NCBI GenBank assembly: GCA_020161245.1
Contig: JAIUOK010000004.1
Span: 62,001 to 126,000 of the forward strand
DNA length: 64,000 nt
From: Actinomycetota bacterium
GTDB lineage: Bacteria; Actinomycetota; Actinomycetes; S36-B12; CAIYMF01
Direction: 5' to 3'
A program made the position numbers and the translations under genes. Below the pieces are notes generated by a model, which was not told where the DNA came from, searched no databases, and was given only the letters and a program-made list of their open reading frames with translations. The number at the start of each line of letters is the position of its first letter. Within the stretch, counting starts at the first letter, position 1. Shown here one piece after another: positions 1-64,000 of the stretch.

Positions 1-615
1 CTCGAGCGGCTCGGGGTCGTCCCCGAACCACGAGCCGAGGATCTCCTCGTCGACCTCCGGGTGGAACTGCACGGCCCACTGCCGGTGGCCGAGCCGCCAC
101 GCCTGGATGGGGCAGCCCTCGGTGGAGGCGAGGACGACCGCGCCCTCGGGCGCCGCCAGCATGGCGTCCTGGTGGTACTGCGCGACAGGCGCGCGGTCGA
201 CCAGCGCCGAGAACACGGGGTCGTCCGCGGCCGAGGGCAGCAGGTCGATCTCGTAGACGCCGACCTCCGCCACGGGCGCGCGGCCGACCTCGCCGCCGCA
301 TGCGAGGGTCATGAGCTGGCCGCCGAGGCACACGCCGAGCACCGGCTTGTCGTCCTCGACCGCGTGGACGATGAGAGCCCGCTCGTCAGGCAGCCAGGGC
401 GCCCGGTCGTCCTCCCACGCCGCCATCTCGCCGCCGAGCAGCACGAGCCCGTCGTAGCGCTCGGGCAGGGTCGACGGGACGGGCTCGCCCTGGTCGGCGC
501 GGACGACGTCGATCTCGATGCCGAGCTCGGCCCACCATTCGCCGAGCAGCGCGACGGGATCGGTGGGGTCGTTCTGGACGACGAGCAGGCGCGCCGGTGC
601 GCCGGTTCCGTGCAT
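1..615 (-). CDS. class I glutamine amidotransferase, C-terminus cut by window edge
   Basis: The first 205 codons of a type 1 glutamine amidotransferase (GMP synthase-like GATase1 fold) are visible; the gene runs off the left edge. The nucleophile elbow GVCLGGQ puts the catalytic cysteine at residue 96, and an FHPEV motif near residue 189 supplies the His and Glu of the triad. This family releases ammonia from glutamine; the standalone members act on varied small substrates, so the acceptor is not known. AAGGAA sits 5 nt before the ATG at 615. It lies 50 nt downstream of glnA2 on the same strand, probably in one transcript, which hints at a link with glutamine or glutamate metabolism (inference). 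Confidence 0.85.
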   Translation of the reverse strand, partial: MHGTGAPARLLVVQNDPTDPVALLGEWWAELGIEIDVVRADQGEPVPSTLPERYDGLVLLGGEMAAWEDDRAPWLPDERALIVHAVEDDKPVLGVCLGGQLMTLACGGEVGRAPVAEVGVYEIDLLPSAADDPVFSALVDRAPVAQYHQDAMLAAPEGAVVLASTEGCPIQAWRLGHRQWAVQFHPEVDEEILGSWFGDDPEPLE

Positions 616-664
616 GGGGTTCCTTCGTCGTGGCCGTGCGCCCGGGGATGCGCGCGGCCGGCGG

Positions 665-2011
665 TCAGAGGACGGGCAGGTAGCGCTCGAGCTCGAAGGC
701 GGTGACCTGGCGGCGGTAGTCGGCCCACTCCTGGCGCTTGTTGCGCAGGAAGTGGTCGAACACGTGCTCGCCGAGGGTCTCGGCGACGAGCTCGCTGCGC
801 TCCATCACGGTGACCGCCTGGCCGAGCGACGTGGGCAGCGGCTCGATGCCGAGCGCGCGGCGCTCGGACTCGGTGAGCGCCCAGACGTCGTCCTCGGCGC
901 CCGGCGGCAGCTCGTAGCCCTCCTCGATCCCCTTGAGGCCGGCGGCGAGCATCACGGCGAAGGCGAGGTAGGGGTTGCACGCCGAGTCGATGGAGCGGAA
1001 CTCCACCCGCGTGGAGTTGCCCTTCGACGGCTTGTACATCGGCACGCGCACGAGGGCGCTGCGGTTGTTGTGGCCCCAGCACACGTACGCCGGGGCCTCG
1101 CCGCCGCCGCCGAGCCGTTTGTAGGAGTTCACCCACTGGTTGGTGACGGCGGTGATCTCCGGCGCGTGGCGCAGCAGCCCCGCGATGAAGCTGCGGCCCA
1201 CCTTCGACAGCTGGTACTCGGCGCCCGCCTCGTAGAAGGCGTTGCGGTCGCCCTCGAACAGCGACAGGTGGGTGTGCATGCCCGAGCCCGGGTGGTCGCG
1301 GAACGGCTTGGGCATGAAGGTCGCGTAGACGCCCTGCTCGAGCGCGACCTCCTTCACCACCAGGCGGAAGGTCATGATGTTGTCGGCCGTGGTGAGAGCG
1401 TCGGCGTAGCGCAGGTCGATCTCCTGCTGCCCCGGCGCGCCCTCGTGGTGGGAGAACTCCACCGAGATGCCCATCGCCTCGAGCATCGTGATCGCCTGGC
1501 GGCGGAAGTCGTACCCGAGGCCGTGGGGCGTGTGGTCGAAGTAGCCGACGTTGTCGATCGGCACGGGCACCTCGCCCGGGTTCACGCCCTGCTTGAGCAG
1601 GAAGAACTCGATCTCGGGGTGCGTGTAGAACGTGAAGCCCAGGTCGGCGGCCTTCGCGAGCGCGCGCTTGAGCACGTGGCGCGGGTCGGCGTACGACGGG
1701 CTGCCGTCGGTCATGAGGATGTCGCAGAACATGCGGCCGACGCCGGGGCTCTCGCCGCGCCACGGCAGCACCTGGAAGGTGCTGGGGTCGGGCTTGGCCA
1801 GCATGTCGGACTCGAACACGCGCGCGAAGCCCTCGATCGCCGACCCGTCGAAGCCGATGCCCTCGGAGAACGCGCCCTCGAGCTCGGCCGGGGCCACCGC
1901 CACCGACTTGAGCATGCCCAGCACGTCGGTGAACCAGAGCCGCACGAAGCGGATGTCGCGCTCCTCGATGGTGCGGAGGACGAACTCGGTCTGCTTGTCC
2001 ATGCCGCCCAT
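665..2011 (-). CDS. glnA2: type I glutamine synthetase family protein GlnA2
   Basis: A 448-residue GSI-family protein. The N-terminal pattern MDKQ..FVLRTIEERDIRFVRLWF and EGIGFDGSAIEGFA matches the second glutamine synthetase-like protein of actinobacteria (GlnA2, as in Streptomyces and M. tuberculosis). The nucleotide-binding and metal-binding signatures are present (HPEIEFF, GSGMHTHLSL, FRSIDSACNPYLAFA). Classical members ligate ammonia to glutamate with ATP; GlnA2-type enzymes are often not the main synthetase and some act on polyamines, so the substrate is uncertain. AGGA lies 4 nt before the ATG at 2011; a second ATG at 2002 gives the homologue-like MDKQ start and cannot be excluded. A glutamine amidotransferase follows on the same strand, and NAD synthetase is divergent. 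Confidence 0.93.
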   Translation of the reverse strand: MGGMDKQTEFVLRTIEERDIRFVRLWFTDVLGMLKSVAVAPAELEGAFSEGIGFDGSAIEGFARVFESDMLAKPDPSTFQVLPWRGESPGVGRMFCDILMTDGSPSYADPRHVLKRALAKAADLGFTFYTHPEIEFFLLKQGVNPGEVPVPIDNVGYFDHTPHGLGYDFRRQAITMLEAMGISVEFSHHEGAPGQQEIDLRYADALTTADNIMTFRLVVKEVALEQGVYATFMPKPFRDHPGSGMHTHLSLFEGDRNAFYEAGAEYQLSKVGRSFIAGLLRHAPEITAVTNQWVNSYKRLGGGGEAPAYVCWGHNNRSALVRVPMYKPSKGNSTRVEFRSIDSACNPYLAFAVMLAAGLKGIEEGYELPPGAEDDVWALTESERRALGIEPLPTSLGQAVTVMERSELVAETLGEHVFDHFLRNKRQEWADYRRQVTAFELERYLPVL

Positions 2012-2141
2012 CTTGTCCTACCGCGTGTCACAGCCACATGTCGCCCGCCGGCCGAGTCCGCGGCGTTCTCGCGCCGGGAGCGCCCGGCCGTCCTCCCCGG
2101 GGGGTCTCCGGGGCGGCCGGGCGGGCGGCTGGCCGGGCCCC

Positions 2142-2153
2142 TAGGCTCGGCCC
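2142..2153 (+). promoter_or_regulatory. leaderless -10 promoter element for nadE
   Basis: TAGGCT at 2142-2147 is followed after 6 nt by the GTG start codon. With transcription starting about 7 nt after a TAnnnT -10 box, the mRNA would begin at the start codon, and no Shine-Dalgarno sequence is seen. The same arrangement recurs across the window. Confidence 0.6.
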
Positions 2154-3884
2154 GTGCCGCAGCTCAGGCTCGCCCTCGCCCAGATCAACCCCTGCGTCGG
2201 CGACCTCGCCGGCAACGTCGACCAGGTGGTCGCCCGCGCCCACGAGGCCCACGCGGCCGGCGCGCGCCTGCTCGCCCTGCCGGAGATGGTGCTGACGGGC
2301 TACCCCGTCGAGGACCTCGCCCTGCGCCCGTCCTTCCAGTCGGCGAGCATCGCCGCGCTCGACGGGCTGGCCTCGCGGCTCGACGCCGACGGGCTCGGCG
2401 CGCTGGTCGTCGTCGTCGGCTACCTCGACCGCATCGACGACGGACGCGAGCGGCTCGGCCGGCCGCGCGGTGCGCCGCAGAACGCCGCCGCCGTCGTCAC
2501 CGGCGGGCGCGTGGTCGCCCGCTACGCCAAGCACCACCTGCCCAACTACGGGGTGTTCGACGAGTTCCGCTACTTCGTCCCGGGCGAGAGCACGACCGTG
2601 GTGCGGGTCGACGGCGTCGACGTGGCCCTGGCCATCTGCGAGGACCTCTGGCAGGACGGGGGCCCGGTCGCGCAGGTCCGCAGCACCGGTGCCGGGCTGC
2701 TGCTCGTCCTCAACGGCTCGCCCTACGAGCGCAACAAGGACGACGTACGGCTCGAGCTCTGCGCGCGCCGGGCCACCGAGGCCGGGTGCGCCCTCGCCTA
2801 CGTGAACATGGTCGGCGGGCAGGACGAGCTGGTCTTCGACGGCGACTCCCTCGTGGTGGGCGCCGACGGCTCGCTCGTGGCACGGGCTCCGCAGTTCGAG
2901 GAGTGCCTGCTCGTCGTCGACCTCGACCTGCCGATGGCCGACCCGCAGACCAGTGCCGCGACGGCTCACGTGGGGTTCCCGCTGCCTGCCTACGACCCGC
3001 TCGTGCCCGCGGTCGCCGAGCGGCTGGGCGACGACGCCGAGGTATGGGCCGCGCTCGTGACCGGGCTGCGCGACTACATCGCCAAGAACGGCTTCCGCTC
3101 CGTCGTCCTCGGTCTCTCCGGCGGTATCGACTCGGCCGTCGTCGCGGCGATCGCCGTCGACGCGCTCGGCGCCGACAACGTGCACGGCGTCTCGCTGCCC
3201 AGCGCCTACTCCTCCGACCACTCGAAGGGCGACGCCGCCGACATGGCGGAGCGCACGGGCCTGCACTACCGGACCGTGGCGATCGCTCCCATGGTCGACG
3301 CCTTCATGGGCCAGCTGCACCTGACCGGCCTTGCGGAGGAGAACCTGCAGGCGCGTGTGCGCGGCACGACGCTCATGGCCATCTCCAACGCCGAGGGCCA
3401 TCTTGTCCTCGCCACCGGCAACAAGAGCGAGCTGTCGGTCGGCTACTCGACCATCTACGGCGACGCCGTCGGCGGGTTCGCCCCGATCAAGGACGTGCCC
3501 AAGATCGACGTGTGGCGCCTGGCCCGCTGGCGCAACGAGCTCGCGGAGGCGCGCGGCCAGACGCCGCCCATCCCGCCCAACAGCATCGAGAAGCCGCCGT
3601 CGGCCGAGCTGCGGCCCGGCCAGCTCGACACCGACTCGCTGCCGGACTACCACGTGCTCGACGACCTGCTCGACGACTACGTCGAGAACGACCGCGGCGC
3701 CGCCGAGCTCGTGGCCGACGGGTTCGACCGCGACCTCGTCGAGCGCGTCCTGCGGCTGACCGACGTCGCCGAGTACAAGCGGCGCCAGTACCCGCCGGGC
3801 ACCAAGATCTCCGTGAAGGGCTTCGGCCGCGACCGGCGGCTGCCCGTCACGAACCGCTGGCGCGAGACGGTCGCGACCGACTAG
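2154..3884 (+). CDS. nadE: glutamine-dependent NAD+ synthetase
   Basis: A 576-residue two-domain enzyme that amidates deamido-NAD+ to NAD+ with ATP and glutamine-derived ammonia. Residues 1-270 form a nitrilase-type glutaminase with the Glu-Lys-Cys triad: Glu44 (LPEM), a Lys in the KHHLPNYG segment, Cys162 (AICEDLW). Residues 285-576 form the synthetase with the ATP pyrophosphatase loop GLSGGIDSA from residue 320. The length and domain order fit the bacterial glutamine-dependent type. The GTG at 2154 is chosen because homologues start with a short MPQLRLALAQ-like strand and because of the -10 box 6 nt upstream. It is divergent from glnA2, as in other actinobacteria. Confidence 0.95.
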   Translation: MPQLRLALAQINPCVGDLAGNVDQVVARAHEAHAAGARLLALPEMVLTGYPVEDLALRPSFQSASIAALDGLASRLDADGLGALVVVVGYLDRIDDGRERLGRPRGAPQNAAAVVTGGRVVARYAKHHLPNYGVFDEFRYFVPGESTTVVRVDGVDVALAICEDLWQDGGPVAQVRSTGAGLLLVLNGSPYERNKDDVRLELCARRATEAGCALAYVNMVGGQDELVFDGDSLVVGADGSLVARAPQFEECLLVVDLDLPMADPQTSAATAHVGFPLPAYDPLVPAVAERLGDDAEVWAALVTGLRDYIAKNGFRSVVLGLSGGIDSAVVAAIAVDALGADNVHGVSLPSAYSSDHSKGDAADMAERTGLHYRTVAIAPMVDAFMGQLHLTGLAEENLQARVRGTTLMAISNAEGHLVLATGNKSELSVGYSTIYGDAVGGFAPIKDVPKIDVWRLARWRNELAEARGQTPPIPPNSIEKPPSAELRPGQLDTDSLPDYHVLDDLLDDYVENDRGAAELVADGFDRDLVERVLRLTDVAEYKRRQYPPGTKISVKGFGRDRRLPVTNRWRETVATD

Positions 3885-4486
3885 CGCACCAGGAACGACG
3901 ACAGCACGGCGTCGACCAGGGCCTCGGCGCCCGTGCCCGGGGCCGGCTCGCGGCCGCTCGAGCGCACCTGGTTCATGTACACGCTCGACCCGATGATGAG
4001 GGTGATGAGCAGCTCGAGGTCGGCGTCCGGCCGGATCTCGCCGGTATCGATGCCTCGCCGCAGCGCGACCCGGAACAGCTCGCGCCTCGGCTCGACGACG
4101 GCGTCGTAGAACGACTCGAACAGCCGCGGGTTGGACTTGGCGTGGGCCATCACGCGCTGGAACACCATGCCGTTCGGCGAGTCGTTGTAGGTGCGCCACC
4201 ACTGCGAGACGAGGTACACGATGCCGTCGCGCGCCGAGCCCTCCGGCACGTGGTCGGGAACCATGACGAGCGCGCCCAGCGAGGCCACGACCAGCTCGTC
4301 CTTCCCCGGCCAGCGCCGGTAGATCGTGGCCTTGCTGACCCCGGCGCGGGCCGCAACCTCCTCGACCGACAGACCGGTGGGCCCTACCTCGGCCAGCAGC
4401 TCGAGCGCGGCGGCGAGGATCGCCTCGTCGGCGCGCGCGTCGCGGGGGCGCCCCGGGCCGCGGGGCGCCGTCGTCGCCGCGGTCAC
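3881..4486 (-). CDS. TetR-family transcriptional repressor
   Basis: A 201-residue TetR-family regulator. The N-terminal helix-turn-helix spans about residues 15-60 (EAILAAALELLAEVG ... VSKATIYRRWPGKDEL). A divergent ligand-binding domain follows, as usual. Its GTG start at 4486 overlaps the stop of the upstream exporter gene by four bases (GTGA), so it is translated as the second gene of an exporter-repressor operon. The arrangement predicts a feedback loop in which the repressor senses an exported compound and controls both genes from the promoter near 6320-6360 (inference). Confidence 0.9.
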   Translation of the reverse strand: MTAATTAPRGPGRPRDARADEAILAAALELLAEVGPTGLSVEEVAARAGVSKATIYRRWPGKDELVVASLGALVMVPDHVPEGSARDGIVYLVSQWWRTYNDSPNGMVFQRVMAHAKSNPRLFESFYDAVVEPRRELFRVALRRGIDTGEIRPDADLELLITLIIGSSVYMNQVRSSGREPAPGTGAEALVDAVLSSFLVR

Positions 4487-6267
4487 GGCTTGGCGTCCGT
4501 CCCCGGCACGATGTACTCCTCGGCCACCTCGGCGGCGTAGGAGTCCTCGAGCTCGCCGGCTGCGGCGTCGGCGTCGGCACGGTCGTGCGAGCGGCCGATC
4601 TCGCCGTGGCCCTCGTCGGCAGGACGGCCCGCGGCCGGACCGTGCGCACCCTTGCGCGGCGGCGTGATCGGCGGCAGGAGGAACCAGACCACCAGCGCCG
4701 AGATCGCCACCAGCGCGAGCGAGATGAGGCTCGTGACGTGCGACGCGCTGACGAACGCGTCGTAGGAGGCCTGGCGGCCCTGCTCGATGAGGTCGGCCGG
4801 AGCGCCCTGCGCCGCCAGCGCGTCGAGCACCCCCTTGGTGCCGCCGACCGAGTTGCGTGCGGCCTCGACGGCGTCGGCCGGGAGCTGCGGCGGCAGCTGG
4901 TCGATCACCGGCTGGATGCCCTGGGCGTACTGCGTGGCGAGCACGGTGCCGATCACCGCGACGCCGAGTGCGCCGAACACCTGGCGCACGGTGTTCTGCA
5001 CGGCCGAGCCGGCGCCGGCGCGGGCCAGCGGAAGGACGTTCTGCATCACCGTCGAGGCGGGGGCGATGACGTTGCCCATGCCGAAGCCGAAGAAGAAGAA
5101 GACGACGAGCACGATCCACAGCGACCAGCTGGGCTCCATGCGCGCGATGCCGATCAGCGAGGCGGTGACGACGACGAGGCCGAGCGTCATGACCCGTCGG
5201 TAGCCGAAGCGCTCCACCATGGCCGCGCTGCGCGGCGCGGAGATCAGCTGGCCGATGGCGAACGGCAGGAAGCACAGGCCGGCCTGCAGCGGAGTGAAGC
5301 CGCGCAGGACCTGGAAGTAGAAGGGCAGCGTGAAGGTGATGCCCGACATCGCGAAGAACGTGAGGCTCACCGCCGTGAGGCTGACGGCGTAGCCGCGGTT
5401 CTTGAACAGTGTCACGTCGAAGCTGCGGTGGTCGCTGCGTGCCTCGGTCCAGACCCAGAAGGTCAGGATCACGATGCCGAGGAGCATCGGCACCCACACC
5501 GACGGAGTGAGGAAGGTCAGCGTGACGGAGGCGTGGATGATGCCGTAGACGAGCAGCACCAGGCCGACGAACGACATCACCAGGCCGGGGATGTCGAGGC
5601 GCTGCGGGTGCGGGTTCCGCGTCTCGGGGACCACGAGGAAGATGCCGATGAGGCCGGCGATCACGATGGGGACGTTGACGAGGAAGACCGCGCCCCAGTC
5701 GTTGCCGGTGAGCCAGCTGGTCCACTGCGGGTGCTCGAGCAGCAGGCCGCCGAGGACCGGCCCGAGGGCCACGGCACCGCCGACGGCGCCGGCCCAGGCC
5801 CCGATCGCCTTGCCGCGCTCGTGCGGCGGGAACACCACCGTGATGATGGCGAGGGTGACCGGCATGACCGCGGCGCCGCCGATGCCCATGATCCCGCGGA
5901 AGGCGATGAGCTGGCCCGGCGACGACGCGAAGGCGCAGGCCGCCGAGGCTGCGCCGAACACGACGAGGCCGATGACGAGGACCCGCTTGCGCCCGTACTT
6001 GTCGCCGAGGACGCCCCACGTGAACAGCAGGGCCGCGAACACCAGGATGTAGGAGTCGATCGCCCACACCAGCTCGCTCTGGTCGGCGCCGAGGTCCTTC
6101 TGGATCGTGGGCAGGGCGACGTTGAGGATCGTGTTGTCGAGGACCACGACGAGCAGGCTCGTCACGAGCACCCCGAGGATCGCCCAGCGCCGCGGGTGGC
6201 CGGCGCCCGAGGTCTGCCATCCCGCCGTCGGTTGCTCCTGGGCCGCCGCGCGCCTGCTGTCCGCCAT
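4483..6267 (-). CDS. DHA2-family MFS multidrug exporter (EmrB/QacA type)
   Basis: A 594-residue major facilitator protein of the 14-helix DHA2 group, which exports drugs or dyes in exchange for protons. The first helix carries the motif LDNTILNVALPTIQ (motif D1), and the G-x-L-x-D-x-x-G-R-K-R loop motif appears as GVLGDKYGRKR. The C-terminus is a long hydrophilic tail rich in Asp, Glu and Ala. The ATG at 6267 is chosen over upstream candidates because GGAGGAGGAG lies 6 nt before it and homologous sequence begins there. It is coupled to the TetR gene downstream through a GTGA overlap. The substrate is unknown. Confidence 0.92.
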   Translation of the reverse strand: MADSRRAAAQEQPTAGWQTSGAGHPRRWAILGVLVTSLLVVVLDNTILNVALPTIQKDLGADQSELVWAIDSYILVFAALLFTWGVLGDKYGRKRVLVIGLVVFGAASAACAFASSPGQLIAFRGIMGIGGAAVMPVTLAIITVVFPPHERGKAIGAWAGAVGGAVALGPVLGGLLLEHPQWTSWLTGNDWGAVFLVNVPIVIAGLIGIFLVVPETRNPHPQRLDIPGLVMSFVGLVLLVYGIIHASVTLTFLTPSVWVPMLLGIVILTFWVWTEARSDHRSFDVTLFKNRGYAVSLTAVSLTFFAMSGITFTLPFYFQVLRGFTPLQAGLCFLPFAIGQLISAPRSAAMVERFGYRRVMTLGLVVVTASLIGIARMEPSWSLWIVLVVFFFFGFGMGNVIAPASTVMQNVLPLARAGAGSAVQNTVRQVFGALGVAVIGTVLATQYAQGIQPVIDQLPPQLPADAVEAARNSVGGTKGVLDALAAQGAPADLIEQGRQASYDAFVSASHVTSLISLALVAISALVVWFLLPPITPPRKGAHGPAAGRPADEGHGEIGRSHDRADADAAAGELEDSYAAEVAEEYIVPGTDAKP

Positions 6268-6321
6268 CGTCGTCTCCTCCTCCGCTCCCGGCGCCCGCCC
6301 CGTGCGCGCCGGGCTCTGCCC

Positions 6322-6352
6322 CCGATATCGAAACGCCACCGTACCGTATCGG
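6322..6352. promoter_or_regulatory. probable TetR operator in front of the exporter operon
   Basis: CCGATA at 6322-6327 and TATCGG at 6347-6352 form an inverted repeat. Between them lie the overlapping half-sites GTACCGTAT/GATACGGTAC, which resemble the GATACGGTAC halves seen in many TetR operators of MFS-TetR operons. The segment lies about 55-85 nt upstream of the exporter ATG and is AT-richer than its surroundings. Assignment to the adjacent TetR is inference. Confidence 0.45.
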
Positions 6353-6478
6353 TTCCACCGCGCCACCCCGGTCGGCCCGAGCGTCGGGACCGGCGGTTGC
6401 TGACGCCGGGGGCGGGGCATGCCACCATGGATCCCGAACGGGTACCCCGCCTGGGGACTCGAGTCGCTGGAGGTCCTC

Positions 6479-7330
6479 ATGACCGGAACGTCCCCGCACG
6501 CCCCGGAGCCCCTGTACGGAGGCGCTCCCTCGGGTCGTCGCATCACCGTCCACGATCTCGCGCAGGCCACCGCGCGCGGCGAGAAGTGGCCCATGATCAC
6601 GGCGTACGACGCCCTCACCGCGCGCGTCTTCGACGAGGCCGGCATCCCGGTCCTGCTCGTCGGCGACTCGGCCGCGATGGTCGTCTACGGCCACGACTCC
6701 ACCATCCCCGTCACCGTCGACGAGCTCATCCCGCTCGTGCGCGGCGTGGTGCGCGGCTCCTCGCGCGCCATGGTCGTGGCGGACCTGCCCTTCGGCTCCT
6801 ACCAGGCCTCGCCCGCGCAGGCCCTGGAGACGGCGAGCCGCTTCATGAAGGAGACGGGCTGCCACGCCGTCAAGCTCGAGGGCGGGGCGCGCGTGCTGCC
6901 GCAGGTCGAGCTGCTCGTCTCGTCGGGCATCCCGGTCATGGGCCACCTCGGGCTCACCCCGCAGTCGGTCAACGCCTTCGGCGGCTACAAGGTGCAGGGC
7001 CGCGGCGAGGACGGCGTCCGCCTGCTGCAGGACGCCAAGGCGCTGCAGGCTGCGGGCGCCTTCGCCGTGGTCCTCGAGGTGGTGCCGGCCGACCTCGCCG
7101 CCCAGGTCAGCGAGATCCTCGCGATCCCCACCGTGGGCATCGGCGCGGGCCCCGGCACCGACGCGCAGGTCATCGTCTGGCAGGACATGGCCGGGCTCAC
7201 GCCAGGCCGCACCGCCAAGTTCGTCAAGAAGTACGCCGACGTCCACGGCGTCCTGCTCGGCGCTGCGACGGCGTGGGCCGACGACGTCGTCTCCGGCGCG
7301 TACCCCGCCGCGGAGCACACCTACAGCTGA
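6479..7330 (+). CDS. panB: 3-methyl-2-oxobutanoate hydroxymethyltransferase
   Basis: A 283-residue ketopantoate hydroxymethyltransferase: it adds a formaldehyde unit from 5,10-methylenetetrahydrofolate to 2-oxoisovalerate in pantothenate (CoA) synthesis. Family motifs are clear: [34 protein letters not shown], and KLEGG with [10 protein letters not shown]. The ATG at 6479 is preferred to an in-frame ATG at 6419 because GGAGG stands 6 nt upstream and the extra 20 residues do not look conserved. A strong terminator follows. A position near glnA2 is conserved in actinobacteria. Confidence 0.95.
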
Positions 7331-7340
7331 CCTGCTCACG

Positions 7341-7380
7341 GGCCGCCGCCCGGGCCGCACCGGCCCTGGCGGCGGCCTTT
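7341..7380 (+). terminator. intrinsic terminator after panB
   Basis: The 10-bp stem GGCCGCCGCC (7341-7350) and GGCGGCGGCC (7368-7377) is followed by TTT. Confidence 0.8.
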
Positions 7381-7453
7381 CGTATGCGGCGCGGTCGGAG
7401 CAGTCGGGCGGGGGATGCGCGCCGCCGCGCGCCCGGTGCGGCACGATTCACCC

Positions 7454-8137
7454 ATGGACGCCGGGAGTGTGAACCTGCTGCGCGATCTGCTCTCCAGCAC
7501 CGGCTGGGTGGATCGCACGCGCGGCTTCGCGCGATCGCTGCGCCGCTCCACCGACGACGGCGACGGCCTGCTCCTGGTCGGCACGCAGACGCACGAGCCC
7601 TGGCACCTCGCGGCGCACCTCGACGACGAGGCCCGCTACGCCGGCATCCCGACGCTGCAGCCCACGCTGGTGCGGTGGGCGCCCCCGCCCGGGGCCCCGG
7701 AGCATCTGGCGGTCGGGCTCGAGCGCCTCGAGCACGCGCAGCGCGGAGAGACGTTGTTCGTCGTCGCCCCCGACGACCCCGGCGAGCAGCTGCTCGAGCG
7801 GCTCGCCGACGCGCGCCGCATCGGCGCGACCCTGCTCACCATCGACGGCGGCGACGCCGACCTCGCCGGGCTCGCGCACGACCAGCTGATCGTCCCCGCG
7901 CCGGGCCTCACCGCCGTCGGCGAGCCGTCCGGGCTCGCGGTCGCCGGTCTCGGCGACGTCGACCTCTCGCTGCCGGAGGTCTCCTTCGACACCGTGCAGC
8001 ACCTCGTGTCCGCCGCCGCCGGCGAGCAGTCGCTGCTCGTGGTGCGCTCCGGGCCGGCCGGCAGGGTCGGCTTCCGCGACCGGCTCGGCCGCATCCTCGA
8101 CGGCATCCAGGGCAGCGCGGTCACCCGCGACCCGTAG
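7454..8137 (+). CDS. hypothetical protein, possibly SIS-like fold
   Basis: A 227-residue soluble protein I do not recognise by name. It shows alternating hydrophobic strands and helices. The segment around residues 98-130 (TLFVVAPDDPGEQLLERLADARRIGATLLTI) follows the strand-helix-strand rhythm of sugar isomerase (SIS) domains, where a loop rich in S/T/D binds phosphosugars; here the loop is APDDPGE. No signal peptide or membrane helix. The start is the ATG at 7454, with a CACGAT box 6 nt upstream that may be a leaderless -10. It sits alone between panB and an MFS gene. Function unknown; the SIS suggestion is weak. Confidence 0.7.
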   Translation: MDAGSVNLLRDLLSSTGWVDRTRGFARSLRRSTDDGDGLLLVGTQTHEPWHLAAHLDDEARYAGIPTLQPTLVRWAPPPGAPEHLAVGLERLEHAQRGETLFVVAPDDPGEQLLERLADARRIGATLLTIDGGDADLAGLAHDQLIVPAPGLTAVGEPSGLAVAGLGDVDLSLPEVSFDTVQHLVSAAAGEQSLLVVRSGPAGRVGFRDRLGRILDGIQGSAVTRDP

Positions 8138-8204
8138 ACCGCCGGCGCACCGCCGGAGCAAACGAGGATGCACCGAGCGGACGGGGGTGGGAGGGTGCTC
8201 GGCC

Positions 8205-9530
8205 GTGGCTGACGACACTGCGGGGCGCACCGACGACGACGCTGCCAGCAGCAGCCGATGGCGCATCGACGTCCGGCCGCTGCGTCAATCGCGCGACTTC
8301 CGCACCATCTTCCTCGCCGGGGTGGTCACCTACCTCGGCTCGATGTTCACCTTCGTCGCCATCCCGCTCCAGGCGCAGCAGCTCACCGGGTCCTTCGTCG
8401 TCGTCGGGCTGCTCGGCGTCGTCGAGGTCGTCCCGCTCCTCGTGTTCGGCCTGTGGGGCGGTGCGCTCGCCGACCACGTCGACCGGCGGCGGCTCATCCT
8501 GCTCACGGAGATCGGCGCGGGCCTCTGCTCGCTGACGCTCCTCGTCAATGCGCTGCTGCCCGAGCCGCAGGTGTGGGTGCTGTTCGTGGTCGGCGCCCTG
8601 TTCGCGACCGTCGACGCGCTGCAACGGCCGTCGCTCGAGGCGCTGGTCCCGCAGACGGTGACGCACGAGCAGCTGCCCGGCGCGGCGGCGCTGATGAGCC
8701 TGCGCTGGAGCGTCGGCTTCATCATCGGCACCTCGCTGGGCGGCCTCGTCGGCGCGTACCTCGGCGTGGCCGTCGCGTACGGGTTCGACGTGCTCACCTA
8801 CGTGGTGTCGTTCCTGCTGCTGCGCGGCCTGTCGCACCGGGGCCGCGTGCGCGACAAGGACGACGGAGGACCGAGCCTGCGCACCATCGGCGAGGGAGTG
8901 TCCTACGCGTGGGGCCGCAAGGACCTGCTCGGCACCTACGCCATCGACACCCTCGCGATGGTGCTCGCCTTCCCCTGGGCCGTCTTCCCCTTCGTCGCCG
9001 AGAAGTACGACGCGCCATGGGCTCTCGGCCTTCTCTACGCGGCGTCATCGATCGGCGCGACGATCGCGTCGTTGACGAGCGGGTGGACGTCGCGGGTGCA
9101 CCGGCATGGACGTGCGATCGTCGTCGCAGCGAGCCTCTACGGGCTGGCGATCGCCGGGTTCGGCCTCGCGCCGTCGCTGGCGATCGCTCTTGTCTTCCTC
9201 GTCGCGGCAGGCGCGTTCGACATGGTGAGCGGAGTCTTCCGATCGCTCGTGTGGAACCAGTCGGTACCTGATGAGCTGCGTGGCCGCCTCGCCGGCATCG
9301 AGCTCCTCTCGTACTCGATCGGACCTCAGCTCGGCAGTGCACGTGTGAGCTTGATGGCACAGTGGCGCGGACTCGCCTTCTCCATCGCGAGTGGCGGAAT
9401 CCTCTGTGCCGCAGCGGTTCTCGCGCTCGGTGCCGCGCTGCCGACAATGTGGCGCTACGACGTCCGCACCTCTCCCGAGGTAGCTGCAGTGCGACGTGCG
9501 CGCGAGTCGCAGAGCAACGTCGACGACTGA
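8205..9530 (+). CDS. MFS transporter of the EntS/MFS_3 type
   Basis: A 12-helix major facilitator protein of about 441 residues resembling the EntS-like exporters (MFS_3). The N-terminal LRQSRDFRTIFLAGVVTYLG and the loop WGGALADHVDRRRLI fit that family, which exports siderophores or other small molecules. GTG at 8205 is preferred over GTG at 8187 because GGGAGGG lies about 10 nt upstream of it; the longer form would add six residues. Codon choice in roughly the last 150 codons is visibly less GC-extreme than in neighbouring genes, a possible sign of different history. Substrate unknown. Confidence 0.85.
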   Translation: MADDTAGRTDDDAASSSRWRIDVRPLRQSRDFRTIFLAGVVTYLGSMFTFVAIPLQAQQLTGSFVVVGLLGVVEVVPLLVFGLWGGALADHVDRRRLILLTEIGAGLCSLTLLVNALLPEPQVWVLFVVGALFATVDALQRPSLEALVPQTVTHEQLPGAAALMSLRWSVGFIIGTSLGGLVGAYLGVAVAYGFDVLTYVVSFLLLRGLSHRGRVRDKDDGGPSLRTIGEGVSYAWGRKDLLGTYAIDTLAMVLAFPWAVFPFVAEKYDAPWALGLLYAASSIGATIASLTSGWTSRVHRHGRAIVVAASLYGLAIAGFGLAPSLAIALVFLVAAGAFDMVSGVFRSLVWNQSVPDELRGRLAGIELLSYSIGPQLGSARVSLMAQWRGLAFSIASGGILCAAAVLALGAALPTMWRYDVRTSPEVAAVRRARESQSNVDD

Positions 9531-9725
9531 CGTCGGCACGTCGCACGGCGGCGCGATGCTGTCCCTCGCACTCGACTAGTGCATCGAAGACGCCTGCGCC
9601 GATACCATGCGCGCGACACGAAGTGCCTGCACGACGCGAAGATGCACCAACTTTCTGGCACGCTCTGTCACAGTTCGATGGACGGCTTCCGGCACCGAGG
9701 TCGGAGGACAACTCAGGGAGGCATC

Positions 9726-10133
9726 GTGGCGGCTGCAAAGACCACCGCGAAGAAGACGGTCGCCAAGAAGGCGCCCGCCAAGAAGGCTGCGGCCAAGAAG
9801 GCCCCGGCGAAGAAGGCTGTTGCCAAGAAGGCTCCGGCGAAGAAGGCCGCTGCCAAGAAGGCCCCGGCCAAGAAGGCGCCCGCCAAGAAGGCTCCGGCCA
9901 AGAAGGCTCCGGCCAAGAAGGCAGTCGCGAAGAAGGCTCCGGCCAAGAAGGCCGCCGCCAAGAAGGCGCCCGCGAAGAAGGCTCCGGCCAAGAAGGCTCC
10001 GGCGAAGAAGGCCGCTGCCAAGAAGGCCCCCGCCAGGAAGGCGCCCGCGAAGAAGGCTGTGGCCAAGAAGGCCCCCGCCCGCAAGGCTCCGGCGAAGAAG
10101 GCTCCGGCCAAGCGCGCCGCGAAGAAGGCCTGA
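9726..10133 (+). CDS. lysine/alanine/proline-repeat histone H1-like nucleoid protein
   Basis: A 135-residue low-complexity basic protein made of about twenty [15 protein letters not shown] units and almost no acidic or aromatic residues after the first few codons. Such tails bind DNA non-specifically, as in histone H1, the Hc1/Hc2 proteins and the C-terminal tail of actinobacterial HU. Here the tail stands alone with no HU domain. GGGAGG stands 4 nt before the GTG at 9726. A very strong terminator follows, implying a monocistronic and probably abundant transcript. The repetitive DNA could vary in copy number between strains. Confidence 0.8.
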
Positions 10134-10148
10134 CCCGTCAGACCGCAC

Positions 10149-10182
10149 GAAGGCCCCGGTACCGCGAGGTACCGGGGCCTTC
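10149..10182. terminator. bidirectional intrinsic terminator
   Basis: A perfect 15-bp stem (GAAGGCCCCGGTACC with its complement) and a GCGA tetraloop lie between the convergent histone-like gene (+) and the 55-aa gene (-). Confidence 0.8.
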
Positions 10183-10193
10183 GTCATGCGGGG

Positions 10194-10361
10194 CTAGTCG
10201 TCGTCCTCGCGGTCGAAGGCCTCGTTGCGCGCGCGCATCCGCTCGAGTACGCCGGCCGCCTCCGCCTCCGTGGCGTAGGGGCCGAGGCGCTCGGCGTTCG
10301 GATCGCCCTGGCCCTGCTCGACCTGCTGGGTCCGGAGGTTGAACCACCAGTCGCCGCTCAC
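10194..10361 (-). CDS. conserved 55-aa actinobacterial protein
   Basis: A 55-residue protein starting SGDWWFNL, with a QVEQG segment and a P(Y)ATEAEAAG stretch; it ends in an acidic tail. This matches a small conserved actinobacterial family resembling a minimal SPOR-like fold (WWFNL..G.VE.G..... LGPY.T..EA); no function is established to my knowledge. GTG at 10361 follows GAGGAG by about 9 nt; a longer start would read through unlikely arginine-rich sequence. It is divergent from map with about 70 bp between starts. Confidence 0.75.
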
Positions 10362-10420
10362 ACCCGCTCCTCGTCGTCGCGCCCGGCCCGCACCCGCAGG
10401 CCGCGCCGTTGCTGTCCACC

Positions 10421-10432
10421 TACACTCCCACC
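10421..10432 (+). promoter_or_regulatory. leaderless -10 promoter element for map
   Basis: TACACT at 10421-10426 is followed after 6 nt by the ATG; there is no ribosome-binding sequence. Confidence 0.6.
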
Positions 10433-11296
10433 ATGCCACTCAAGCCCGGTGCCGTGAGCCCCATGCGGACTGTGCCGCCCCATATCGCGCGGCCGCCGTA
10501 CGTCGCAGCGCCGCGCGCCGAGCGGTGGACCGGCGGCGAGGTCAAGGACGCCGAGACCATCGAGCGGATGCGCGTCGCCTGCCGCCTCGCTGCGCAGGCG
10601 CTGCAGGCCGTCGGCGATGCCATCAAGCCCGGCGTCACCACCGACGAGCTCGACCGCGTCGGCCACGAGTTCCTCTGCGACAACGGCGCCTATCCGTCGA
10701 CCCTGGGCTACCCCGGCGGCGGTCGCGGTCCCCGGTTCATCAAGAGCCTGTGCACCTCGGTCAACGAGGTCGTCTGCCACGGCATCCCGGACTCCACCGA
10801 GCTCCAGGACGGCGACATCTGCAACATCGACATCACCGCCTACATCGGAGGTGTGCACGGCGACACCAACGCCACGTTCCTCGTCGGGGACGTCGACGAG
10901 GAGTCGCGGCTGCTGGTCGAGCGCACGCACGAGGCCACCATGCGCGGCATCAAGGCGGTCGCGCCCGGGCGCCAGCTCAACGTCATCGGACGGGTCATCG
11001 AGTCCTACGCCCGTCGCTTCGGCTACGGCGTCGTCCGCGACTTCACCGGCCACGGCATCGGCGAGGCGTTCCACTCCGGGCTCGTCGTGCCCCACTACGA
11101 CGACCCGTCGGCGACGACGGTCCTCGAGCCGGGCATGACGTTCACGATCGAGCCGATGATCAACCTCGGCACCTACGACTGGCGGATGTGGGACGACGGC
11201 TGGACCGTCGTGACCGCCGACCTCAAGCGGTCGGCGCAGTTCGAGCACACGGTGCTGGTGACCGACTCGGGCGTGGAGATCCTCACCCTGCCGTGA
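10433..11296 (+). CDS. map: type I methionine aminopeptidase
   Basis: A 287-residue metallopeptidase that removes the initiator methionine from nascent proteins. The five metal ligands of the pita-bread fold are visible in order: Asp and Asp in [17 protein letters not shown], His in GHGIGEAFH, Glu in FTIEPMI, Glu in FEHTVLV. A roughly 40-residue N-terminal extension (with PPHIARPPY) precedes the catalytic domain, as in the longer actinobacterial MetAP isoforms. A leaderless start is inferred from the -10 box 6 nt upstream. Confidence 0.95.
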
Positions 11297-11338
11297 GCCG
11301 GCCTGGGCAGTGCCGGGACGGCGCGCGGCGGACGTCGC

Positions 11339-11351
11339 TAGCCTGCACACC
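11339..11351 (+). promoter_or_regulatory. leaderless -10 promoter element for ppgK
   Basis: TAGCCT at 11339-11344 is followed by 7 nt and then the ATG at 11352. Confidence 0.55.
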
Positions 11352-12113
11352 ATGAGCGCGCAGCAGTGGCCCGACGACGTCCGCACCCTCGCCATCGACA
11401 TCGGCGGCTCGGGCTTCAAGGCCGCGATCCTCGACCCTGAGGGCGCGATGCTGACCGAGCGGGTCCGCATCGACACGCCCTACCCCGTGCCGCCGGAGAA
11501 GTTCGTCTCCGCGGTGCTCGATCTGACCAAGGACCTCGGCGAGCACCATCGCGTGACCGTCGGGTTCCCCGGCCTCGTGCGCAACGGACGGGTACGCAAC
11601 ATCCCGTCGCTGACCCGCGCCGCCTACGACGGCGACACCGATCCCCGGCTCGAGGAGCAGTGGCTCGGCTTCGACCTCGCCGCCGCGCTGACCGAGGCCT
11701 TCGGGGTGCCGACCAAGGTCGCCAACGACGCCGACGTCCAGGGCTGCGCGGTGGTCGAGGGGCAGGGCTTCGAGTTCGTCATGACCCTCGGCACCGGCGT
11801 CGGTACCGCGATGTTCCTCGACGGCCGGCTGCTCCCCCACATCGACGCCGGCCACGCGCCGTTCCGCAAGGGCGACTCGTTCGAGGACCAGCTCGGGAAC
11901 GTGGCCCGCAAGGACGTCGGCAAGGAGCGGTGGCGCCGGCGCGTCACCGAGGCGATCCTCGCCTACGACCGCTTCCTGTTCTTCGACACCATCCACATCG
12001 GCGGGGGCAACGCCAAGCACCTCGACCCGGAGGACCTGCCGCACAAGGCGCGCATCGTCAGCAACACGGCGGGCATCACCGGCGGCGTGCGCCTCTGGGA
12101 GCTCGACTCCTGA
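11352..12113 (+). CDS. ppgK: polyphosphate glucokinase (ROK family)
   Basis: A 253-residue ROK-fold kinase. The phosphate loop LAIDIGGSGFKAAI (residues 13-26), the NDADVQG catalytic segment and the GTGVGTAMF adenosine motif match polyphosphate/ATP-dependent glucokinases of actinobacteria, which phosphorylate glucose using inorganic polyphosphate. The zinc-binding cysteine cluster of other ROK members is absent, as is usual for PpgK. The actinobacterial-length protein and the FPGLVRNG..RNIPSLT region support the name. Confidence 0.88.
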   Translation: MSAQQWPDDVRTLAIDIGGSGFKAAILDPEGAMLTERVRIDTPYPVPPEKFVSAVLDLTKDLGEHHRVTVGFPGLVRNGRVRNIPSLTRAAYDGDTDPRLEEQWLGFDLAAALTEAFGVPTKVANDADVQGCAVVEGQGFEFVMTLGTGVGTAMFLDGRLLPHIDAGHAPFRKGDSFEDQLGNVARKDVGKERWRRRVTEAILAYDRFLFFDTIHIGGGNAKHLDPEDLPHKARIVSNTAGITGGVRLWELDS

Positions 12114-12193
12114 TCCGACCGCGTCCGCTCCGGACGTGACGCACGAGACGGCGTCCGGAGGTGATCCGGCTTTCAATCATCAGGCGATCGACC

Positions 12194-12205
12194 TACCCTG
12201 GGCGT
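12194..12205 (+). promoter_or_regulatory. leaderless -10 promoter element for the MarR gene
   Basis: TACCCT at 12194-12199 is followed after 6 nt by ATG; no Shine-Dalgarno. An AT-richer segment (TTTCAATCAT) just upstream may hold an autoregulatory site. Confidence 0.55.
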
Positions 12206-12685
12206 ATGAGCACCAGGTGGCTGTCCGCCGACCAGCAGCGGTCGTGGCGCGCCTACATCGCCGCGACGACGCTGCTGTCGGACCGGCTCTCGCGCGAGCT
12301 CCAGTCCGCGCACAAGCTCACGCTGTCCGACTACGAGATCCTCGTGCGCCTCTCCGAGGCGCCCGACCGCCGGCTGCGCATGAGCGAGCTCGCCGACTAC
12401 ACGCTGTCGAGCCGGAGCCGGCTCTCGCACCAGATCGACCGGCTCGAGGACCAGGGCATCGTCGAGCGCCAGGCCTGCGAGACCGACCGTCGCGGCGCCA
12501 ACGCCGTCCTCACCGACAAGGGCTTCGATCTGCTCGTCGAGGCGGCGCCCACGCACGTCGACGGTGTCCGCAAGCACCTCGTCGACCTGCTCACCGACGA
12601 GCAGTTCGCAGCGCTCGGCTCGGCACTGGCTGTGGTCGCCGAGCACCTGCAGTCGCCCGACTGCGACGAGCAGCGCAGCGCGTAG
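12206..12685 (+). CDS. MarR-family transcriptional regulator
   Basis: A 159-residue winged helix protein: LTLSDYEILVRLSEAPDRRLRMSELADYTLSSRSRLSHQIDRLEDQGIVER is the classic MarR DNA-binding domain (residues 45-98), followed by the wing (TDRRGANAVLTDKG). Dimer-forming helices flank it. A leaderless start at 12206 is chosen over an upstream in-frame ATG at 12161 because the -10 box lies between them. No obvious target gene is adjacent; the next gene is convergent across a strong terminator. The ligand is unknown. Confidence 0.88.
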   Translation: MSTRWLSADQQRSWRAYIAATTLLSDRLSRELQSAHKLTLSDYEILVRLSEAPDRRLRMSELADYTLSSRSRLSHQIDRLEDQGIVERQACETDRRGANAVLTDKGFDLLVEAAPTHVDGVRKHLVDLLTDEQFAALGSALAVVAEHLQSPDCDEQRSA

Positions 12686-12700
12686 CCCAGGCATCACGCC

Positions 12701-12734
12701 AGGAGGGCGGCACCCGTGCGGGTGCCGCCCTCCT
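12701..12734. terminator. bidirectional intrinsic terminator
   Basis: A perfect 14-bp stem AGGAGGGCGGCACC with a 6-nt loop lies between the MarR gene (+) and the surface protein gene (-). Confidence 0.8.
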
Positions 12735-12746
12735 GTGCGTGCGGGG

Positions 12747-13451
12747 TCAGGCCGCGTGCCGTCCCGGGGTGCGTCGCTGCGACAGCGCCAGGACCGCTGC
12801 GCCACCAGCCACGAGCAGCGCGCCGAGCGCGAGCAGCACACCGGCCCGGTCGCCGCTGCCGGTCGCGGGCAGCGCGGGGTCGCCCGGCGTCGACGTCGAC
12901 GGATCCCCGCTCGTCGCCGGCGCCGTGGTGGACGGCGTCACCGAGCCGGTCTCCACCGGCGGAGTGGAGGTGACGGGCGGCGTCGTCGACGGCGTCACCG
13001 TCCCGGTCTCCACCGGCGGGGTGGTGGTGACCGGCGGCGTCGTGGTGACCGGCGGCGTCGTGGTCGAGGACGGCGGGCAGAGGATCACGTGCGAGATGCT
13101 CTTGCCGTCCGATCGCGCGTAGGCGACGCCCGCCGTCGGATCGACCCACACCTCGTTGGCAGCGGCGTCGGCACCGGCTTTGAGGACGAGCAGCGACGCC
13201 GGCTGCACGAGCAGGTACGGGGTGTCGACCGGCTCGTACTTCACGCCGAGCGGCTCGCCGTCGGGCCCGGTGCCGCAGAAGAACTCCGGCTGGTTGGCGG
13301 CCGAGGAGAACGGAACGGTGTAGTCCGGGGTGCTGTCGACGACGACGTCGGCGGACGCCGTGGCGAGCAGCGGCGCGGCGACGAGCGCGGCGCCGAACGC
13401 AGTGAGGAACGCGGCGACAGCCGCGCCGGAACGAGCTCGGGGCGAAGGCAT
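12747..13451 (-). CDS. secreted LPXTG-type surface protein A with Thr/Pro repeats
   Basis: A 234-residue exported protein. It has an N-terminal signal peptide (residues 1-35), a globular region of about 80 residues with two cysteines (FCGTG, ILCPP) of unknown fold, a TTTPPV/STTPPV wall-spanning repeat tract, then the sortase signal LPATG, a hydrophobic helix and an RRTPGR tail. Sortase should link it to peptidoglycan. The tract just before LPATG shares the phrase PVETGSV with the second surface protein at 14858, so their C-termini are related although the globular parts differ. The ATG at 13451 lies 46 nt after a structured RNA leader nearly identical to the one in front of the second protein. 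Confidence 0.85.
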   Translation of the reverse strand: MPSPRARSGAAVAAFLTAFGAALVAAPLLATASADVVVDSTPDYTVPFSSAANQPEFFCGTGPDGEPLGVKYEPVDTPYLLVQPASLLVLKAGADAAANEVWVDPTAGVAYARSDGKSISHVILCPPSSTTTPPVTTTPPVTTTPPVETGTVTPSTTPPVTSTPPVETGSVTPSTTAPATSGDPSTSTPGDPALPATGSGDRAGVLLALGALLVAGGAAVLALSQRRTPGRHAA

Positions 13452-13496
13452 CGAGGCTCCCACGGTCGGCCGGGCGCAGCCCGGATGGCGCTGGAC

Positions 13497-13584
13497 CGAG
13501 GCCGGTCTCACCACTGGCTCGCCGCGACCGCTCCCCCTCCGGGGACCGGTGACCGTCGTGCGGTCGCGGGTCGGCGCCTCCTCG
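13497..13584 (-). ncRNA. structured 5' leader RNA, copy A (candidate riboswitch or cis-regulator)
   Basis: About 88 nt of the 5' leader of surface protein A. It matches copy B at 14732-14817 almost base for base: both open with CGAGGAGGC and CGACCCGCGACCG and close with an identical 35-nt block that includes GAGCCAGTGG and GACCGGCCTCG. The differences fall in predicted loops: CACGA versus GAAT between GACCG and CGGTC, and GGA versus GCAA between C-rich and G-rich arms. The outer ends (CGAGG and CCTCG) and CCGCGACCG/CGGTCGCGG can pair. I do not recognise the class. A CCGGGC/GCCCGG hairpin (13470-13483) lies between the leader and the start codon. Confidence 0.6.
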
Positions 13585-13762
13585 CGGGAGCCGCCCGCAT
13601 CGGGACCGTGCAGCCGGCTTCCGAGGAAGGAACGGCGCCGGCCGGCGCACGGTTACACACCGCTCCCAGGATCAGCCGTTCGTCCTAGTGGCGGTGGGAC
13701 GGTGGGCGCAGCGCGTGACCGACGACGCGGGCACCGACCACGCCCGGCGGGCAGGACCTGGA

Positions 13763-13960
13763 TCAGCTGGCGACGGGGAGGACCGTGGCGGGCTCGGCGT
13801 CGCGGCCGCGCAGGGTGGGCAGCGGTCGCAGCGACGGGCGACGCACGTCGGCGCTGCGCCCGGCGCGGCACTCGGTGCACCAGGCCTCGGAGCCCTGGCC
13901 CACGACGAGCACCGAGGGACGGGCGTAGGGGACGCGGCAGCGGGTGCAGATCGTGATCAC
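13763..13960 (-). CDS. hypothetical small protein with two CxxC motifs
   Basis: A possible 65-residue protein with the zinc-ribbon-like pattern CTRC ... CTEC at residues 5-8 and 28-31, followed by a basic, Arg/Pro-rich tail. Such small two-CxxC proteins often bind zinc; no family name can be given. The GTG at 13960 has a CAGACT box 6 nt upstream, consistent with a leaderless start, and that box is embedded in a perfect 15-nt palindrome. It lies between rnpB and the leader of surface protein A. Coding status is moderate: composition and cysteine spacing are protein-like but the gene is short. Confidence 0.5.
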   Translation of the reverse strand: MITICTRCRVPYARPSVLVVGQGSEAWCTECRAGRSADVRRPSLRPLPTLRGRDAEPATVLPVAS

Positions 13961-13961
13961 G

Positions 13962-13976
13962 GCACCAGTCTGGTGC
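13962..13976. promoter_or_regulatory. perfect palindrome over a putative promoter
   Basis: GCACCAG, T, CTGGTGC: a 7+1+7 palindrome that covers the putative CAGACT -10 element of the small CxxC gene. A bound repressor here would block initiation. Confidence 0.4.
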
Positions 13977-14104
13977 GTCGGAGGGGCTCCTCGCGCCGCG
14001 CTACGCGGGAGGTGTGGGCAGTCCCACACCGCAGATGTCCTGCAGGTGAACGGATCCCGGCCGCCGATGACGACGAGGTTGCCGGCGGCGACCGGAGGTG
14101 TGCA

Positions 14105-14484
14105 GACGAGCCGGTCTGTAAGCCGGGTTCTGTCCCGGTCGCGAGCGACCGGGGGCGACCATCCCTCTAGGACTGCCGTCGCCGGCAGCCTCGTGCGGTC
14201 TACCCGCAGGCTCGGACGGGCCGTCCTCGAACGCCTGCGCAGGAGGCGAGCCTCCCTCTTGACCTTGCTCCGGGTGGGGTTTGCCGAGCCACGGCCGTCA
14301 CCGGCCGCGCTGGTGGTCTCTTACACCACCGTTTCACCCTTGCCGGCGCCGAAGCACCGGCGGTCTGTTCTCTGTGGCACTGTCCCGCGGGTCACCCCGG
14401 GTGGGCGTTACCCACCACCCTGCCCTTCGGAGCCCGGACTTTCCTCAGCACCTCGCGGTGCCGCGGCCGCCCGACCGGCTCGTC
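14105..14484 (-). ncRNA. rnpB: RNase P RNA
   Basis: The catalytic RNA of ribonuclease P, which trims the 5' ends of tRNA precursors. Bacterial type A landmarks are read on the minus strand: the P1 helix strand GACGAGCCGGTC at the 5' end and its partner CAGACCGGCTCGTC at the 3' end, GAGGAAAGTCCGGGCTCC near 14440, the ACAGAG/AACAGACC region near 14365, GGTGAAACGGTGG.GTAAGAGACCACC near 14325, AAACCCCAC near 14280, and AGAGGGATGGTCG plus ACAGAACCCGGCTTA at the end. Length is about 380 nt. A TACCCT box about 11 nt before the 5' end (14495-14500) may be the -10 element. A position near panB and aceE is usual in actinobacteria. Confidence 0.96.
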
Positions 14485-14731
14485 TGCCCCACCAGGGTAG
14501 CGGCGCAGGCGATCCGGCTCTCCCGCGGACGGTGCTGGCTCAAGCCCGGCTCAGGGCCGGATCAGGCGCAGATGCGCAGAATCTGCACCCTCGGTGACAC
14601 CCGCTGCGCCGACGGGATGACGCTCGACACAGGGCTGCTCCGAACGAGGGACAAGCGCAGCGTCACCGTTTCCGTCGGACCTGCCGCGACCGCGAACCTT
14701 GACGTGCTCGCTCCTCCACCGGGAACGAGCA

Positions 14732-14817
14732 CGAGGAGGCTTCGACCCGCGACCGGAATCGGTCACCGCTCCCGCAAGGGGACGGTCGCGGCGAGCCAGT
14801 GGTGAGACCGGCCTCGG
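14732..14817 (+). ncRNA. structured 5' leader RNA, copy B (candidate riboswitch or cis-regulator)
   Basis: About 86 nt in the leader of surface protein B, nearly identical to copy A at 13497-13584 on the other strand, with substitutions confined to predicted loops. A further hairpin, CGTGCTCG with CGAGCACG, spans 14703-14733 immediately upstream and is not shared. The ATG follows 40 nt after the conserved block, behind a C-rich stretch (TCCCCCC) that could pair with G-rich parts of the leader. Confidence 0.6.
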
Positions 14818-14857
14818 AGAGCGCCCCCCACTCGTTCCCCGATCGCGAGGTCCCCCC

Positions 14858-15718
14858 ATGAACCGCACGCTCGCCCGTACCGCCGGCATCACCGCCGCGA
14901 CCCTCGGCCTGGCCGTCGCCGGCCTCCCCCTGGCCCTCTCGGCCACCGCGCACGGCCACGACAACGACCACAAGGTCGGCGTCTGCCACGCGACGTCGTC
15001 CGACACCAACCCCTACGAGTGGATCGTCGTCGACGAGAGCTCGGCCACCTACAAGGGCCACCTCGAGCACAAGAACCACCCGAACAAGACCTGGAAGTCC
15101 ACGGTCACCTGGAACGGCACCACCTACCACCGCGGCGACGCCAAGCCCGACTTCATCGGCGGCGGCATCACGCAGGGCTGGTGCGAGGCCCCGACGACGC
15201 CGGACTGCGACGACCGCGACGGCCACGACCACCACGACTCGATCGCCCGCCAGGACCACGACGGCGACGACGAGCGCTGCGAGGAGACGACGTCGCCGAC
15301 GCCGACCCCCACGGAGACCACGCCGTCGGAGACCCCGACCGAGACGCCGTCGGAGACCCCCACCGAGACCCCGACCGAGACCCCGACCGAGACGCCGTCG
15401 GAGACCCCCACCGAGACCCCGACCGAGACGCCGTCGGAGACCCCGACCGAGTCGGAGACCTCGACGCCGTCGGAGACCCCCACCGAGACGCCCACCGAGG
15501 ACCCGACCGACCCGGTCGAGACCGGCAGCGTCGACCCGACGTCGGCCCCGGCCACCACGGACGCCGCGTCCGAGGCCGCCTCCATCCCCGCGACCGGCGG
15601 CGGCCAGCTGGCCCACACCGGTGCGACCTCGATGCTGCTCACCCTGCTCGGCCTGGGCATCTTCGCCCTCGGCGTCCTGGCCACCGTCGCCTCGCGCCGG
15701 CCGACCCGCTCGCACTGA
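14858..15718 (+). CDS. secreted sortase-anchored surface protein B with (TPTE/TPSE)n repeats
   Basis: A 286-residue exported protein. It has a signal peptide (residues 1-32), a globular domain starting KVGVCHATSSDTNPY with conserved cysteines (a domain common in actinobacterial surface proteins), a His/Asp-rich stretch, about 20 copies of TPTE/TPSE, then PVETGSV, IPATG and LAHTG before a hydrophobic helix and an RRPTR tail. LAHTG fits the LAxTG signal of class E sortases; the earlier IPATG may be a decoy. The repeat tract likely spans the wall. Its leader carries the structured element shared with surface protein A. The ribosome-binding site is weak (GCGAGG). Confidence 0.88.
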   Translation: MNRTLARTAGITAATLGLAVAGLPLALSATAHGHDNDHKVGVCHATSSDTNPYEWIVVDESSATYKGHLEHKNHPNKTWKSTVTWNGTTYHRGDAKPDFIGGGITQGWCEAPTTPDCDDRDGHDHHDSIARQDHDGDDERCEETTSPTPTPTETTPSETPTETPSETPTETPTETPTETPSETPTETPTETPSETPTESETSTPSETPTETPTEDPTDPVETGSVDPTSAPATTDAASEAASIPATGGGQLAHTGATSMLLTLLGLGIFALGVLATVASRRPTRSH

Positions 15719-15899
15719 GCCTGACCGACCCGCTGCCCGGCCGGACCCGCGAGGGCCGGCCGGCGCGGCACCGGCCCTCGCACCCGGCGCCACCGATGCC
15801 GCAGGGCCGACCCACCGCACGTCCCGCGCAGGTCCTCATCGGTGGAGGGGCGCGCGGGCGCGATCGAGCCGCTCTGGATCGGGACGGCGCGAGAGCAGG

Positions 15900-15933
15900 G
15901 ACGGCCCCGCAGCCTTCGGGCTGCGGGGCCGTC
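15900..15933. terminator. bidirectional intrinsic terminator
   Basis: A perfect 15-bp stem GACGGCCCCGCAGCC closed by a TTCG tetraloop lies between surface protein B (+) and the DinB gene (-). Confidence 0.85.
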
Positions 15934-15958
15934 GCCGTCGTCGGGCGACGACGCGCGC

Positions 15959-16459
15959 TCAGACCTCGGCGAGGATCTGCTCGCGGAGGATGTCGCCGTG
16001 GCCGACGTGCCGGGCGAGCTCCTCGACGAGGTGGGCGTAGATCCAGCGCAGCGTGAGCGGGCCCCGCCGGTTGTGCAGCGCGAGGTCGTCGAGGGCGAGG
16101 CCGGACGCGATCTGCTCGGCCTCGCGCACAGCCGCGAGGTAGTCGGCCCGCAGCGACTCCGGCGTGTCGGTGTCGTCGAGGATCCAGCTCTCATCGGCGT
16201 CGTACGGGATGCCGGCCTCCTCGCGCGACATCCCCGCGACCGTGACGTGGAACCACACCTTCTCGACGAACACGCAGTGCTTGACGATCGACGCCGGCGT
16301 GGTGAGCGACGGGACGAGGTGGCGGCGCGCCTGCTCGTCGGTGAGGCCGTCGAGCAGCGCGAGGATCTCGAGCCTGTTGTCGTGCACGAAGGCCTCGAGC
16401 TGCGTGCGTTCGTCGGCGACGAGCGCACGCTCGCTGCGGTAGTCGTCGGCACCGGTCAT
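15959..16459 (-). CDS. DinB-superfamily protein (DUF664, mycothiol-transferase-like)
   Basis: A 166-residue four-helix-bundle protein of the DinB/DUF664 superfamily. Metal-binding histidines expected at the ends of helices are present (IVKHCVF, HLVEELARHVGHGD). In actinobacteria these proteins are thought to be mycothiol- or bacillithiol-type S-transferases in detoxification; the substrate here is unknown. TAGGCT lies 6 nt before the ATG at 16459, so the mRNA is probably leaderless. A second DUF664 protein occurs at 57028. Confidence 0.85.
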   Translation of the reverse strand: MTGADDYRSERALVADERTQLEAFVHDNRLEILALLDGLTDEQARRHLVPSLTTPASIVKHCVFVEKVWFHVTVAGMSREEAGIPYDADESWILDDTDTPESLRADYLAAVREAEQIASGLALDDLALHNRRGPLTLRWIYAHLVEELARHVGHGDILREQILAEV

Positions 16460-16468
16460 GCCGCGAGC

Positions 16469-17947
16469 CTAGCCAGCCGCCTCAGCGGGCTCGGCCGGCT
16501 CGAAGGACACCTCGCGCCGGGCGACGTCGACGCCGACGAGCCGCAGCCGCACCCGGCGGCCCAGCCCGAGCCCGCCGCCGCGCACATGGGTTCGCACGGC
16601 CGGCCAGTGCAGCTGCACCACGTCGTGGTCCTTGCGCTCGTCGACCACGACGGCCTGGTACTCCTCGCCGATGTGCGGCTCGAGGATCACCGCCTCGACG
16701 AGGTCGACGCAGGCGCGGTCGAGGGCGCGGGCCCGCTGCTCGGCGCCGCGCATCTCGTCCGGCAGCGCAGGCAGGGCGTCGAGCACCCACGATGGCACCG
16801 GCTCGCCCGACGCCACCGACAGGCACACCTCGGCCGCGTAGCGGTCGACGAGCCGCCGCAGCGGCGCGGTGACGTGGGTGTAGGGCGCCGCGACGGCGGC
16901 GTGGCGCAGCACGTCGGGCGCGTCGTCGTCGACCGGCCGCTCGACCACCGTGTAGCCGGCGGAGCGCAGCAGGATGGTGACGAGGTTGAGGAAGGCCGCG
17001 TGGGCGGGCGGGCGCGGATCGAGAGCGCGCACCAGCTCGGCGTAGGAGACCTCGCGAGGCCAGTCGATGCCGAGGCCCGCCGCCGTGCGGCGCAGGGACT
17101 CGTAGTCGGCCTCGGACGCGGCCGGCATCGTGCGCACGATGCCGACACCGGCGTCGAGCATGAGCCGTGCCGCGCACATGCCGGTGAGCAGCGAGATCTG
17201 GGCGTTCCACGACTCCACCGGATGCGGGGCCCGCATCGCGAGCCGGAAGCCGGGGCCGTCGGCCTCGATCTCCTGGTCGGGCACGACGACGTCGATGCCG
17301 CCGCGCTCCACCTCGAGGTCGCGGCGCAGAATTCCGACCTCCCGCAGCAGCTGGAGCGGCTCGGGGGCGGTGCCGTCGTCGAGCGCGTGCTGGACCTGCC
17401 CGTAGTCGAGCTGGGCGGTGCTGCGGACGAGCGCCCGCTCGACGTCCACCTCGACCGGGCGGCCGCCGCTGTCGAGGTCGATCCTCCAGAGGACGGCGGG
17501 CCGCACCTGGTCGGGCAGGAGGCTCGCAGCCCCTTCGCTGAGCACGGCCGGATGCAGCGGGGTGCGGAGGTCAGGGCTGTAGAGCGTGACGCCTCGGCGA
17601 TGGGCCTCGACGTCGACGGCTCCGCCCGGCCGGACGAAGGCCGCGACGTCGGCGATGGCGTAGAGCACCCGGTAGCCCGTGCCCGAGCGGGCGATGTGCA
17701 CCGCCTGGTCGAGATCGGTCGAGCCGGCGGGATCGATGGTCACGAAGGCGACCTCGGTGGCGTCGCGCCGCGGCCGCCCGTCGGGGGCGAGGGCCTCGGC
17801 GGCACCGGACCGCGCCGACTCCTCCGCCTCGGCGAGGACGTCGTCGGGGAACGAGCGCGGCACGTCCTGCTCGTCGCGCACCGCCTGGAAGCCCGCGCGC
17901 AGCAGATCGCCCTGGCGGGTCTGGGCGCGCAGCCACCGGCGGGTCAC
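16469..17947 (-). CDS. RNB-domain 3'-5' exoribonuclease (RNase II/R family)
   Basis: A 492-residue exoribonuclease. The RNB catalytic domain covers about residues 55-390, with the signature IDPAGSTDLDQAVHI supplying the acidic metal ligands and the later Y.HVTAPLRRLVDRYA motif. It is shorter than classical RNase R or RNase II: the N-terminal cold-shock domains are missing and the C-terminal S1-like part is minimal, as in a conserved actinobacterial subgroup. It degrades RNA processively from the 3' end (family knowledge). TAGGTT stands 6 nt before the GTG at 17947 (leaderless). It is divergent from yaaA. Confidence 0.92.
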   Translation of the reverse strand: MTRRWLRAQTRQGDLLRAGFQAVRDEQDVPRSFPDDVLAEAEESARSGAAEALAPDGRPRRDATEVAFVTIDPAGSTDLDQAVHIARSGTGYRVLYAIADVAAFVRPGGAVDVEAHRRGVTLYSPDLRTPLHPAVLSEGAASLLPDQVRPAVLWRIDLDSGGRPVEVDVERALVRSTAQLDYGQVQHALDDGTAPEPLQLLREVGILRRDLEVERGGIDVVVPDQEIEADGPGFRLAMRAPHPVESWNAQISLLTGMCAARLMLDAGVGIVRTMPAASEADYESLRRTAAGLGIDWPREVSYAELVRALDPRPPAHAAFLNLVTILLRSAGYTVVERPVDDDAPDVLRHAAVAAPYTHVTAPLRRLVDRYAAEVCLSVASGEPVPSWVLDALPALPDEMRGAEQRARALDRACVDLVEAVILEPHIGEEYQAVVVDERKDHDVVQLHWPAVRTHVRGGGLGLGRRVRLRLVGVDVARREVSFEPAEPAEAAG

Positions 17948-18050
17948 CTGTGCAACCTACGTGGCGGCGGCGGATGCGGCAGCCGCTCGCGGACGGGGAC
18001 TGCGGCTCCCCGGCTCTGCGCTGCGCCGCGACGTGGGCGAGGATCTGTCC

Positions 18051-18839
18051 GTGCTCGTGCTGCTGCCGCCCTCCGAGGGCAAGACGCCGCCCCGCCGGGG
18101 CGCCGCCCTCGACCTGGCGTCGCTGTCGTTCCCGTCGCTGACGTCGACGCGCGAGACGGTGCTCGACGCGCTCGTCGACCTCGCGACCCGGTCGCCCGAG
18201 AGGGCCCGCGCGGTGCTCGGCCTGTCGGAGCGGCAGACCGACGAGCTCGACCGCGACGCACGTCTCCTCGACGAGCCGTGCGCCCCGGCGAGCCGCATCT
18301 ACACCGGGGTCCTCTACGACGCGCTCGGACTGTCGAGCCTCGACGCCGCTGCCAAGCGCCGTGCGGGCCGCAGCGTGGTGGTGCAGAGCGCGCTGTTCGG
18401 AGCCGTCCGCCTGGGCGACCGGATCCCGGCGTACCGGCTGTCCGGCCAGTCGGTGATCCCCTCGGTAGGGCCGCTCGCCGCCCGTTGGCGCGACCCCCTC
18501 GCGGCCGCCATGACGGAGGCCGCCGGCCGCGGTCTCGTCGTCGACCTGAGGTCGGGCGCGTACGCCGCGCTCTGGAAGCCGACCGGCGACGTCGCCGGGC
18601 GCACGGTCGCGGTGCGCGTGCTGCAGGAGATGCCCGACGGCAGCCGTGCTGTGGTCAGCCACTTCAACAAGGCCACCAAGGGCCGCCTGCTGCGCCAGTG
18701 GCTGCTCGACGGCGCCGATCCGCGCGACGTCGACGAGCTGGCAGAAGCGTGCGAGAAGGCCGGGGTCGTCGCCGAGCCCGGGCCGCGCCCCAAGGCCGGC
18801 GCCGTCCACCGCCTCGACGTCGTGGTGCCCGACCTGTGA
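18051..18839 (+). CDS. yaaA: YaaA-family peroxide stress protein
   Basis: A 262-residue YaaA (DUF328) protein. It opens with LVLLPPSEGKT, has the DLRSGAYAALWKP motif (usually DLRSG.Y..LW) and a conserved SHFNKATKGRL segment near residue 205. In E. coli YaaA lowers free iron during peroxide stress, and the fold binds DNA through a helix-hairpin-helix. The GTG at 18051 follows GAGGA by 8 nt. The C-terminal extension (RPKAGAVHRLDVV) is typical of actinobacterial members. A membrane transporter gene follows after 25 nt. Confidence 0.88.
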   Translation: MLVLLPPSEGKTPPRRGAALDLASLSFPSLTSTRETVLDALVDLATRSPERARAVLGLSERQTDELDRDARLLDEPCAPASRIYTGVLYDALGLSSLDAAAKRRAGRSVVVQSALFGAVRLGDRIPAYRLSGQSVIPSVGPLAARWRDPLAAAMTEAAGRGLVVDLRSGAYAALWKPTGDVAGRTVAVRVLQEMPDGSRAVVSHFNKATKGRLLRQWLLDGADPRDVDELAEACEKAGVVAEPGPRPKAGAVHRLDVVVPDL

Positions 18840-18864
18840 CGGCGTCGTCCGGGGGGACGACGTG

Positions 18865-20004
18865 ATGTGGAAGGGCGCCGGGATCCTCGGCGCGCTCGTG
18901 GTGCTCGTCGGCGCCGTGCCGCTCACGACCGCGCGCGACGTGGTCGTGCGGCTCGCCCCGATCCTGCTGTTCCTCGTGGCCGTCACCGTCCTGGCCGAGC
19001 TCGCCGACGAGGCGGGGGTCTTCGACGTCGCCGCCCGCGAGTGCGCCCGCTGGGCGCGCGGGTCGACGCTGCTGCTGTGGCTGCTCGTCGTCGTGCTGGC
19101 GACCCTCGCCACCGTGTTCCTCAGCCTCGACACCACGGCCGTGCTGCTCACGCCGGTCGTGCTCGCGCTCGCGCAGCAGCTCGGCATCGCAGCCCTCCCC
19201 TTCGCGATGACGACGGTGTGGCTGGCCAACACCGCGTCGATGCTGCTCCCGGTGTCGAACCTGACGAACCTGCTCGCGCAGGACCGCCTCGGCCTGAGCA
19301 CCCTCGGCTTCGCCGCCATCGCCTGGCCCGCGGCGCTCGTCGCCGTCGTGGTCACCGCGGTGGTGCTGCTCGTGCGCTACCGCCGCTCCCTGCGCGGCCG
19401 GTACGACGTCCCCGAGGTGCCGCACGTGAGCGATCCCGTGCTGCTGCGCGTCGCCGCGGCCTGCTGCCTCCTCCTCGGCCCCCTCGCCGTCGCCGGCGTG
19501 CCTGTCGCGTCGGTGGCGACCGCACTGGCCGCCGTGCTCGTCGTCGCCTTCCTCGTGCGTCGACGCGGGTCCCTGCGCTGGTCGCTCGTTCCCGGCCATC
19601 TCGTGGTCATGGTGGTCGGGCTGTTCCTCGTGGTCGCGGCGCTGCAGGCGCGCGGGCTCACCGACCTGCTCGTCGGGCTCACGGGCACCGGCGACGGGCT
19701 CGCCGGGCTGCTCCGGCATGCCGGCGTCGCCACGGTGTCGGCGAACGTCGTCAACAACCTTCCGGCCTACGCCGCGCTCGAGCCGACCGCCGACGGCACC
19801 CTCCCCGTCTTCGCGCTCCTCGTCGGCGTCAACTGCGGGCCGCTCGTCCTGCTGTGGGGATCGCTCGCCACGCTGCTGTGGCGCGAGCGGTGCACCGCGC
19901 GCGGGCTCCACGTGCCGTGGCAGCACTTCGCCGGCGTGGGGCTCGTCGGGGTGCCGCTGGTCGTGGTGGCCTCGACGGCGGCGCTCGCACTGGCAGGCGG
20001 GTGA
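18865..20004 (+). CDS. ArsB/NhaD-like (SLC13-type) membrane permease
   Basis: A 379-residue integral membrane protein with about 11 hydrophobic helices. Paired signature loops, LSLDTTAVLLTPVVLA in the first half and SANVVNNLPAYAAL in the second, mark the ion transporter superfamily that includes ArsB arsenite pumps, NhaD and SLC13 carriers; VNNLPA is characteristic. Arsenical efflux is one possibility, but no ars regulator or reductase is nearby, so anion or organic acid transport is equally possible. The start is ATG 18865 (or GTG 18862) behind GGGGGGA. It follows yaaA closely on the same strand. Confidence 0.85.
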   Translation: MWKGAGILGALVVLVGAVPLTTARDVVVRLAPILLFLVAVTVLAELADEAGVFDVAARECARWARGSTLLLWLLVVVLATLATVFLSLDTTAVLLTPVVLALAQQLGIAALPFAMTTVWLANTASMLLPVSNLTNLLAQDRLGLSTLGFAAIAWPAALVAVVVTAVVLLVRYRRSLRGRYDVPEVPHVSDPVLLRVAAACCLLLGPLAVAGVPVASVATALAAVLVVAFLVRRRGSLRWSLVPGHLVVMVVGLFLVVAALQARGLTDLLVGLTGTGDGLAGLLRHAGVATVSANVVNNLPAYAALEPTADGTLPVFALLVGVNCGPLVLLWGSLATLLWRERCTARGLHVPWQHFAGVGLVGVPLVVVASTAALALAGG

Positions 20005-20080
20005 CCGCGACCGGTCCCGCGTCGCCACCGCCGGAACGACGGCCTAGCCTCCCCGTCGGGGGCTGGACGGAGGAGGAGCA

Positions 20081-20860
20081 GTGCTGCGACGGGGGATGCG
20101 GGGGCGCGATCTGCGACGCCTGCGCGACATGGTCGAGGGCAGCCGCCGGGTGCTCGTCCTCACCGGCGCCGGGGTGAGCCGTGCGTCGGGACTGCCGACG
20201 TACCGCGGCAGCGGCGGCATCTACGAGAACGCCGACATCGAGGCGCTGCACCATGCCGAGGGCCTGCCAGGCACGCTGCCGGCCCTGTGGGCGTTCTGGG
20301 GGCCGCGGCGCGCCACGATCGGCGACGCCGCGCCCAACGCCGCGCATCGGGCGATCGCGGCGTTCCAGGCGGAGTCTCGCGCCTCCGGGCGCGAGGTGAC
20401 GCTGGCGACGCAGAACGTCGACGACCTCCACGAGCGCGGCGGCAGCACGCAGGTCGCGCACCTGCACGGCAGCCTGTTCCGCACCCGCTGCTCCGATCCG
20501 TCGTGCTCCTACGGGGTCCGCGACGACAGCACCCCCTACGCCGAGCCGCCGCTGTGCCCGGAGTGCCGCAGCACCTACCTCCGCCCCGCCGTCGTGCTCT
20601 TCGGCGAGCCGCTCGACGTCGGCGCCCAGCACACGGCGCGGCGTGCGGTCCGCGACTGCGACCTGCTGATCGCGGCGGGGACCTCCGGCGAGGTCAGCAC
20701 CGCGGCGATGCTCATCCGGTACGCATCCGATGTCGGGGCGCTGCTCATGGCGGTCGACCCGGCGGAGTCGGTGCTGCCGCAGTTCGACGTCCACGTACCG
20801 ATGCCGGCCGAGGTCGCGCTCCCCCAGCTGCTGCCGGGTCAGCAGGTCGCGAAGCGGTAG
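20081..20860 (+). CDS. sirtuin (NAD-dependent protein deacylase, Sir2 family)
   Basis: A 259-residue Sir2 enzyme that removes acyl groups from lysines with NAD+. Motifs in order: GAGVSRASGLPTYRG (NAD site), TQNVDDLHERGG, catalytic His in HLHGSLF, a zinc knuckle CSDPSC...CPEC, then FGEP and GTSGEVSTAA. All expected residues are present. GGAGGAGGAG ends 3 nt before the GTG at 20081; a TAGCCT box at 20044-20049 may be its -10. The 3' end overlaps the convergent gene by 22 bp. Confidence 0.93.
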   Translation: MLRRGMRGRDLRRLRDMVEGSRRVLVLTGAGVSRASGLPTYRGSGGIYENADIEALHHAEGLPGTLPALWAFWGPRRATIGDAAPNAAHRAIAAFQAESRASGREVTLATQNVDDLHERGGSTQVAHLHGSLFRTRCSDPSCSYGVRDDSTPYAEPPLCPECRSTYLRPAVVLFGEPLDVGAQHTARRAVRDCDLLIAAGTSGEVSTAAMLIRYASDVGALLMAVDPAESVLPQFDVHVPMPAEVALPQLLPGQQVAKR

Positions 20861-21687
20861 CCCGTCCTGCCGCGCGGCAGCAGGTCGCGGTCGCGCAGCA
20901 CGATCGAGATCGTCCGTCCGCGGGCCGAGCAGGCACGCCGGAACCCGGCCCAGCCGCCGTTGTCGGTGTACTCGATCTCGACGACGTGGCGGCCGTAGAC
21001 GCCGGTGAACCGGCCGCACTCGCCGAAGGCCTGGCACTCCTCGACCACGGCGAAGTCGAAACCGGTCGAGGCCCGCAGGGCGAGCATGCCGACGTCGTTC
21101 TTCTGCGCCACCGCCAGCCCGCGGGAATGGCCGAGCCGGACGATCTCGGCCGCCAGGGCGGCGTTCTGCGCGCGGGTGAGCCGCCCGCCCGACCGGGTCC
21201 AGGAGTCGAGGTTGTCGGGCTCGACCGCACGGAAGCCCTTGTCCGCACAGCGCGACACCCACCGCGACACGATCGCGGCGATGCCCGCCCGCTTCGCCGC
21301 CGTGCGCGTGTCGAGCAGCATCTCGTCGGGCCAGCCCGGGTCCACGACCGGGCGCCCCGAGGAGCCGCGCAGCACGAGGTCCGGATGACGGGTCAGCCAC
21401 CAGGTGCGGTAGCCCGGCTGGGTCTGGAAGGCGTTGACGTAGCAGATCGAGTAGACGCCGGGCGCCGGCCGGTCGGTGACGTCGCGCGTCACGAGCCGGA
21501 CTCCCGGCGGCACCGTGTACCCGCCGCCCAGCTGGTAGTCCACGGGTGCGTCGACAGGCGGCAGCACCGCAGCGCCGGCCGCCGTCCGCTCCTCCGGCGA
21601 CGGGGCGCCCTGGGCCGGGGCCGCCGGCACGGCGACCGCCGTGAGCGCGGCGATCAGCACCGCCGTTGCCGTCCTGCCCGGTCGCAC
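20839..21687 (-). CDS. secreted GH114-like (endo-alpha-1,4-polygalactosaminidase family) protein
   Basis: A 282-residue exported protein with a signal peptide (residues 1-29) and a TIM-barrel domain resembling glycoside hydrolase family 114 / DUF297: VYSICYVNAFQTQPG, VVDPGWPDEMLLDTR, a KGFRAVEPDNLDSW segment with the acidic residues expected at strand ends, and VVEECQAFGEC. Family members cleave galactosamine-containing polysaccharides such as Pel-like exopolymers. The GTG at 21687 is preferred because the hydrophobic signal starts right after it. It ends inside the convergent sirtuin gene. Confidence 0.8.
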   Translation of the reverse strand: MRPGRTATAVLIAALTAVAVPAAPAQGAPSPEERTAAGAAVLPPVDAPVDYQLGGGYTVPPGVRLVTRDVTDRPAPGVYSICYVNAFQTQPGYRTWWLTRHPDLVLRGSSGRPVVDPGWPDEMLLDTRTAAKRAGIAAIVSRWVSRCADKGFRAVEPDNLDSWTRSGGRLTRAQNAALAAEIVRLGHSRGLAVAQKNDVGMLALRASTGFDFAVVEECQAFGECGRFTGVYGRHVVEIEYTDNGGWAGFRRACSARGRTISIVLRDRDLLPRGRTGYRFATC

Positions 21688-21764
21688 CCGCCCATCGTGG
21701 ACCCGCGGACGCGCGCCGCGCGTCCGCGTTCGACCGGACGGCGCAGCGCCGCCGCGGACGGAGG

Positions 21765-22730
21765 TCAGACCGTGACGGCCGACATCTCGGCGAGGGCGGT
21801 GATGACGGCGGCGTGGTCGAGCACGACGCCGTCGTCGTAGCGGCGCATGCCGCGCGAGAGCAGCCCCGTGCCGGGGTCGCGCGCCTCGTCGACCACGCGC
21901 CTGGCCCAGGCCTCGGCGTAGGCCCGACGGCGCAGGCGGCCTTCCGCAGACGGCAGACGTACGAGCTCGCGCACGAGGACCGCGTCGAACGCGGCCGGGT
22001 GCTCCCACAGGGCCTCCAGCGGGAACGCGGCCATGGTGCGGTCGGCCGCATCAATTGCCTCGCCATGCCGCCCGAGCGCGCCGAGCAGGCCGACGAGCAG
22101 CCCCTGGTTGTAGGCGTGCACGGTCGGATCGACCGAGCCGTCGGGCCGCAGGTGGTCGCCCACGAGTCCGGCGTCGCCGCGCATCGAGAGCAGCAGGTCG
22201 GCGCACGACGCCGCGAGACCGTCGGCCGGCCCGCCGTCGCCGCGCCACCGTGCCGCTGCCAGGCCCACGGCACCGGTCGAGCAGGCGTGCAGCGTCGGCG
22301 AGCCCTCGACCCAGCGGATGCCGGTGCCGCGCCCGGGCACGTCCACCGCACCGGTGCGCAGGAAGCCCCAGGCCCGCCGCGCGAGCCGCATCGCAGGGTC
22401 GTCGCCGAGGTCGAGCAGGGCCAGCACCACCCAGGCGTCGTCGTCGTAGTAGCGGCGCCGTGCGCCCGGACGCTCGGCCCACCCGTCGCCCCAGCGGTAG
22501 GCCTCCAGCATCCTGAGAAGCCTTGCGGCAGAGGCGGAACCGGGACCGTCGACGAGGACTCCCGCATGCAGTACCTGCGAGAACGGCCACAGCGCGGTGC
22601 GGCGCAGAGCGCGCGGCTCGTACACGCCGGCCGGCGGCAGGCGCCGGACGCACCGGCGCTGCAGGGCCGCCCACTCGTGGCGCGCCTGGTCCGCCCACGC
22701 GAGCGGGCCCGGCGCCGGGCCAGCGGTCAC
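21765..22730 (-). CDS. GH76-like (alpha-1,6-mannanase family) intracellular protein
   Basis: A 321-residue alpha-helical protein with an (alpha/alpha)6-barrel feel. RRYYDDDAWVVLALLDLGD near residue 100 matches the YYDDNAW motif with paired catalytic Asp of glycoside hydrolase family 76, and YNQGLLVGLLGALG and YDDGVVLDHAAVI fit later repeats. No signal peptide is seen, which is odd for a mannan-cleaving enzyme; it may act on cytosolic glycans or be a divergent member. Its GTG at 22730 overlaps the stop of the RNase H/phosphatase gene (GTGA), so the two are translationally coupled. Confidence 0.75.
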   Translation of the reverse strand: MTAGPAPGPLAWADQARHEWAALQRRCVRRLPPAGVYEPRALRRTALWPFSQVLHAGVLVDGPGSASAARLLRMLEAYRWGDGWAERPGARRRYYDDDAWVVLALLDLGDDPAMRLARRAWGFLRTGAVDVPGRGTGIRWVEGSPTLHACSTGAVGLAAARWRGDGGPADGLAASCADLLLSMRGDAGLVGDHLRPDGSVDPTVHAYNQGLLVGLLGALGRHGEAIDAADRTMAAFPLEALWEHPAAFDAVLVRELVRLPSAEGRLRRRAYAEAWARRVVDEARDPGTGLLSRGMRRYDDGVVLDHAAVITALAEMSAVTV

Positions 22731-23899
22731 GGAGTCCAGGCGTGGATCAGGCCGGCGAGGTGGCCGGTCTCGGCGAAGCTGCGCATCGAGGCGTTGCCGT
22801 CGGCGTACCAGGTGAGCGTGGTGATCGACGCCGGCGCGAGCTCCATGCGGTTCATCGACGGCAGCGGTGCGTCGAGCGCGTGCGCGGTGAGCGCGCGGAT
22901 CGAGCCGACGTGCGCGGCCACGGCGATGCGCGCCCCGCGGTAGCGGTCGAGCACCTGCTGCAGCGCGGCCCCGACGCGGGAGTGGATGTCGCGCAACGAC
23001 TCGCCGCCGGGCGGCGCGACGTCGGGCGAGCCCAGCCACGCCTCGAGCTCCTTCGGCCAGCGCGTCATGACCTCGGCGAAGGTGGCGCCGTCCCACTCGC
23101 CGAAGCGGCCCTCCTCCAGCCCGTCGACCACAACGGGCTCGAGCCCGAGGGACCGGCCCAGGATCTCGGCCGTCTGGCGGGTGCGCAGCATCGGCGAGCA
23201 CACGAGGACGTCGGCGCCCCCGCGCGCGACGAGCTCGGCAGCTGCGGCGCCGACCTGGGCCCGGCCCTCGTCGACCAGCGGCGGGTCCAGCCGGCCGCCC
23301 GAGCCGGAGAAGCGCCGCTCGAGCGAGTGCTGGGTGACGCCGTGGCGCACGAGCAGGGTGACGGTCGGGGCGCCGATGTCCGGGCCCCAGCCCACGACCG
23401 CGGGCCGCGGGCCGGGCGGGACCGGGTCCTGCTCGGTCTCGGTCTCGTACGCATCGGTGGCCGACCGGCGGATCGTGCCGTCGCGGCCGCGCTCGACGGC
23501 GTCCATGCTCTCGTTGGCGAGCGCGTCGGCGGCCTTGTTGCGCTCGCGCGGCACCCAGGTGAACGAGACGCGCTCGCGCGGCACCACCTCGCGCGCCTGC
23601 AGCGCGAGGCGGCGCAGGGCGTCGTTCTTGATCGCCCAGCGGCCGCTCATCTGCTCGACCACCAGCTTGCTGTCGAGCCGCGCCTCGACGTGCGCATCGG
23701 GGTCGACCTCCATCGCAGCGCGCAGGCCCTCGAGCAGACCGGTGTACTCCGCGACGTTGTTGGTGGTGACGCCGAGATGGCCCGCGAGCTCGACGAGGGC
23801 CTCGCCGGTCGCCTCCTCGCGCACGACCGCGCCGTAGGCGGCGGGCCCGGGGTTGCCGCGCGACCCGCCGTCGGCCTCGACGACGAGGCGCCGGTTCAC
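22727..23899 (-). CDS. bifunctional RNase HI / histidine phosphatase (CobC-like)
   Basis: A 390-residue fusion conserved in actinobacteria (Rv2228c type). Residues 1-140 are an RNase HI domain: VEADGGSRGNPGPAA with Asp10, NNVAEYTGL, ARLDSKLVVEQM and NKAADALAN; it removes RNA from RNA-DNA hybrids. Residues 180-390 are a histidine phosphatase: LLVRHGVTQHS (phosphohistidine), SPMLRTRQTAEI and AAHVGSIRAL, related to alpha-ribazole phosphatase of B12 synthesis. It is flanked by GTGA overlaps on both sides, so it is the middle gene of a tight three-gene operon. Confidence 0.93.
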   Translation of the reverse strand: MNRRLVVEADGGSRGNPGPAAYGAVVREEATGEALVELAGHLGVTTNNVAEYTGLLEGLRAAMEVDPDAHVEARLDSKLVVEQMSGRWAIKNDALRRLALQAREVVPRERVSFTWVPRERNKAADALANESMDAVERGRDGTIRRSATDAYETETEQDPVPPGPRPAVVGWGPDIGAPTVTLLVRHGVTQHSLERRFSGSGGRLDPPLVDEGRAQVGAAAAELVARGGADVLVCSPMLRTRQTAEILGRSLGLEPVVVDGLEEGRFGEWDGATFAEVMTRWPKELEAWLGSPDVAPPGGESLRDIHSRVGAALQQVLDRYRGARIAVAAHVGSIRALTAHALDAPLPSMNRMELAPASITTLTWYADGNASMRSFAETGHLAGLIHAWTP

Positions 23900-24639
23900 A
23901 GACCGGACTCCGGCGTGCGCACCAGGATCCGCCGGCACTCCTCGCACCGCAGCAGGGCGTCGGGAGCGGCGTCGCGGATGCGCACGAGGTCGGTCGGGGT
24001 CAGCTCCATCCGGCACCCCTCGCACCGCCGCTGGTGCAGCGCCGCGGCACCGACTCCGCCGTGGTCGGCGCGCAGCCGGTCGTAGAGCGCGATGAGGTCG
24101 GCGGGGATGTCGGGCACGACGACGGCGCGCTCCTGGCGCACCCATCCTGCGTCCTTGTCGGCGTCGGCCAGGGCCGCGTCGCGCTCGGCGGCGAGGCGGT
24201 CGAGGTCGGCCGCCACGGCGTCGCGCTCGGCGGTCAGCGACGCCAGCGCCGACCGCGCGTCCTCGAGCTTCTCCATGACCTCGAGCTCGGCGTCCTCGAG
24301 GTCGCCCTGCCGGCGTGCCAGCGACTCGATCTCGCGCTGGAGGTTCTCGAGCTCCTTGGCCGAGCCGATGCGGCCGGAGTCGAGCAGCTCCTGGTCCTTG
24401 CGGGCGCGGGCGCGCACCTGCTCGACGTCGGTCTCGGCCTTGGCCATGGCGCGCTCGAGGTCGCTCACCTCGGTCTCGGCGGCGACGACGCGGTCCCGGA
24501 CGGCGTTGACGCGGCCCTCGAGCTCGGCGATCTGCGCGAGCTGCGGCAGGGTGCGGCGACGGTGCTCGATCTGGTCGAGGCGGACGTCGAGCGCCTGGAG
24601 GTCGAGCAGGCGGAGCTGGACTGCGGGCTCGGCGTTCAC
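23896..24639 (-). CDS. coiled-coil zinc-ribbon protein (CT398/C4-type family)
   Basis: A 247-residue protein with a long coiled coil (about residues 30-175, heptads rich in Glu, Leu, Arg) and a C-terminal zinc ribbon with CEGC ... CEEC. It matches the conserved actinobacterial partner of the RNase H/phosphatase gene (Rv2229c type); its role is unproven, perhaps binding nucleic acid or partner proteins. GAGGAG lies about 4 nt before the GTG at 24639. The stop overlaps the next start (GTGA). Confidence 0.9.
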   Translation of the reverse strand: MNAEPAVQLRLLDLQALDVRLDQIEHRRRTLPQLAQIAELEGRVNAVRDRVVAAETEVSDLERAMAKAETDVEQVRARARKDQELLDSGRIGSAKELENLQREIESLARRQGDLEDAELEVMEKLEDARSALASLTAERDAVAADLDRLAAERDAALADADKDAGWVRQERAVVVPDIPADLIALYDRLRADHGGVGAAALHQRRCEGCRMELTPTDLVRIRDAAPDALLRCEECRRILVRTPESGL

Positions 24640-24725
24640 CGGTCTCCTCGATCTTCTCGAATGGCCGTGCTGGTCGGGCTGGTCGGGCTGGTGCCGCAGG
24701 GCAGCGCGGTCGGCCGCCACGCGTC

Positions 24726-25559
24726 CTAGAGCCGCGCCGTCCACGGATCGGTGACGATCCGCGACACGTGGGTGTCCACCGTAACGCCGACGGCGGCCAG
24801 GTCGGGCACGAGCAGGGCCGCAGCCCTCGCCAGCCACGGCCACTCGGAGGCCCAGTGCGAGACGTCGACGATCGCGCAGCCGCCCGCCGACAGGTGGTCG
24901 AGGGCCACGTGGTGCTTGAGATCGGCGGTCACCAGCACGTCGGCGCCCGCGGCGCTGGCCGCATCGAGCAGATCCGAGCCCGAGCCCCCGCAGACCGCGA
25001 CCCGCTCGACCGGGCGGTCGAGGTCGCCGGCGACGCGCACGCCGTGGGCGGTGGCGGGCAGCGCGGAGGCGACGCGCTCCGCGAACGAACGCAGCGACAG
25101 GCCCGGCCCGACGTCGCCGATACGGCCGAGCCCGGCGCCTGCGTCCATCACGGACGGGGCGAGCGGCACGGCAGCCGTGACACCGAGCACCTCCGCCAGG
25201 GCGTCGGAGACGCCGTCGCGCGCCACATCCGCGTTGGTATGCGCGGCGAGCAGCGCGCAGCCGCCTCGGACCAGCCGCTGCACGACGCGGCCGGAGGGCG
25301 TCGTGGCGGCCACCGACGACACCGGCCTCAGGAGCAGCGGGTGGTGGGTGATGAGCAGATCGGCGTCGGCCGCCAGTGCCTCGCCGACCACCTGCTCCAC
25401 AGGGTCGACGGCGAGGTGGATCCGCCGCACCGGGGCGGCAGGGTCGCCGCACACGAGCCCGACGGCGTCCCAGGGCTCTGCACCGGCCGGGTCGTAGCGG
25501 CGGTGGAGGGCGGCCACGACGTCCGCCACGGTGCCGATGCCCTGCGCCCGCTCGTCCAT
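24726..25559 (-). CDS. Nif3-like dinuclear metal centre hexameric protein
   Basis: A 277-residue protein of the Nif3/YbgI family (sometimes annotated GTP cyclohydrolase I type 2). Metal-binding motifs are present: DLLITHHPLLLRPV, LLAAHTNADVARDGV, and DVSHWASEW near the C-terminus. The family forms a toroid with a two-metal site; its physiological role is unsettled. It is upstream of the zinc-ribbon and RNase H genes, as in M. tuberculosis (Rv2230c). TAGAGT 7 nt before the ATG at 25559 suggests a leaderless mRNA. Confidence 0.9.
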   Translation of the reverse strand: MDERAQGIGTVADVVAALHRRYDPAGAEPWDAVGLVCGDPAAPVRRIHLAVDPVEQVVGEALAADADLLITHHPLLLRPVSSVAATTPSGRVVQRLVRGGCALLAAHTNADVARDGVSDALAEVLGVTAAVPLAPSVMDAGAGLGRIGDVGPGLSLRSFAERVASALPATAHGVRVAGDLDRPVERVAVCGGSGSDLLDAASAAGADVLVTADLKHHVALDHLSAGGCAIVDVSHWASEWPWLARAAALLVPDLAAVGVTVDTHVSRIVTDPWTARL

Positions 25560-25685
25560 GCGGGCGACTCTACGAGCAGCGCCGTCACCGCACTGCGGCC
25601 GCCCCGCAGCGGCCGCGACCCTCGTGGAATCTCCGCCGGCGTGGGACCGTTGAAGGACCGAACGGCTCGCGCGGCCCTGGAACAA

Positions 25686-25701
25686 ATACCCCCCGGGGTA
25701 C
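25686..25701. promoter_or_regulatory. CsoR/CstR-like operator in front of thioredoxin
   Basis: TACCCC-CC-GGGGTA (25687-25700), a perfect inverted repeat around a CC spacer, has the G/C-tract architecture of CsoR/CstR/RcnR-family operators. It lies 64 bp upstream of the thioredoxin start in a locally AT-richer segment (AACAAATACC). Regulation by a copper or persulfide sensor is inference; no such regulator gene is in the window. Confidence 0.45.
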
Positions 25702-25764
25702 TGTTGAGACGGCGAGGGCCGACGACCGAGGCCCCGCCCACCGACCCGACCTGGAGAGGCTCCC

Positions 25765-26145
25765 GTGCCCACCATCGAGCTGACCGCGTCCACCTTCGAC
25801 GACACCGTCACCGGCAACGACATCGTGCTCGTCGACTTCTGGGCCGCCTGGTGCGGCCCGTGCCGGATGTTCGCCCCCGTCTTCGAGGGCGCGTCCGAGA
25901 CCCACGGCGACGTCGTGTTCGGCAAGGTCGACACCGAGGCCGAGCAGCAGCTGGCCGCCGCCGCCCAGATCACCTCGATCCCGACGCTCATGGCCTTCCG
26001 CGAGGGCGTTCTGCTCTACAGTCAGCCGGGTGCCCTCGGGGGCCCGCAGCTCGAGCAGCTCATCCAGGCCGTGAAGAACGTCGACATGGCCGAGGTGCAC
26101 GCCAAGATCGCCGAGCAGAAGGCCGCCGAGGCGGGCACCGCCTGA
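25765..26145 (+). CDS. thioredoxin
   Basis: A 126-residue thioredoxin: FWAAWCGPC with redox cysteines 30 and 33, cis-Pro in TSIPTLM, and a C-terminal helical extension of about 20 residues (VHAKIAEQKAAEAG) beyond the usual 105-residue fold. It reduces protein disulfides in the cytoplasm. The GTG at 25765 follows GGAGAGG. The likely metal/sulfur-sensor operator upstream hints at induction by persulfide, copper or related stress rather than a housekeeping role (inference). Confidence 0.93.
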   Translation: MPTIELTASTFDDTVTGNDIVLVDFWAAWCGPCRMFAPVFEGASETHGDVVFGKVDTEAEQQLAAAAQITSIPTLMAFREGVLLYSQPGALGGPQLEQLIQAVKNVDMAEVHAKIAEQKAAEAGTA

Positions 26146-26665
26146 GGCGGATGCCCTACGAGCACCAGCGCCACCGGCGCCCCTGACGCGGGCCCGTCGT
26201 CCTCTCCCCCGTGGACGGCGGGCTCGCCCCGTCTCGGCCCGGCCTCTCCGCGGCGGTAGGCCCGCAGGAGCCGCCGGAAACGTTGACACGACGGTCCCCT
26301 CGGCGAAACGGACCGTTCACATCGCCGGGCGATGCTTCTCATGCCCGGTCGGAACGAGCGACCGGGTCAAGGCTCGGACCGCCAGCGAGCCGGACCGCTC
26401 GTCGGGAGCGGTGCTGGAGGGGTCCGTACGTGCGAGGGCGCGCCGTCTACTGGGGGACGGCGTGCCCTCGCCCTGTGTGCGGCCGGACCCCGCGACACGG
26501 CTGCCCGGCCTGCGGACCCTTGTCCCCTCGTCGAGGGACTCCGGCTGTACTGTCTGCGCGACGCACCGCCGGGGGGACCGGAAGGGCGCGGCGTGCCTCG
26601 CACGAGGCCATGCAGGCCCCGGCGCCAGGCGTCCCCCCTCTGCGCCGGGGTCTGCCCCTCGTGCT
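26146..26665. other. 520-bp intergenic region dense in hairpins, no credible protein gene
   Basis: This gap lies between the 3' ends of thioredoxin (+) and the DUF3048-like gene (-). It contains several strong hairpins: CCCGGTCG/CGACCGGG (26344-26366), GGCTCG/CGAGCC (26371-26391), ACCGCTC/GAGCGGT (26394-26412), a 14-bp stem 26434-26447 with 26456-26469, and a nested structure 26600-26664 whose inner arm is CCCCGGCGC/GCGCCGGGG with a CCCCCC-containing loop. TTGACA occurs at 26283-26288 but no clear -10 follows. The last hairpin could terminate the minus-strand gene. A non-coding RNA is possible; I cannot name one. Confidence 0.4.
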
Positions 26666-28501
26666 CTACCCGCCGACGCGGATGACGTTGCTCGACTTCT
26701 GCAGCCCGCCGCCGTCGCGCACCACGACCCGCCACTCGTAGCCGGCCGAGGCAGGCACGTCCTGGCGCTCGACGAAGCGCACGGGGAGGCTGCCCTCGAT
26801 CGAGCGGGTCAGCTGGGCCGGGGTGACCGCGGTCCACTCGGCGTCGGACCACGCCGGGCGCCGCTGCACCTGCCACGCCACCGGGGCGCCGGCGTAGAGG
26901 GCGGTGATGCGCAGGTAGAGCGACCGGGTGCCGTCGTTGGTGCGCTGCCAGGTGTCGATGAACGGCGTGAAGCCGGCGACGTCGGAGTTCACTGCGGTCC
27001 GCTGCGACAGCGACCTCAGCACGGTCGTGCCGGCGCCGACGCGCGCGTCGGTCCCGGGCATGGTGACCCGGACCCAGCCGGTCTCCAGCCTCGCCGCCGG
27101 CACGAGCACCGAGCCGTTGCCGTCGGTGGTCGCGCTCGTGACCTTCTTGGCGGCGTCGGTGAGCCACACCTTGACGCCCTGCACGGGACGACCGGCCAGC
27201 GACGGCCACTCGTCGAGGAAGGTGATCACAGCTCCGTCATCGGTCTGCCGGCTCGAGGTGGCCACGGGGTGGCGGCAGTCGCCGCGCTCGTCGGAGGACA
27301 GGTGCAGGCGCGGCTGAGGGAGCGGGTGCTTCCAGGTGCTGCCGCCGACCACGGCCGAGCCGGTCTCGGGGAGCAGGAAGATCCAGGTGCGGCCCTCGGC
27401 CACGCGCATCTGCGGGTGCCCCGGAGTCGCGAAGCGGTACGAGGTGCGGCCGGTCAGCGCGGAGCGGCTCCACAGCACGGGGTAGGCGCGCCCGCCGCGC
27501 AGCAGCAGCGCGCTGCCCGACCCGACGGTCTGGCTCTGGTAGACGACGGAGGCTCCGCCCTTCCAGTCGGGGCGGCAGCGGTACGCCAGCCGCGCGACGT
27601 CGAGGGACACCGACTGGATGATCACGTTGGTCGCGGTGAGCGGCACACGGTTCCAGCGCTTGTGGTAGCTGTCCCACTGCAGGCCCTGGCTGGGCAGCCC
27701 GGCGGTGGAGACGCGGTAGCGGCCGCTCTCCCAGCGCACGGTGAGGCGGGCCGGGTAGCGCAGGATCGCCTTCGAGACCGGCGTGCCCTTGCCCGCCGCG
27801 CGCTGCAGCCGGCCGGTCTGGAGGCCGGCCAGCGAGCGCACGACGCTCGCCCCGCCGGTGCCGGAGAGCTTCGTCATGGCCTGGCGCGCGGACAGCGCGA
27901 CGCAGTAGATGCTGCCGACCTTCTCGCAGCGAGGCCCGTCGCGGTACACCTCGGGCGCGGCCACCTGCTCGGAGAAGAGCTTGAGGCCGGAGGTGCCCGC
28001 TGCCTTCTTCACCGATCCGGCCATGCCGGAGAACGCGACGCCGATGCGCCCGAACTGGGGCAGCAGCTGCAGGTCGGTCTCGCGCAGGGAGCGCATGGGG
28101 CGGACCTTCGGCGGGACCGACGACGAGAAGATGGCGACGTGGCGGGTGAGGCCGCCCTCGACGAGCTCGGTGTAGACGAGGTCGGCGTTGGGCAGGCCGA
28201 CCTGCGGGAAGTCGCCGCGCATGACGTTGGGGATCTTCACCGCGAGGATCTTGTGAGCCGCGGTTGAGGACGCCGGCTGCGCCGTACGGGTGGTGCTGGT
28301 GGCACCCGCGGCCAGGCCCGCGGACTCTGCGTCGACCGCGCCTGCGGCCGTGGTGCTCGGCGCCTCCGGGGCGGAGACGCGGGGCTGCGCGGCTGCGGGG
28401 AGCAGACCGTTCTCGACGGTGCCCGTACCTCCGGCGACCAAGGTGCCGCAGGTCAGAGCGACGATGGTGATCGTTGCTGCAGAGTGGAGAGCGCTGGGCA
28501 T
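26666..28501 (-). CDS. secreted DUF3048-like protein (YerB family)
   Basis: A 611-residue exported protein. It has a signal peptide (residues 1-25), a low-complexity Ala/Thr/Ser linker to about residue 85, then the DUF3048 domain: AVKIPNV, LPNADLVYTELVEGGLTRHVAIFSS, VRPMRSLRETDLQLL. The second DUF3048 half follows with VLWSRSALTGRTSYRF and RTWIFLLPE, then about 190 residues of C-terminal sandwich-like sequence. Family function is not established; it is thought to be a cell-surface or wall-associated protein. AAGGAGG stands 10 nt before the ATG at 28501. The first domain is interrupted by an unusually long insertion compared with the plain DUF3048 layout (impression only). Confidence 0.82.
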   Translation of the reverse strand: MPSALHSAATITIVALTCGTLVAGGTGTVENGLLPAAAQPRVSAPEAPSTTAAGAVDAESAGLAAGATSTTRTAQPASSTAAHKILAVKIPNVMRGDFPQVGLPNADLVYTELVEGGLTRHVAIFSSSVPPKVRPMRSLRETDLQLLPQFGRIGVAFSGMAGSVKKAAGTSGLKLFSEQVAAPEVYRDGPRCEKVGSIYCVALSARQAMTKLSGTGGASVVRSLAGLQTGRLQRAAGKGTPVSKAILRYPARLTVRWESGRYRVSTAGLPSQGLQWDSYHKRWNRVPLTATNVIIQSVSLDVARLAYRCRPDWKGGASVVYQSQTVGSGSALLLRGGRAYPVLWSRSALTGRTSYRFATPGHPQMRVAEGRTWIFLLPETGSAVVGGSTWKHPLPQPRLHLSSDERGDCRHPVATSSRQTDDGAVITFLDEWPSLAGRPVQGVKVWLTDAAKKVTSATTDGNGSVLVPAARLETGWVRVTMPGTDARVGAGTTVLRSLSQRTAVNSDVAGFTPFIDTWQRTNDGTRSLYLRITALYAGAPVAWQVQRRPAWSDAEWTAVTPAQLTRSIEGSLPVRFVERQDVPASAGYEWRVVVRDGGGLQKSSNVIRVGG

Positions 28502-28892
28502 GGCGTGTGTGCCTCCTTCCGGGTGAAGGCTTCGGCCCCGGGGCGCGCGGACCGTCGCCGCCGGGCCGTGACGAGGCAGACACGGCCGGCGGTCAAGTCG
28601 CGACGACGCCGGCGCCGATGCAGGGCAGTGGCGGAGCCCGCGCTCACGCCTCGCGCGGAGGTCCTCGGACGCGCCCGCCGGCCTCGAGATGCGGCCTCCG
28701 CGCAGGCACCGCAGGATGGTCCCGGCAGCCGCGCCGGAGGTGGCCCGAGAACCCGCCGGCGCGGCTGCTCCGTGTCCCGGCCCACCCGCGCGCCTCGGCG
28801 GCACCCGCGCAGTTCGAAGGCCGCTGCCCCGTCGGGGTACCCTCGCCGCTCGGCGGGACGCCTTGCTTCACAACGCGAGCACATGTCCCCGC
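28502..28892. other. 391-bp intergenic region upstream of tRNA-Val
   Basis: This region is divergent between the DUF3048-like gene (-) and tRNA-Val (+). Next to the left-hand gene is its ribosome-binding site, preceded by the arm CCGAAGCCTTCACCCGG. TACCCT at 28838-28843 is the best -10 candidate for the tRNA transcript. No credible protein gene is seen. Confidence 0.4.
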
Positions 28893-28966
28893 GGGCGCAT
28901 AGCTCAGCTGGTTAGAGCACCTGCCTTACAAGCAGGCGGTCAGGGGTTCGAGTCCCTTTGCGCCCA
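28893..28966 (+). tRNA. tRNA-Val (anticodon TAC)
   Basis: A 74-nt cloverleaf: acceptor GGGCGCA/TGCGCCC, D-arm GCTC..GAGC, anticodon stem CCTGC/GCAGG with loop CTTACAA (anticodon TAC, reading GUA-type Val codons), T-arm AGGGG-TTCGAGT-CCCTT, and discriminator A. CCA is not encoded. A terminator follows directly. Confidence 0.97.
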
Positions 28967-29120
28967 CGACCGCTCCGGGGCGGGCACACGGCGAAGCCGG
29001 TGCCCGCCCCTGAGCGGTCTTCGGGCGCAACGGGTGTGGGCCCCCGCTGGCCATCTGAGCGCCAGCGGAACACCCGAGACCAAGCCGAACGATGGCAAGT
29101 AGGGGACTTTGCGCCCACGA
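28957..29120 (+). repeat. direct repeat of the tRNA-Val 3' end (possible att remnant)
   Basis: The 13-mer TTTGCGCCCACGA covers the tRNA 3' end (28957-28969) and recurs at 29108-29120, 151 bp apart. Between the copies are the terminator and a second nested hairpin, CCGCTGGC/GCCAGCGG within GGGTGT/ACACCC (29032-29074). tRNA 3' ends are the usual attachment sites of integrases; no integrase is present, so a remnant or a local duplication are the two readings. Confidence 0.5.
28968..29019 (+). terminator. tRNA transcript terminator
   Basis: A long stem: GACCGCTC (28968) pairs with GAGCGGTC (ending 29019), with the inner arm GGCGGGCAC/GTGCCCGCC. TTC follows. Confidence 0.7.
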
Positions 29121-29231
29121 ACGCCGCAGTCTGCGTCCCCTGCGCGGGGGACCTTGTCGGCAGGACTCCCCCGGGGTGCCGGTCGAGGATGGCCGCTGAG
29201 GGGGCTCGGGGAGCCCGGGTGGGAGCCGGTC

Positions 29232-32200
29232 ATGGCACAGGACCTGTGGGTCGTCGGGATCGGTGCTTCCGCCGGCGGCGTCGAGGCGCTTCGCGAACTG
29301 GTCCCCCATCTCCCCCAGGCGGGCGCCGCCTTCGTCGTCGCCCAGCACATGTCTCCGGTGCACCCGTCGCTGCTCATGCAGGTGCTCGCGCGCGAGACCT
29401 CGCTCGACGTCGTCGAGGTCGTCGACGGCCAGCCGCTGCGCGCCGGGGCGCTGCACGTGGTGCCTCCCAACCGCGACGTCACGGTGTCGGGCGAGAACCT
29501 GCTCATCCGGCAGGCCACACCGCGCATCAGCCCGCAGCCCAGCATCGACGCGCTGCTCACGTCGCTCGCGTCGTCCTGGGGCCCTAAGGCCGTGGCTATC
29601 GTGCTCTCGGGCACGGGCACCGACGGCGCCCTCGGCGTCGCGGCGGTCAAGGAGGCGGGCGGGTACGTCCTCGTGCAGGACCCCGACAGCGCCGCCTACC
29701 GCGACATGCCGGTGGCCGCGCTCGACTCCGGCGTCGTCGACCTGCTCCTGCCGCCTGAGCGCATCGGCAGCGCGCTGTCGTCGCTGCTGGCCGGCGACCC
29801 CGTGCAGGGAGCCTCGCGCTGGTCCGACGACGCGCTGATGGCGTCGCTGGCGCGCGAGACGCGCAAGGCGACCGGATGGGACCTCGCGGCGTACAAGGAC
29901 GGCACGGTGACTCGGCAGCTCACCAAGCGCATGCACGCGCTGGGGCTGCAGACGCGCGAGGAGTACGTCGCCCACGCGCTCGCCGACCAGGCCGAGCTGG
30001 TCGAGCTGCGCGACTCCATGCTCATCACCGTCACCGGGTTCCTCCGCGACCGGGCCAGCTTCGACGCGCTGAGGGAGCAGGTGCGCGCGCTGGTCGCCGC
30101 GAAGGCGCCGGGCGACGACGTGCGCGCCTGGGTCGCCGGCTGCGCCACGGGCGAGGAGGCCTACAGCGTCGCGATGCTGCTGCTCGATGCGATCGAGGCG
30201 CGCGGCAACGACCTGACTCTGAAGGTGTTCGCGACCGACATCAGCGACCGCGCGATGGATGTCGCGCGCCGAGGGCGCTACCCCGCCTCGTCGGCCGAGG
30301 ACATCCCGGAGGACTGGCGCCAGCGCTGGCTCGACCAGGACGGCGACGCCGTCGTCGTGCGCAAGGGCCTGCGCGAGCTCGTCGTGTTCGCGCGGCAGGA
30401 CCTCACGCGCGACCCGCCGCTGGTGCGCATGGACCTGGTCACGTGCCGCAACCTGCTCATCTACCTCGTGCCCACCGTCCAGGCGCGCGTCATGAACAAC
30501 ATCGGCGCCTCGCTCGCGATCGACGGGCTGCTCTTCCTCGGGCGCTCCGAGGCAGGGCCGGCCGAGACGTCGGGGTTCATCCCCGTGAGCGCCTCGCACC
30601 GCATCTACCGCCGCGGCGAGCGGATCCGCGTCCCGTCGTTCCGCACGCTCGTGCCGACGTCCGTCCCCCCGGCGCCGGTGCCGGAGAGCCGACGGGCTCC
30701 GCGCGACGACCTGCGCGACCTTGTGCGCGACCGCCTGCTCGCCGTGTACGGGCCGCCGTCGGTGCTCGTCGACTCGTCGTACACGCCCGTGCACCAGGTC
30801 GGCGACGTCGCCCGGTTCCTCGGGCTTCCGCCGCAGGGCGGCGACTTCGTCCTCGGCGACATGGTCCTGCCGTCGCTGCGCACCGAGGTGCTGACGCTGC
30901 TCGGCCGCGTCGTGCACGGCGAGGCGGGCGTCCGCTCGGCGTCGCTGCTGGCCCGCCACCCCGACGGCACGTCCGAGCGCGTCACCGTCCAGGTCACACG
31001 CGCCTCTGCGCTGCGCGGCGACGAGCCGCACTTCCTGGTCTCGTTCCTCCCCGTGTCGGGCGAGGAGCCCGCGTCGGACGGCGGCGCAGGTGCCGAGCCG
31101 CGGCCGGTGGGCGAGCTGGAGAACGAGCTCGCCGGCACGCGCGAGCACCTGCATGCCGTCGTCGAGGAGCTGGAGGCCTCCAACGAGGAGCTCCAGGCGA
31201 TGAACGAGGAGCTGCAGGCCTCGAGCGAGGAGCTGCAGGCCACCAACGAGGAGCTCGAGACCACGAACGAGGAGCTCCAGGCCACCAACGAGGAGCTCAC
31301 CACCGTCAACGAGACCCTCGAGGTCCGCTCGACCGAGCTCACCGAGACCAACGCGGTGCTCCAGAGCATCCAGGACTCGGTCCACACGGCGATCGTCATC
31401 GTCGATACCGAGATGCGGGTGCTCAGCTTCTCGCCTCTGGCCGTCAAGGTCTTCGGCCTGACCCGCGCGGACCTCGGCACCGATCTCAGCCGCCTGCCCT
31501 CGCACCTCGACGTGAGCCATCTGCGCGAGCTCGTCGAGCGGATGCTGCTCGACGACGACCCCGTGGTGGAGGAGGTCCGCACCGGCACGACGACGTACCT
31601 CCTGCAGGTCGCGGCGTACCGGCCGCACGACCGAGTGGGCGGCGCGATCCTCGCGCTCAGCGACATCACCGAGCTCGACGAGGCCCGCCGCGACCTCGCC
31701 GGGCGCGCCGAGGAGGTGCAGGTCCTCGCCGAGGCCCTGCCGCACATGCTCTTCCGCGCCGACGTCGCCATGACGCGATTCACCTACGTGTCGCCGTCGT
31801 CGCGGCTGCTGCTGGGCATCGAGCCCGAGGCCCTGCTCGCGGACATGGGGCTGCTCACCGGCCAGCTGCTGCCCGCCGACGCCGCGGTGCTCGACGAGCA
31901 GCGGGCCCGCATGTTCGGCGCCGACACCGCCATGGACTACCGGCTCGTCCGGCCCGACGGCACGCACCAGGTGCTCCGCGAGGTGAGTCGTGTCGTGCCG
32001 TCCGGCATGGGCACCGCACGCATCGGAACCCTCATCGACATCACCGACCTGAGCGAGGCGCTCGACGAGGCCGAGCGCCACCGGCGGCGCTCCGAGGGCA
32101 TCTACCGCCTCGGCGGCGGCGCGATGCTGCTCGTGTCCGTGCACGGCCGGATCCACGACGCCAACGACGTCGCCTGCACGCTGCTCGGGCGCACGCACGA

Positions 32201-34136
32201 CGAGCTCGAGGGCACCGCGGTCGCCGACCTGGCCACCGTCGACGCCGCCCGCCTCGCCGAGCTTGCGAGGACGGCCCAGCGCGAAGGGAGCGCCCACGAC
32301 CAGGTGCGGCTGATGTCGGGCGACGGCCGCGAGCTGCAGGTGGTCGTCCATCTCGCGCGCGTGGATCTCGACGGGCCCGATCCGGACGACGCCTTCCTCG
32401 TCGCATCGCTGCACGACCTCACCGACCTCGAGCTGTCGCGGCGATCGAGCGAGGCACGCCGCGCCCAGTTCGAGGCGGTGTTCAACCACACCGGCGCGGC
32501 GATGGCGGTGCTGAGCACCGACGGCCGGATCTCCCGCTGCAACAGGGCCTTCGGCGAGCTGCTCGGACGCGAGGACGACGAGGTGGTCGGCCGTCGCACG
32601 ACCGACCTCACCCACCCCGAGGATGTCGGAAACGACCTCCAGCTGTTCGCCGAGCTCGTGCGGGCCGAGCGCTCGTCGTACCAGGTGGAGAAGCGGTTCG
32701 TGCGCTCCGACGGCCAGCCGGTGTGGGCGCGCGTCATCGTGTCGGCAGCCCGCACGACCGGTGGCCCGACGCCCGACGACCTCGTCATCATGACGCTGCT
32801 CGATGTCAGCGAGGAGCGGCGGCGCGAGGCCGATGCCCTTCGCCTGTCGCGCTCCGACCCGCTCACCGGGCTGGCCAACCGCCTGCTCGTCTTCGACCGC
32901 CTCGAGCAGGAGCTCCACCGCGCGCACCGCACCGGCGGGCTCGTCAGCGTCCTGTTCATCGACCTCGACGGCTTCAAGGGCATCAACGACCGGCTCGGGC
33001 ACGAGGCCGGCGACACGGTGCTGCGCATCGTGGCCGACCGCATCCGGGGCAGCGTCCGCGACAGCGACTCGGTGGCGCGCCTGGGCGGCGACGAGTTCCT
33101 CGTGGTGGCGCCGCACGACCAGGGCCAGTCGGCGCACGAGGGCATGCGCCTCGCGGAGCGCATCATCAGCGCGTGCGCCCAGCCCGTGCAGGTCGGCGAG
33201 AACGGCTCCACCACATGGCTGCGCCTGTGCGCCAGCGTCGGCGTCGCCCAGTACCCGGCCGACGGCGAGGACGCCGACGAGCTCGTGCGGCGGGCCGACA
33301 CCGCGATGTACTCGGCCAAGCAGCGCGGCGGCGACCAGGTGCGCTTCTACAGCTCGCGGCTGCAGGACAGCGAGCGCATGCGCAGCGCTGCGCGGGCGGA
33401 GCTCTCGTCCGCCGTGGAGTCGGGCCTCGTGGTGCCCTGGTACCAGCCGATCTACGCCGCCGACGGGCTGCGGCCCCACGGCGTCGAAGTGCTCGCCCGG
33501 TGGCAGCACCCCGACCGCGGGGTGCTCGACCCGGTCGACTTCCTCGCGCAGGCCGAGGAGTTCCATCTGCTCGACGCGCTCACGGAGCACCTCGTCGCCC
33601 AGGTGGTCGACGACCTGCCGAAGCTGCGCACCGTGGTGCCGGGGCTCACGGTGTCGCTCAACCTCGCCGTGCCGCAGCTCGTGCGGCCGCAGGTGCTCGC
33701 GGCTCTGCTCGAGGCCGCCGGACCCACTCTCGAAGGCTGGGTCGTGGAGGTCACCGAGGACGCCGCCTTCACCGAGCCGGCCGCGGTGCACGACGCCGTC
33801 GCGCAGCTGCAGGCCGCGGGCGCCTCGGTGTCGCTCGACGACTTCGGCACCGGGTACTCGAGCGTGCTGCACCTGCGCGACTACGGCTTCGACGAGCTCA
33901 AGATCGACCGGGCGTTCGTCAGCAGGGCGACCGACCCCGAGGGGCGGGCGCTGCTCGAGGCCATGCTCGCGATGGCGCACGCGCTCGGAGCACGCACGGT
34001 GGCGGAGGGCGTCGAGACCGGGGAGCAGCACTCGGTGCTCGTCGAGCTCGGCGTCGACCTCCTCCAGGGCTACCTGCTCGGGCGGCCCCAGGACGCGGCC
34101 ACGACGGCCGCCTGGCTCAGCAGGAGCTTCGCATGA
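29232..34136 (+). CDS. CheB-CheR-coiled coil-PAS-GGDEF-EAL signalling protein
   Basis: A 1634-residue multidomain sensor. Residues 1-190 are a CheB methylesterase with Ser13 (GASAGG), His39 (AQHMSP) and Asp131 (GTGTDG). Residues 205-480 are a CheR methyltransferase (GCATGEEAYS near 303, FATDIS, CRNLLIY). Residues 626-706 are a coiled coil of E-E-L-Q-A-x-N repeats. About four PAS-like domains follow (710-1190). A GGDEF domain has GGDEF at 1285-1289 preceded five residues earlier by an RDSD I-site. The EAL domain has EVL at 1419, DDFGTGYSS at 1536, LKID and EGVE. All catalytic motifs look intact, so it may both make and degrade c-di-GMP. The ATG at 29232 has only a weak GGGAG upstream. ATGA overlap with the next gene. 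Confidence 0.93.
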   Translation: MAQDLWVVGIGASAGGVEALRELVPHLPQAGAAFVVAQHMSPVHPSLLMQVLARETSLDVVEVVDGQPLRAGALHVVPPNRDVTVSGENLLIRQATPRISPQPSIDALLTSLASSWGPKAVAIVLSGTGTDGALGVAAVKEAGGYVLVQDPDSAAYRDMPVAALDSGVVDLLLPPERIGSALSSLLAGDPVQGASRWSDDALMASLARETRKATGWDLAAYKDGTVTRQLTKRMHALGLQTREEYVAHALADQAELVELRDSMLITVTGFLRDRASFDALREQVRALVAAKAPGDDVRAWVAGCATGEEAYSVAMLLLDAIEARGNDLTLKVFATDISDRAMDVARRGRYPASSAEDIPEDWRQRWLDQDGDAVVVRKGLRELVVFARQDLTRDPPLVRMDLVTCRNLLIYLVPTVQARVMNNIGASLAIDGLLFLGRSEAGPAETSGFIPVSASHRIYRRGERIRVPSFRTLVPTSVPPAPVPESRRAPRDDLRDLVRDRLLAVYGPPSVLVDSSYTPVHQVGDVARFLGLPPQGGDFVLGDMVLPSLRTEVLTLLGRVVHGEAGVRSASLLARHPDGTSERVTVQVTRASALRGDEPHFLVSFLPVSGEEPASDGGAGAEPRPVGELENELAGTREHLHAVVEELEASNEELQAMNEELQASSEELQATNEELETTNEELQATNEELTTVNETLEVRSTELTETNAVLQSIQDSVHTAIVIVDTEMRVLSFSPLAVKVFGLTRADLGTDLSRLPSHLDVSHLRELVERMLLDDDPVVEEVRTGTTTYLLQVAAYRPHDRVGGAILALSDITELDEARRDLAGRAEEVQVLAEALPHMLFRADVAMTRFTYVSPSSRLLLGIEPEALLADMGLLTGQLLPADAAVLDEQRARMFGADTAMDYRLVRPDGTHQVLREVSRVVPSGMGTARIGTLIDITDLSEALDEAERHRRRSEGIYRLGGGAMLLVSVHGRIHDANDVACTLLGRTHDELEGTAVADLATVDAARLAELARTAQREGSAHDQVRLMSGDGRELQVVVHLARVDLDGPDPDDAFLVASLHDLTDLELSRRSSEARRAQFEAVFNHTGAAMAVLSTDGRISRCNRAFGELLGREDDEVVGRRTTDLTHPEDVGNDLQLFAELVRAERSSYQVEKRFVRSDGQPVWARVIVSAARTTGGPTPDDLVIMTLLDVSEERRREADALRLSRSDPLTGLANRLLVFDRLEQELHRAHRTGGLVSVLFIDLDGFKGINDRLGHEAGDTVLRIVADRIRGSVRDSDSVARLGGDEFLVVAPHDQGQSAHEGMRLAERIISACAQPVQVGENGSTTWLRLCASVGVAQYPADGEDADELVRRADTAMYSAKQRGGDQVRFYSSRLQDSERMRSAARAELSSAVESGLVVPWYQPIYAADGLRPHGVEVLARWQHPDRGVLDPVDFLAQAEEFHLLDALTEHLVAQVVDDLPKLRTVVPGLTVSLNLAVPQLVRPQVLAALLEAAGPTLEGWVVEVTEDAAFTEPAAVHDAVAQLQAAGASVSLDDFGTGYSSVLHLRDYGFDELKIDRAFVSRATDPEGRALLEAMLAMAHALGARTVAEGVETGEQHSVLVELGVDLLQGYLLGRPQDAATTAAWLSRSFA

Positions 34137-35191
34137 CGGTGCTCGACGGCCCGGCCGTGCCCGACCAGGCGCGCGAGGACTACCTCGACGCCGTCCGGCA
34201 CGGCTCCCGGGCGCACGCCGTCGAGGTGTGCCTGCGGCTGCTGGCCGACGGCGTCCCCGCGGCCGACGTGCTCGTCGACGACGTGGCCGCCTCGCAGAGC
34301 CGGGTCGGGCTGGACTGGGAGCTCGGCCGCTGGAGCGTCGCGCGCGAGCACCGCGCGACGGCGATCGCCGACACCGCCATCAGCGCCGTCGTCGCAGCTG
34401 CAGGACCGCAGGCCTACGACATCCACCCGCACGGCCGCGTGCTGGTGCTCAGCCCCGAGGACGAGTGGCACACCCTGCAGGCCCGGCTCGCCGCCGAGGT
34501 CATGCGCCTGAGCGGCACCGACGCCACCCTGGTCACGCCGTCGCTGCCCAGCGGCGAGATCCGCGCGTTCCTCGCCGACGACCCCGCCTACGTCGTGGCC
34601 GTGCCCTGCGCCCTGCCCTGGAACCTCGTCGGCGCGTGGCGCACCATCAGCGCCCTGCGCGACGTCGGCGCCCACGTGCTGTGCGGCGGCCGCGGCTACG
34701 GCGATGCCGGCGCCTGGGTCGCCGCCGCGGGCGGGGACGAGTACGCGGCCGACCTGCGCTCCGGGGCCTCGGCCGCCGTCCGCCTCCTCGACGAGCCGCC
34801 CGCCTCGCGACGGACGCCCACGGGCGACGACGTCGTCCGGCTCGAGCTCGCCCAGCTGCGGCGCGACGGGCCGCAGTTCGTCGAGCACGCCCTCCAGGGG
34901 GTCACCCACCGCTGGCCGGCCTTCTGGCACGACGTCGACGCGACCGTGCAGGTGCGCGAGGACCTCGAGATGCTGCTGCGCACCGTCGCGGCCACGGTGC
35001 TGGTCGGCGACGAGCGGCTCATCGTGTCGCTCGTGGGCTGGTTCGAGCGCGTGGTGGCCACCCGCGGCCAGCCGCTGGCGATGGTGTCGGGATCGCTCGT
35101 GCTGCTGCACGAGAGCCTGCCGCCTCGGCTCGAGCGCGCCCGTCGTGCCGCGCGGGCCGGGCTCGAGGCCTGCTCGCAGGCGCCCTACTGA
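34133..35191 (+). CDS. cobalamin (B12)-binding domain protein, CarH/MtbC-like without DNA-binding domain
   Basis: A 352-residue protein. Residues 10-85 resemble the four-helix cap of cobalamin sensors (SQSRVGLDWELGRWSVAREHRAT, with the W...EH motif seen in CarH-type light sensors). Residues 95-215 form a Rossmann-like cobalamin-binding domain, with the DEWHTLQ segment supplying the likely axial His; a DIHPHG also precedes the first strand. The C-terminal 120 residues are helical and unassigned (VREDLEMLLRTVAATVLVGD). No helix-turn-helix. Its ATG overlaps the stop of the CheB-CheR-GGDEF-EAL gene (ATGA), so the two should work together, probably as a light- or B12-dependent input to c-di-GMP signalling (inference). 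Confidence 0.8.
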   Translation: MTVLDGPAVPDQAREDYLDAVRHGSRAHAVEVCLRLLADGVPAADVLVDDVAASQSRVGLDWELGRWSVAREHRATAIADTAISAVVAAAGPQAYDIHPHGRVLVLSPEDEWHTLQARLAAEVMRLSGTDATLVTPSLPSGEIRAFLADDPAYVVAVPCALPWNLVGAWRTISALRDVGAHVLCGGRGYGDAGAWVAAAGGDEYAADLRSGASAAVRLLDEPPASRRTPTGDDVVRLELAQLRRDGPQFVEHALQGVTHRWPAFWHDVDATVQVREDLEMLLRTVAATVLVGDERLIVSLVGWFERVVATRGQPLAMVSGSLVLLHESLPPRLERARRAARAGLEACSQAPY

Positions 35192-35217
35192 TCGCGCGCG
35201 GTGCGGCGGGGCGGCTC

Positions 35218-35676
35218 TTACAGCGCGGCGAGCGCCTCGCGGTACTCCGACGTTCGCCGCGCGTCGCCGGGGCCGTTCACGACCGACCAGCGCACGACGC
35301 CGTCCTTGTCGATGATGAAGGTCGCCCGCGTGGCGATGCCCGCGGCGTCGAGGAAGACGCCGTAGCGCTGCGCGACCTCGCCGTGCGGCCAGAAGTCGCT
35401 GAGCAGCTGGAACTGGTAGCCCTCGAGCTCGGCGAACTTGGCGAGCGTCGCCGTGGTGTCGCAGGAGACGCCGAGGACGACGGTGCCCTCGTCCTCGAAC
35501 ACGGTGCCGAGATCGCGGATCTCGCACAGCTCGCCGGTGCAGATGCCCGTGAACGCCTTCGGGAAGAAGACGACCACCACGTTCTTCTCGCCCCGGAACG
35601 ACGACAGCCGGACCTTCTGGCCGGTGTGGTCGCTGAGCTCGAAGTCGGGGGCCTCCTGGCCCACCTCGACCGCCAT
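35218..35676 (-). CDS. peroxiredoxin (AhpE/BCP type)
   Basis: A 152-residue thiol peroxidase. The peroxidatic cysteine is Cys46 in FTGICTGELCEIRDL; a second cysteine five residues on (Cys51) gives the C-x4-C spacing of atypical two-cysteine BCP/PrxQ enzymes, whereas mycobacterial AhpE has one. It reduces peroxides with electrons from thioredoxin or mycoredoxin. The start is ATG at 35676 behind GAGGGGGA. A position beside DUF3052/aceE is conserved in actinobacteria. It is divergent from the next gene with a 60-bp gap. Confidence 0.92.
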   Translation of the reverse strand: MAVEVGQEAPDFELSDHTGQKVRLSSFRGEKNVVVVFFPKAFTGICTGELCEIRDLGTVFEDEGTVVLGVSCDTTATLAKFAELEGYQFQLLSDFWPHGEVAQRYGVFLDAAGIATRATFIIDKDGVVRWSVVNGPGDARRTSEYREALAAL

Positions 35677-35736
35677 GCGGTCCCCCTCGCGTACGTCGGA
35701 TGCGCCGAGGACGGCCGTCCAGGGCAGGATGCGATC

Positions 35737-36660
35737 GTGGCACAGCTCCCCGAGGCCCTCATCCCGAGCCCCGGCTCCCGCGGCCTGGCGACCGACGACC
35801 GCGAGGACCTCGCGCGCCGTGTCCGCACCGCGTGGGACCTGTTCGTCGGCCTCGCCGAGCCGCTCGATCTCGACGCCGTCACCCGGGCCCGCGGCCTGAC
35901 CGTCCGCGAGGTGCTGACCCCGCTGGGCGCCTGGCCCGACAACCGGCCGCTGCCGCAGCTGCTCGACGAGGCGCGCCGCGGCGTCGTCGGCGACCACGAC
36001 CAGGGCGCCCTGGTCGACCACGTGCGCGAGGCGCACCGCGACGCCTCGCGCGACGCCGTGCTCGACGCCCTGCGCCGCCAACGGGACGAGATGTCGGCGT
36101 TCCTCGCCTCGCCCGAGGCCGACGACGACGGGCTGCGCCCCGTCGCCTCGATGCTCGGCACCATCCCGCTGCTCACGTTCCTCCACGCGTCGACCTACCC
36201 GCTCTCGACGTCGGCCCTCGATCTGGAGCAGGCGGGTGCCGTGGTGCCCGGCGAGCTGCTGCGCCTCGGGCTGGTCGGCGTCCTCGACACCATCGGCGCC
36301 CTCGCGTCGCGCCAGGGCCTCATGACGTCGTTGACCGTGCGGACGCCGGAGCTGGTGGCCGGTGTCGGCGCGATGCCCCGCGACTGGCGCACGGCGGAGC
36401 TCCGCGCCGATGGCGAGCCCGCCGGCCCGCGCATCGACGGCACCGTGCGGCTGCTGCTCGACGTCACGGCCGGCCGGGCCGACGTCGCCCGTGCCCTCGC
36501 GGCCAAGGAGCTGGCGTTCCACGACGTGCCCGGGCTGCTGACGCTCGCACCGCTCGTCGAGCAGGTGCCCGGCATCCCCGGGAGGACGGCGCTGGTCGCC
36601 GGCATCCGGGCGGTGCAGGGGGTCAGCAGCCTGCTGCGGGTGTTCGGCCTGAGGTCGTAG
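35737..36660 (+). CDS. MDMPI-like / DinB-type conserved protein
   Basis: A 307-residue soluble protein with an N-terminal helical region resembling the mycothiol-dependent maleylpyruvate isomerase/DinB type (WDLFVGLAEPLDLDAVTR, LREVLTPLGAWPDN-like and HRDASRDAVLDALRRQRDEM) and a C-terminal half that looks like the sterol-carrier/MDMPI C-terminal sandwich (GPRIDGTVRLLLDVTAGRAD). The enzymatic activity is unknown. GTG at 35737 with CAGGAT 6 nt upstream suggests a leaderless transcript. It is divergent from the peroxiredoxin. Confidence 0.7.
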   Translation: MAQLPEALIPSPGSRGLATDDREDLARRVRTAWDLFVGLAEPLDLDAVTRARGLTVREVLTPLGAWPDNRPLPQLLDEARRGVVGDHDQGALVDHVREAHRDASRDAVLDALRRQRDEMSAFLASPEADDDGLRPVASMLGTIPLLTFLHASTYPLSTSALDLEQAGAVVPGELLRLGLVGVLDTIGALASRQGLMTSLTVRTPELVAGVGAMPRDWRTAELRADGEPAGPRIDGTVRLLLDVTAGRADVARALAAKELAFHDVPGLLTLAPLVEQVPGIPGRTALVAGIRAVQGVSSLLRVFGLRS

Positions 36661-36666
36661 CGCGGG

Positions 36667-37098
36667 TCAGCGGCGCGCGGCGCGCGGCGCGACGAGGCGG
36701 GTGCCCTGCCAGTCGCGCGTGGCGCTCACGGTGCTGGTGGCCTGCAGGCCGGCCGTGGGGGCGGCGTCGCTGATCTCCGAGGACTCGACGTGGCCGTCGC
36801 GGCCCGGCTTCGGGGTCAGCAGCCACACCACGCCCTGGTCGGCGAGGAACTCGAGCGCGTCGACGAGTGCGTCGACGAGGTCGCCGTCGTCGTCGCGCCA
36901 CCACAGCAGCACGACGTCCACGACGTCGTCGTAGGTGTCGTCCACCAGGCCCGTGCCGGTCGCGCCCTCGAGCGCGCTGCGGAGGTCGTCGTCGACGTCC
37001 TCGTCCCAGCCGATCTCCTGGACCACCTGCCCGGTGGTGACGCCGAACCGGGCCGCGAGGCTGCGTGCAGCCTCCGCGCCGTCCGCGGTCGCGGTCAC
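36667..37098 (-). CDS. DUF3052 protein
   Basis: A 143-residue acidic protein of the actinobacterial DUF3052 family, recognised by [24 protein letters not shown] and by [28 protein letters not shown]. It is almost always found next to aceE; no function is established. The fold looks alpha/beta with a DDD-rich surface. GTG at 37098 follows GGGAGGA by 5 nt. A hairpin CCGGACGG/CCGTCCGG (37122-37141) lies in its 5' leader. Confidence 0.88.
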
Positions 37099-37442
37099 GC
37101 GGGTCCTCCCCGTGGTGCCAGCCGGACGGCCCTCCGTCCGGAACGGGGGTAGTCCACCCGACCGCGCGCGTGCTTCGCAAGCGTCCGCGCCGTCCGCGGA
37201 GGTCCCAATCCGCTCCCAGCTGTCCCCTGCCCGGGGCGCCGGGACCTGCGCGGACGCCGCACGGGCGCCCTCCGGGCAGGTTTGCGGCTCCGGGTCGAGG
37301 TGACCAGCGGGTAACAGGCAGGATGGTGCCCTGCGCGCCCGGAGACCCCGGGTGGGCGGACCATCGCAGCACGCGAGCACGACCACGAGGGCGACCTCGC
37401 CCCCGCGCGATTCCTTGCAACCCGAGGAGCTGGACACACACC
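37099..37442. promoter_or_regulatory. divergent promoter region between DUF3052 and aceE
   Basis: 344 bp without a gene. It has the hairpin at 37122-37141 on the DUF3052 side and, on the aceE side, TAACAG and CAGGAT boxes near 37312-37325 as -10 candidates, leaving an aceE leader of about 110-120 nt. No riboswitch recognised. Confidence 0.4.
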
Positions 37443-40178
37443 GTGGCACCCGGACGCGACCGCGAGCCCCTGCTGGCAGGCGGCCTCCCCACGCAGTACG
37501 TCGACGTCGACCCCGACGAGACCGGCGAGTGGATCGACTCCTTCGACGCCCTCGTCGCCAACGCCGGCCCCTACCGCGCGCGCTACATCATGCTGTCGCT
37601 GCTGCGCCGGGCCGCGGAGCAGAACGTCGGCGTCCCGAGCCTGCGCAGCACGGACTACATCAACACGATCCCGCCCGAGCGCGAGCCGTGGTTCCCCGGC
37701 GACGAGGCGATCGAGCGCGAGATCCGGCGGCTCGCCCGCTGGAACGCCGCGATCATGGTCCACCGCGCGCAGCGGCCCGGCGTCGGCGTCGGCGGCCACA
37801 TCTCGACCTACGCGTCCACCGCCACGCTCTACGAGGTGGGGTTCAACCACTTCTTCCGCGGCAAGGACCACCCCGGCGGCGGCGACCAGATCTTCTTCCA
37901 GGGCCACGGCTCCCCCGGCATGTACGCCCGTGCGTTCCTCGAGGGCCGGCTGTCCGAGCAGCAGATGGACGGCTTCCGCCAGGAGCTCTCGCACCCGGGC
38001 GGCAGCCTCTCGTCGTACCCGCACCCGCGCCTGATGCCGGACTTCTGGGAGTTCCCCACCGTCTCGATGGGCCTCGGCCCGCTCAACGCCATCTACCAGG
38101 CGCGGTTCAACAAATACCTGCACGGCCGAGGCATCAAGGACACCAGCGACCAGCGCGTGTGGGCCTTCCTCGGCGACGGCGAGATGGACGAGCCGGAGAG
38201 CCGCGGCGCCCTGCAGCTCGCCGCGCAGGAGGAGCTCGACAACCTCACCTTCGTCGTCAACTGCAACCTGCAGCGCCTCGACGGGCCGGTCCGTGGCAAC
38301 GGCAAGATCATCCAGGAGCTCGAGTCGTTCTTCCGCGGCGCAGGCTGGAACGTCATCAAGGTCGTGTGGGGCCGCAAGTGGGACGAGCTGCTCGCGGCCG
38401 ACCGCGACGGCGCGCTCGTCAACCTGATGAACCGCACGCCCGACGGCGACTTCCAGACCTACAAGGCCGAGGGCGGCACGTTCATCCGCGAGAACTTCTT
38501 CGGCCGCGACCCGCGCACCCGCAAGCTCGTCGAGGACTGGAGCGACGAGGAGATCTGGGCGCTGCAGCGCGGCGGCCACGACTACCGCAAGATGTACGCC
38601 GCGTACAAGGCGGCCACCGAGCACAAGGGCCAGCCCACCGTCGTCCTCGCCAAGACGATCAAGGGCTGGACCCTGGGCAGCCACTTCGAGGGCCGCAACG
38701 CGACCCACCAGATGAAGAAGCTGACCCTCGACGACCTGCGGCACTTCCGCGACCGGCTGCACATCCCGATCTCGGACGAGCAGCTCGACGAGAAGCTGCC
38801 GCCGTACTACCACCCCGGCGCGGACAGCGACGTCATCCAGTACATGCAGGAGCGCCGACGCGCCCTCGGCGGGCCGGTGCCGGAGCGCCGCAGCCAGGCC
38901 AAGGCGCTGGTGCTGCCGGGCGACCCCGTCTACGACGTGGTCAAGCGCGGCTCGGGCAAGCAGTCGGTCGCGACGACGATGGCGTTCGTCCGCCTGCTCA
39001 AGGACCTCATGCGCGACCCCGAGATCGGTCCGCGCATCGTGCCGATCATCCCGGACGAGGCCCGCACCTTCGGCATGGACTCGATGTTCCCGACGGCGAA
39101 GATCTACTCGCCGCACGGCCAGACCTACACCTCCGTCGACCGCGACCTGGTGCTGGCCTACAAGGAGTCGACGTCGGGCCAGATCCTGCACGAGGGCATC
39201 AACGAGGCCGGCTCGGTCGCGTCGTTCACGGCCGTCGGATCGTCCTACGCCACCCACGGCGAGCCGATGATCCCGATCTACATCTTCTACTCGATGTTCG
39301 GGTTCCAGCGCACCGGCGACGGCTTCTGGGCGGCCATGGACCAGATGGCCCGCGGCTTCGTCCTCGGTGCCACTGCCGGCCGCACCACGCTCAACGGCGA
39401 GGGCCTGCAGCACGAGGACGGCCACTCCCCCATCCTTGCCGCGACCAACCCTGCGGTCGTCGCCTACGACCCCGCGTTCGGCTACGAGGTCGGGCACATC
39501 GTGCGCGACGGCCTGCGCCGGATGTACGGCGACCAGCCGGAGGACGTCTTCTACTACCTGACCGTCTACAACGAGCCCTACGTGCAGCCGGCCGAGCCGG
39601 AGGGCGTCGACGTCGACGGCATCCTGCGCGGCATGTACCTCGTGTCCGAGGCCGGCGAGGGCGACGGGCCGCGCGCCCAGGTGCTCGCGTCCGGGGTCGC
39701 GGTGCCGTGGGCGCTCGAGGCCCAGCGGCTGCTGCGCGACGACTGGGGCGTGCACGCCGACGTCTGGTCGGTGACGTCGTGGACCGAGCTGCGCCGCGAC
39801 GGCCTCGAGGTCGACCGGCACAACCTGCTCGAGCCGCACGCCGAGCCGCGCACCGCGTACGTGTCCCAGCGCCTCGCCGGCCGCCCCGGCCCCGTCGTCG
39901 GCGTCTCGGACTACATGCGCGCGCTGCAGGACCTCATCCGCAACTGGGTCCCCGGCGACTACGCGACGCTGGGCACCGACGGCTGGGGCATGTCCGACAC
40001 CCGTGGCGCCCTGCGCCGGCACTTCCTCGTCGACGCGCAGAGCATCGCCGTGCGCACGCTGGCCTCGCTGGCCGAGCGCGGCGAAATGGGCCGCGACGTC
40101 GTCGCGCAGGCGATCGAGCGCTACCGCCTGCACGACCCGTCGGCTGCCGACGCCGGCAGCACCGAGGGCGCCGGCTGA
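37443..40178 (+). CDS. aceE: pyruvate dehydrogenase E1 component, homodimeric type
   Basis: A 911-residue thiamin diphosphate enzyme that decarboxylates pyruvate and acetylates the lipoyl group of E2, feeding acetyl-CoA to the TCA cycle and to fatty acid synthesis encoded nearby. The homodimeric E1 signature is complete: the [23 protein letters not shown] region, the ThDP motif [10 protein letters not shown]...NCN near residue 242, the [11 protein letters not shown] loop and the [13 protein letters not shown] segment. GTG at 37443 follows GAGGAG, somewhat distant (about 14 nt). An SDR gene follows after 1 nt. Confidence 0.97.
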
Positions 40179-40179
40179 C

Positions 40180-40887
40180 GTGCCCGACCGCACTGCGCCG
40201 GTGCCGCGCGCCGCTCTCGTCACGGGAGCGACGCGCGGCATCGGCCGTCTCACGGCCGAGCGCCTCGTCGGCCTCGGCTACGACGTCGTGGCCTCAGGTC
40301 GCGATCCCGACGCCGTAGCCGCGGTGGCCGACGAGCTCGGCTGCCGCGGGCTCGAGCTCGACGTCGCCGACCCGGCGAGCATCGCGCGCGCGGCCCGGCG
40401 CCTGGCCGACGAGGGCGTCGTCGTCGACGCCCTCGTGAACAACGCCGGCGTCTGCCTGGAGGACGGGCCGCTGTCGATCGCCGAGGGCGACCTCGGGACG
40501 CAGATGGCCACCAACACCTTCGGGCCGTGGCTGCTCATGCGCGCCTTCGTGCCCGGCATGGTCGAGCGCGGCTTCGGCCGCGTCGTCAACGTCTCCAGCG
40601 GCTCGGGCTCGTTCGCCGAGGGCCTCGACCTCGGCGCCTACTCGGTGAGCAAGGCCGCGCTCAACGCCCTCACCGTCGCGGTCGCGCGCGAGGTCCGCGC
40701 TCTGGGGCTCGGCGCCGACGTCCTGGTCAACGCCGTCTGCCCCGGCTGGGCGCAGACCGACATGGGCGGCCCGTCGGCGCCGGTGCCGGTGGAGCAGGCC
40801 GTCGACGGCGTCGTGTGGGCCGTGCAGCTGCCGTCCGGCGGCCCCTCGGGCCGCTTCTTCCGCGACGGCACCGAGATCCCCTGGTAG
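40180..40887 (+). CDS. short-chain dehydrogenase/reductase
   Basis: A 235-residue classical SDR with the Rossmann NAD(P) motif TGATRGIG near residues 16-23, NNAG, catalytic Ser in VNVSSGSG and the YSVSK motif, and an NAVCPGWAQTDMGG segment. The GRD after the second strand suggests NADP preference. The substrate is unknown. It starts 1 nt after the aceE stop codon and so is probably co-transcribed. Length is on the short side (235 versus about 250). Confidence 0.9.
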   Translation: MPDRTAPVPRAALVTGATRGIGRLTAERLVGLGYDVVASGRDPDAVAAVADELGCRGLELDVADPASIARAARRLADEGVVVDALVNNAGVCLEDGPLSIAEGDLGTQMATNTFGPWLLMRAFVPGMVERGFGRVVNVSSGSGSFAEGLDLGAYSVSKAALNALTVAVAREVRALGLGADVLVNAVCPGWAQTDMGGPSAPVPVEQAVDGVVWAVQLPSGGPSGRFFRDGTEIPW

Positions 40888-40892
40888 GCGCG

Positions 40893-40927
40893 ACGACGCC
40901 CCCGTCCGGTCCGGACGGGGGCGTCGT
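40893..40927. terminator. bidirectional intrinsic terminator
   Basis: A 35-nt near-perfect palindrome ACGACGCCCCCGTCC.../...GGACGGGGGCGTCGT lies between the convergent SDR and pirin genes. Confidence 0.85.
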
Positions 40928-40938
40928 GACGGCGGGGG

Positions 40939-41709
40939 TCAGCCGACGGTCGCGTGCATCTCCCAGACGAGCACCTCGGCGGGGCCGCCGACGGCGGTGA
41001 TCCGGCGGCCGTCCGACGCCGTGATGCGGGCGGCGTCGCCGGTCTCGAGCAGGCCGGCGCCCTCGAGGTCGACCGCGCCCCGGGCGACGAACAGGTGGAC
41101 GAACGGGGCCTCGGGCAGCTGCGCACTGCCGCCGTCGCCGAGGCGGTTGGCGAGCAGCCCCGCGTAGCGGTTCTGGATGCGGATCGCGCGGTGGTCGGCG
41201 TGCTTGTCCATCCCGGACGCGACCGTCACCCAGCCGCCGGACTCGAGCTCGTCGGTGATGTCGAGCTGCTCGTAGCCGGGGGCGATGCGCGCGGTGTCGG
41301 GCACGACCCACATCTGGATGAAGTGCACGGGGTCGGTGTGGGTGTCGCCGCCGGTGAGCCGCCACGAGTCGTTCTTCTCCGAGTGCAGGATCCCCGTGCC
41401 GGCGGACATGCGCTGCGCCAGCCCCGGGTGGATGACGCCGCTGTGGCCCTCGGAGTCCTGGTGCACGAGGCCGCCGTCGAGCACCCAGGTCACGATCTCC
41501 ATGTCCTGGTGGGGGTGGGTCTCGAAGCCCGTGCCGGGCGCGACGACGTCGTCGTTGTTGACCAGCAGCAGGCCGAAGTGGGTGTTCGCGGGGTCGCGGT
41601 GGTGGCCGAAGGAGAAGGAGTGGCTGCTGTCGAGCCAGCCGATCCGGGTCGAGAACCGGTCCGCGGCGCGGCGCAGGTCGACCGACGGGGTCAGCATCGA
41701 GGTGGTCAC
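40939..41709 (-). CDS. pirin family protein
   Basis: A 256-residue bicupin of the pirin family, some of which are quercetin dioxygenases or transcriptional cofactors. The N-terminal cupin carries the metal ligands in ETHPHQDMEIVTW and the later His/Glu in GILHSEKN; RFSTRIGWLDSSHSFSFGHH is characteristic. GTG at 41709 follows GGAGG by 8 nt; longer starts at 41724 or 41745 are in frame but begin inside the operator region. A perfect palindrome sits at its promoter. Confidence 0.88.
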   Translation of the reverse strand: MTTSMLTPSVDLRRAADRFSTRIGWLDSSHSFSFGHHRDPANTHFGLLLVNNDDVVAPGTGFETHPHQDMEIVTWVLDGGLVHQDSEGHSGVIHPGLAQRMSAGTGILHSEKNDSWRLTGGDTHTDPVHFIQMWVVPDTARIAPGYEQLDITDELESGGWVTVASGMDKHADHRAIRIQNRYAGLLANRLGDGGSAQLPEAPFVHLFVARGAVDLEGAGLLETGDAARITASDGRRITAVGGPAEVLVWEMHATVG

Positions 41710-41729
41710 GGGGAGTGCCTCCATCCTAG

Positions 41730-41749
41730 GTAGTTGACTGCTCAACTAC
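41730..41749. promoter_or_regulatory. palindromic operator upstream of pirin
   Basis: GTAGTTGA-CTGC-TCAACTAC, an 8+4+8 perfect inverted repeat, lies 21 bp upstream of the pirin start and adjoins a TAGGAT box on the minus strand. The TTGA..TCAA halves are typical of MarR/DUF24-type winged-helix dimers. It lies 70 bp from the divergent fasR -10 box and so probably serves pirin only. Confidence 0.55.
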
Positions 41750-41818
41750 TCACCGCGGCCGCGAATTCCCTTGTAGCGACCCGACAGTCTTGGCGCGCAG
41801 CGGCGCGCCCTCAGCCCC

Positions 41819-41831
41819 TAGGCTCGCACCC
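41819..41831 (+). promoter_or_regulatory. leaderless -10 promoter element for fasR
   Basis: TAGGCT at 41819-41824 is followed by 7 nt and the GTG start. Confidence 0.6.
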
Positions 41832-43013
41832 GTGCCCGCCGACTCCCGCAGCCGCGCCGCAGCGGTGCGGCGGCTCGAGCGGTCGTCCGGGGCTCTGGCC
41901 ACCGCCGCGGCGGCGCGGATGGAGGAGGCGCACCCCTGGTACGCCGCCCTCCCCGCCGCAGACCGGTCGTGGGTCAACCTGGTGTCCCAGGCCGGCATCG
42001 CGGCCTTCGTCCGGTGGTTCCGCGACCCCGAGGGCGCGCAGGCCATCACGGCCGACGTCTTCGGCACCGCGCCCCGCGAGCTGGTGCGGGCCATCTCGCT
42101 GCAGCAGACCGTCGATCTCGTGCGGACCGTCATCGAGGTCGTCGAGGAGAGCATCGACGACCTCGCCGCCGAGCCCGCCGACGCAGCGTGGCTGCGCGAG
42201 GGGATGCTCCTGTACTCCCGCGAGATCGCGTTCGCCGCGGCCCAGGTGTACGCGCGGGCGGCCGAGGCGCGCGGCGCCTGGGACGCCCGCCTCGAGTCGC
42301 TGGTGCTCGACGCCGTCCTGCGCGACGACGTGGCCGACGACGTCGCCTCGCGCGGGGCCGCCCTGGGCTGGCGCTCGGTCGCCGGGGTGTGCGTCGTCGT
42401 CGGGCCCGCGCCCGACGGCGACCCCGAGACAGTGGCCGAGGCGGTCAAGCGCTCGGCCCGCCACCACCGCATGGACGCGCTCACCGGCGTGCAGGCGCAG
42501 CGCCTGGTCGTGGTTCTGGGCGGTGTGGCCGCAGGCGCCGACCCCGTGCCCCCGGCGCGCGCCGTCGTGCCGCACTTCGCGCCCGGGCCGGTCGTGGTCG
42601 GCCCCGTCGTCGCATCCCTGGGCGAGGCGGGCCGCAGCGCCCGCGAGGCTCTGGCGGCGGCCCACGCGGTGGCCGCCTGGCCCGATGCGCCCCGGCCGGT
42701 GGCCTCGGAGGACCTGCTGCCCGAGCGCGCGCTCGACGGCGACGGCGAGGCGGTCGCGCGCCTGGTCGACGGCGTCCACCGGCGGCTGCTCGCCGAGGAC
42801 CCCACGCTGGTGGAGACGCTCACGGCCTACCTCGAGCGCAGCGGCTCGCTCGAGGGCGCCGCGCGCGAGCTGTTCGTGCACCCCAACACCGTGCGGTACC
42901 GGCTGCGCCGCGTCGCCGACATCACCGGCCTGACCCCCACCGTGCCGCGCGACGCGTGGTCGCTGCGGCTGGCGCTCGCCCTCGGCCGCCTCGCGGACCG
43001 CCCCGAGCGCTGA
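41832..43013 (+). CDS. fasR: PucR-type transcriptional regulator FasR of fatty acid synthesis
   Basis: A 393-residue regulator whose C-terminal 65 residues form the PucR-family helix-turn-helix (LTAYLERSGSLEGAARELFVHPNTVRYRLRRVADITGL). Its position just upstream of fabD-fabH-acpP-fabF is that of the Streptomyces activator FasR (SCO2386). In Streptomyces it binds the fabD promoter and switches on fatty acid synthesis; the same role is inferred here. The N-terminal 300 residues are mainly helical with an Ala-rich middle and may bind an effector (possibly an acyl-CoA). Leaderless GTG start. Confidence 0.9.
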   Translation: MPADSRSRAAAVRRLERSSGALATAAAARMEEAHPWYAALPAADRSWVNLVSQAGIAAFVRWFRDPEGAQAITADVFGTAPRELVRAISLQQTVDLVRTVIEVVEESIDDLAAEPADAAWLREGMLLYSREIAFAAAQVYARAAEARGAWDARLESLVLDAVLRDDVADDVASRGAALGWRSVAGVCVVVGPAPDGDPETVAEAVKRSARHHRMDALTGVQAQRLVVVLGGVAAGADPVPPARAVVPHFAPGPVVVGPVVASLGEAGRSAREALAAAHAVAAWPDAPRPVASEDLLPERALDGDGEAVARLVDGVHRRLLAEDPTLVETLTAYLERSGSLEGAARELFVHPNTVRYRLRRVADITGLTPTVPRDAWSLRLALALGRLADRPER

Positions 43014-43144
43014 CCTCGGGGCCCGGGCCCGAACCGTCCGACCCGACCGGCTCGAGCGCCCCGACCCCGGCGAGGTCCGCGTCCCCTGCGCCGTGGACGC
43101 GCCGGCGCGGGACGTCACGGCGGTGACACGGATCCGTGACCATG

Positions 43145-43161
43145 TTGTAGGAAACCTACAA
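43145..43161. promoter_or_regulatory. inverted repeat, likely FasR box, in the fabD promoter
   Basis: TTGTAGG-AAA-CCTACAA, a perfect 7+3+7 inverted repeat, lies 68 bp upstream of fabD. A degenerate second half (CCTACGTTGG) lies at 43173-43182. Position and symmetry fit the binding site of the adjacent regulator; this is inference. Confidence 0.6.
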
Positions 43162-43228
43162 AGTTGCGGGTCCTACGTTGGACGGGCCGTGATCGGCGCG
43201 TGACCTCGGCCTTCGGGAGGGTGGGACC

Positions 43229-44416
43229 GTGCTCGTCGTCGTCGCGCCCGGACAGGGCTCCCAGACCCCCGGCTTCCTCTCCCCCTGGCTGGAGGTGCCC
43301 GGATTCGAGGACCGCCTGCGCTGGCTGTCCACCGTCTCCGGGATCGACCTCGTCGCCCACGGCACGGACAGCGACGCCGACACCATCCGCGACACCGCCG
43401 TGGCGCAGCCGCTGCTCGTCGGCGCGGGCCTCGTGACGCTGCTGAGCCTGTTCCCCAAGCCGGGCGAGGCGTACGGCAAGGTCGGCGCCGGTGCCGGCCA
43501 CAGCGTCGGCGAGATCACCGCCGCCGTCGGCGCCGGCGTCATGACCGCCGAGCAGGCCATGGTCTTCGTCCGCGAGCGCGGTCGGGCCATGGCCGAGGCT
43601 GCGGCCGTCACGCCGACCGGCATGACCGCCGTGCTCGGCGGCGACCGCGACGAGGTCGTGGCCGCGGCCGAGAAGCAGGGCCTCACCGCAGCCAACGAGA
43701 ACGGCGCCGGCCAGATCGTCGTCGCGGGCACGCTCGAGCAGCTCGAGGCGTTCGCAGCCGAGCCCCCGGCCAAGGCGCGCCTGCGCCCGCTGCAGGTGGC
43801 CGGCGCGTTCCACACCGAGCACATGGCGCCGGCCGTCGGCCATCTCGCGTCGCTGGCCAAGAGCATCTACGTCCACGACACACGCCTGCGCCTCATCTCC
43901 AACGCCGACGGCACCGTGGTGCACAGCGGCCGCGACGTCCTCAAGCGCCTCGTGACCCAGGTGAGCTCGCCCGTCCGCTGGGACCTCTGCATGCAGACCA
44001 TGGCCGAGATCGGCGTCACCGCCCTGCTCGAGCTCACGCCCGGCGGCACCCTGACCGGCCTGGCCAAGCGCGGCCTGCCCGGCGTCGAGACGCTCGCGCT
44101 CAACACCCCCGACGACCTCCCGGCCGCCTGGGACCTCATCGAGCGCCACGCCACCGTCGCCCCGACCGCGCAGTCGCCCACCTGGCGCCTGCTCGTCTCG
44201 CCGGCCAAGGGCACCTTCCGCCTCGGCGTCGAGAGCGGCCCCGGCGACGCCCTGCGCGCCGGCGAGCCGATCGGCGCGGTGGTCAACCTCCGCGACGAGC
44301 AGCCGGTGCTCGCACCCCACGGCGGCACCGTCGTCGAGTGGCTGGTGGAGGACGGCGACCCCGTGAGCCCCGGCCAGCCGATCGTGCGCCTGCACCCCGA
44401 GGCGGCGTCCGCGTGA
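43229..44416 (+). CDS. fabD: malonyl-CoA:ACP transacylase with extra biotinyl/lipoyl-like C-terminal domain
   Basis: A 395-residue FabD. Residues 1-305 are the transacylase that moves malonyl groups from CoA to ACP: VAPGQGSQ, catalytic Ser92 in GHSVGE, AGAFHTEHM near residue 196, and GGTLTGL near the end. The unusual part is residues 317-395: after PTWRLLVSP comes a hammerhead-like segment ending QPVLAPHGGTVVEWLVEDGDPVSPGQPIVRL, the pattern of biotin carboxyl carrier or lipoyl domains. The biotinylated Lys of the AMKM loop is not there (NLRD instead). Typical FabD is about 300-320 residues. Strong GGGAGGG ribosome-binding site; GTGA overlap with fabH. Confidence 0.93.
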   Translation: MLVVVAPGQGSQTPGFLSPWLEVPGFEDRLRWLSTVSGIDLVAHGTDSDADTIRDTAVAQPLLVGAGLVTLLSLFPKPGEAYGKVGAGAGHSVGEITAAVGAGVMTAEQAMVFVRERGRAMAEAAAVTPTGMTAVLGGDRDEVVAAAEKQGLTAANENGAGQIVVAGTLEQLEAFAAEPPAKARLRPLQVAGAFHTEHMAPAVGHLASLAKSIYVHDTRLRLISNADGTVVHSGRDVLKRLVTQVSSPVRWDLCMQTMAEIGVTALLELTPGGTLTGLAKRGLPGVETLALNTPDDLPAAWDLIERHATVAPTAQSPTWRLLVSPAKGTFRLGVESGPGDALRAGEPIGAVVNLRDEQPVLAPHGGTVVEWLVEDGDPVSPGQPIVRLHPEAASA

Positions 44417-45414
44417 CCGCCCTCTCGGCGCGGCCGTTCCGCGCAGGCAGCCGCATCGTCTCCACCGGCTCGTACCGCCCCGCGCGCGTGGTGACCAACG
44501 AGGAGATCTGCACCTGGATCGAGTCGTCCGACGAGTGGATCCGCGAGCGCTCGGGGATCGTCGAGCGCCGCTGGGCAGCCGACGACGAGTCGGTCGTCGA
44601 CATGGCCGAGGCCGCGGCGCTCAAGGCCGTGGCCGCATCCGGCCTGGCTCCGTCCGACATCTCGATGGTGCTCGTGGCGACGGTGTCGCACCCCTACCAG
44701 ACGCCGTCGGCAGCGGCCGAGCTCGGCGAGCGCATCGGTGCGCACGGCGCTGCCGCCCTCGACGTCGCCGCCGCCTGCGCGGGCTTCTGCTACGCCGTGG
44801 GCCTGGCCGACACCCTGATCCGCTCCGGCGAGAGCGAGCACGTGCTCGTCGTCGGCGTCGAGAAGCTCTCGGACTTCGTGCGCAAGGACGACCGCGGCTC
44901 GTCGTTCATCTTCGCCGACGGCGCCGGCGCCGTGGTGATGAGCCCCAGCGACCGGCCCGGCGTGGGCCCCACCGTGTGGGGCGCGGATGGCGCGCAGAAG
45001 GACGCCATCACGATGACCCAGAACTGGATCGAGTACCGCGACGACCAGACCCTGGGCTTCCCCGCGCTGAAGATGCAGGGCCAGCAGGTGTTCCGCTGGG
45101 CCGTCGGCGAGATGGCCGGCGTCGCCCAGCAGGCACTCGAGGCTGCGGGCATCACCGCCGACGACCTCGTCGCGTTCGTGCCGCACCAGGCCAACAACCG
45201 CATCACCGACGCGATCGTCCGGTCGCTCAAGCTGCCCGAGCACGTCCACGTCGCGCGCGACATCGTCACCACCGGCAACACGTCGGCGGCGTCCGTGCCG
45301 CTCGCGCTCGACCGGATGCTCGAGAGCGGCGACGTCGGGCACGGCGGCTACGCACTGCTCATCGGGTTCGGCGCCGGGCTGGCCTACGCCGCCCAGGTGG
45401 TCGAGCTCCCCTGA
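44413..45414 (+). CDS. fabH: beta-ketoacyl-ACP synthase III
   Basis: A 333-residue KAS III that condenses a starter acyl-CoA with malonyl-ACP to begin fatty acid chains. Catalytic triad: Cys122 (AACAGF), His258 (PHQANNR), Asn289 (GNTSAAS). GTG start overlaps the fabD stop (GTGA), ensuring coupled translation. The motif SHPYQTPSAA takes the usual position of the TPD loop. Actinobacterial FabH often prefers branched starters; this cannot be read from the sequence. Confidence 0.96.
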   Translation: MTALSARPFRAGSRIVSTGSYRPARVVTNEEICTWIESSDEWIRERSGIVERRWAADDESVVDMAEAAALKAVAASGLAPSDISMVLVATVSHPYQTPSAAAELGERIGAHGAAALDVAAACAGFCYAVGLADTLIRSGESEHVLVVGVEKLSDFVRKDDRGSSFIFADGAGAVVMSPSDRPGVGPTVWGADGAQKDAITMTQNWIEYRDDQTLGFPALKMQGQQVFRWAVGEMAGVAQQALEAAGITADDLVAFVPHQANNRITDAIVRSLKLPEHVHVARDIVTTGNTSAASVPLALDRMLESGDVGHGGYALLIGFGAGLAYAAQVVELP

Positions 45415-45509
45415 TCCCCCGCCGCCCGCCCGCCGGGCCGCGGACGCACGACCCGCACCACCCGCTCGTCCCGTCAGTCCCGTCCAGCACCGACCCGCAG
45501 GAGTAGCAC

Positions 45510-45749
45510 GTGTCCGCAACGCTCGAGGGCCTCGCCGCCATCGTCAACGAGGTCGCCGGTACCCCCATCGACGACATCACGCCCGAGAAGTCCTTCGTCG
45601 ACGACCTGGACATCGACTCGCTGTCGATGGTCGAGGTCGTCATGGCCTGCGAGGACAAGTTCGGCGTGAGCATCCCCGACGGCGAGGTCAAGAACCTCAA
45701 GACCGTCGGCGACGCCGTCGCCTACATCGACGCGAACTCCGGCTCCTGA
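45510..45749 (+). CDS. acpP: acyl carrier protein
   Basis: A 79-residue acidic carrier of fatty acid synthesis; Ser37 in DIDSLSMVE receives the phosphopantetheine arm. GCAGGAG lies about 6 nt before the GTG. It is separated from fabH by 95 nt and from fabF by 151 nt, unlike the overlapping genes around it; a strong hairpin follows, which probably raises its message level relative to neighbours. Confidence 0.96.
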   Translation: MSATLEGLAAIVNEVAGTPIDDITPEKSFVDDLDIDSLSMVEVVMACEDKFGVSIPDGEVKNLKTVGDAVAYIDANSGS

Positions 45750-45755
45750 GCCGAC

Positions 45756-45795
45756 CGGTGCGGAGGTGCGCCGTCCCGGGCGCACCTCCGCACCG
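45756..45795 (+). terminator. intra-operon hairpin between acpP and fabF
   Basis: A perfect 15-bp stem CGGTGCGGAGGTGCG/CGCACCTCCGCACCG with a 10-nt loop. No T-tract follows, and fabF lacks an obvious promoter of its own, so it may act as a partial terminator or as a 3' stabiliser of acpP mRNA. Confidence 0.6.
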
Positions 45796-45900
45796 ACAGC
45801 GAACAGCCGGCCCCGATCGGGCCGCCGCCGCTGCACCGCACGCAGCACCATCCAGCCAGCACCCTGGTCCTGATCAGCCGCACCGCAGGAGCGAACCGTC

Positions 45901-47151
45901 ATGAGCACCGAGCGCACCGAGCAGCGCCGAGTCGTCGTCACCGGCCTGGGCGCGTCGACGCCGGTCGGCGGCGACGTCGCCTCGACCTGGGAGGGCCTGC
46001 TCGCGGGCCGCTCCGGCGTCCGCACGATCGAGGACGAGCGCTTCGCCGAGCTGCCCGTCCGCTTCGCCGGGCAGCTCGCCGTCGACCCCACCGAGGTGCT
46101 CGAGCGCCCCGAGGCGCGCAAGCTCGACCGCTCGCAGCAGGTGGCGCTCGTCGCCGCCCGCGAGGCGTGGGCCCACGCGGGCGCCCCGGAGGTCGACAAG
46201 CTGCGCCTCGGCGTCGTCGTCGCCACCGGCATCGGCGGCATCGTGTCGCTGCTCGACAACTACGACATCCTCAACACCCGCGGCTGGTCGCGCGTCTCGC
46301 CGATGTCCGTGCCGCAGCTCATGCCCAACGGCTCGGCGGCGTGGGTGGGCCTCGACCTCGGTGCCCAGGCCGGCATCCACACGCCCGTGAGCGCCTGCGC
46401 CTCCGGCGCCGAGGCCATCGGCTACGCCATGGAGATGATCCGGTCGGGCCGCGCCGACGTCGTCGTCGCCGGCGGCACCGAGGCCTGCATCCACCCCATC
46501 ACCGTCGCCGCCTTCGGCGCCATGCGTGCGCTCTCGACGCGCAACGACGAGCCCGCGCGCGCCAGCCGCCCCTACGACAAGGGCCGCGACGGCTTCGTCA
46601 TGGGCGAGGGCGCCGGCATGGTCGTCCTCGAGTCGGCCGAGTTCGCCGCCGCCCGTGGCGCGACCGTGTACGCCGAGGTCGCCAGCCAGGGCCTGTCGGC
46701 CGACGGCCACCACATCGCGCAGCCCGAGCCCGAGGGCCGCGGCGCCACGCGCGCCATCCGCTCCGCCATCGAGGCTGCAGGCGTCGCGCCGTCGGACATC
46801 ATCCACGTCAACGCGCACGCCACGTCCACGCCGCAGGGCGACGTCGCCGAGTCGCTCGCCATCCGCGCCGTTCTCGGCGACGCCACCGACGGCGTCGCGG
46901 TCAGCGGCACCAAGTCCATGACCGGCCACCTGCTCGGCGGTGCCGGCGCGGTGGAGTCCGTGGCCGCGATCCTCGCCCTGCACCACCGCATGGCGCCGCC
47001 CACGATCAACATCGAGGACCCCGACGACGAGATCCGCCTCGACGTCGTGCGCGGCGAGGCCCGTGCGCTGCGCAACGGCGACGCCGCCGTCCTCAACAAC
47101 TCGTTCGGGTTCGGCGGCCACAACGTCGCCCTCGTCTTCCGGAGCGTGTGA
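45901..47151 (+). CDS. fabF: beta-ketoacyl-ACP synthase II
   Basis: A 416-residue elongating KAS that condenses acyl-ACP with malonyl-ACP. Active-site Cys166 (SACASG), His306 (NAHATST) and His343 (MTGHLLGGAGA) are all present, and the NNSFGFGGHN glycine-rich end is intact. ATG at 45901 is preceded by GGAGCGAACCGTC. Its stop overlaps the accD start (TGATG). One KAS follows acpP here, whereas mycobacteria have two (KasA, KasB). Confidence 0.96.
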   Translation: MSTERTEQRRVVVTGLGASTPVGGDVASTWEGLLAGRSGVRTIEDERFAELPVRFAGQLAVDPTEVLERPEARKLDRSQQVALVAAREAWAHAGAPEVDKLRLGVVVATGIGGIVSLLDNYDILNTRGWSRVSPMSVPQLMPNGSAAWVGLDLGAQAGIHTPVSACASGAEAIGYAMEMIRSGRADVVVAGGTEACIHPITVAAFGAMRALSTRNDEPARASRPYDKGRDGFVMGEGAGMVVLESAEFAAARGATVYAEVASQGLSADGHHIAQPEPEGRGATRAIRSAIEAAGVAPSDIIHVNAHATSTPQGDVAESLAIRAVLGDATDGVAVSGTKSMTGHLLGGAGAVESVAAILALHHRMAPPTINIEDPDDEIRLDVVRGEARALRNGDAAVLNNSFGFGGHNVALVFRSV

Positions 47152-48584
47152 TGACCGCGACCGCCTCCCCCGCCACCGACATCGCCGTGGCCGACCTCGA
47201 CCCGCGCCACCCGCTCGTCCGCCTCGAGGCCTTCCTCGACGACGGCACGATGGAGCTCGTCTCGGCAGTCGACGACTGCGGCGTCATCGCGGCCAAGGGT
47301 TCGGCCCACGGCACGCCCGTCGTCGTCTTCTGCACCGACCCCACCGTCCAGGGCGGCGCCATGGGCATCGGCGGCTGCAAGGTCATCGTCGAGGCCTACG
47401 AGCGCGCACTTGCCGACGGCGTGCCCGTCGTCGGCCTCTGGCACTCCGGCGGCGCGCGCCTGCGCGAGGGTGTCGAGAGCCTGCAGGCCGTCGGCCTGGT
47501 CTTCGCCATCATGACCCGCGTCTCCGGCCGGATCCCGCAGATCTCGGTCGTCCTCGGCCCGGCCGCCGGCGGCGCCGCGTACGGCCCGGCGCTCACCGAC
47601 GTCGTCGTCCTCGGCCCCGAGGGCCGCGTGTTCGTCACCGGCCCCGACGTCGTCCGCTCGGTCACCGGCGAGGACGTCGACATGCTGCGCCTCGGCGGCC
47701 CCGAGCCGCACGGCCGCCGCAGCGGCGTCGTCCACGTCATCTCGGCGTCCGAGCGCGAGGCCCTCGACGACGGCGCCCGCCTCGCGGCGCTGCTCGGCTC
47801 GCACGGCTCGCTCGACGTCGACGCCGTGGCCGACGTCGACCTCGCCGCGCTCATGCCCGAGAACGTCAAGCGCGCCTACGACGTGCACCCCGTCGTCGAG
47901 GCCGTCCTCGACGAGGGCACCTCGCTCGAGCTGCACCAGCGCTGGGCGCCCAACATCGTCACCACCCTCGGCCGCATCGGCGGCCGCAGCGTCGGCGTCA
48001 TCGCCAACAACCCGCTGCGCCTCGGGGGCTGCCTCGACGCGACGAGCGCCGAGAAGGCCGCGCGCTTCGTCCGCATGTGCGACGCGTTCGGGCTGCCGCT
48101 CATCGTCGTCGTCGACGTCCCTGGCTACCTGCCGGGCGTGGGCCAGGAGTGGGACGGCGTCGTCCGCCGCGGCGCCAAGCTGCTGCACGCGTTCGCCGAG
48201 GCCGAGGTGCCCCGGGTGACGGTCGTGACCCGCAAGGCCTACGGCGGCGCCTACATCGCCATGAACGCCCGCGCCCTCGGCGCCACGAAGGTGTTCGCCT
48301 GGCCCGACGCGCAGGTCGCGGTCATGGGCGCCGTCGCGGCCGTGCGCATCCTGCACCGCCGCAAGCTGGCCGAGGTGCCCGAGGACGCGCGCACCCAGGT
48401 CGAGAACGAGCTTGCCGACGAGCACACCCGCATCGCCGGCGGCGTCGACCGCGCCGTGGCCATCGGCGTCGTCGACGAGGTCGTCTCCCCGCAGCAGACC
48501 CGCAGCGCACTGGCTCGTGCACTGTCGGACGCGCTCGCGGCCGACCCGGAGATCCGCGGGCACCACGGCAACATCCCGCTGTAG
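47151..48584 (+). CDS. accD: acyl-CoA carboxylase carboxyltransferase (AccD type)
   Basis: A 477-residue carboxyltransferase subunit of an acetyl/propionyl-CoA carboxylase, fused beta-alpha type, with oxyanion-hole glycines in GPAAGGAAYGPAL and in RKAYGGAYIAMNARALGA. With a biotin-bearing subunit encoded elsewhere it makes malonyl-CoA for the operon. Its place after the KAS gene equals accD6 in mycobacteria. TGATG overlap with fabF; GGAG lies 7 nt upstream. A strong terminator ends the operon. Confidence 0.93.
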   Translation: MTATASPATDIAVADLDPRHPLVRLEAFLDDGTMELVSAVDDCGVIAAKGSAHGTPVVVFCTDPTVQGGAMGIGGCKVIVEAYERALADGVPVVGLWHSGGARLREGVESLQAVGLVFAIMTRVSGRIPQISVVLGPAAGGAAYGPALTDVVVLGPEGRVFVTGPDVVRSVTGEDVDMLRLGGPEPHGRRSGVVHVISASEREALDDGARLAALLGSHGSLDVDAVADVDLAALMPENVKRAYDVHPVVEAVLDEGTSLELHQRWAPNIVTTLGRIGGRSVGVIANNPLRLGGCLDATSAEKAARFVRMCDAFGLPLIVVVDVPGYLPGVGQEWDGVVRRGAKLLHAFAEAEVPRVTVVTRKAYGGAYIAMNARALGATKVFAWPDAQVAVMGAVAAVRILHRRKLAEVPEDARTQVENELADEHTRIAGGVDRAVAIGVVDEVVSPQQTRSALARALSDALAADPEIRGHHGNIPL

Positions 48585-48665
48585 CGCTCGGGCAGCAGGC
48601 GCTCCTCCGCCTGCGCGATCGTGGGGCGCGGCGCTTCGGTGCTGGACCGCCGCGCCCCGCACGAC

Positions 48666-48696
48666 AGAGGACCCCCGGCCCGGCCGGGGGTCCTCT
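48666..48696 (+). terminator. terminator of the fatty acid synthesis operon
   Basis: AGAGGACCCCCGG/CCGGGGGTCCTCT stem followed by GCGTTTACT, between accD (+) and the DUF3145 gene (-). Confidence 0.8.
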
Positions 48697-48733
48697 GCGT
48701 TTACTCCCTCAGGGAGGAGGGTCTGGTGCCGTC

Positions 48734-49267
48734 CTAGACGACCTGGTGCAGCCAGCGCACCGGCGATCCCTCGCCGGCCACGCGGAAGGCCTCGAGCTCG
48801 GTGTCCCAAGGGCCGCCGAGCAGGATGTCGATCTCGTCCTCGACCGGCTCCTCGATCTCGTGGGCGCGGGCGATCGCCGCGCGCAGCCGGCCCTCGCTCA
48901 CCACGACGTCGCCGTTGGGGCCGATCTGGGCGCGGTAGACCCCCAGGGTCGGGGTCACGGAGTAGCGCTCGCCCTCCGAGGTGGCGGTGGGCTCCTCGGT
49001 CACCTCGAAGCGCAGCCGGCCCCAGCCCCGCAGCGACGAGACGATGCGCGCCGCGGTGCCGACCGGGCCCGACCACGAGAGGTCGGTGCGCACGGTGCCG
49101 GCCAGCATCGGCTGCCCCGTCCAGTGCAGGTCGACCCGGCTGCCCAGGATGTCGGCCAGGGCCCACTCCACGTGGGAGGCGAGGGCCCGGGGGCAGGAAT
49201 GCACGAAGACGACGCCGCGGGTGGTCACCCGGGCGCCGGTGGGCACGCTCGCGCCGCGCTCGGCCAT
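48734..49267 (-). CDS. DUF3145 protein
   Basis: A 177-residue conserved actinobacterial protein (DUF3145), found next to fabF in Streptomyces (SCO2391). Readable landmarks: TTRGVVFVHSCPRALASHVEWALADILG and SSLRGWGRLRFEVTEEP, with a VRWLHQVV end. No motif suggests a catalytic role. It is convergent with the fab operon across a terminator, yet constantly adjacent, so a link to fatty acid synthesis is a guess. The start is ATG at 49267 behind GAGAGAGG. Confidence 0.9.
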   Translation of the reverse strand: MAERGASVPTGARVTTRGVVFVHSCPRALASHVEWALADILGSRVDLHWTGQPMLAGTVRTDLSWSGPVGTAARIVSSLRGWGRLRFEVTEEPTATSEGERYSVTPTLGVYRAQIGPNGDVVVSEGRLRAAIARAHEIEEPVEDEIDILLGGPWDTELEAFRVAGEGSPVRWLHQVV

Positions 49268-49625
49268 GGCCGGACCTCTCTCTCGTCGAGGGACGCCTTC
49301 CCCAGCGGCCTCACGAGCCCAGGTCCTCACGGTCCACGAGCAGCGCACGCGACCGGCCGCAGCCGATCGCACTGCGGTCACGATAACCCGACGAGCACCG
49401 TCCGCACCACCAGCCACGCAGCCCCCTCGCCGGACGGACCTCCCATGGAAACGCTCCCATTCGGACGATCGGGTGGATGACGTCCCTCTCTCGGAGCATC
49501 CGGGTGAAGGATCCTCAGGTCCGGGGCCCGCCGCGGCCGATGGGTCTCGTGCAGGACGGCACCAGGGGGTGCTGTGGCACGGGGGCCGGAGCGGGATCCG
49601 GTGTGAGCACGGGGAGGGCGGGGCC
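49268..49625. promoter_or_regulatory. divergent intergenic region with a LacI-like operator
   Basis: 358 bp between DUF3145 (-) and the next gene (+). TGGAAACGCTCCCA at 49446-49459 has the CG-centred half-sites (TGGGAGCG / TGGAAACG) of LacI-family operators such as those of sugar regulators in streptomycetes. Otherwise no gene or RNA is recognised. Confidence 0.4.
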
Positions 49626-50051
49626 ATGGCCGAGTCCGAGATCTTCATGACCGAGATGTACGACGAGGGCGTCATCACCGAGGTCATCCGGCCGGCGGCG
49701 ATCGTGCCGGAGGAGTCCGCGCGCGCGATCCTCGTCGAGCTGGCCCTGCAGGACGTGCAGTACGGCGGCCTGTGGATGTCCGACCCCTCGCGCTGGGCGC
49801 TCTACGACCTGCCCTGGGCCGCCGCGGGGCAGCCCGGCAACAGCCAGCTCATCGGCACCATCCAGGTCGCCTATGGCACGCCCACGCGCTACGAGATCAC
49901 CATCTACCGAGCGACCGTCACCCGTCGTGGCACCGAGCTCGGGTGGACCGTGACCTCGCTGTGCGACAAGGCGCTCAACTACGGCCACCTCGACCTCGCC
50001 ACCTGCCCGCGCGCGTCGCTGACCGCGCCGCCCAAGCCCTTCCACTTCTAG
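49626..50051 (+). CDS. conserved hypothetical protein
   Basis: A 141-residue soluble protein without a name I can give. It begins MAESEIFMTEMYDEGVIT, has ALYDLPWAAAGQPGNSQLIGTIQVAYGTPTRYEITIYRATVTRRG and ends PKPFHF; predicted mixed strands with a Trp-rich middle (GGLWMSDPSRWALYDLPWA). A GGGGAGGGCGGGG ribosome-binding region precedes the ATG. It is a single gene closed by a terminator at 50158. The arrangement next to DUF3145 and the LacI-like site gives no clear function. Confidence 0.75.
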   Translation: MAESEIFMTEMYDEGVITEVIRPAAIVPEESARAILVELALQDVQYGGLWMSDPSRWALYDLPWAAAGQPGNSQLIGTIQVAYGTPTRYEITIYRATVTRRGTELGWTVTSLCDKALNYGHLDLATCPRASLTAPPKPFHF

Positions 50052-50157
50052 CTCCTCGACCTGCCCCGCCAGCGGCCCCGGCCTCCGGCGGGCGCCCGGA
50101 CGGCGACCCCCCGAGCCGTGCGGGCAGCGCCGGCGCCTCCCCCCTCGCGCCGGCTCG

Positions 50158-50192
50158 ACAGGCCCCGCCGCTCCCCCGCAGGCGGGGCCTGT
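50158..50192 (+). terminator. intrinsic terminator
   Basis: ACAGGCCCCGCC/GGCGGGGCCTGT 12-bp stem with an 11-nt loop after the hypothetical gene. Confidence 0.75.
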
Positions 50193-50276
50193 CCCATCTC
50201 CGGGGGACGGCGTCGTCGCAGGTCAGGGCAGGCTCACCGGCTCGCGCCGGCCTCATATGCACAGCCCCCGGGCGTT

Positions 50277-50294
50277 CACAGGTGGCTCTCAGGT
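50277..50294 (+). promoter_or_regulatory. OmpR-type direct repeat in front of the flavin electron-transfer operon
   Basis: CACAGGT at 50277-50283 and CTCAGGT at 50288-50294 form a direct repeat with an 11-bp period, as expected for a winged-helix response-regulator dimer. It lies about 20-40 bp upstream of the first gene; the operon itself encodes an OmpR-family regulator (53049), so autoregulation is likely (inference). Confidence 0.5.
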
Positions 50295-50315
50295 TCGGGC
50301 CCCAGAGTCCTGGTC

Positions 50316-51746
50316 ATGAGCAGTGCGACGCTGGCCCGCCCGGCCGCCCCCGCCTCGGCCTCGGCCGGCCGCCCCCGCCGCAACCGTGCGGCCGACGCCT
50401 GGATGGCCGTCGGTGGCCTCGGCCTCGGACTCGTGTGCGGCATCCAGCTCGTCACCAGCACCGGCACCGCCGGCCCCGGCGGGCTCATCACCGAGCTCAG
50501 CCGCTGGGCGGCCATGGTCGGCACCTACCTGTCGCTGGTCGTCATCTTCCTGATCGCGCGGGTGCCGTCGTTCGAGCGGGCCGTCGGCCTCGACCGGATG
50601 ATCTCCTGGCACCGCAAGCTGGGGCCGCTGGCGCTGCTGCTCGTCGCCGCGCACGTCGTGCTCGTGACGCTCGGGTACGCCGCCACCTCGGCGTCGTCGT
50701 ACCTGGGCCAGACCTGGTCGTTCGTCACCGAGTACCCGTGGCTGCTGCCGGCGCTCGCCGGGTTCCTGCTCATGCTCGTCGCGGGCATCTCCTCGTGGCG
50801 CGTGGCCCGCCGTCGGATGAAGTACGAGACCTGGTGGGTCACCCACCTGTACTTCTACGTCGCGATCGCACTTGCCTACCTCCACCAGATCCAGCTCGGC
50901 CAGCCGTTCGCCACCCACGAGTGGGCCACCCGGATCTGGATCGCCCTGTACGTCATCACCTTCGGCCCGCTGCTCGTCTTCCGCGTGGCGGCCCCGATCG
51001 TGAAGAGCCTCCGCCACAACCTCACGGTGCACGCCGTCCAGCGCGAGAGCGCCGACACCATCAGCATCTGGATCAGCGGCCGCAACCTGCCGGCGCTGCA
51101 GGCCAAGGGCGGCCAGTTCTTCGGCTGGCGGTTCATGACGCGCACCGACTGGTGGCAGTCGCACCCGTACTCGCTGTCGGCCGCCCCCGACAAGCGCTAC
51201 CTGCGCATCACGGTGAAGGACCTCGGCGACCAGAGCCGTGCGCTCGCCGCCCTGCGCCCCGGCACCCGGGTGATCGCCGAGGGGCCGTACGGCACCTTCA
51301 CGGCCGACAACCGCCGCACCGACCGGGTCGTCCTCATCGGCGGCGGAGTGGGCATCACGCCCATCCGCGCGGTGCTCGACGATATCCCGAAGCACGTCAA
51401 GGTCGAGATCCTCTTCCGCGCCTCCCGGCCCGAGGGCCTGGTGCTGCGCCAGGAGCTCGAGGCGATCGCGCGCAGCCGCGACGGCATCCGTCTGCGCTAC
51501 CTCGTCGGCAGCCGCCGCGAGTACCCCATCAACGCCCGCACGCTCACCCACCTCGTGCCGGACTTCGCCCAGGGCGACGTCTACACCTGCGGCCCGGAGG
51601 AGCTCATCGCCTCGGTCCGCGAGGCGGCCCGCGTGCTCGGGATGCCCGAGGACCGCGTCCACGACGACTCGTTCTCGTTCCACTCGCCCGACTACTACTC
51701 GTTCGAGACCGCTGTCTCGTCGAGCTCGAAGGGAGCCTCGCGATGA
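50316..51746 (+). CDS. membrane ferric reductase-like flavohaemoprotein (FNR superfamily)
   Basis: A 476-residue protein with about six transmembrane helices in the N-terminal 240 residues carrying haem-ligand-type histidines (SWHRKLG, AAHVVLV, THLYFYVAIALAYLHQ), as in ferric reductase/NOX-like proteins. The C-terminal half is an FNR module: HPYSLSAAP binds FAD, GGGVGITP binds NAD(P)H, and YTCGPEEL closes it. It should pass electrons from cytoplasmic NAD(P)H across the membrane. ATG at 50316; ATGA overlap with the FMN-binding protein gene, its likely electron acceptor. Confidence 0.9.
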   Translation: MSSATLARPAAPASASAGRPRRNRAADAWMAVGGLGLGLVCGIQLVTSTGTAGPGGLITELSRWAAMVGTYLSLVVIFLIARVPSFERAVGLDRMISWHRKLGPLALLLVAAHVVLVTLGYAATSASSYLGQTWSFVTEYPWLLPALAGFLLMLVAGISSWRVARRRMKYETWWVTHLYFYVAIALAYLHQIQLGQPFATHEWATRIWIALYVITFGPLLVFRVAAPIVKSLRHNLTVHAVQRESADTISIWISGRNLPALQAKGGQFFGWRFMTRTDWWQSHPYSLSAAPDKRYLRITVKDLGDQSRALAALRPGTRVIAEGPYGTFTADNRRTDRVVLIGGGVGITPIRAVLDDIPKHVKVEILFRASRPEGLVLRQELEAIARSRDGIRLRYLVGSRREYPINARTLTHLVPDFAQGDVYTCGPEELIASVREAARVLGMPEDRVHDDSFSFHSPDYYSFETAVSSSSKGASR

Positions 51747-52228
51747 AGCGCGCGGTCATCGTCGGCACCGGCACCGTGGCGGGTATCGCCGCCGTCCTGG
51801 CGCTCAACCCCGACCCGGCCAGCCAGACCGCCTCGGCGGCCACCACGAAGTCGAGCACGTCGGCGTCGTCCGGCTCGTCGGCCGGCAGCTCGTCCGGCTC
51901 GTCGTCCTCGGGAAGCTCGTCGGCCGGCTCGTCCTCGTCGGGCGCCTCCGGCACCTACACCGGCGACGCCGTCGACATCGGCCGCGGCTACGGCACCATC
52001 CAGCTCGAGGTCACCGTCGAGAGCGGCCGCATCGTCGACATCCAGGCGCTCGCGGTCCCCGAGAACGACCACCGCAGCGCCGAGATCAGCTCGTACTCCG
52101 TGCCGCAGCTCATCCAGCAGGCGCTCGATGTCCAGAGCGCCCAGATCTCGGGCATCAGCGGCGCCACCTACACGTCCTACGGCTTCGCGCAGTCGCTGAC
52201 CTCGGCGCTTCAGCAGGCGGGGCTGTGA
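51743..52228 (+). CDS. secreted FMN-binding domain protein (covalent flavin carrier)
   Basis: A 161-residue exported protein with an N-terminal signal/anchor helix (residues 1-30), a Ser/Gly-rich linker (about residues 35-70) and an FMN_bind domain. The flavinylation motif appears as ISGISGATYTS, placing the covalent-FMN threonine at about residue 142. It should sit outside the membrane and receive electrons from the reductase encoded just upstream. ATGA overlap with that gene and GTGA overlap with apbE downstream. Confidence 0.9.
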   Translation: MKRAVIVGTGTVAGIAAVLALNPDPASQTASAATTKSSTSASSGSSAGSSSGSSSSGSSSAGSSSSGASGTYTGDAVDIGRGYGTIQLEVTVESGRIVDIQALAVPENDHRSAEISSYSVPQLIQQALDVQSAQISGISGATYTSYGFAQSLTSALQQAGL

Positions 52229-53052
52229 CGGCCATGGCCGAGCCCGCCCCCGCCTCCCTGGCGTCGCTGCTCCCGGGCCGCGTGCATACGCGCCGCGAGC
52301 ACGTGTGGGGCACGGTCGTGTCGCTCGACGTCCGCGACGCCGACGCGCCCGAGCACGCCGTCGACGCGGCCTGGGAGTCGGTGCGCGCCGAGCTGCACCG
52401 CATCGACGCCGTCTACTCGACGTTCCGCGACGACTCGGTCGTCAGCCGCCTGCGCCGCGGCGGCCAGCACCTCGTGGCCGACGACGTCGCCGAGGTCGTC
52501 GACCGATGCCTCGAGGCGCGCCGGCTGACCGAGGGCTCCTTCGACCCGTGGTGCGCGCCGGGCGGCTTCGACCCGAGCGGACTGGTCAAGGGCTGGGCCG
52601 CCGACCGCTGCGCGGACATCGTGCGCATGCACGGCCTCCGCAGCTTCACCCTCGACGCCGGCGGCGACCTCGCCTGCCGCGGCGCGGCGTCGCCCGACCA
52701 CGCCGGATGGCCGATCGGCATCTCCCACCCCGACGACCCGATGCAGGTCGCCGCGGTGGTCGAGGTCGTCGACGCCGCCATCGCGACATCGGGGTTCAGC
52801 CAGCGCGGCGAGCACGTGCTCGACCCGGGTTCCGGGGGCGCCGCGCGCGGAGCACGGCAGGCGACCGTGATCGGGCCGGACGGCGCGCTGGCCGACGCCC
52901 TGGCGACCGGGCTCATGGTCGCGGGTGTCGACGGTGCGCGCTGGTTCTCGGCGCTGCCAGGATGGTCCGCGTACGTCGTGGACGGCGGCCTCACCACCGC
53001 GTGGGGGCCCGCGTTCGAGACGTCGATGCCCGAGGGGGCGAAGGAGCGATGA
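52225..53052 (+). CDS. apbE: FAD:protein FMN transferase (ApbE)
   Basis: A 275-residue flavin transferase that attaches FMN to threonine of the upstream carrier. Motifs: VYSTFRDDSVVSRL, FDPSGLVKGWAADR, LDAGGDLACRG, ATSGFSQRG and the H..DP segment EHVLDPGSG. No clear signal peptide or lipobox is visible, whereas many ApbE proteins are exported, so it may modify its substrate before export or use an unrecognised route. GTG start overlaps the previous gene (GTGA); an in-frame ATG follows at 52234. Confidence 0.92.
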   Translation: MTAMAEPAPASLASLLPGRVHTRREHVWGTVVSLDVRDADAPEHAVDAAWESVRAELHRIDAVYSTFRDDSVVSRLRRGGQHLVADDVAEVVDRCLEARRLTEGSFDPWCAPGGFDPSGLVKGWAADRCADIVRMHGLRSFTLDAGGDLACRGAASPDHAGWPIGISHPDDPMQVAAVVEVVDAAIATSGFSQRGEHVLDPGSGGAARGARQATVIGPDGALADALATGLMVAGVDGARWFSALPGWSAYVVDGGLTTAWGPAFETSMPEGAKER

Positions 53053-53813
53053 CGACTGTGACCCACCCGCGCACCGAGGACGACCTGCCGCAGAGCTACC
53101 TGCGCGCGGGCGACGGCGTCCCGCCCGTCCGCGTGCTCGTCGTGGACGACGAGCCCGACCTCGCCGACCTCGTCTCCACCGCGCTGCGCTTCGACGGCTG
53201 CCGGACCGCCACCGCGGGCGACGCCGACGAGGCCGTGCGCGTTGCCCGCGAGCTGCGCCCGGACATCGCCGTGCTCGACATGATGCTGCCCGGCGACGAC
53301 GGCGTGACCCTGCTCGGCCGCCTGCGCGCCGAGCACCCGGACCTGCCCGCGGTGTTCCTCACCGCGCGCGGCGACACCCGCGACCGGATCGCGGGCCTGC
53401 GCGCCGGCGCCGACGACTACATCGCCAAACCCTTCTCGCTCGAGGAGCTCTTGGCCCGCCTGCAGGCCGTGCTGCGCAGGACCGGCCGCCTCGACGAGCG
53501 CGGCGCCGTCCTGCAGGTCGCCGACCTCACCCTCGACGAGCTCACCCGCGAGGTGCGCCGCGGCGGCGAGCTGGTCGACCTCACCCCGACCGAGTTCGAC
53601 CTGCTGCGCTTCCTCATGCAGAACGCGCGCACGGTCGTGAGCAAGTCGCAGATCCTCGACCGCGTCTGGCACTACGACTTCGCCGGCCGCAGCAACATCG
53701 TGGAGCAGTACATCGGCTACCTCCGCAAGAAGGTCGACGCCGACCGCGAGCCGCTCATCCACACCGTGCGCGGCGTCGGCTACGTCCTGCGCGCACCGCG
53801 GGCGGGCGACTGA
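53049..53813 (+). CDS. OmpR-family response regulator
   Basis: A 254-residue two-domain regulator. The receiver domain (about residues 27-145) has the acidic pair in VDDEPD, the phosphorylated Asp77 in VLDMMLPG, Thr in FLTARG and Lys in IAKPFS; a winged helix follows (LTPTEFDLLRFLMQNARTVVSKSQIL...YLRKKVD). A 25-residue N-terminal extension precedes the receiver. ATGA overlap with apbE; the kinase gene starts 2 nt after its stop. It probably controls this operon through the CAGGT direct repeat at 50277. Confidence 0.94.
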   Translation: MTTVTHPRTEDDLPQSYLRAGDGVPPVRVLVVDDEPDLADLVSTALRFDGCRTATAGDADEAVRVARELRPDIAVLDMMLPGDDGVTLLGRLRAEHPDLPAVFLTARGDTRDRIAGLRAGADDYIAKPFSLEELLARLQAVLRRTGRLDERGAVLQVADLTLDELTREVRRGGELVDLTPTEFDLLRFLMQNARTVVSKSQILDRVWHYDFAGRSNIVEQYIGYLRKKVDADREPLIHTVRGVGYVLRAPRAGD

Positions 53814-53815
53814 CC

Positions 53816-55450
53816 GTGCCGTCCGTCCCCGTCGGCACCGGCGCCGACGACGTCGTCCCCGCAGAGGCCCTGCCACGCAAGGCCTCGCGGTGGTCGTCGC
53901 TCACTCTCACCCGACGGCTTGTCATCGGACTCGTCGCCGTCACCGCCGCGACCCTCGTGGTCGTGGCGGGTGCGACGTTCCTGGCGCTGCGGGCCTGGCT
54001 GATCGACCAGGTCGACGCCGACCTGATGGGCCCCAAGTACCAGCTCTACTCCGACCAGCGCGACCGCGATCCCCTCGATGAGGCGCTGCGCGGCTGGCAG
54101 AGCGCAGGCGCGACACTGGTCACCCTCAACAACGGCACCGCGACGACGCTGCCGGTCCAGTTCCCGGGGGGCGACTCGTCGTCGGTCGAGACCTGGTCGG
54201 CGTCCGACGCCGCCGAGCTCGCCACGGTGCCCACGACACCGGCGGCCGAGCCGGTCACCGTCGAGCTCGAGGCTGTCGGTGTGGCGCGTGCCGTCGCCGT
54301 GCCGGCCCAGCTGCGCGACGGCACCCCGGTGACCGTCGTCGCCGTCTCGCCGATGAGCGAGGTGTACGAGACGGCGAGCCGTCTCGTCGTCGTCGAGATC
54401 CTCGCCGTCGCGGGCGCGATCCTGCTCGTCGCCGTCGTCGGCACGTGGTTCGTGCGGCGCGAGATGAAGCCGCTCAAGGCGGTGGCGGAGACGGCGAGCG
54501 GTGTCGCCGCGCTGCCGCTCGACCGCGGCGACGTCGTGATCCCCGAGCGCGTCGCCGACACGAACCCCAGCACCGAGGTGGGCCAGGTGGGCCTCGCGGT
54601 CAACGCGATGCTCGACCACGTGGAGACCTCGCTGCGCACCCGCGCCGAGACCGAGGACAAACTGCGCCGGTTCGTGTCCGACGCAGGGCACGAGCTGCGC
54701 ACCCCGCTGGCGTCGGTCCGCGGGTACGCCGAGCTCATGCGTCGCGGTGCCGCCGCCGATCCCGAGTCCGCCGCCCAGGCGGCGTCACGGATCGAGGCGG
54801 CAGCCAGCCGGATGGGCCTGCTCGTCGAGGATCTGCTGCTGCTCGCGTCGCTCGACGAGGAGCGGCCGCTCTCCCGCGAGCGGCTCGGCCTCGGGAGCCT
54901 GGTCGACGACGCCGTCTCCGAGGTGTCGGCCACCGGCCCCGACCACACCTGGCGTACCGAGCTCGCCCCCGGCGACGGCCCCTACGTCGTCGGCGACTCC
55001 TCGCGGCTCTACCAAGCCGTGGCCAACCTGCTCGCCAACGCCCGCGCCCACACCCCCGCGGGCACCACCGTCACGGCGCGCACCGGACAGGACGCCGGCA
55101 CCGCCTGGGTCGAGGTCCGCGACGACGGGCCGGGGTTCCCGGAGGACCTGCTGCCGCGCGCCACCGAGCGCTTCGCCCGCGGCGACTACAGCCGCTCCCG
55201 CGCTACCGGCGGCAGCGGTCTGGGCCTGGCGATCGTCAAGGCCGTGGTCGAGGCGCACGGCGGCGTCCTCACCGTCGCCAACAGCGCCGACGGCCCGGGC
55301 GCGGTGATCCGGATCGAGCTCCCGGTGGCGGGTGCAGCAGCGGTGGAGACCGTCGCGCCGTTCGGAGAGGCCGCCCCGCCCTCCGGCTCCCCCGTCGACG
55401 GCATCCCCGCCCCGGCCCTCTCCCGCTCCGAGACGCTCCCGTCGGAGTAG
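53816..55450 (+). CDS. membrane sensor histidine kinase
   Basis: A 544-residue kinase with two transmembrane helices (about residues 35-60 and 195-220) flanking a 130-residue extracytoplasmic sensor, then HAMP, HisKA with His292 (DAGHELRTPLA) and HATPase (VANLLANARAHTP, DDGPGFPE, GGSGLGLAIV). A Pro/Ala-rich tail ends it. It is the partner of the response regulator upstream (2-nt gap). The signal is unknown; the operon suggests redox or electron-acceptor sensing (inference). Confidence 0.93.
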   Translation: MPSVPVGTGADDVVPAEALPRKASRWSSLTLTRRLVIGLVAVTAATLVVVAGATFLALRAWLIDQVDADLMGPKYQLYSDQRDRDPLDEALRGWQSAGATLVTLNNGTATTLPVQFPGGDSSSVETWSASDAAELATVPTTPAAEPVTVELEAVGVARAVAVPAQLRDGTPVTVVAVSPMSEVYETASRLVVVEILAVAGAILLVAVVGTWFVRREMKPLKAVAETASGVAALPLDRGDVVIPERVADTNPSTEVGQVGLAVNAMLDHVETSLRTRAETEDKLRRFVSDAGHELRTPLASVRGYAELMRRGAAADPESAAQAASRIEAAASRMGLLVEDLLLLASLDEERPLSRERLGLGSLVDDAVSEVSATGPDHTWRTELAPGDGPYVVGDSSRLYQAVANLLANARAHTPAGTTVTARTGQDAGTAWVEVRDDGPGFPEDLLPRATERFARGDYSRSRATGGSGLGLAIVKAVVEAHGGVLTVANSADGPGAVIRIELPVAGAAAVETVAPFGEAAPPSGSPVDGIPAPALSRSETLPSE

Positions 55451-55523
55451 ACCTTCTTGCAAGCTGCTCGCAGGAGGGGTCTCGGATCACGGATGGCGGC
55501 TGCCATGGGGCTGCGGCCTCGCC

Positions 55524-55535
55524 TAGCCTGACGTC
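55524..55535 (+). promoter_or_regulatory. leaderless -10 element for the cysteine-type leader peptide
   Basis: TAGCCT at 55524-55529 lies 6 nt before the GTG of the small upstream ORF. Confidence 0.55.
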
Positions 55536-55604
55536 GTGATCTCCTCGACGGCCCGTGCGACCGCGCCGGTGCGCGCGCTCGCCAGCTGTCGCTGTCCCGG
55601 CTGA
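55536..55604 (+). CDS. 22-aa leader peptide ending Cys-Arg-Cys (probable cysteine attenuator)
   Basis: GTG-initiated 22-codon ORF, product ending ALASCRCPG, with both cysteine codons (TGT) just before the stop. The leaderless start puts the ribosome on the mRNA at once. Short leader peptides ending in cysteines precede sulfur genes in mycobacteria and other actinobacteria and couple ribosome stalling at Cys codons to expression of the next gene. Here a strong hairpin (55603-55630) starts at the stop codon, and the downstream gene encodes a cysteine-dioxygenase-like cupin. The mechanism is inferred. Confidence 0.55.
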   Translation: MISSTARATAPVRALASCRCPG

Positions 55605-55630
55605 CGCCGTCCCCGCGCGGGTCCGGCGTC
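55603..55630 (+). promoter_or_regulatory. hairpin of the putative cysteine attenuator
   Basis: GACGCCG (55603-55609) pairs with CGGCGTC (55624-55630), with inner CCCGCGCGGG able to pair too. It overlaps the leader peptide stop codon, so ribosome position would decide whether it forms. Confidence 0.45.
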
Positions 55631-55672
55631 GATACGCGCCCCGACCGGACCGAGCCGAGAGACACCAGCGAG

Positions 55673-56137
55673 ATGACCGACCTCCTCACCCCCCTGCACA
55701 CGTCCCTGCCCGCCGAGCAGCACGTGGCGGCCCATCTCTACGACGCCGCCGACCCGCGCGCCGTGGCCCGCGTGGTCGCCGACCACCGCGAGCTGTGGGC
55801 GGCCCGGGTGCGGTTCGACCCCGACGCCCCGCAGCACGTGACCGTCTGGGCCGACGACCGCTGGGAGGTCCGCCTCGGCGCGTGGCTGCCCGGCCAGTCG
55901 AGCGGCGAGCAGCACCACGTGGGGCGCCGCGGCGCCCTGCTCGTCCTGCAGGGCGCGCTGCGCGAGACGACCTGGCACGTGGCGACCGACGGCCCGACGC
56001 CGGGACGTCGCCACGCCGTGACCCGCGTCCATCGCGCCGGCGACGTGCGCACGCACGGCCACGTGCACGTGCACGCCGTCGAGCCCGAGGGCAGCGACCC
56101 CGTACTGGCGCTGCAGGTCCACGCGCGCACGGCGTGA
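55673..56137 (+). CDS. cysteine dioxygenase-like cupin
   Basis: A 154-residue cupin. The first cupin motif reads LGAWLPGQSSGEQHHVGRRGALLVLQGALRETTW and the second carries histidines in DVRTHGHVHVHAVEPEG, resembling small bacterial cysteine dioxygenases, which oxidise cysteine to cysteine sulfinate with Fe(II). The first motif lacks the usual HDHG order (it reads EQHHVG), so activity on cysteine is uncertain. The Cys-ending leader peptide upstream supports a sulfur role. Weak ribosome-binding site (GAGAGACACCAGCGAG). A terminator follows. Confidence 0.7.
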   Translation: MTDLLTPLHTSLPAEQHVAAHLYDAADPRAVARVVADHRELWAARVRFDPDAPQHVTVWADDRWEVRLGAWLPGQSSGEQHHVGRRGALLVLQGALRETTWHVATDGPTPGRRHAVTRVHRAGDVRTHGHVHVHAVEPEGSDPVLALQVHARTA

Positions 56138-56148
56138 GCCGACCACGA

Positions 56149-56178
56149 CGAAGGCCCCGGCAGATGCCGGGGCCTTCG
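56149..56178. terminator. bidirectional intrinsic terminator
   Basis: CGAAGGCCCCGGC-AGAT-GCCGGGGCCTTCG, a perfect 13-bp stem, lies between the cupin (+) and fasciclin (-) genes. Confidence 0.85.
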
Positions 56179-56197
56179 CATCGTGCGGGTGCAGCGA

Positions 56198-56869
56198 TCA
56201 GCCGTGGTAGGCCGGCGGCAGGTCGACCGGGCGCAGCACGCGGTCGATGCCGTGCGCGATCTGCTTGTTGCCCTTGTTGATGTCGACCTTGGCGAGGATC
56301 ACGCGCGGGTTGCGGGCGTTGCGGTCCTTGTCCCACAGCGAGATCTCGGGGCCGGCGTACACCGCGACATGGAGGGTGCTGCCGAGCGCGGTCCTGAGGT
56401 TGGCGCCGTTGGCCTTGAGGGCCTGCTTCGACGTGATCGTGGCGCCCGGGATGACGTGGTAGAGCAGGACCTTCTCCACCGTCGGGATGCCGAGCGAGGC
56501 GACGGCGGCGAACGCCGCGCGCTCCGTCTTCGGGGTCTTGCCGGTCAGCGACGTCACCAGGCGCTGGAAGGCGCGGTCGGTCGGGGCGAAGACGGTGATG
56601 GCGGTGCCGCCCTTGGTGATGACGCCGACCTTGCTGTTGGGCTTGGCGGCGAGGACCGCGAGGGCGGCCTCGGTGACGATGTCGTAGTCGCCCCAGTTGG
56701 TGTCGAACGTGTTGCCGTCCGAGGTGAGAACCGCGGCGATCGGCTTGTTGCCGAGCGCGGCCTTGGCGGCAGTGGGGTTGCTGGCTCCGGCCGAGGGGGC
56801 GATCGCGATGGCGCCGACGGCGAGGCCGGCCGTGGCGACCAGCGCGGCAGCGCGGTGTCCGATCTTCAT
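56198..56869 (-). CDS. secreted fasciclin (FAS1) domain protein
   Basis: A 223-residue exported protein: signal peptide (residues 1-29, MKIGHRAAALVATAGLAVG) and one FAS1 domain with the signatures VFAPTDRAFQRL and VEKVLLYHVIPGATI, and a final IHGIDRVL-like strand (IAHGIDRVLRP). FAS1 proteins act in adhesion. Typical single-domain bacterial members are this size. It is preceded by a GGAGGACGACCCC ribosome-binding site. Confidence 0.9.
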   Translation of the reverse strand: MKIGHRAAALVATAGLAVGAIAIAPSAGASNPTAAKAALGNKPIAAVLTSDGNTFDTNWGDYDIVTEAALAVLAAKPNSKVGVITKGGTAITVFAPTDRAFQRLVTSLTGKTPKTERAAFAAVASLGIPTVEKVLLYHVIPGATITSKQALKANGANLRTALGSTLHVAVYAGPEISLWDKDRNARNPRVILAKVDINKGNKQIAHGIDRVLRPVDLPPAYHG

Positions 56870-57027
56870 GGGGTCGTCCTCCGGGTGGGGTGCGCCCGGT
56901 CCGTCCGGGCGACGCTGCCCCTACTTCTGGCCCGGACGCCGCGGCGGATGCACCGGTGTCCGAATCACCCGAACGGCCGCGGGCCGGTCCTGGCAGCATC
57001 GGGCCGCACCCGAGCACCGGAGGAACG

Positions 57028-57573
57028 ATGACCGACGCCGTCTGGACCGCACCCGACGTCGAGCGCGACCCGAGCCCGAGGCTGGTCGACGAGCGGGCCT
57101 GCCTGCAGGGCTGGCTGGACTTCCAGCGCCAGACGCTGCTGTTCAAGTGCGCCGGGCTCACCCACGAGCAGCTCGCGCAGCGCAGCGTCCCGCCGTCGCG
57201 GCTCTCGCTGCTCGGACTTGTGCGCCACATGGCCGAGGTGGAGGCGTGGTGGTTCCGCTCGATGCTGCGCGGCGAGCACGCGCACGGCTTCTACGGCCCG
57301 GACGGCAACGAGCAGGGCGACTTCGAGGACCTCGACTCCGTGCCGGCCGAGGAGGTGTTCGCCCGGTACGCCGAGGAGTGCCGCCTCGCCGACGCCGCAG
57401 CGGCCGACCTCGCGCTCGAGGACACCTTCGAGAACCCGTACTGGGGCCGCGGGGCGAAGGTCCAGCACCTCGACCTGCGCTGGGTCTACCTCCACATGAT
57501 CGAGGAGTACGCGCGCCACAACGGCCACGCCGACCTGCTCCGCGAGCTGATCGACGGACGCACGGGCGACTGA
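57028..57573 (+). CDS. DinB-superfamily protein (DUF664, mycothiol-transferase-like)
   Basis: A 181-residue helical protein; metal-binding histidines appear in GLVRHMAEVEAWWFR and YARHNGHADLLRELIDG, the DUF664 hallmark. Members probably transfer mycothiol to electrophiles. GGAGG lies 6 nt before the ATG. A shorter paralogue occurs at 15959. The enoyl-CoA hydratase gene follows after 17 nt. Confidence 0.88.
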   Translation: MTDAVWTAPDVERDPSPRLVDERACLQGWLDFQRQTLLFKCAGLTHEQLAQRSVPPSRLSLLGLVRHMAEVEAWWFRSMLRGEHAHGFYGPDGNEQGDFEDLDSVPAEEVFARYAEECRLADAAAADLALEDTFENPYWGRGAKVQHLDLRWVYLHMIEEYARHNGHADLLRELIDGRTGD

Positions 57574-57590
57574 CCCGACAGGATCGTCCC

Positions 57591-58559
57591 GTGACCCACG
57601 ACGGCGACCCGATCTGGCCCGATCTGCAGGCGCTGCGCTGCACCGTGCTGCCCGACCCTGTGCGCACCGACGACGGCGGCGCCGTGTGCCTGCTGCTCGT
57701 GCGGGTCGACAGCCCGCGCGGCGAGCTGCTCGACACCGCGGTGTTCGCCGACCTCGACGTCCTCGGCCGCCGGCTGCTGGCCGATCCGTCGATCGGCGGC
57801 GTCGTGATCACGGGCGCCCGGCCCGGCGTGTTCGTGCCCCACTTCAGCCTCGGCGAGATCGCCGACGGCGCCGAGGCCCTCGGCCGGCCTCTCCCCTATC
57901 CGGCGGCCCGCGCCGCGTACTCCGCGGTCGCCGCCCTCTCGCGCTCGCGGTCGGTCCGCGACGCGCTGCTGGCCACGCCTGCGGCGGGCCTGGCCGAGCT
58001 GGCCCGGACGCACCAGGCCCTCGACCGGCTCGGCACGCTGCCGCAGGTCGTCGTCGCCGCGATCGACGGCGACGCGCTGGCGGGAGGCTGCGAGCTGGCG
58101 ATGGCGTGCGACCTGCGGGTGATGTCGCGCGGCGAGGGCCGGATCGGGCTCGTCGAGGTGACGGCCGCGATCCCGCCCGGCGCCGGGGGCACGCAGCGCC
58201 TGGCCCGGGCGGTCGGGCCCGTCCGCGCGCGGTCGATGATGCTGCGCGCCCAGACCCTCGACGCCGACGGGGCCGTCGCGGCCGGGCTGGTCGACGAGGC
58301 CGTCGACCGTGACGCGCTGCTCCCGACGGCGATCGGTCTCGCCGCCGACGTCGCGCGGCGCAGCCCCGAGGCGGTGGCCGGCGTGAAGCGGGCACTGTCG
58401 GGCGGCCGGGCCTGGCGCGAGGGCATCGCGCGCGAGGCCGCCGGCTTCGTGGCCGCGGCGTCGGGCAGCCGCGCCATCGCCCGCATCCGCGCCTTCGCTG
58501 CCGCGAGCAGCCCCGACGGCAGCCGAACCCCCTGGCGCGACCGCACCTGGCTCCCCTGA
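57591..58559 (+). CDS. enoyl-CoA hydratase/isomerase family protein
   Basis: A 322-residue crotonase-fold protein. The oxyanion-hole glycines appear in VVITGARPGVF and in the DGDALAGGCELAMACDLRV block, the most telling motif; GLVEVTAAIPPGAGGTQRLARAVG matches the catalytic region. It is longer than the usual 260 residues, with extra sequence at both ends. Substrate unknown; the position near the DUF664 gene does not help. GTG at 57591. Confidence 0.87.
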   Translation: MTHDGDPIWPDLQALRCTVLPDPVRTDDGGAVCLLLVRVDSPRGELLDTAVFADLDVLGRRLLADPSIGGVVITGARPGVFVPHFSLGEIADGAEALGRPLPYPAARAAYSAVAALSRSRSVRDALLATPAAGLAELARTHQALDRLGTLPQVVVAAIDGDALAGGCELAMACDLRVMSRGEGRIGLVEVTAAIPPGAGGTQRLARAVGPVRARSMMLRAQTLDADGAVAAGLVDEAVDRDALLPTAIGLAADVARRSPEAVAGVKRALSGGRAWREGIAREAAGFVAAASGSRAIARIRAFAAASSPDGSRTPWRDRTWLP

Positions 58560-58573
58560 CCCTCGACGGAGTC

Positions 58574-58678
58574 GGGGGTCCGAACGCGTCGCAGAGAGCG
58601 CGCATCGACCCCCAACGCTCGAGCCGCGCCAGGTGGGGGTCCGATCGCGTCGCAGAGAGCGCGTATCGACCCCCAACG
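58574..58678. repeat. pair of 44-bp palindromic repeats
   Basis: Copies at 58574-58617 and 58635-58678 differ at two positions. Each starts GGGGGTCCGA, contains CGCGTCGCAGAGAGCGCG in the middle and ends ATCGACCCCCAACG, so the ends (GGGGGTC/GACCCCC) and the central CGCG arms are self-complementary. The 61-bp spacing and intergenic place between convergent genes suggest an interspersed repeat family that can also end transcription. Confidence 0.7.
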
Positions 58679-58684
58679 GATCGG

Positions 58685-60214
58685 TCAGCGCAGCGACATC
58701 GCGCGCTCGGCGAGCGCGGTGATGGTCAGCGACGGGTTCACCCCGATGTTGGCCGGGACGACGCTGCCGTCGATCACCCGCAGGTCGTCGTAGACATCGC
58801 CGTCCGGAGTGGCGAAGACGCGGTGAGCGGTGTCGACGACGCCGTGCTCCGGGGCATCCGCGATCACGGCACCGCCGAGCACATGCGCAGTCGCCCCGAT
58901 GCCGAGCAGCGGGTCGAGCAGCGTGCCGTAGGGCGTGCCGCCGCTCGCCTCGGCCACCGCACGCGCGGAGGCGTTGGCCTGGGGCAGGTACGTCGGGATC
59001 GCCTCGGCACCGGGCGCCAGCCGCGAGCGCAGCCCCCAGCCGAGCGGGCCGCGGCGCAGCTCGAGGGCGATCTCGTTGTCGTCGTGCTGCATCACCGTCA
59101 GCACGGTGACGCGCTTGTTCCAGTCGGCAGCCCGCTGGTTGGCCGTGGCCGACGCCGGATCCCGCACGGCTGCAACGAGAGTGCGGCCCAGGCGCTGCGC
59201 GCGCGACGTCCCGTCGACCAGGGGCGAGAGGTAGAGCCGCATGAAGCCGTACGACGCCGGGAAGCGGTTCTGCGTCACGTGCGTGGTGGAGTCCGGGTGG
59301 AAGTCGCTGGAGATCGTGGCGCCGTCGGCCGTGACGTCGACCGAGTCGTCGGGCTGCAGGATCGCGGTGAACGCCTCGGAGTTGGTGCGCACGTGGCGGC
59401 CGAGCGCGGGCGACGCCCACGGCAGCGTGCGCCAGCGGTCGCGCGACGCGAGCAGCAGGCCGGTGGTGCCGAGCACGCCGCCGGACAGCACCACCTCGCG
59501 AGCCGTCAGGCTGCGCATCGGCGAGCGGCGCACCAGCGGGTCGACGACGTCGAGGCGCCAACCTCCGCCGGGCAGCCGGACGAGCCGCTCGACCTTCGAC
59601 TGCGGCGACACCTGCGCGCCGAGCCCTTCGGCCCGGGCGAGGTAGGTCCGGTCGACCGAGTTCTTGGCGCCGTGCACGCAGCCCGACAGGCACGCGCCGC
59701 ACTTCACGCAGTCGGCGAACGAGATCCCTTGCGGCGTGGGCCCGTACGACGCGCCGGCACCCATCGAGCGCGCGGCCTCGCCGAGCCAGACGTCCTGGGC
59801 GCCGACGTAAGGATTGGTCTCGCGCCCGAGCATCGTCGCGGCCTCGGCGTAGTGGTCGGTGAGCTCGGCCCGCCAGTCGACGCCGGAGCGCACCCAGCCC
59901 GGGGCCTCCCACGCCGCCGGGGTGGGCTCGAGCAGCACCGCGGCGTACACGATCGACCCGCCGCCGACGGCCACGCCGTGGACGACGATCACGTGGCGCA
60001 GCAGCGTCTGGCGGAAGTAGCCGCGCAGCCCCGCCTCCGGCGCCCACAGCAGGTCGCGCAGGCTGCGGCTGCCGCGCTCGAGGTCGTCGCGGGTGAGCCG
60101 GCGCCCCTGCTCGAGGACGGCGACCGACCGGCCCGCCTCGGCGTGCCGCAGCGCGGCGACGCCGCCGCCGAACCCGGAGCCGACCACGGCCACGTCGACG
60201 TCGAAGACCCCCAC
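58685..60214 (-). CDS. GMC-type FAD-dependent oxidoreductase (cholesterol oxidase-like)
   Basis: A 509-residue flavoenzyme. The FAD motif GSGFGGG sits at residues 11-17 and GVAVGGGSIVYAA follows near 85. A CVKCGACLSGC cluster (four cysteines near residue 176, followed by HGAKN) is typical of the cholesterol oxidase/ChoD-like GMC branch. The C-terminal VIDGSVVPANIGVNPSLTITALAERAM is the conserved end. Sterol oxidation is possible but not shown. CAGACT lies 6 nt before the GTG at 60214. Confidence 0.88.
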   Translation of the reverse strand: MGVFDVDVAVVGSGFGGGVAALRHAEAGRSVAVLEQGRRLTRDDLERGSRSLRDLLWAPEAGLRGYFRQTLLRHVIVVHGVAVGGGSIVYAAVLLEPTPAAWEAPGWVRSGVDWRAELTDHYAEAATMLGRETNPYVGAQDVWLGEAARSMGAGASYGPTPQGISFADCVKCGACLSGCVHGAKNSVDRTYLARAEGLGAQVSPQSKVERLVRLPGGGWRLDVVDPLVRRSPMRSLTAREVVLSGGVLGTTGLLLASRDRWRTLPWASPALGRHVRTNSEAFTAILQPDDSVDVTADGATISSDFHPDSTTHVTQNRFPASYGFMRLYLSPLVDGTSRAQRLGRTLVAAVRDPASATANQRAADWNKRVTVLTVMQHDDNEIALELRRGPLGWGLRSRLAPGAEAIPTYLPQANASARAVAEASGGTPYGTLLDPLLGIGATAHVLGGAVIADAPEHGVVDTAHRVFATPDGDVYDDLRVIDGSVVPANIGVNPSLTITALAERAMSLR

Positions 60215-60228
60215 AGCCGCAGTCTGGC

Positions 60229-60675
60229 CTACGGCTCGACGGCGGGAGGCGGGATCGGGGGCAGCGAGGCCTCGGGGTCGAGGTCGATGAGGATCCAGAC
60301 CCGCTTCTTGCCCACGAGCCGGAACGCCCAGCGGGCGGGCCACATCACCGAGAAGTGCCGGCCGTACTTCGCGCGGTGGGCCCGGACACCGGGGCGGAAC
60401 TCCGAGCGGTCGAGCACCACCGCCCGTCCCGCGACGTAGGAGGCGCCCGGCAGCAGGGTCCCCGGCCCGTCGCAGGCCGCGACGGCGACGAGGGGGTTCG
60501 CCGCGATCCGCCGCACCTTGTAGGAGTCGCCGAAGGTCGACACGAACAGCCGCTCGCCGTCGCCGCTCACCCAGACCGCCGTGTGCGCGGCGCTCCCGTC
60601 GGCCCGGAACGACACCAGGTTGACGAAGGCCTCGTCGCCGAGGGCCCGGGTCAGGGCACGGGTGCGGTCGTCCAC
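60229..60675 (-). CDS. PPOX-class (F420- or flavin-dependent) split-barrel protein
   Basis: A 148-residue flavin/F420-binding split-barrel protein: FVNLVSFRADGSAAHTAVWV and LFVSTFGDSYKVRRIAANPLVAVAACDG match the actinobacterial PPOX-class F420-dependent family. It probably reduces a small substrate. GTG at 60675 is divergent from the glutaryl-CoA dehydrogenase gene, so a palindrome at 60707 lies in both promoters. Confidence 0.85.
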   Translation of the reverse strand: MDDRTRALTRALGDEAFVNLVSFRADGSAAHTAVWVSGDGERLFVSTFGDSYKVRRIAANPLVAVAACDGPGTLLPGASYVAGRAVVLDRSEFRPGVRAHRAKYGRHFSVMWPARWAFRLVGKKRVWILIDLDPEASLPPIPPPAVEP

Positions 60676-60706
60676 CCCGGCAGCGTGCCATGGCGCACTG
60701 GTGAAT

Positions 60707-60718
60707 ATTGGATCCAAT
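60707..60718. promoter_or_regulatory. GntR-like operator (ATTGGATCCAAT)
   Basis: A perfect 12-bp palindrome between the divergent PPOX and acyl-CoA dehydrogenase genes, 51 bp upstream of the latter. TGGATCCA-type sites are typical of FCD-subfamily GntR regulators, and the dehydrogenase operon ends with such a regulator. A TACGGT box at 60723 may be the -10. Confidence 0.6.
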
Positions 60719-60768
60719 CTGCTACGGTCGCCCGAGACCACCCATCCGCGCACCCCTCGGAGCACCTC

Positions 60769-61947
60769 GTGGCCCGCCGCCCGCAGCACCCGTTCGCGAT
60801 CCTCGACCTCGACACCCTCCTCGACGACGAGGAGAAGGCCATCCGCGACGTCGTGCGCCAGTACGTCGACGACCGGATCAAGCCCGAGGTGGCCGACTGG
60901 TTCGAGGCGGGCACGATCCCGGCCAAGGAGCTCGCCAAGGAGATGGGCGAGCTCGGCCTGCTGGGCATGCACCTCGAGGGCTACGGCTGCGCCGGCACGA
61001 GCGCCACGGCGTACGGCCTGGCCTGCCTCGAGCTCGAGGCGGGCGACTCCGGCATCCGCTCGCTGGTGAGCGTGCAGGGGTCGCTGGCGATGTACGCCAT
61101 CCACGCCTTCGGCTCCGAGGAGCAGAAGCAGGAGTGGCTGCCCCGCATGGCCGCCGGCGAGGCAATCGGGTGCTTCGGCCTCACCGAGCCCGACTTCGGC
61201 TCCAACCCCTCGGGCATGCGTACCGTGGCCAAGCGCGACGGCGACGACTGGGTGCTCGACGGCACCAAGATGTGGATCACCAACGGCACCGTCGCCGACG
61301 TCGCCGTGGTGTGGGCCCGCACGGACGACGGCATCCGCGGCTTCGTCGTCCCGACGTCCACGCCGGGCTTCACGGCGCGCGAGATCCACAAGAAGCTCTC
61401 GCTGCGCGCGTCGGTCACCGCCGAGCTGATCCTCGAGGGCGTGCGCCTGCCGGCCGACGCCGTCCTGCCCGGCGTCACCGGCCTCAAGGGCCCGCTGTCG
61501 TGCCTCAACGAGGCGCGCTTCGGCATCGCGTTCGGCACCATCGGCGCCGCGCGCGACTGCCTCGAGACCGCGATCGACTACACGATCGCGCGGGAGCAGT
61601 TCGACAAGCCGATCGCCGCCTTCCAGCTGACCCAGAAGAAGCTCGCCGACATGGCCGTCGAGCTGCAGAAGGGCTACCTGCTGGCGCTGCACCTCGGCCG
61701 CATCAAGGACCGTCACGGGATCCGCCCCGAGCAGATCAGCGTCGGCAAGCTCAACAACGCACGCGAGGCGCTGGCCATCGCCCGCGAGTGCCGGAACATG
61801 CTGGGCGGCAACGGGATCACGCTCGAGTACCCGATCATCCGCCACATGAACAACCTCGAGTCGGTCTACACCTACGAGGGCACGAACGAGATGCACACCC
61901 TGGTCATCGGCGAGGCCCTCACGGCCATCCCGGCCTACCGCGGGTGA
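60769..61947 (+). CDS. gcdH: glutaryl-CoA dehydrogenase
   Basis: A 392-residue acyl-CoA dehydrogenase with the glutaryl-CoA dehydrogenase hallmarks: EMGELGLLGMHLEGYGCAG, SVQGSLAMYAI, IGCFGLTEPDFGSNPSGM, KMWITNG, and the catalytic base Glu370 in TYEGTNEMHTL. It should oxidise and decarboxylate glutaryl-CoA to crotonyl-CoA. GTG at 60769 follows CGGAG by 7 nt. It is the first gene of an overlapping operon with a CoA-transferase and a GntR regulator. Confidence 0.88.
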   Translation: MARRPQHPFAILDLDTLLDDEEKAIRDVVRQYVDDRIKPEVADWFEAGTIPAKELAKEMGELGLLGMHLEGYGCAGTSATAYGLACLELEAGDSGIRSLVSVQGSLAMYAIHAFGSEEQKQEWLPRMAAGEAIGCFGLTEPDFGSNPSGMRTVAKRDGDDWVLDGTKMWITNGTVADVAVVWARTDDGIRGFVVPTSTPGFTAREIHKKLSLRASVTAELILEGVRLPADAVLPGVTGLKGPLSCLNEARFGIAFGTIGAARDCLETAIDYTIAREQFDKPIAAFQLTQKKLADMAVELQKGYLLALHLGRIKDRHGIRPEQISVGKLNNAREALAIARECRNMLGGNGITLEYPIIRHMNNLESVYTYEGTNEMHTLVIGEALTAIPAYRG

Positions 61948-63056
61948 GCGGCGCGCTCGACGGCATCGTCGTCGCGGACTTCTCCCGCGTGCTCGCGGGC
62001 CCGTACGCGACGATGCTGCTCGCCGACCTCGGCGCCGAGGTGGTCAAGGTGGAGCGCCCCGGCATGGGCGACGACACCCGGCACTGGGGCCCGCCCTACG
62101 CCGCCGACGGCACTGCGACCTACTTCGCCGGCGTCAACCGCAACAAGACCACCCGCTGGCTCGACCTCGCGTCGCCCGAGGGTCTGGCGGAGGCGCGCGA
62201 GCTGGCGCTGAGGGCCGACGTCGTCGTGGAGAACTTCAAGCCCGGCGGCCTCGAGAAGATGGGCCTCGGCTACGCGTCCCTCGCCGTCGAGAACCCGCGC
62301 ACGATCGTCGCGTCGATCAGCGGCTTCGGCTCCGGCGAGGGCCGCGAGCTCCCCGGCTACGACCTGCTCGTGCAGGCCATGGGCGGCCTCATGTCCGTGA
62401 CCGGTCCGTCGGCGGGCCACCCCACCAAGGTGGGTGTGGCCCTCGTCGATGTGATCACCGGCCTGCATGCCGTCTACGGGATCCTCGCGGCCCTGCGCCA
62501 CCGCGACGTCACCGGCGAGGGCCAGCACGTCGAGGTCAACCTGCTCTCGTCGCTGCTCTCGGCATTGGTCAACCAGGCGTCGGGCTACGTCGCCGGCAGC
62601 AGCGTTCCGGGCATACTCGGCAACGACCACCCGTCGATCACGCCCTACGGCGTCTACGCCACGGCCGACCGCCCTCTCGTCCTCGCCGTCGGCAACAACG
62701 GGCAGTTCCGATCGCTGTGCCGCGTGCTCGGGGTGGAGGCGCTCGGCACCGACGAGCGGTTCGTGACCAACCCGGCCCGCGTCGCCCACCGCGACGAGCT
62801 GCGCGTCGCGCTCGAGGAGGCGCTGGCGGCACGGGGCGCCTCCGAGTGGCACGAGGCGCTCACCGGCGCGGGCGTGCCGTGCGGTCCGATCAACGACGTC
62901 GCTGGCGCCTTCGACCTCGCGGCGTCGCTGGGCCTCGACCCCGTCGTCGCCGTCCCGGGCAGCGCCGTCCCGCAGGTGGCCAACCCGCTGCGCATGTCGG
63001 CCACTCCCCCGACCTACCGGCTCGGCCCGCCGCCGATGCCGCAGTTCGAGCCGTGA
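61944..63056 (+). CDS. class III CoA-transferase (CaiB/BaiF family)
   Basis: A 370-residue CoA-transferase: LDGIVVADFSRVLAGPYATMLLADLGAEVVKVE at the start and GYDLLVQAMGGLMSVTG with the catalytic Asp. Next to gcdH it probably makes glutaryl-CoA from glutarate and succinyl-CoA, as the glutarate CoA-transferases of other bacteria do (inference). GTGA overlaps link it to genes on both sides. Confidence 0.88.
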   Translation: MSGALDGIVVADFSRVLAGPYATMLLADLGAEVVKVERPGMGDDTRHWGPPYAADGTATYFAGVNRNKTTRWLDLASPEGLAEARELALRADVVVENFKPGGLEKMGLGYASLAVENPRTIVASISGFGSGEGRELPGYDLLVQAMGGLMSVTGPSAGHPTKVGVALVDVITGLHAVYGILAALRHRDVTGEGQHVEVNLLSSLLSALVNQASGYVAGSSVPGILGNDHPSITPYGVYATADRPLVLAVGNNGQFRSLCRVLGVEALGTDERFVTNPARVAHRDELRVALEEALAARGASEWHEALTGAGVPCGPINDVAGAFDLAASLGLDPVVAVPGSAVPQVANPLRMSATPPTYRLGPPPMPQFEP

Positions 63057-63718
63057 GCGCCGTCCCGTTCGAGAAGCCGCCGACCGCGCAGGAGGCGGTG
63101 CTCGCCGAGCTGCGCCGGATGCTCGTCACCGGCGAGCTCGCGCCCGGCTCCCCTGTGCGCCAGGAGGCCCTGGCCGAGCGGCTCGGCGTCTCGCGGGTAC
63201 CGCTGCGCGAGGCGCTCAAGGTGCTCGAGGGCGAGGGCCAGGTCGTCTACGCAGCACACCGCGGGTACGTCGTCGCCGAGCTCTCGGTCGACGACCTCGT
63301 GGAGGTCTACCGGCTGCGCGAGCTGCTCGAGACCGAGGCCGTGCGCCGCGCGGTCGAGCAGCTCACCGACGACGACGTCGCAGCGCTGCAAGCTGCGGCC
63401 TCGGAGGTCGACGTCGCGGACCGCACGGGCGACGTCGCGCTCATCACGGCGGCCAACCGCCGATTCCACTTCCTGCTCTTCGACCTCGCCGGCATGCCGC
63501 GGCTGACCCGGACGCTGCGCCAGCTCTGGGACGCCACCGACGTCTACCGCAGCGTCTACTTCGCCGAACGCGCCAACCGCGACCGCATCCACGACGAGCA
63601 CCTGGCGCTGGTCGACGCGCTCGCCCGGCGCGACGCCGGGGCCGCCGTCGCCGCGCAGGACGCCCACCGCGCCCACTCCGTCGCGGCCGTCACCGCGGCC
63701 CTCGAGGCGCGCGGCTGA
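63053..63718 (+). CDS. GntR-family regulator (FCD subfamily)
   Basis: A 221-residue regulator: N-terminal winged helix (LAERLGVSRVPLREALKVLEGEGQV, residues 40-65) and an all-helical FCD domain with metal-ligand-type residues (ETEAVRRAVEQL, NRRFHFLLF, DEHLALVDAL, QDAHRAHS). It probably represses this operon and the divergent PPOX gene through the palindrome at 60707, responding to glutarate or a CoA ester (inference). GTG overlaps the CoA-transferase stop. Confidence 0.9.
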   Translation: MSAVPFEKPPTAQEAVLAELRRMLVTGELAPGSPVRQEALAERLGVSRVPLREALKVLEGEGQVVYAAHRGYVVAELSVDDLVEVYRLRELLETEAVRRAVEQLTDDDVAALQAAASEVDVADRTGDVALITAANRRFHFLLFDLAGMPRLTRTLRQLWDATDVYRSVYFAERANRDRIHDEHLALVDALARRDAGAAVAAQDAHRAHSVAAVTAALEARG

Positions 63719-63982
63719 TCAGCGCAGCCGGTGGCCGCAGAAGCGGCAGACCTTCGCATCGGCCTTGATGCTCTCGGCGCACTCCGGGCAGGGACGCCGG
63801 TCATCGATCGGCTTGGTGCGCATACCGCCGAACATCCGGTCGAGCAGGCCCGGCGAGCGCACCCCGCCGCCCACGCCGTCGAGCAGCGCCGAGCAGTAGG
63901 CCGCCAGCTTCTCGGCGTCGGCCCGCGCGGAGCCATCCGTCTGCTCCGCGATATCGCGCGCGAGCAGCTCGGCGTCGCGCAC
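63719..63982 (-). CDS. zinc-ribbon protein, possibly truncated at the window edge
   Basis: At least 87 residues with a C-terminal zinc ribbon CPEC...CRFCGH (residues 65-84) after a helical N-terminal part. The shown start is a GTG at 63982, but the frame stays open to the window end, so the gene may begin outside. Such ribbons occur in many small regulatory or scaffold proteins; no function can be given. It is convergent with the GntR gene, with no gap between the two stop codons. Confidence 0.7.
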   Translation of the reverse strand: MRDAELLARDIAEQTDGSARADAEKLAAYCSALLDGVGGGVRSPGLLDRMFGGMRTKPIDDRRPCPECAESIKADAKVCRFCGHRLR

Positions 63983-64000
63983 CGGGCCCTCGTCGTGGGC

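Follow-up and report, generated by a model that had tools for sequence, protein, structure and literature searches.

The stretch of actinobacterial DNA analysed here (the window, 64,000 nucleotides) carries a small reading frame between a histidine-kinase gene and a gene for a cupin protein, with only a short intergenic gap before the cupin. The sequence-only reading of this region had described the hexamer TAGCCT placed 6 nt before a GTG that opens a 22-codon ORF, a hairpin starting at the stop codon of this ORF, and a cysteine-dioxygenase-like cupin as the next gene, and each of these features is present (Table 1). The spacer between the hexamer and the GTG is GACGTC, and the spacing of the -10-like box would place the start of transcription at 55536. 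The leader ORF contains only two Cys codons, which are non-adjacent and lie a few codons 5' of the stop. The hairpin, which begins inside the stop codon, has a folding energy of -19.1 kcal/mol when folded alone (z -2.6). The cupin matches PF05995 (CDO_I) with 29.8 bits against a cut-off of 23, and its membership of the family is weak but above the cut-off.

Table 1 Features of the candidate leader and cupin gene in the window (G010 is a second genome of the same genus).
Feature	Position	Strand	Basis or remark
-10-like hexamer TAGCCT	55524..55529	+	sequence; 6 nt 5' of the leader start codon
Leader ORF VISSTARATAPVRALASCRCPG with stop codon; GTG start, 22 codons, presumed leaderless	55536..55604	+	relative to G010, one-codon indel without change of frame
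25-nt block identical in G010	55585..55609	+	extends over the Cys codons, the stop and the left arm of the hairpin
Putative sensor codons TGT-CGC-TGT (Cys-Arg-Cys)	55587..55595	+	TGT at 55587 and 55593
Stop-codon hairpin, GACGCCG (55603-55609) / CGGCGTC (55624-55630)	55603..55630	+	folding
Probable ribosome-binding region, conserved CCGAGCCGAGAGA, just 5' of the cupin start	55650..55662	+	predicted to pair with leader segments
Thiol-dioxygenase-like cupin (PF05995), putative regulated gene	55673..56137	+	profile match, AlphaFold model, fold search

A sigma-70 promoter scan that also required a good -35 element found no promoter for the leader. An Rfam search of the sequence returned just one sub-threshold match, to sX6, outside the leader. 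This weak match overlaps a long palindrome (GAAGGCCCCGGCAGATGCCGGGGCCTTCG, window 56150-56178) that is located between the convergent cupin and fasciclin genes and is terminator-like by position.

Only two genomes of the genus contain the cupin, that of the window and G010, which limits covariation testing. The two cupin proteins are 54-57% identical, and the G010 gene is preceded by the same layout, consisting of TAGGCT-N6-ATG, the leader MLSADIRTSAPVRGALGCCRCPG with its stop codon, and a stop-codon hairpin. The leader ORFs differ by a whole-codon indel that retains the frame, and the residues A-P-V-R are retained through third-position changes. Near the ORF end, the Cys codons read TGT-CGC-TGT in the window and TGC-TGT-CGC-TGT in G010, neither of which is one contiguous run. 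The G010 hairpin folds at -19.4 kcal/mol (z -4.1) around a loop unlike that of the window. Across 181 kb of this genus, searched on both strands, the cupin leader is the sole leaderless Cys-pair mini-ORF with a TANNNT box.

PF05995 genes are found in 8 of the 166 genomes of the order and in 198 of the 394 genomes of the class. We surveyed 127 PF05995 loci across the class for an upstream mini-ORF at most 400 nt from the gene and with two Cys codons within its last nine codons, using dinucleotide shuffles as controls. Such mini-ORFs precede the gene at 61 of the 127 loci, compared with 4-8 in the shuffles. The number is 46 with a relaxed -10 filter (0-1 in shuffles) and 12 with a strict TANNNT box (0 in shuffles). 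The same survey for Trp, His, Met, Tyr and Phe codons returned 0-10. Within the order, two genomes of another family (f3) carry TACGGT-N6-ATG and the peptide MTTQICCC, followed by a stop codon, before the cupin; one of these genomes appears, from alignment, to be the MAG UBA10799. Other clades have leaders of their own, namely MMEHVGSQGCCCRS and MMERFGFCECCRP in family f9, MINSRYFRMGRMPSGGLARCCA in family f34, and, in the Streptomyces-like family f22, MTDTCVRLWRRVHMDLVRYAGCVCRPSC before the first cupin type and MPATSAP..RCCCCCSSC before the second. The named genera with clade-specific Cys-ending leaders before dioxygenase genes are Kitasatospora, Actinomadura, Streptomyces, Cellulomonas and Pseudonocardia (L047-L076, L209-L287). 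Across the clades only the Cys codons near the leader end are common, while peptides and hairpins differ. When presence of the leader is mapped on a tree of 101 cupins, no fewer than 10 changes are required, indicating that the association recurs in separate clades. At a further set of loci (L124-L129), leaderless mini-ORFs of the type LHSDRVTDLGRLASGACRR were seen approximately 450-800 nt 5' of the dioxygenase gene, perhaps at the head of an operon.

The sequence-only reading had proposed looking for the ORF upstream of orthologous genes. It was found at the single orthologue from the same genus, in a second family of the order and on many separate branches of the gene family, and this comparison supports the view that the cupin gene has a leaderless cysteine-codon leader, with a start site deduced from the -10 spacing. 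At the level of sequence, the conservation in G010, the uniqueness in 181 kb and the class-wide enrichment confirm that the window leader is more than a chance occurrence.

A scan of the same genome for other leaders, covering approximately 98 kb and complemented by searches with models and patterns, revealed Cys leaders before genes of sulfur assimilation. A sulfite reductase-cysH-cysD-cysN operon is preceded by CACTCT-N6-ATG and the HVDL-type leader MSAHNRLVVRRHVDHMLVASAMCLPVG with its stop codon (L181 8644-8561, minus strand; contig C31), which is related to the NCBIfam Ms4527A leader at a score below the cut-off. An OAH sulfhydrylase-like gene (PF01053) is preceded by TAGGGT-N7-ATG and a leaderless HVDL-type leader beginning MHRRPALVSRRHVDLGRVASQMC (L192, contig C72 near 49428-49481, minus strand), and a similar leader is found in another genome (G005, L193). 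These HVDL-type leaders suggest that Cys leaders serve the sulfur assimilation genes of this organism. The peptide of the cupin leader differs from both.

The Cys codons in 46 survey leaders comprise 80 TGT and 67 TGC, compared with 16 TGT and 229 TGC in the long high-GC3 ORFs of the window genome. This over-use of TGT may be regarded as a trend, related leaders being non-independent. The rarer, wobble-read codon would be expected to give a more sensitive sensor.

The AlphaFold model of the cupin is confident (pLDDT 92), and the nearest solved folds are thiol dioxygenases. For the clade of this cupin, the best-matching solved structures are those of the Thermocatellispora ergothioneine dioxygenases, and the next best are Bacillus and mammalian cysteine dioxygenases and 3-mercaptopropionate dioxygenases. 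Residues 79-82 of the window cupin (55907-55918) are E-Q-H-H in place of the family H-x-H, such that the first metal-ligand His is a Gln and the three-His metal site of cysteine dioxygenase type I (HxH plus His) is incomplete. The other two metal-site His residues are conserved, the G010 cupin retains H-T-H, and nearly all other relatives have the first His. Given the Gln at the metal site, the window enzyme may be altered or inactive. A rhodanese gene is next to the cupin in many of its relatives, and is absent beside the cupin in the window and in G010. At one locus (L150 1381-2256), a thiol-dioxygenase cupin is fused to a rhodanese domain. A gene of the mycothiol-S-transferase family (PF04978) lies near the window cupin (56890-57573), with the reverse-strand fasciclin gene between them, and a gene of the same family is directly downstream of the G010 cupin, at a distance of 40 nt (L003). 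Ergothioneine dioxygenase acts together with an SO2-releasing desulfinase.

The sequence-only reading had taken the target to be an enzyme that consumes cysteine. We consider this role doubtful, because the family includes ergothioneine dioxygenase, rhodanese is beside many of the relatives, a metal-site His is replaced by Gln, and the usual direction of cysteine leaders would be odd for cysteine disposal. Such leaders usually turn genes on at cysteine shortage, and the mycobacterial ones are described as doing so in PMC13236596. If this holds for the leaders described here, sulfur recovery from another thiol is more sensible than cysteine disposal, and the cupin probably has a part in retrieving sulfur from some non-cysteine thiol.

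Of the attenuator originally proposed, with its hairpin at the stop codon, the hairpin stands, but no terminator was found with it, nor any clear switch at the ribosome-binding site. A search between the leader and the cupin returned no terminator-like site, and the stop-codon hairpin is without a T run, making termination of the trp type unlikely. Rho could still be involved at the leader. Over 46 leaders, the modelled exposure of the ribosome-binding site has a mean of 0.40 in the free state and 0.40 with a stalled ribosome. For the window, the first model gave 0.34 in both states, and re-modelling on the ribosome-binding core gave 0.27 free and 0.38 stalled. No general effect was seen on re-modelling, the Streptomyces-like type-1 loci alone showing a clear rise. 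In these, the last leader codons (CCGUCCUG) are complementary to the segment that holds the ribosome-binding site (CAGGACGG), both are conserved and the spacer is not, and a ribosome placed on the final Cys codon increases the modelled exposure from 0.05 to 0.28. Pairing between the Cys region and the ribosome-binding site, scored at 98 loci, has a mean z of -0.13 and is not general across clades.

In models of the window and G010, the start region of the cupin pairs with leader segments, notably the 5' end, and a stall alone changes little. When a second ribosome also occupies the leader 5' end, the modelled exposure in G010 goes from 0.17 to approximately 0.6, compared with the 0.27 to 0.38 of the window. 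Base pairing between the 5' end of the leader and the start region of the cupin is suggestive within the order (shuffle fractions 0.01-0.21) and not general. An alternative hairpin, formed by the right arm of the stop-codon hairpin and a segment before the ribosome-binding site, seemed compensatory between the window and G010, and was rejected on finding it equalled by 38% of the window shuffles (5% for G010).

Taken together, we are fairly confident that 55536-55604 is a leaderless cysteine-sensing leader peptide gene of the mycobacterial kind, serving the cupin gene at 55673. The identity of the sensed amino acid as cysteine is well supported by the sequence comparisons, and the leader most likely tunes the cupin to the cellular cysteine supply. 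Transcription would start at or beside the GTG, allowing ribosomes to enter at the 5' end of the transcript. During a shortage of charged tRNA-Cys, we infer that these ribosomes would pause at the two rare TGT codons near the stop, and the pausing would depend on cysteine. The folding of the RNA from the Cys codons through the stop-codon hairpin to the ribosome-binding site of the cupin would then depend on where the ribosome is, which would thereby decide whether the cupin is translated. We lean towards more cupin being made when cysteine is short, most likely via translation and not a terminator. This direction is drawn by analogy, since the folding models of the window and G010 are ambiguous. 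The analogy is to the Streptomyces version and to the mycobacterial precedent for translational control, in which only a ribosome stalled at the Cys codons frees the ribosome-binding site from masking by the leader (Canestrari 2020, as related in PMC13236596).

The same sensor could also operate with the opposite sign, the pause keeping the cupin off and completion of the leader at plentiful cysteine turning on a true cysteine dioxygenase. We regard this as unlikely, although it would suit a cysteine-degrading enzyme. The folding of the window decides neither sign, and the stop-codon hairpin, which would form during the stall and be opened by a terminating ribosome, is usable either way. However, the mycobacterial translation attenuators run in the other direction (as described in PMC13236596), the same genome places Cys leaders on sulfur assimilation genes, and the last leader codons of the Streptomyces-like type-1 loci mask the ribosome-binding site, which predicts that the gene is on when the ribosome is stalled.

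It is very unlikely that the leader senses something other than charged tRNA-Cys, such as thiol or redox state via a nascent Cys-rich peptide, or that it is an RNA structure or coupling device. The 25-nt identity with G010 includes wobble positions, the stop codon and a hairpin arm, which indicates a constraint at the RNA level, and the third-position changes within the conserved APVR suggest some constraint on the peptide; across the clades, however, it is only the Cys codons near the end, and not the peptides or hairpins, that are common. A chance ORF, with the cupin read through from the histidine-kinase gene or transcribed from another promoter, would accommodate the deduced start site, the lack of a sigma-70-like promoter by the scan criteria and the short intergenic gap, but is highly improbable given the conservation in G010, the uniqueness in 181 kb and the enrichment across the class.

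With the cysteine-sensing leader as the preferred reading, the findings widen the range of cysteine-codon attenuation to an order of actinobacteria that has been little studied and, via the survey, to a gene family whose members are usually taken to degrade cysteine. If the leaders switch on at cysteine shortage, the annotation "cysteine dioxygenase" would be misleading for many actinobacterial genes, and the regulation would be a direct clue to the substrate of the enzyme. As a tentative broader proposal, actinobacteria may repeatedly have put unrelated Cys-codon leaders before thiol-dioxygenase genes, often followed by rhodanese, as a response to cysteine starvation that frees sulfur from thiols such as ergothioneine and does not dispose of cysteine. 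Within this proposal, the hairpin at the stop codon and the rare TGT codons would mark the window leader as a separate type of sensor.

Among characterized enzymes, the Thermocatellispora ergothioneine dioxygenase (PDB 8QFL-8QFR) is the best fold and profile match for the clade of the window cupin. However, the two share only approximately 21% identity and are placed on different branches of the tree, and the cupins closest to the Thermocatellispora enzyme are mostly without a Cys leader. The NCBIfam models NF042934, NF042933 and NF042936 represent short Cys-ending leader peptides, like that of the window. The dioxygenase leader of the Streptomyces-like loci scores above the NF042934 cut-off (37.1 bits against 27), but the window peptide matches none of the three. 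The window leader thus has a peptide that fits no existing model, and calls into question the physiology of its target class. The candidate cys-operon leaders of Mycobacterium, Propionibacterium acnes and Bifidobacterium (PMC1262725) have Cys codons near the stop and no intrinsic terminator, as in the window, but precede cysteine biosynthesis genes, unlike the window leader. There is also a parallel in design with the leaderless polycysteine attenuator ORFs of mycobacteria (Canestrari 2020, cited by PMC9094748, PMC9031893 and PMC13236596; Shell 2015, PMC4633059). The loci named in the passages of the citing texts are cysA2, Rv0485 and nirA, with no dioxygenase among them, whereas the target in the window is dioxygenase-like. 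The window leader, known here from sequence, also has Cys-Arg-Cys in place of a run of Cys codons and an unrelated peptide. In both systems the ORF is short, appears leaderless at a -10-like box, has Cys codons near its end and is 5' of a gene for which a role in sulfur metabolism is, in the case of the window, putative. The mycobacterial kind of -10 box, approximately 6-7 nt before the start codon, is matched by both TAGCCT-N6-GTG in the window and TAGGCT-N6-ATG in G010.
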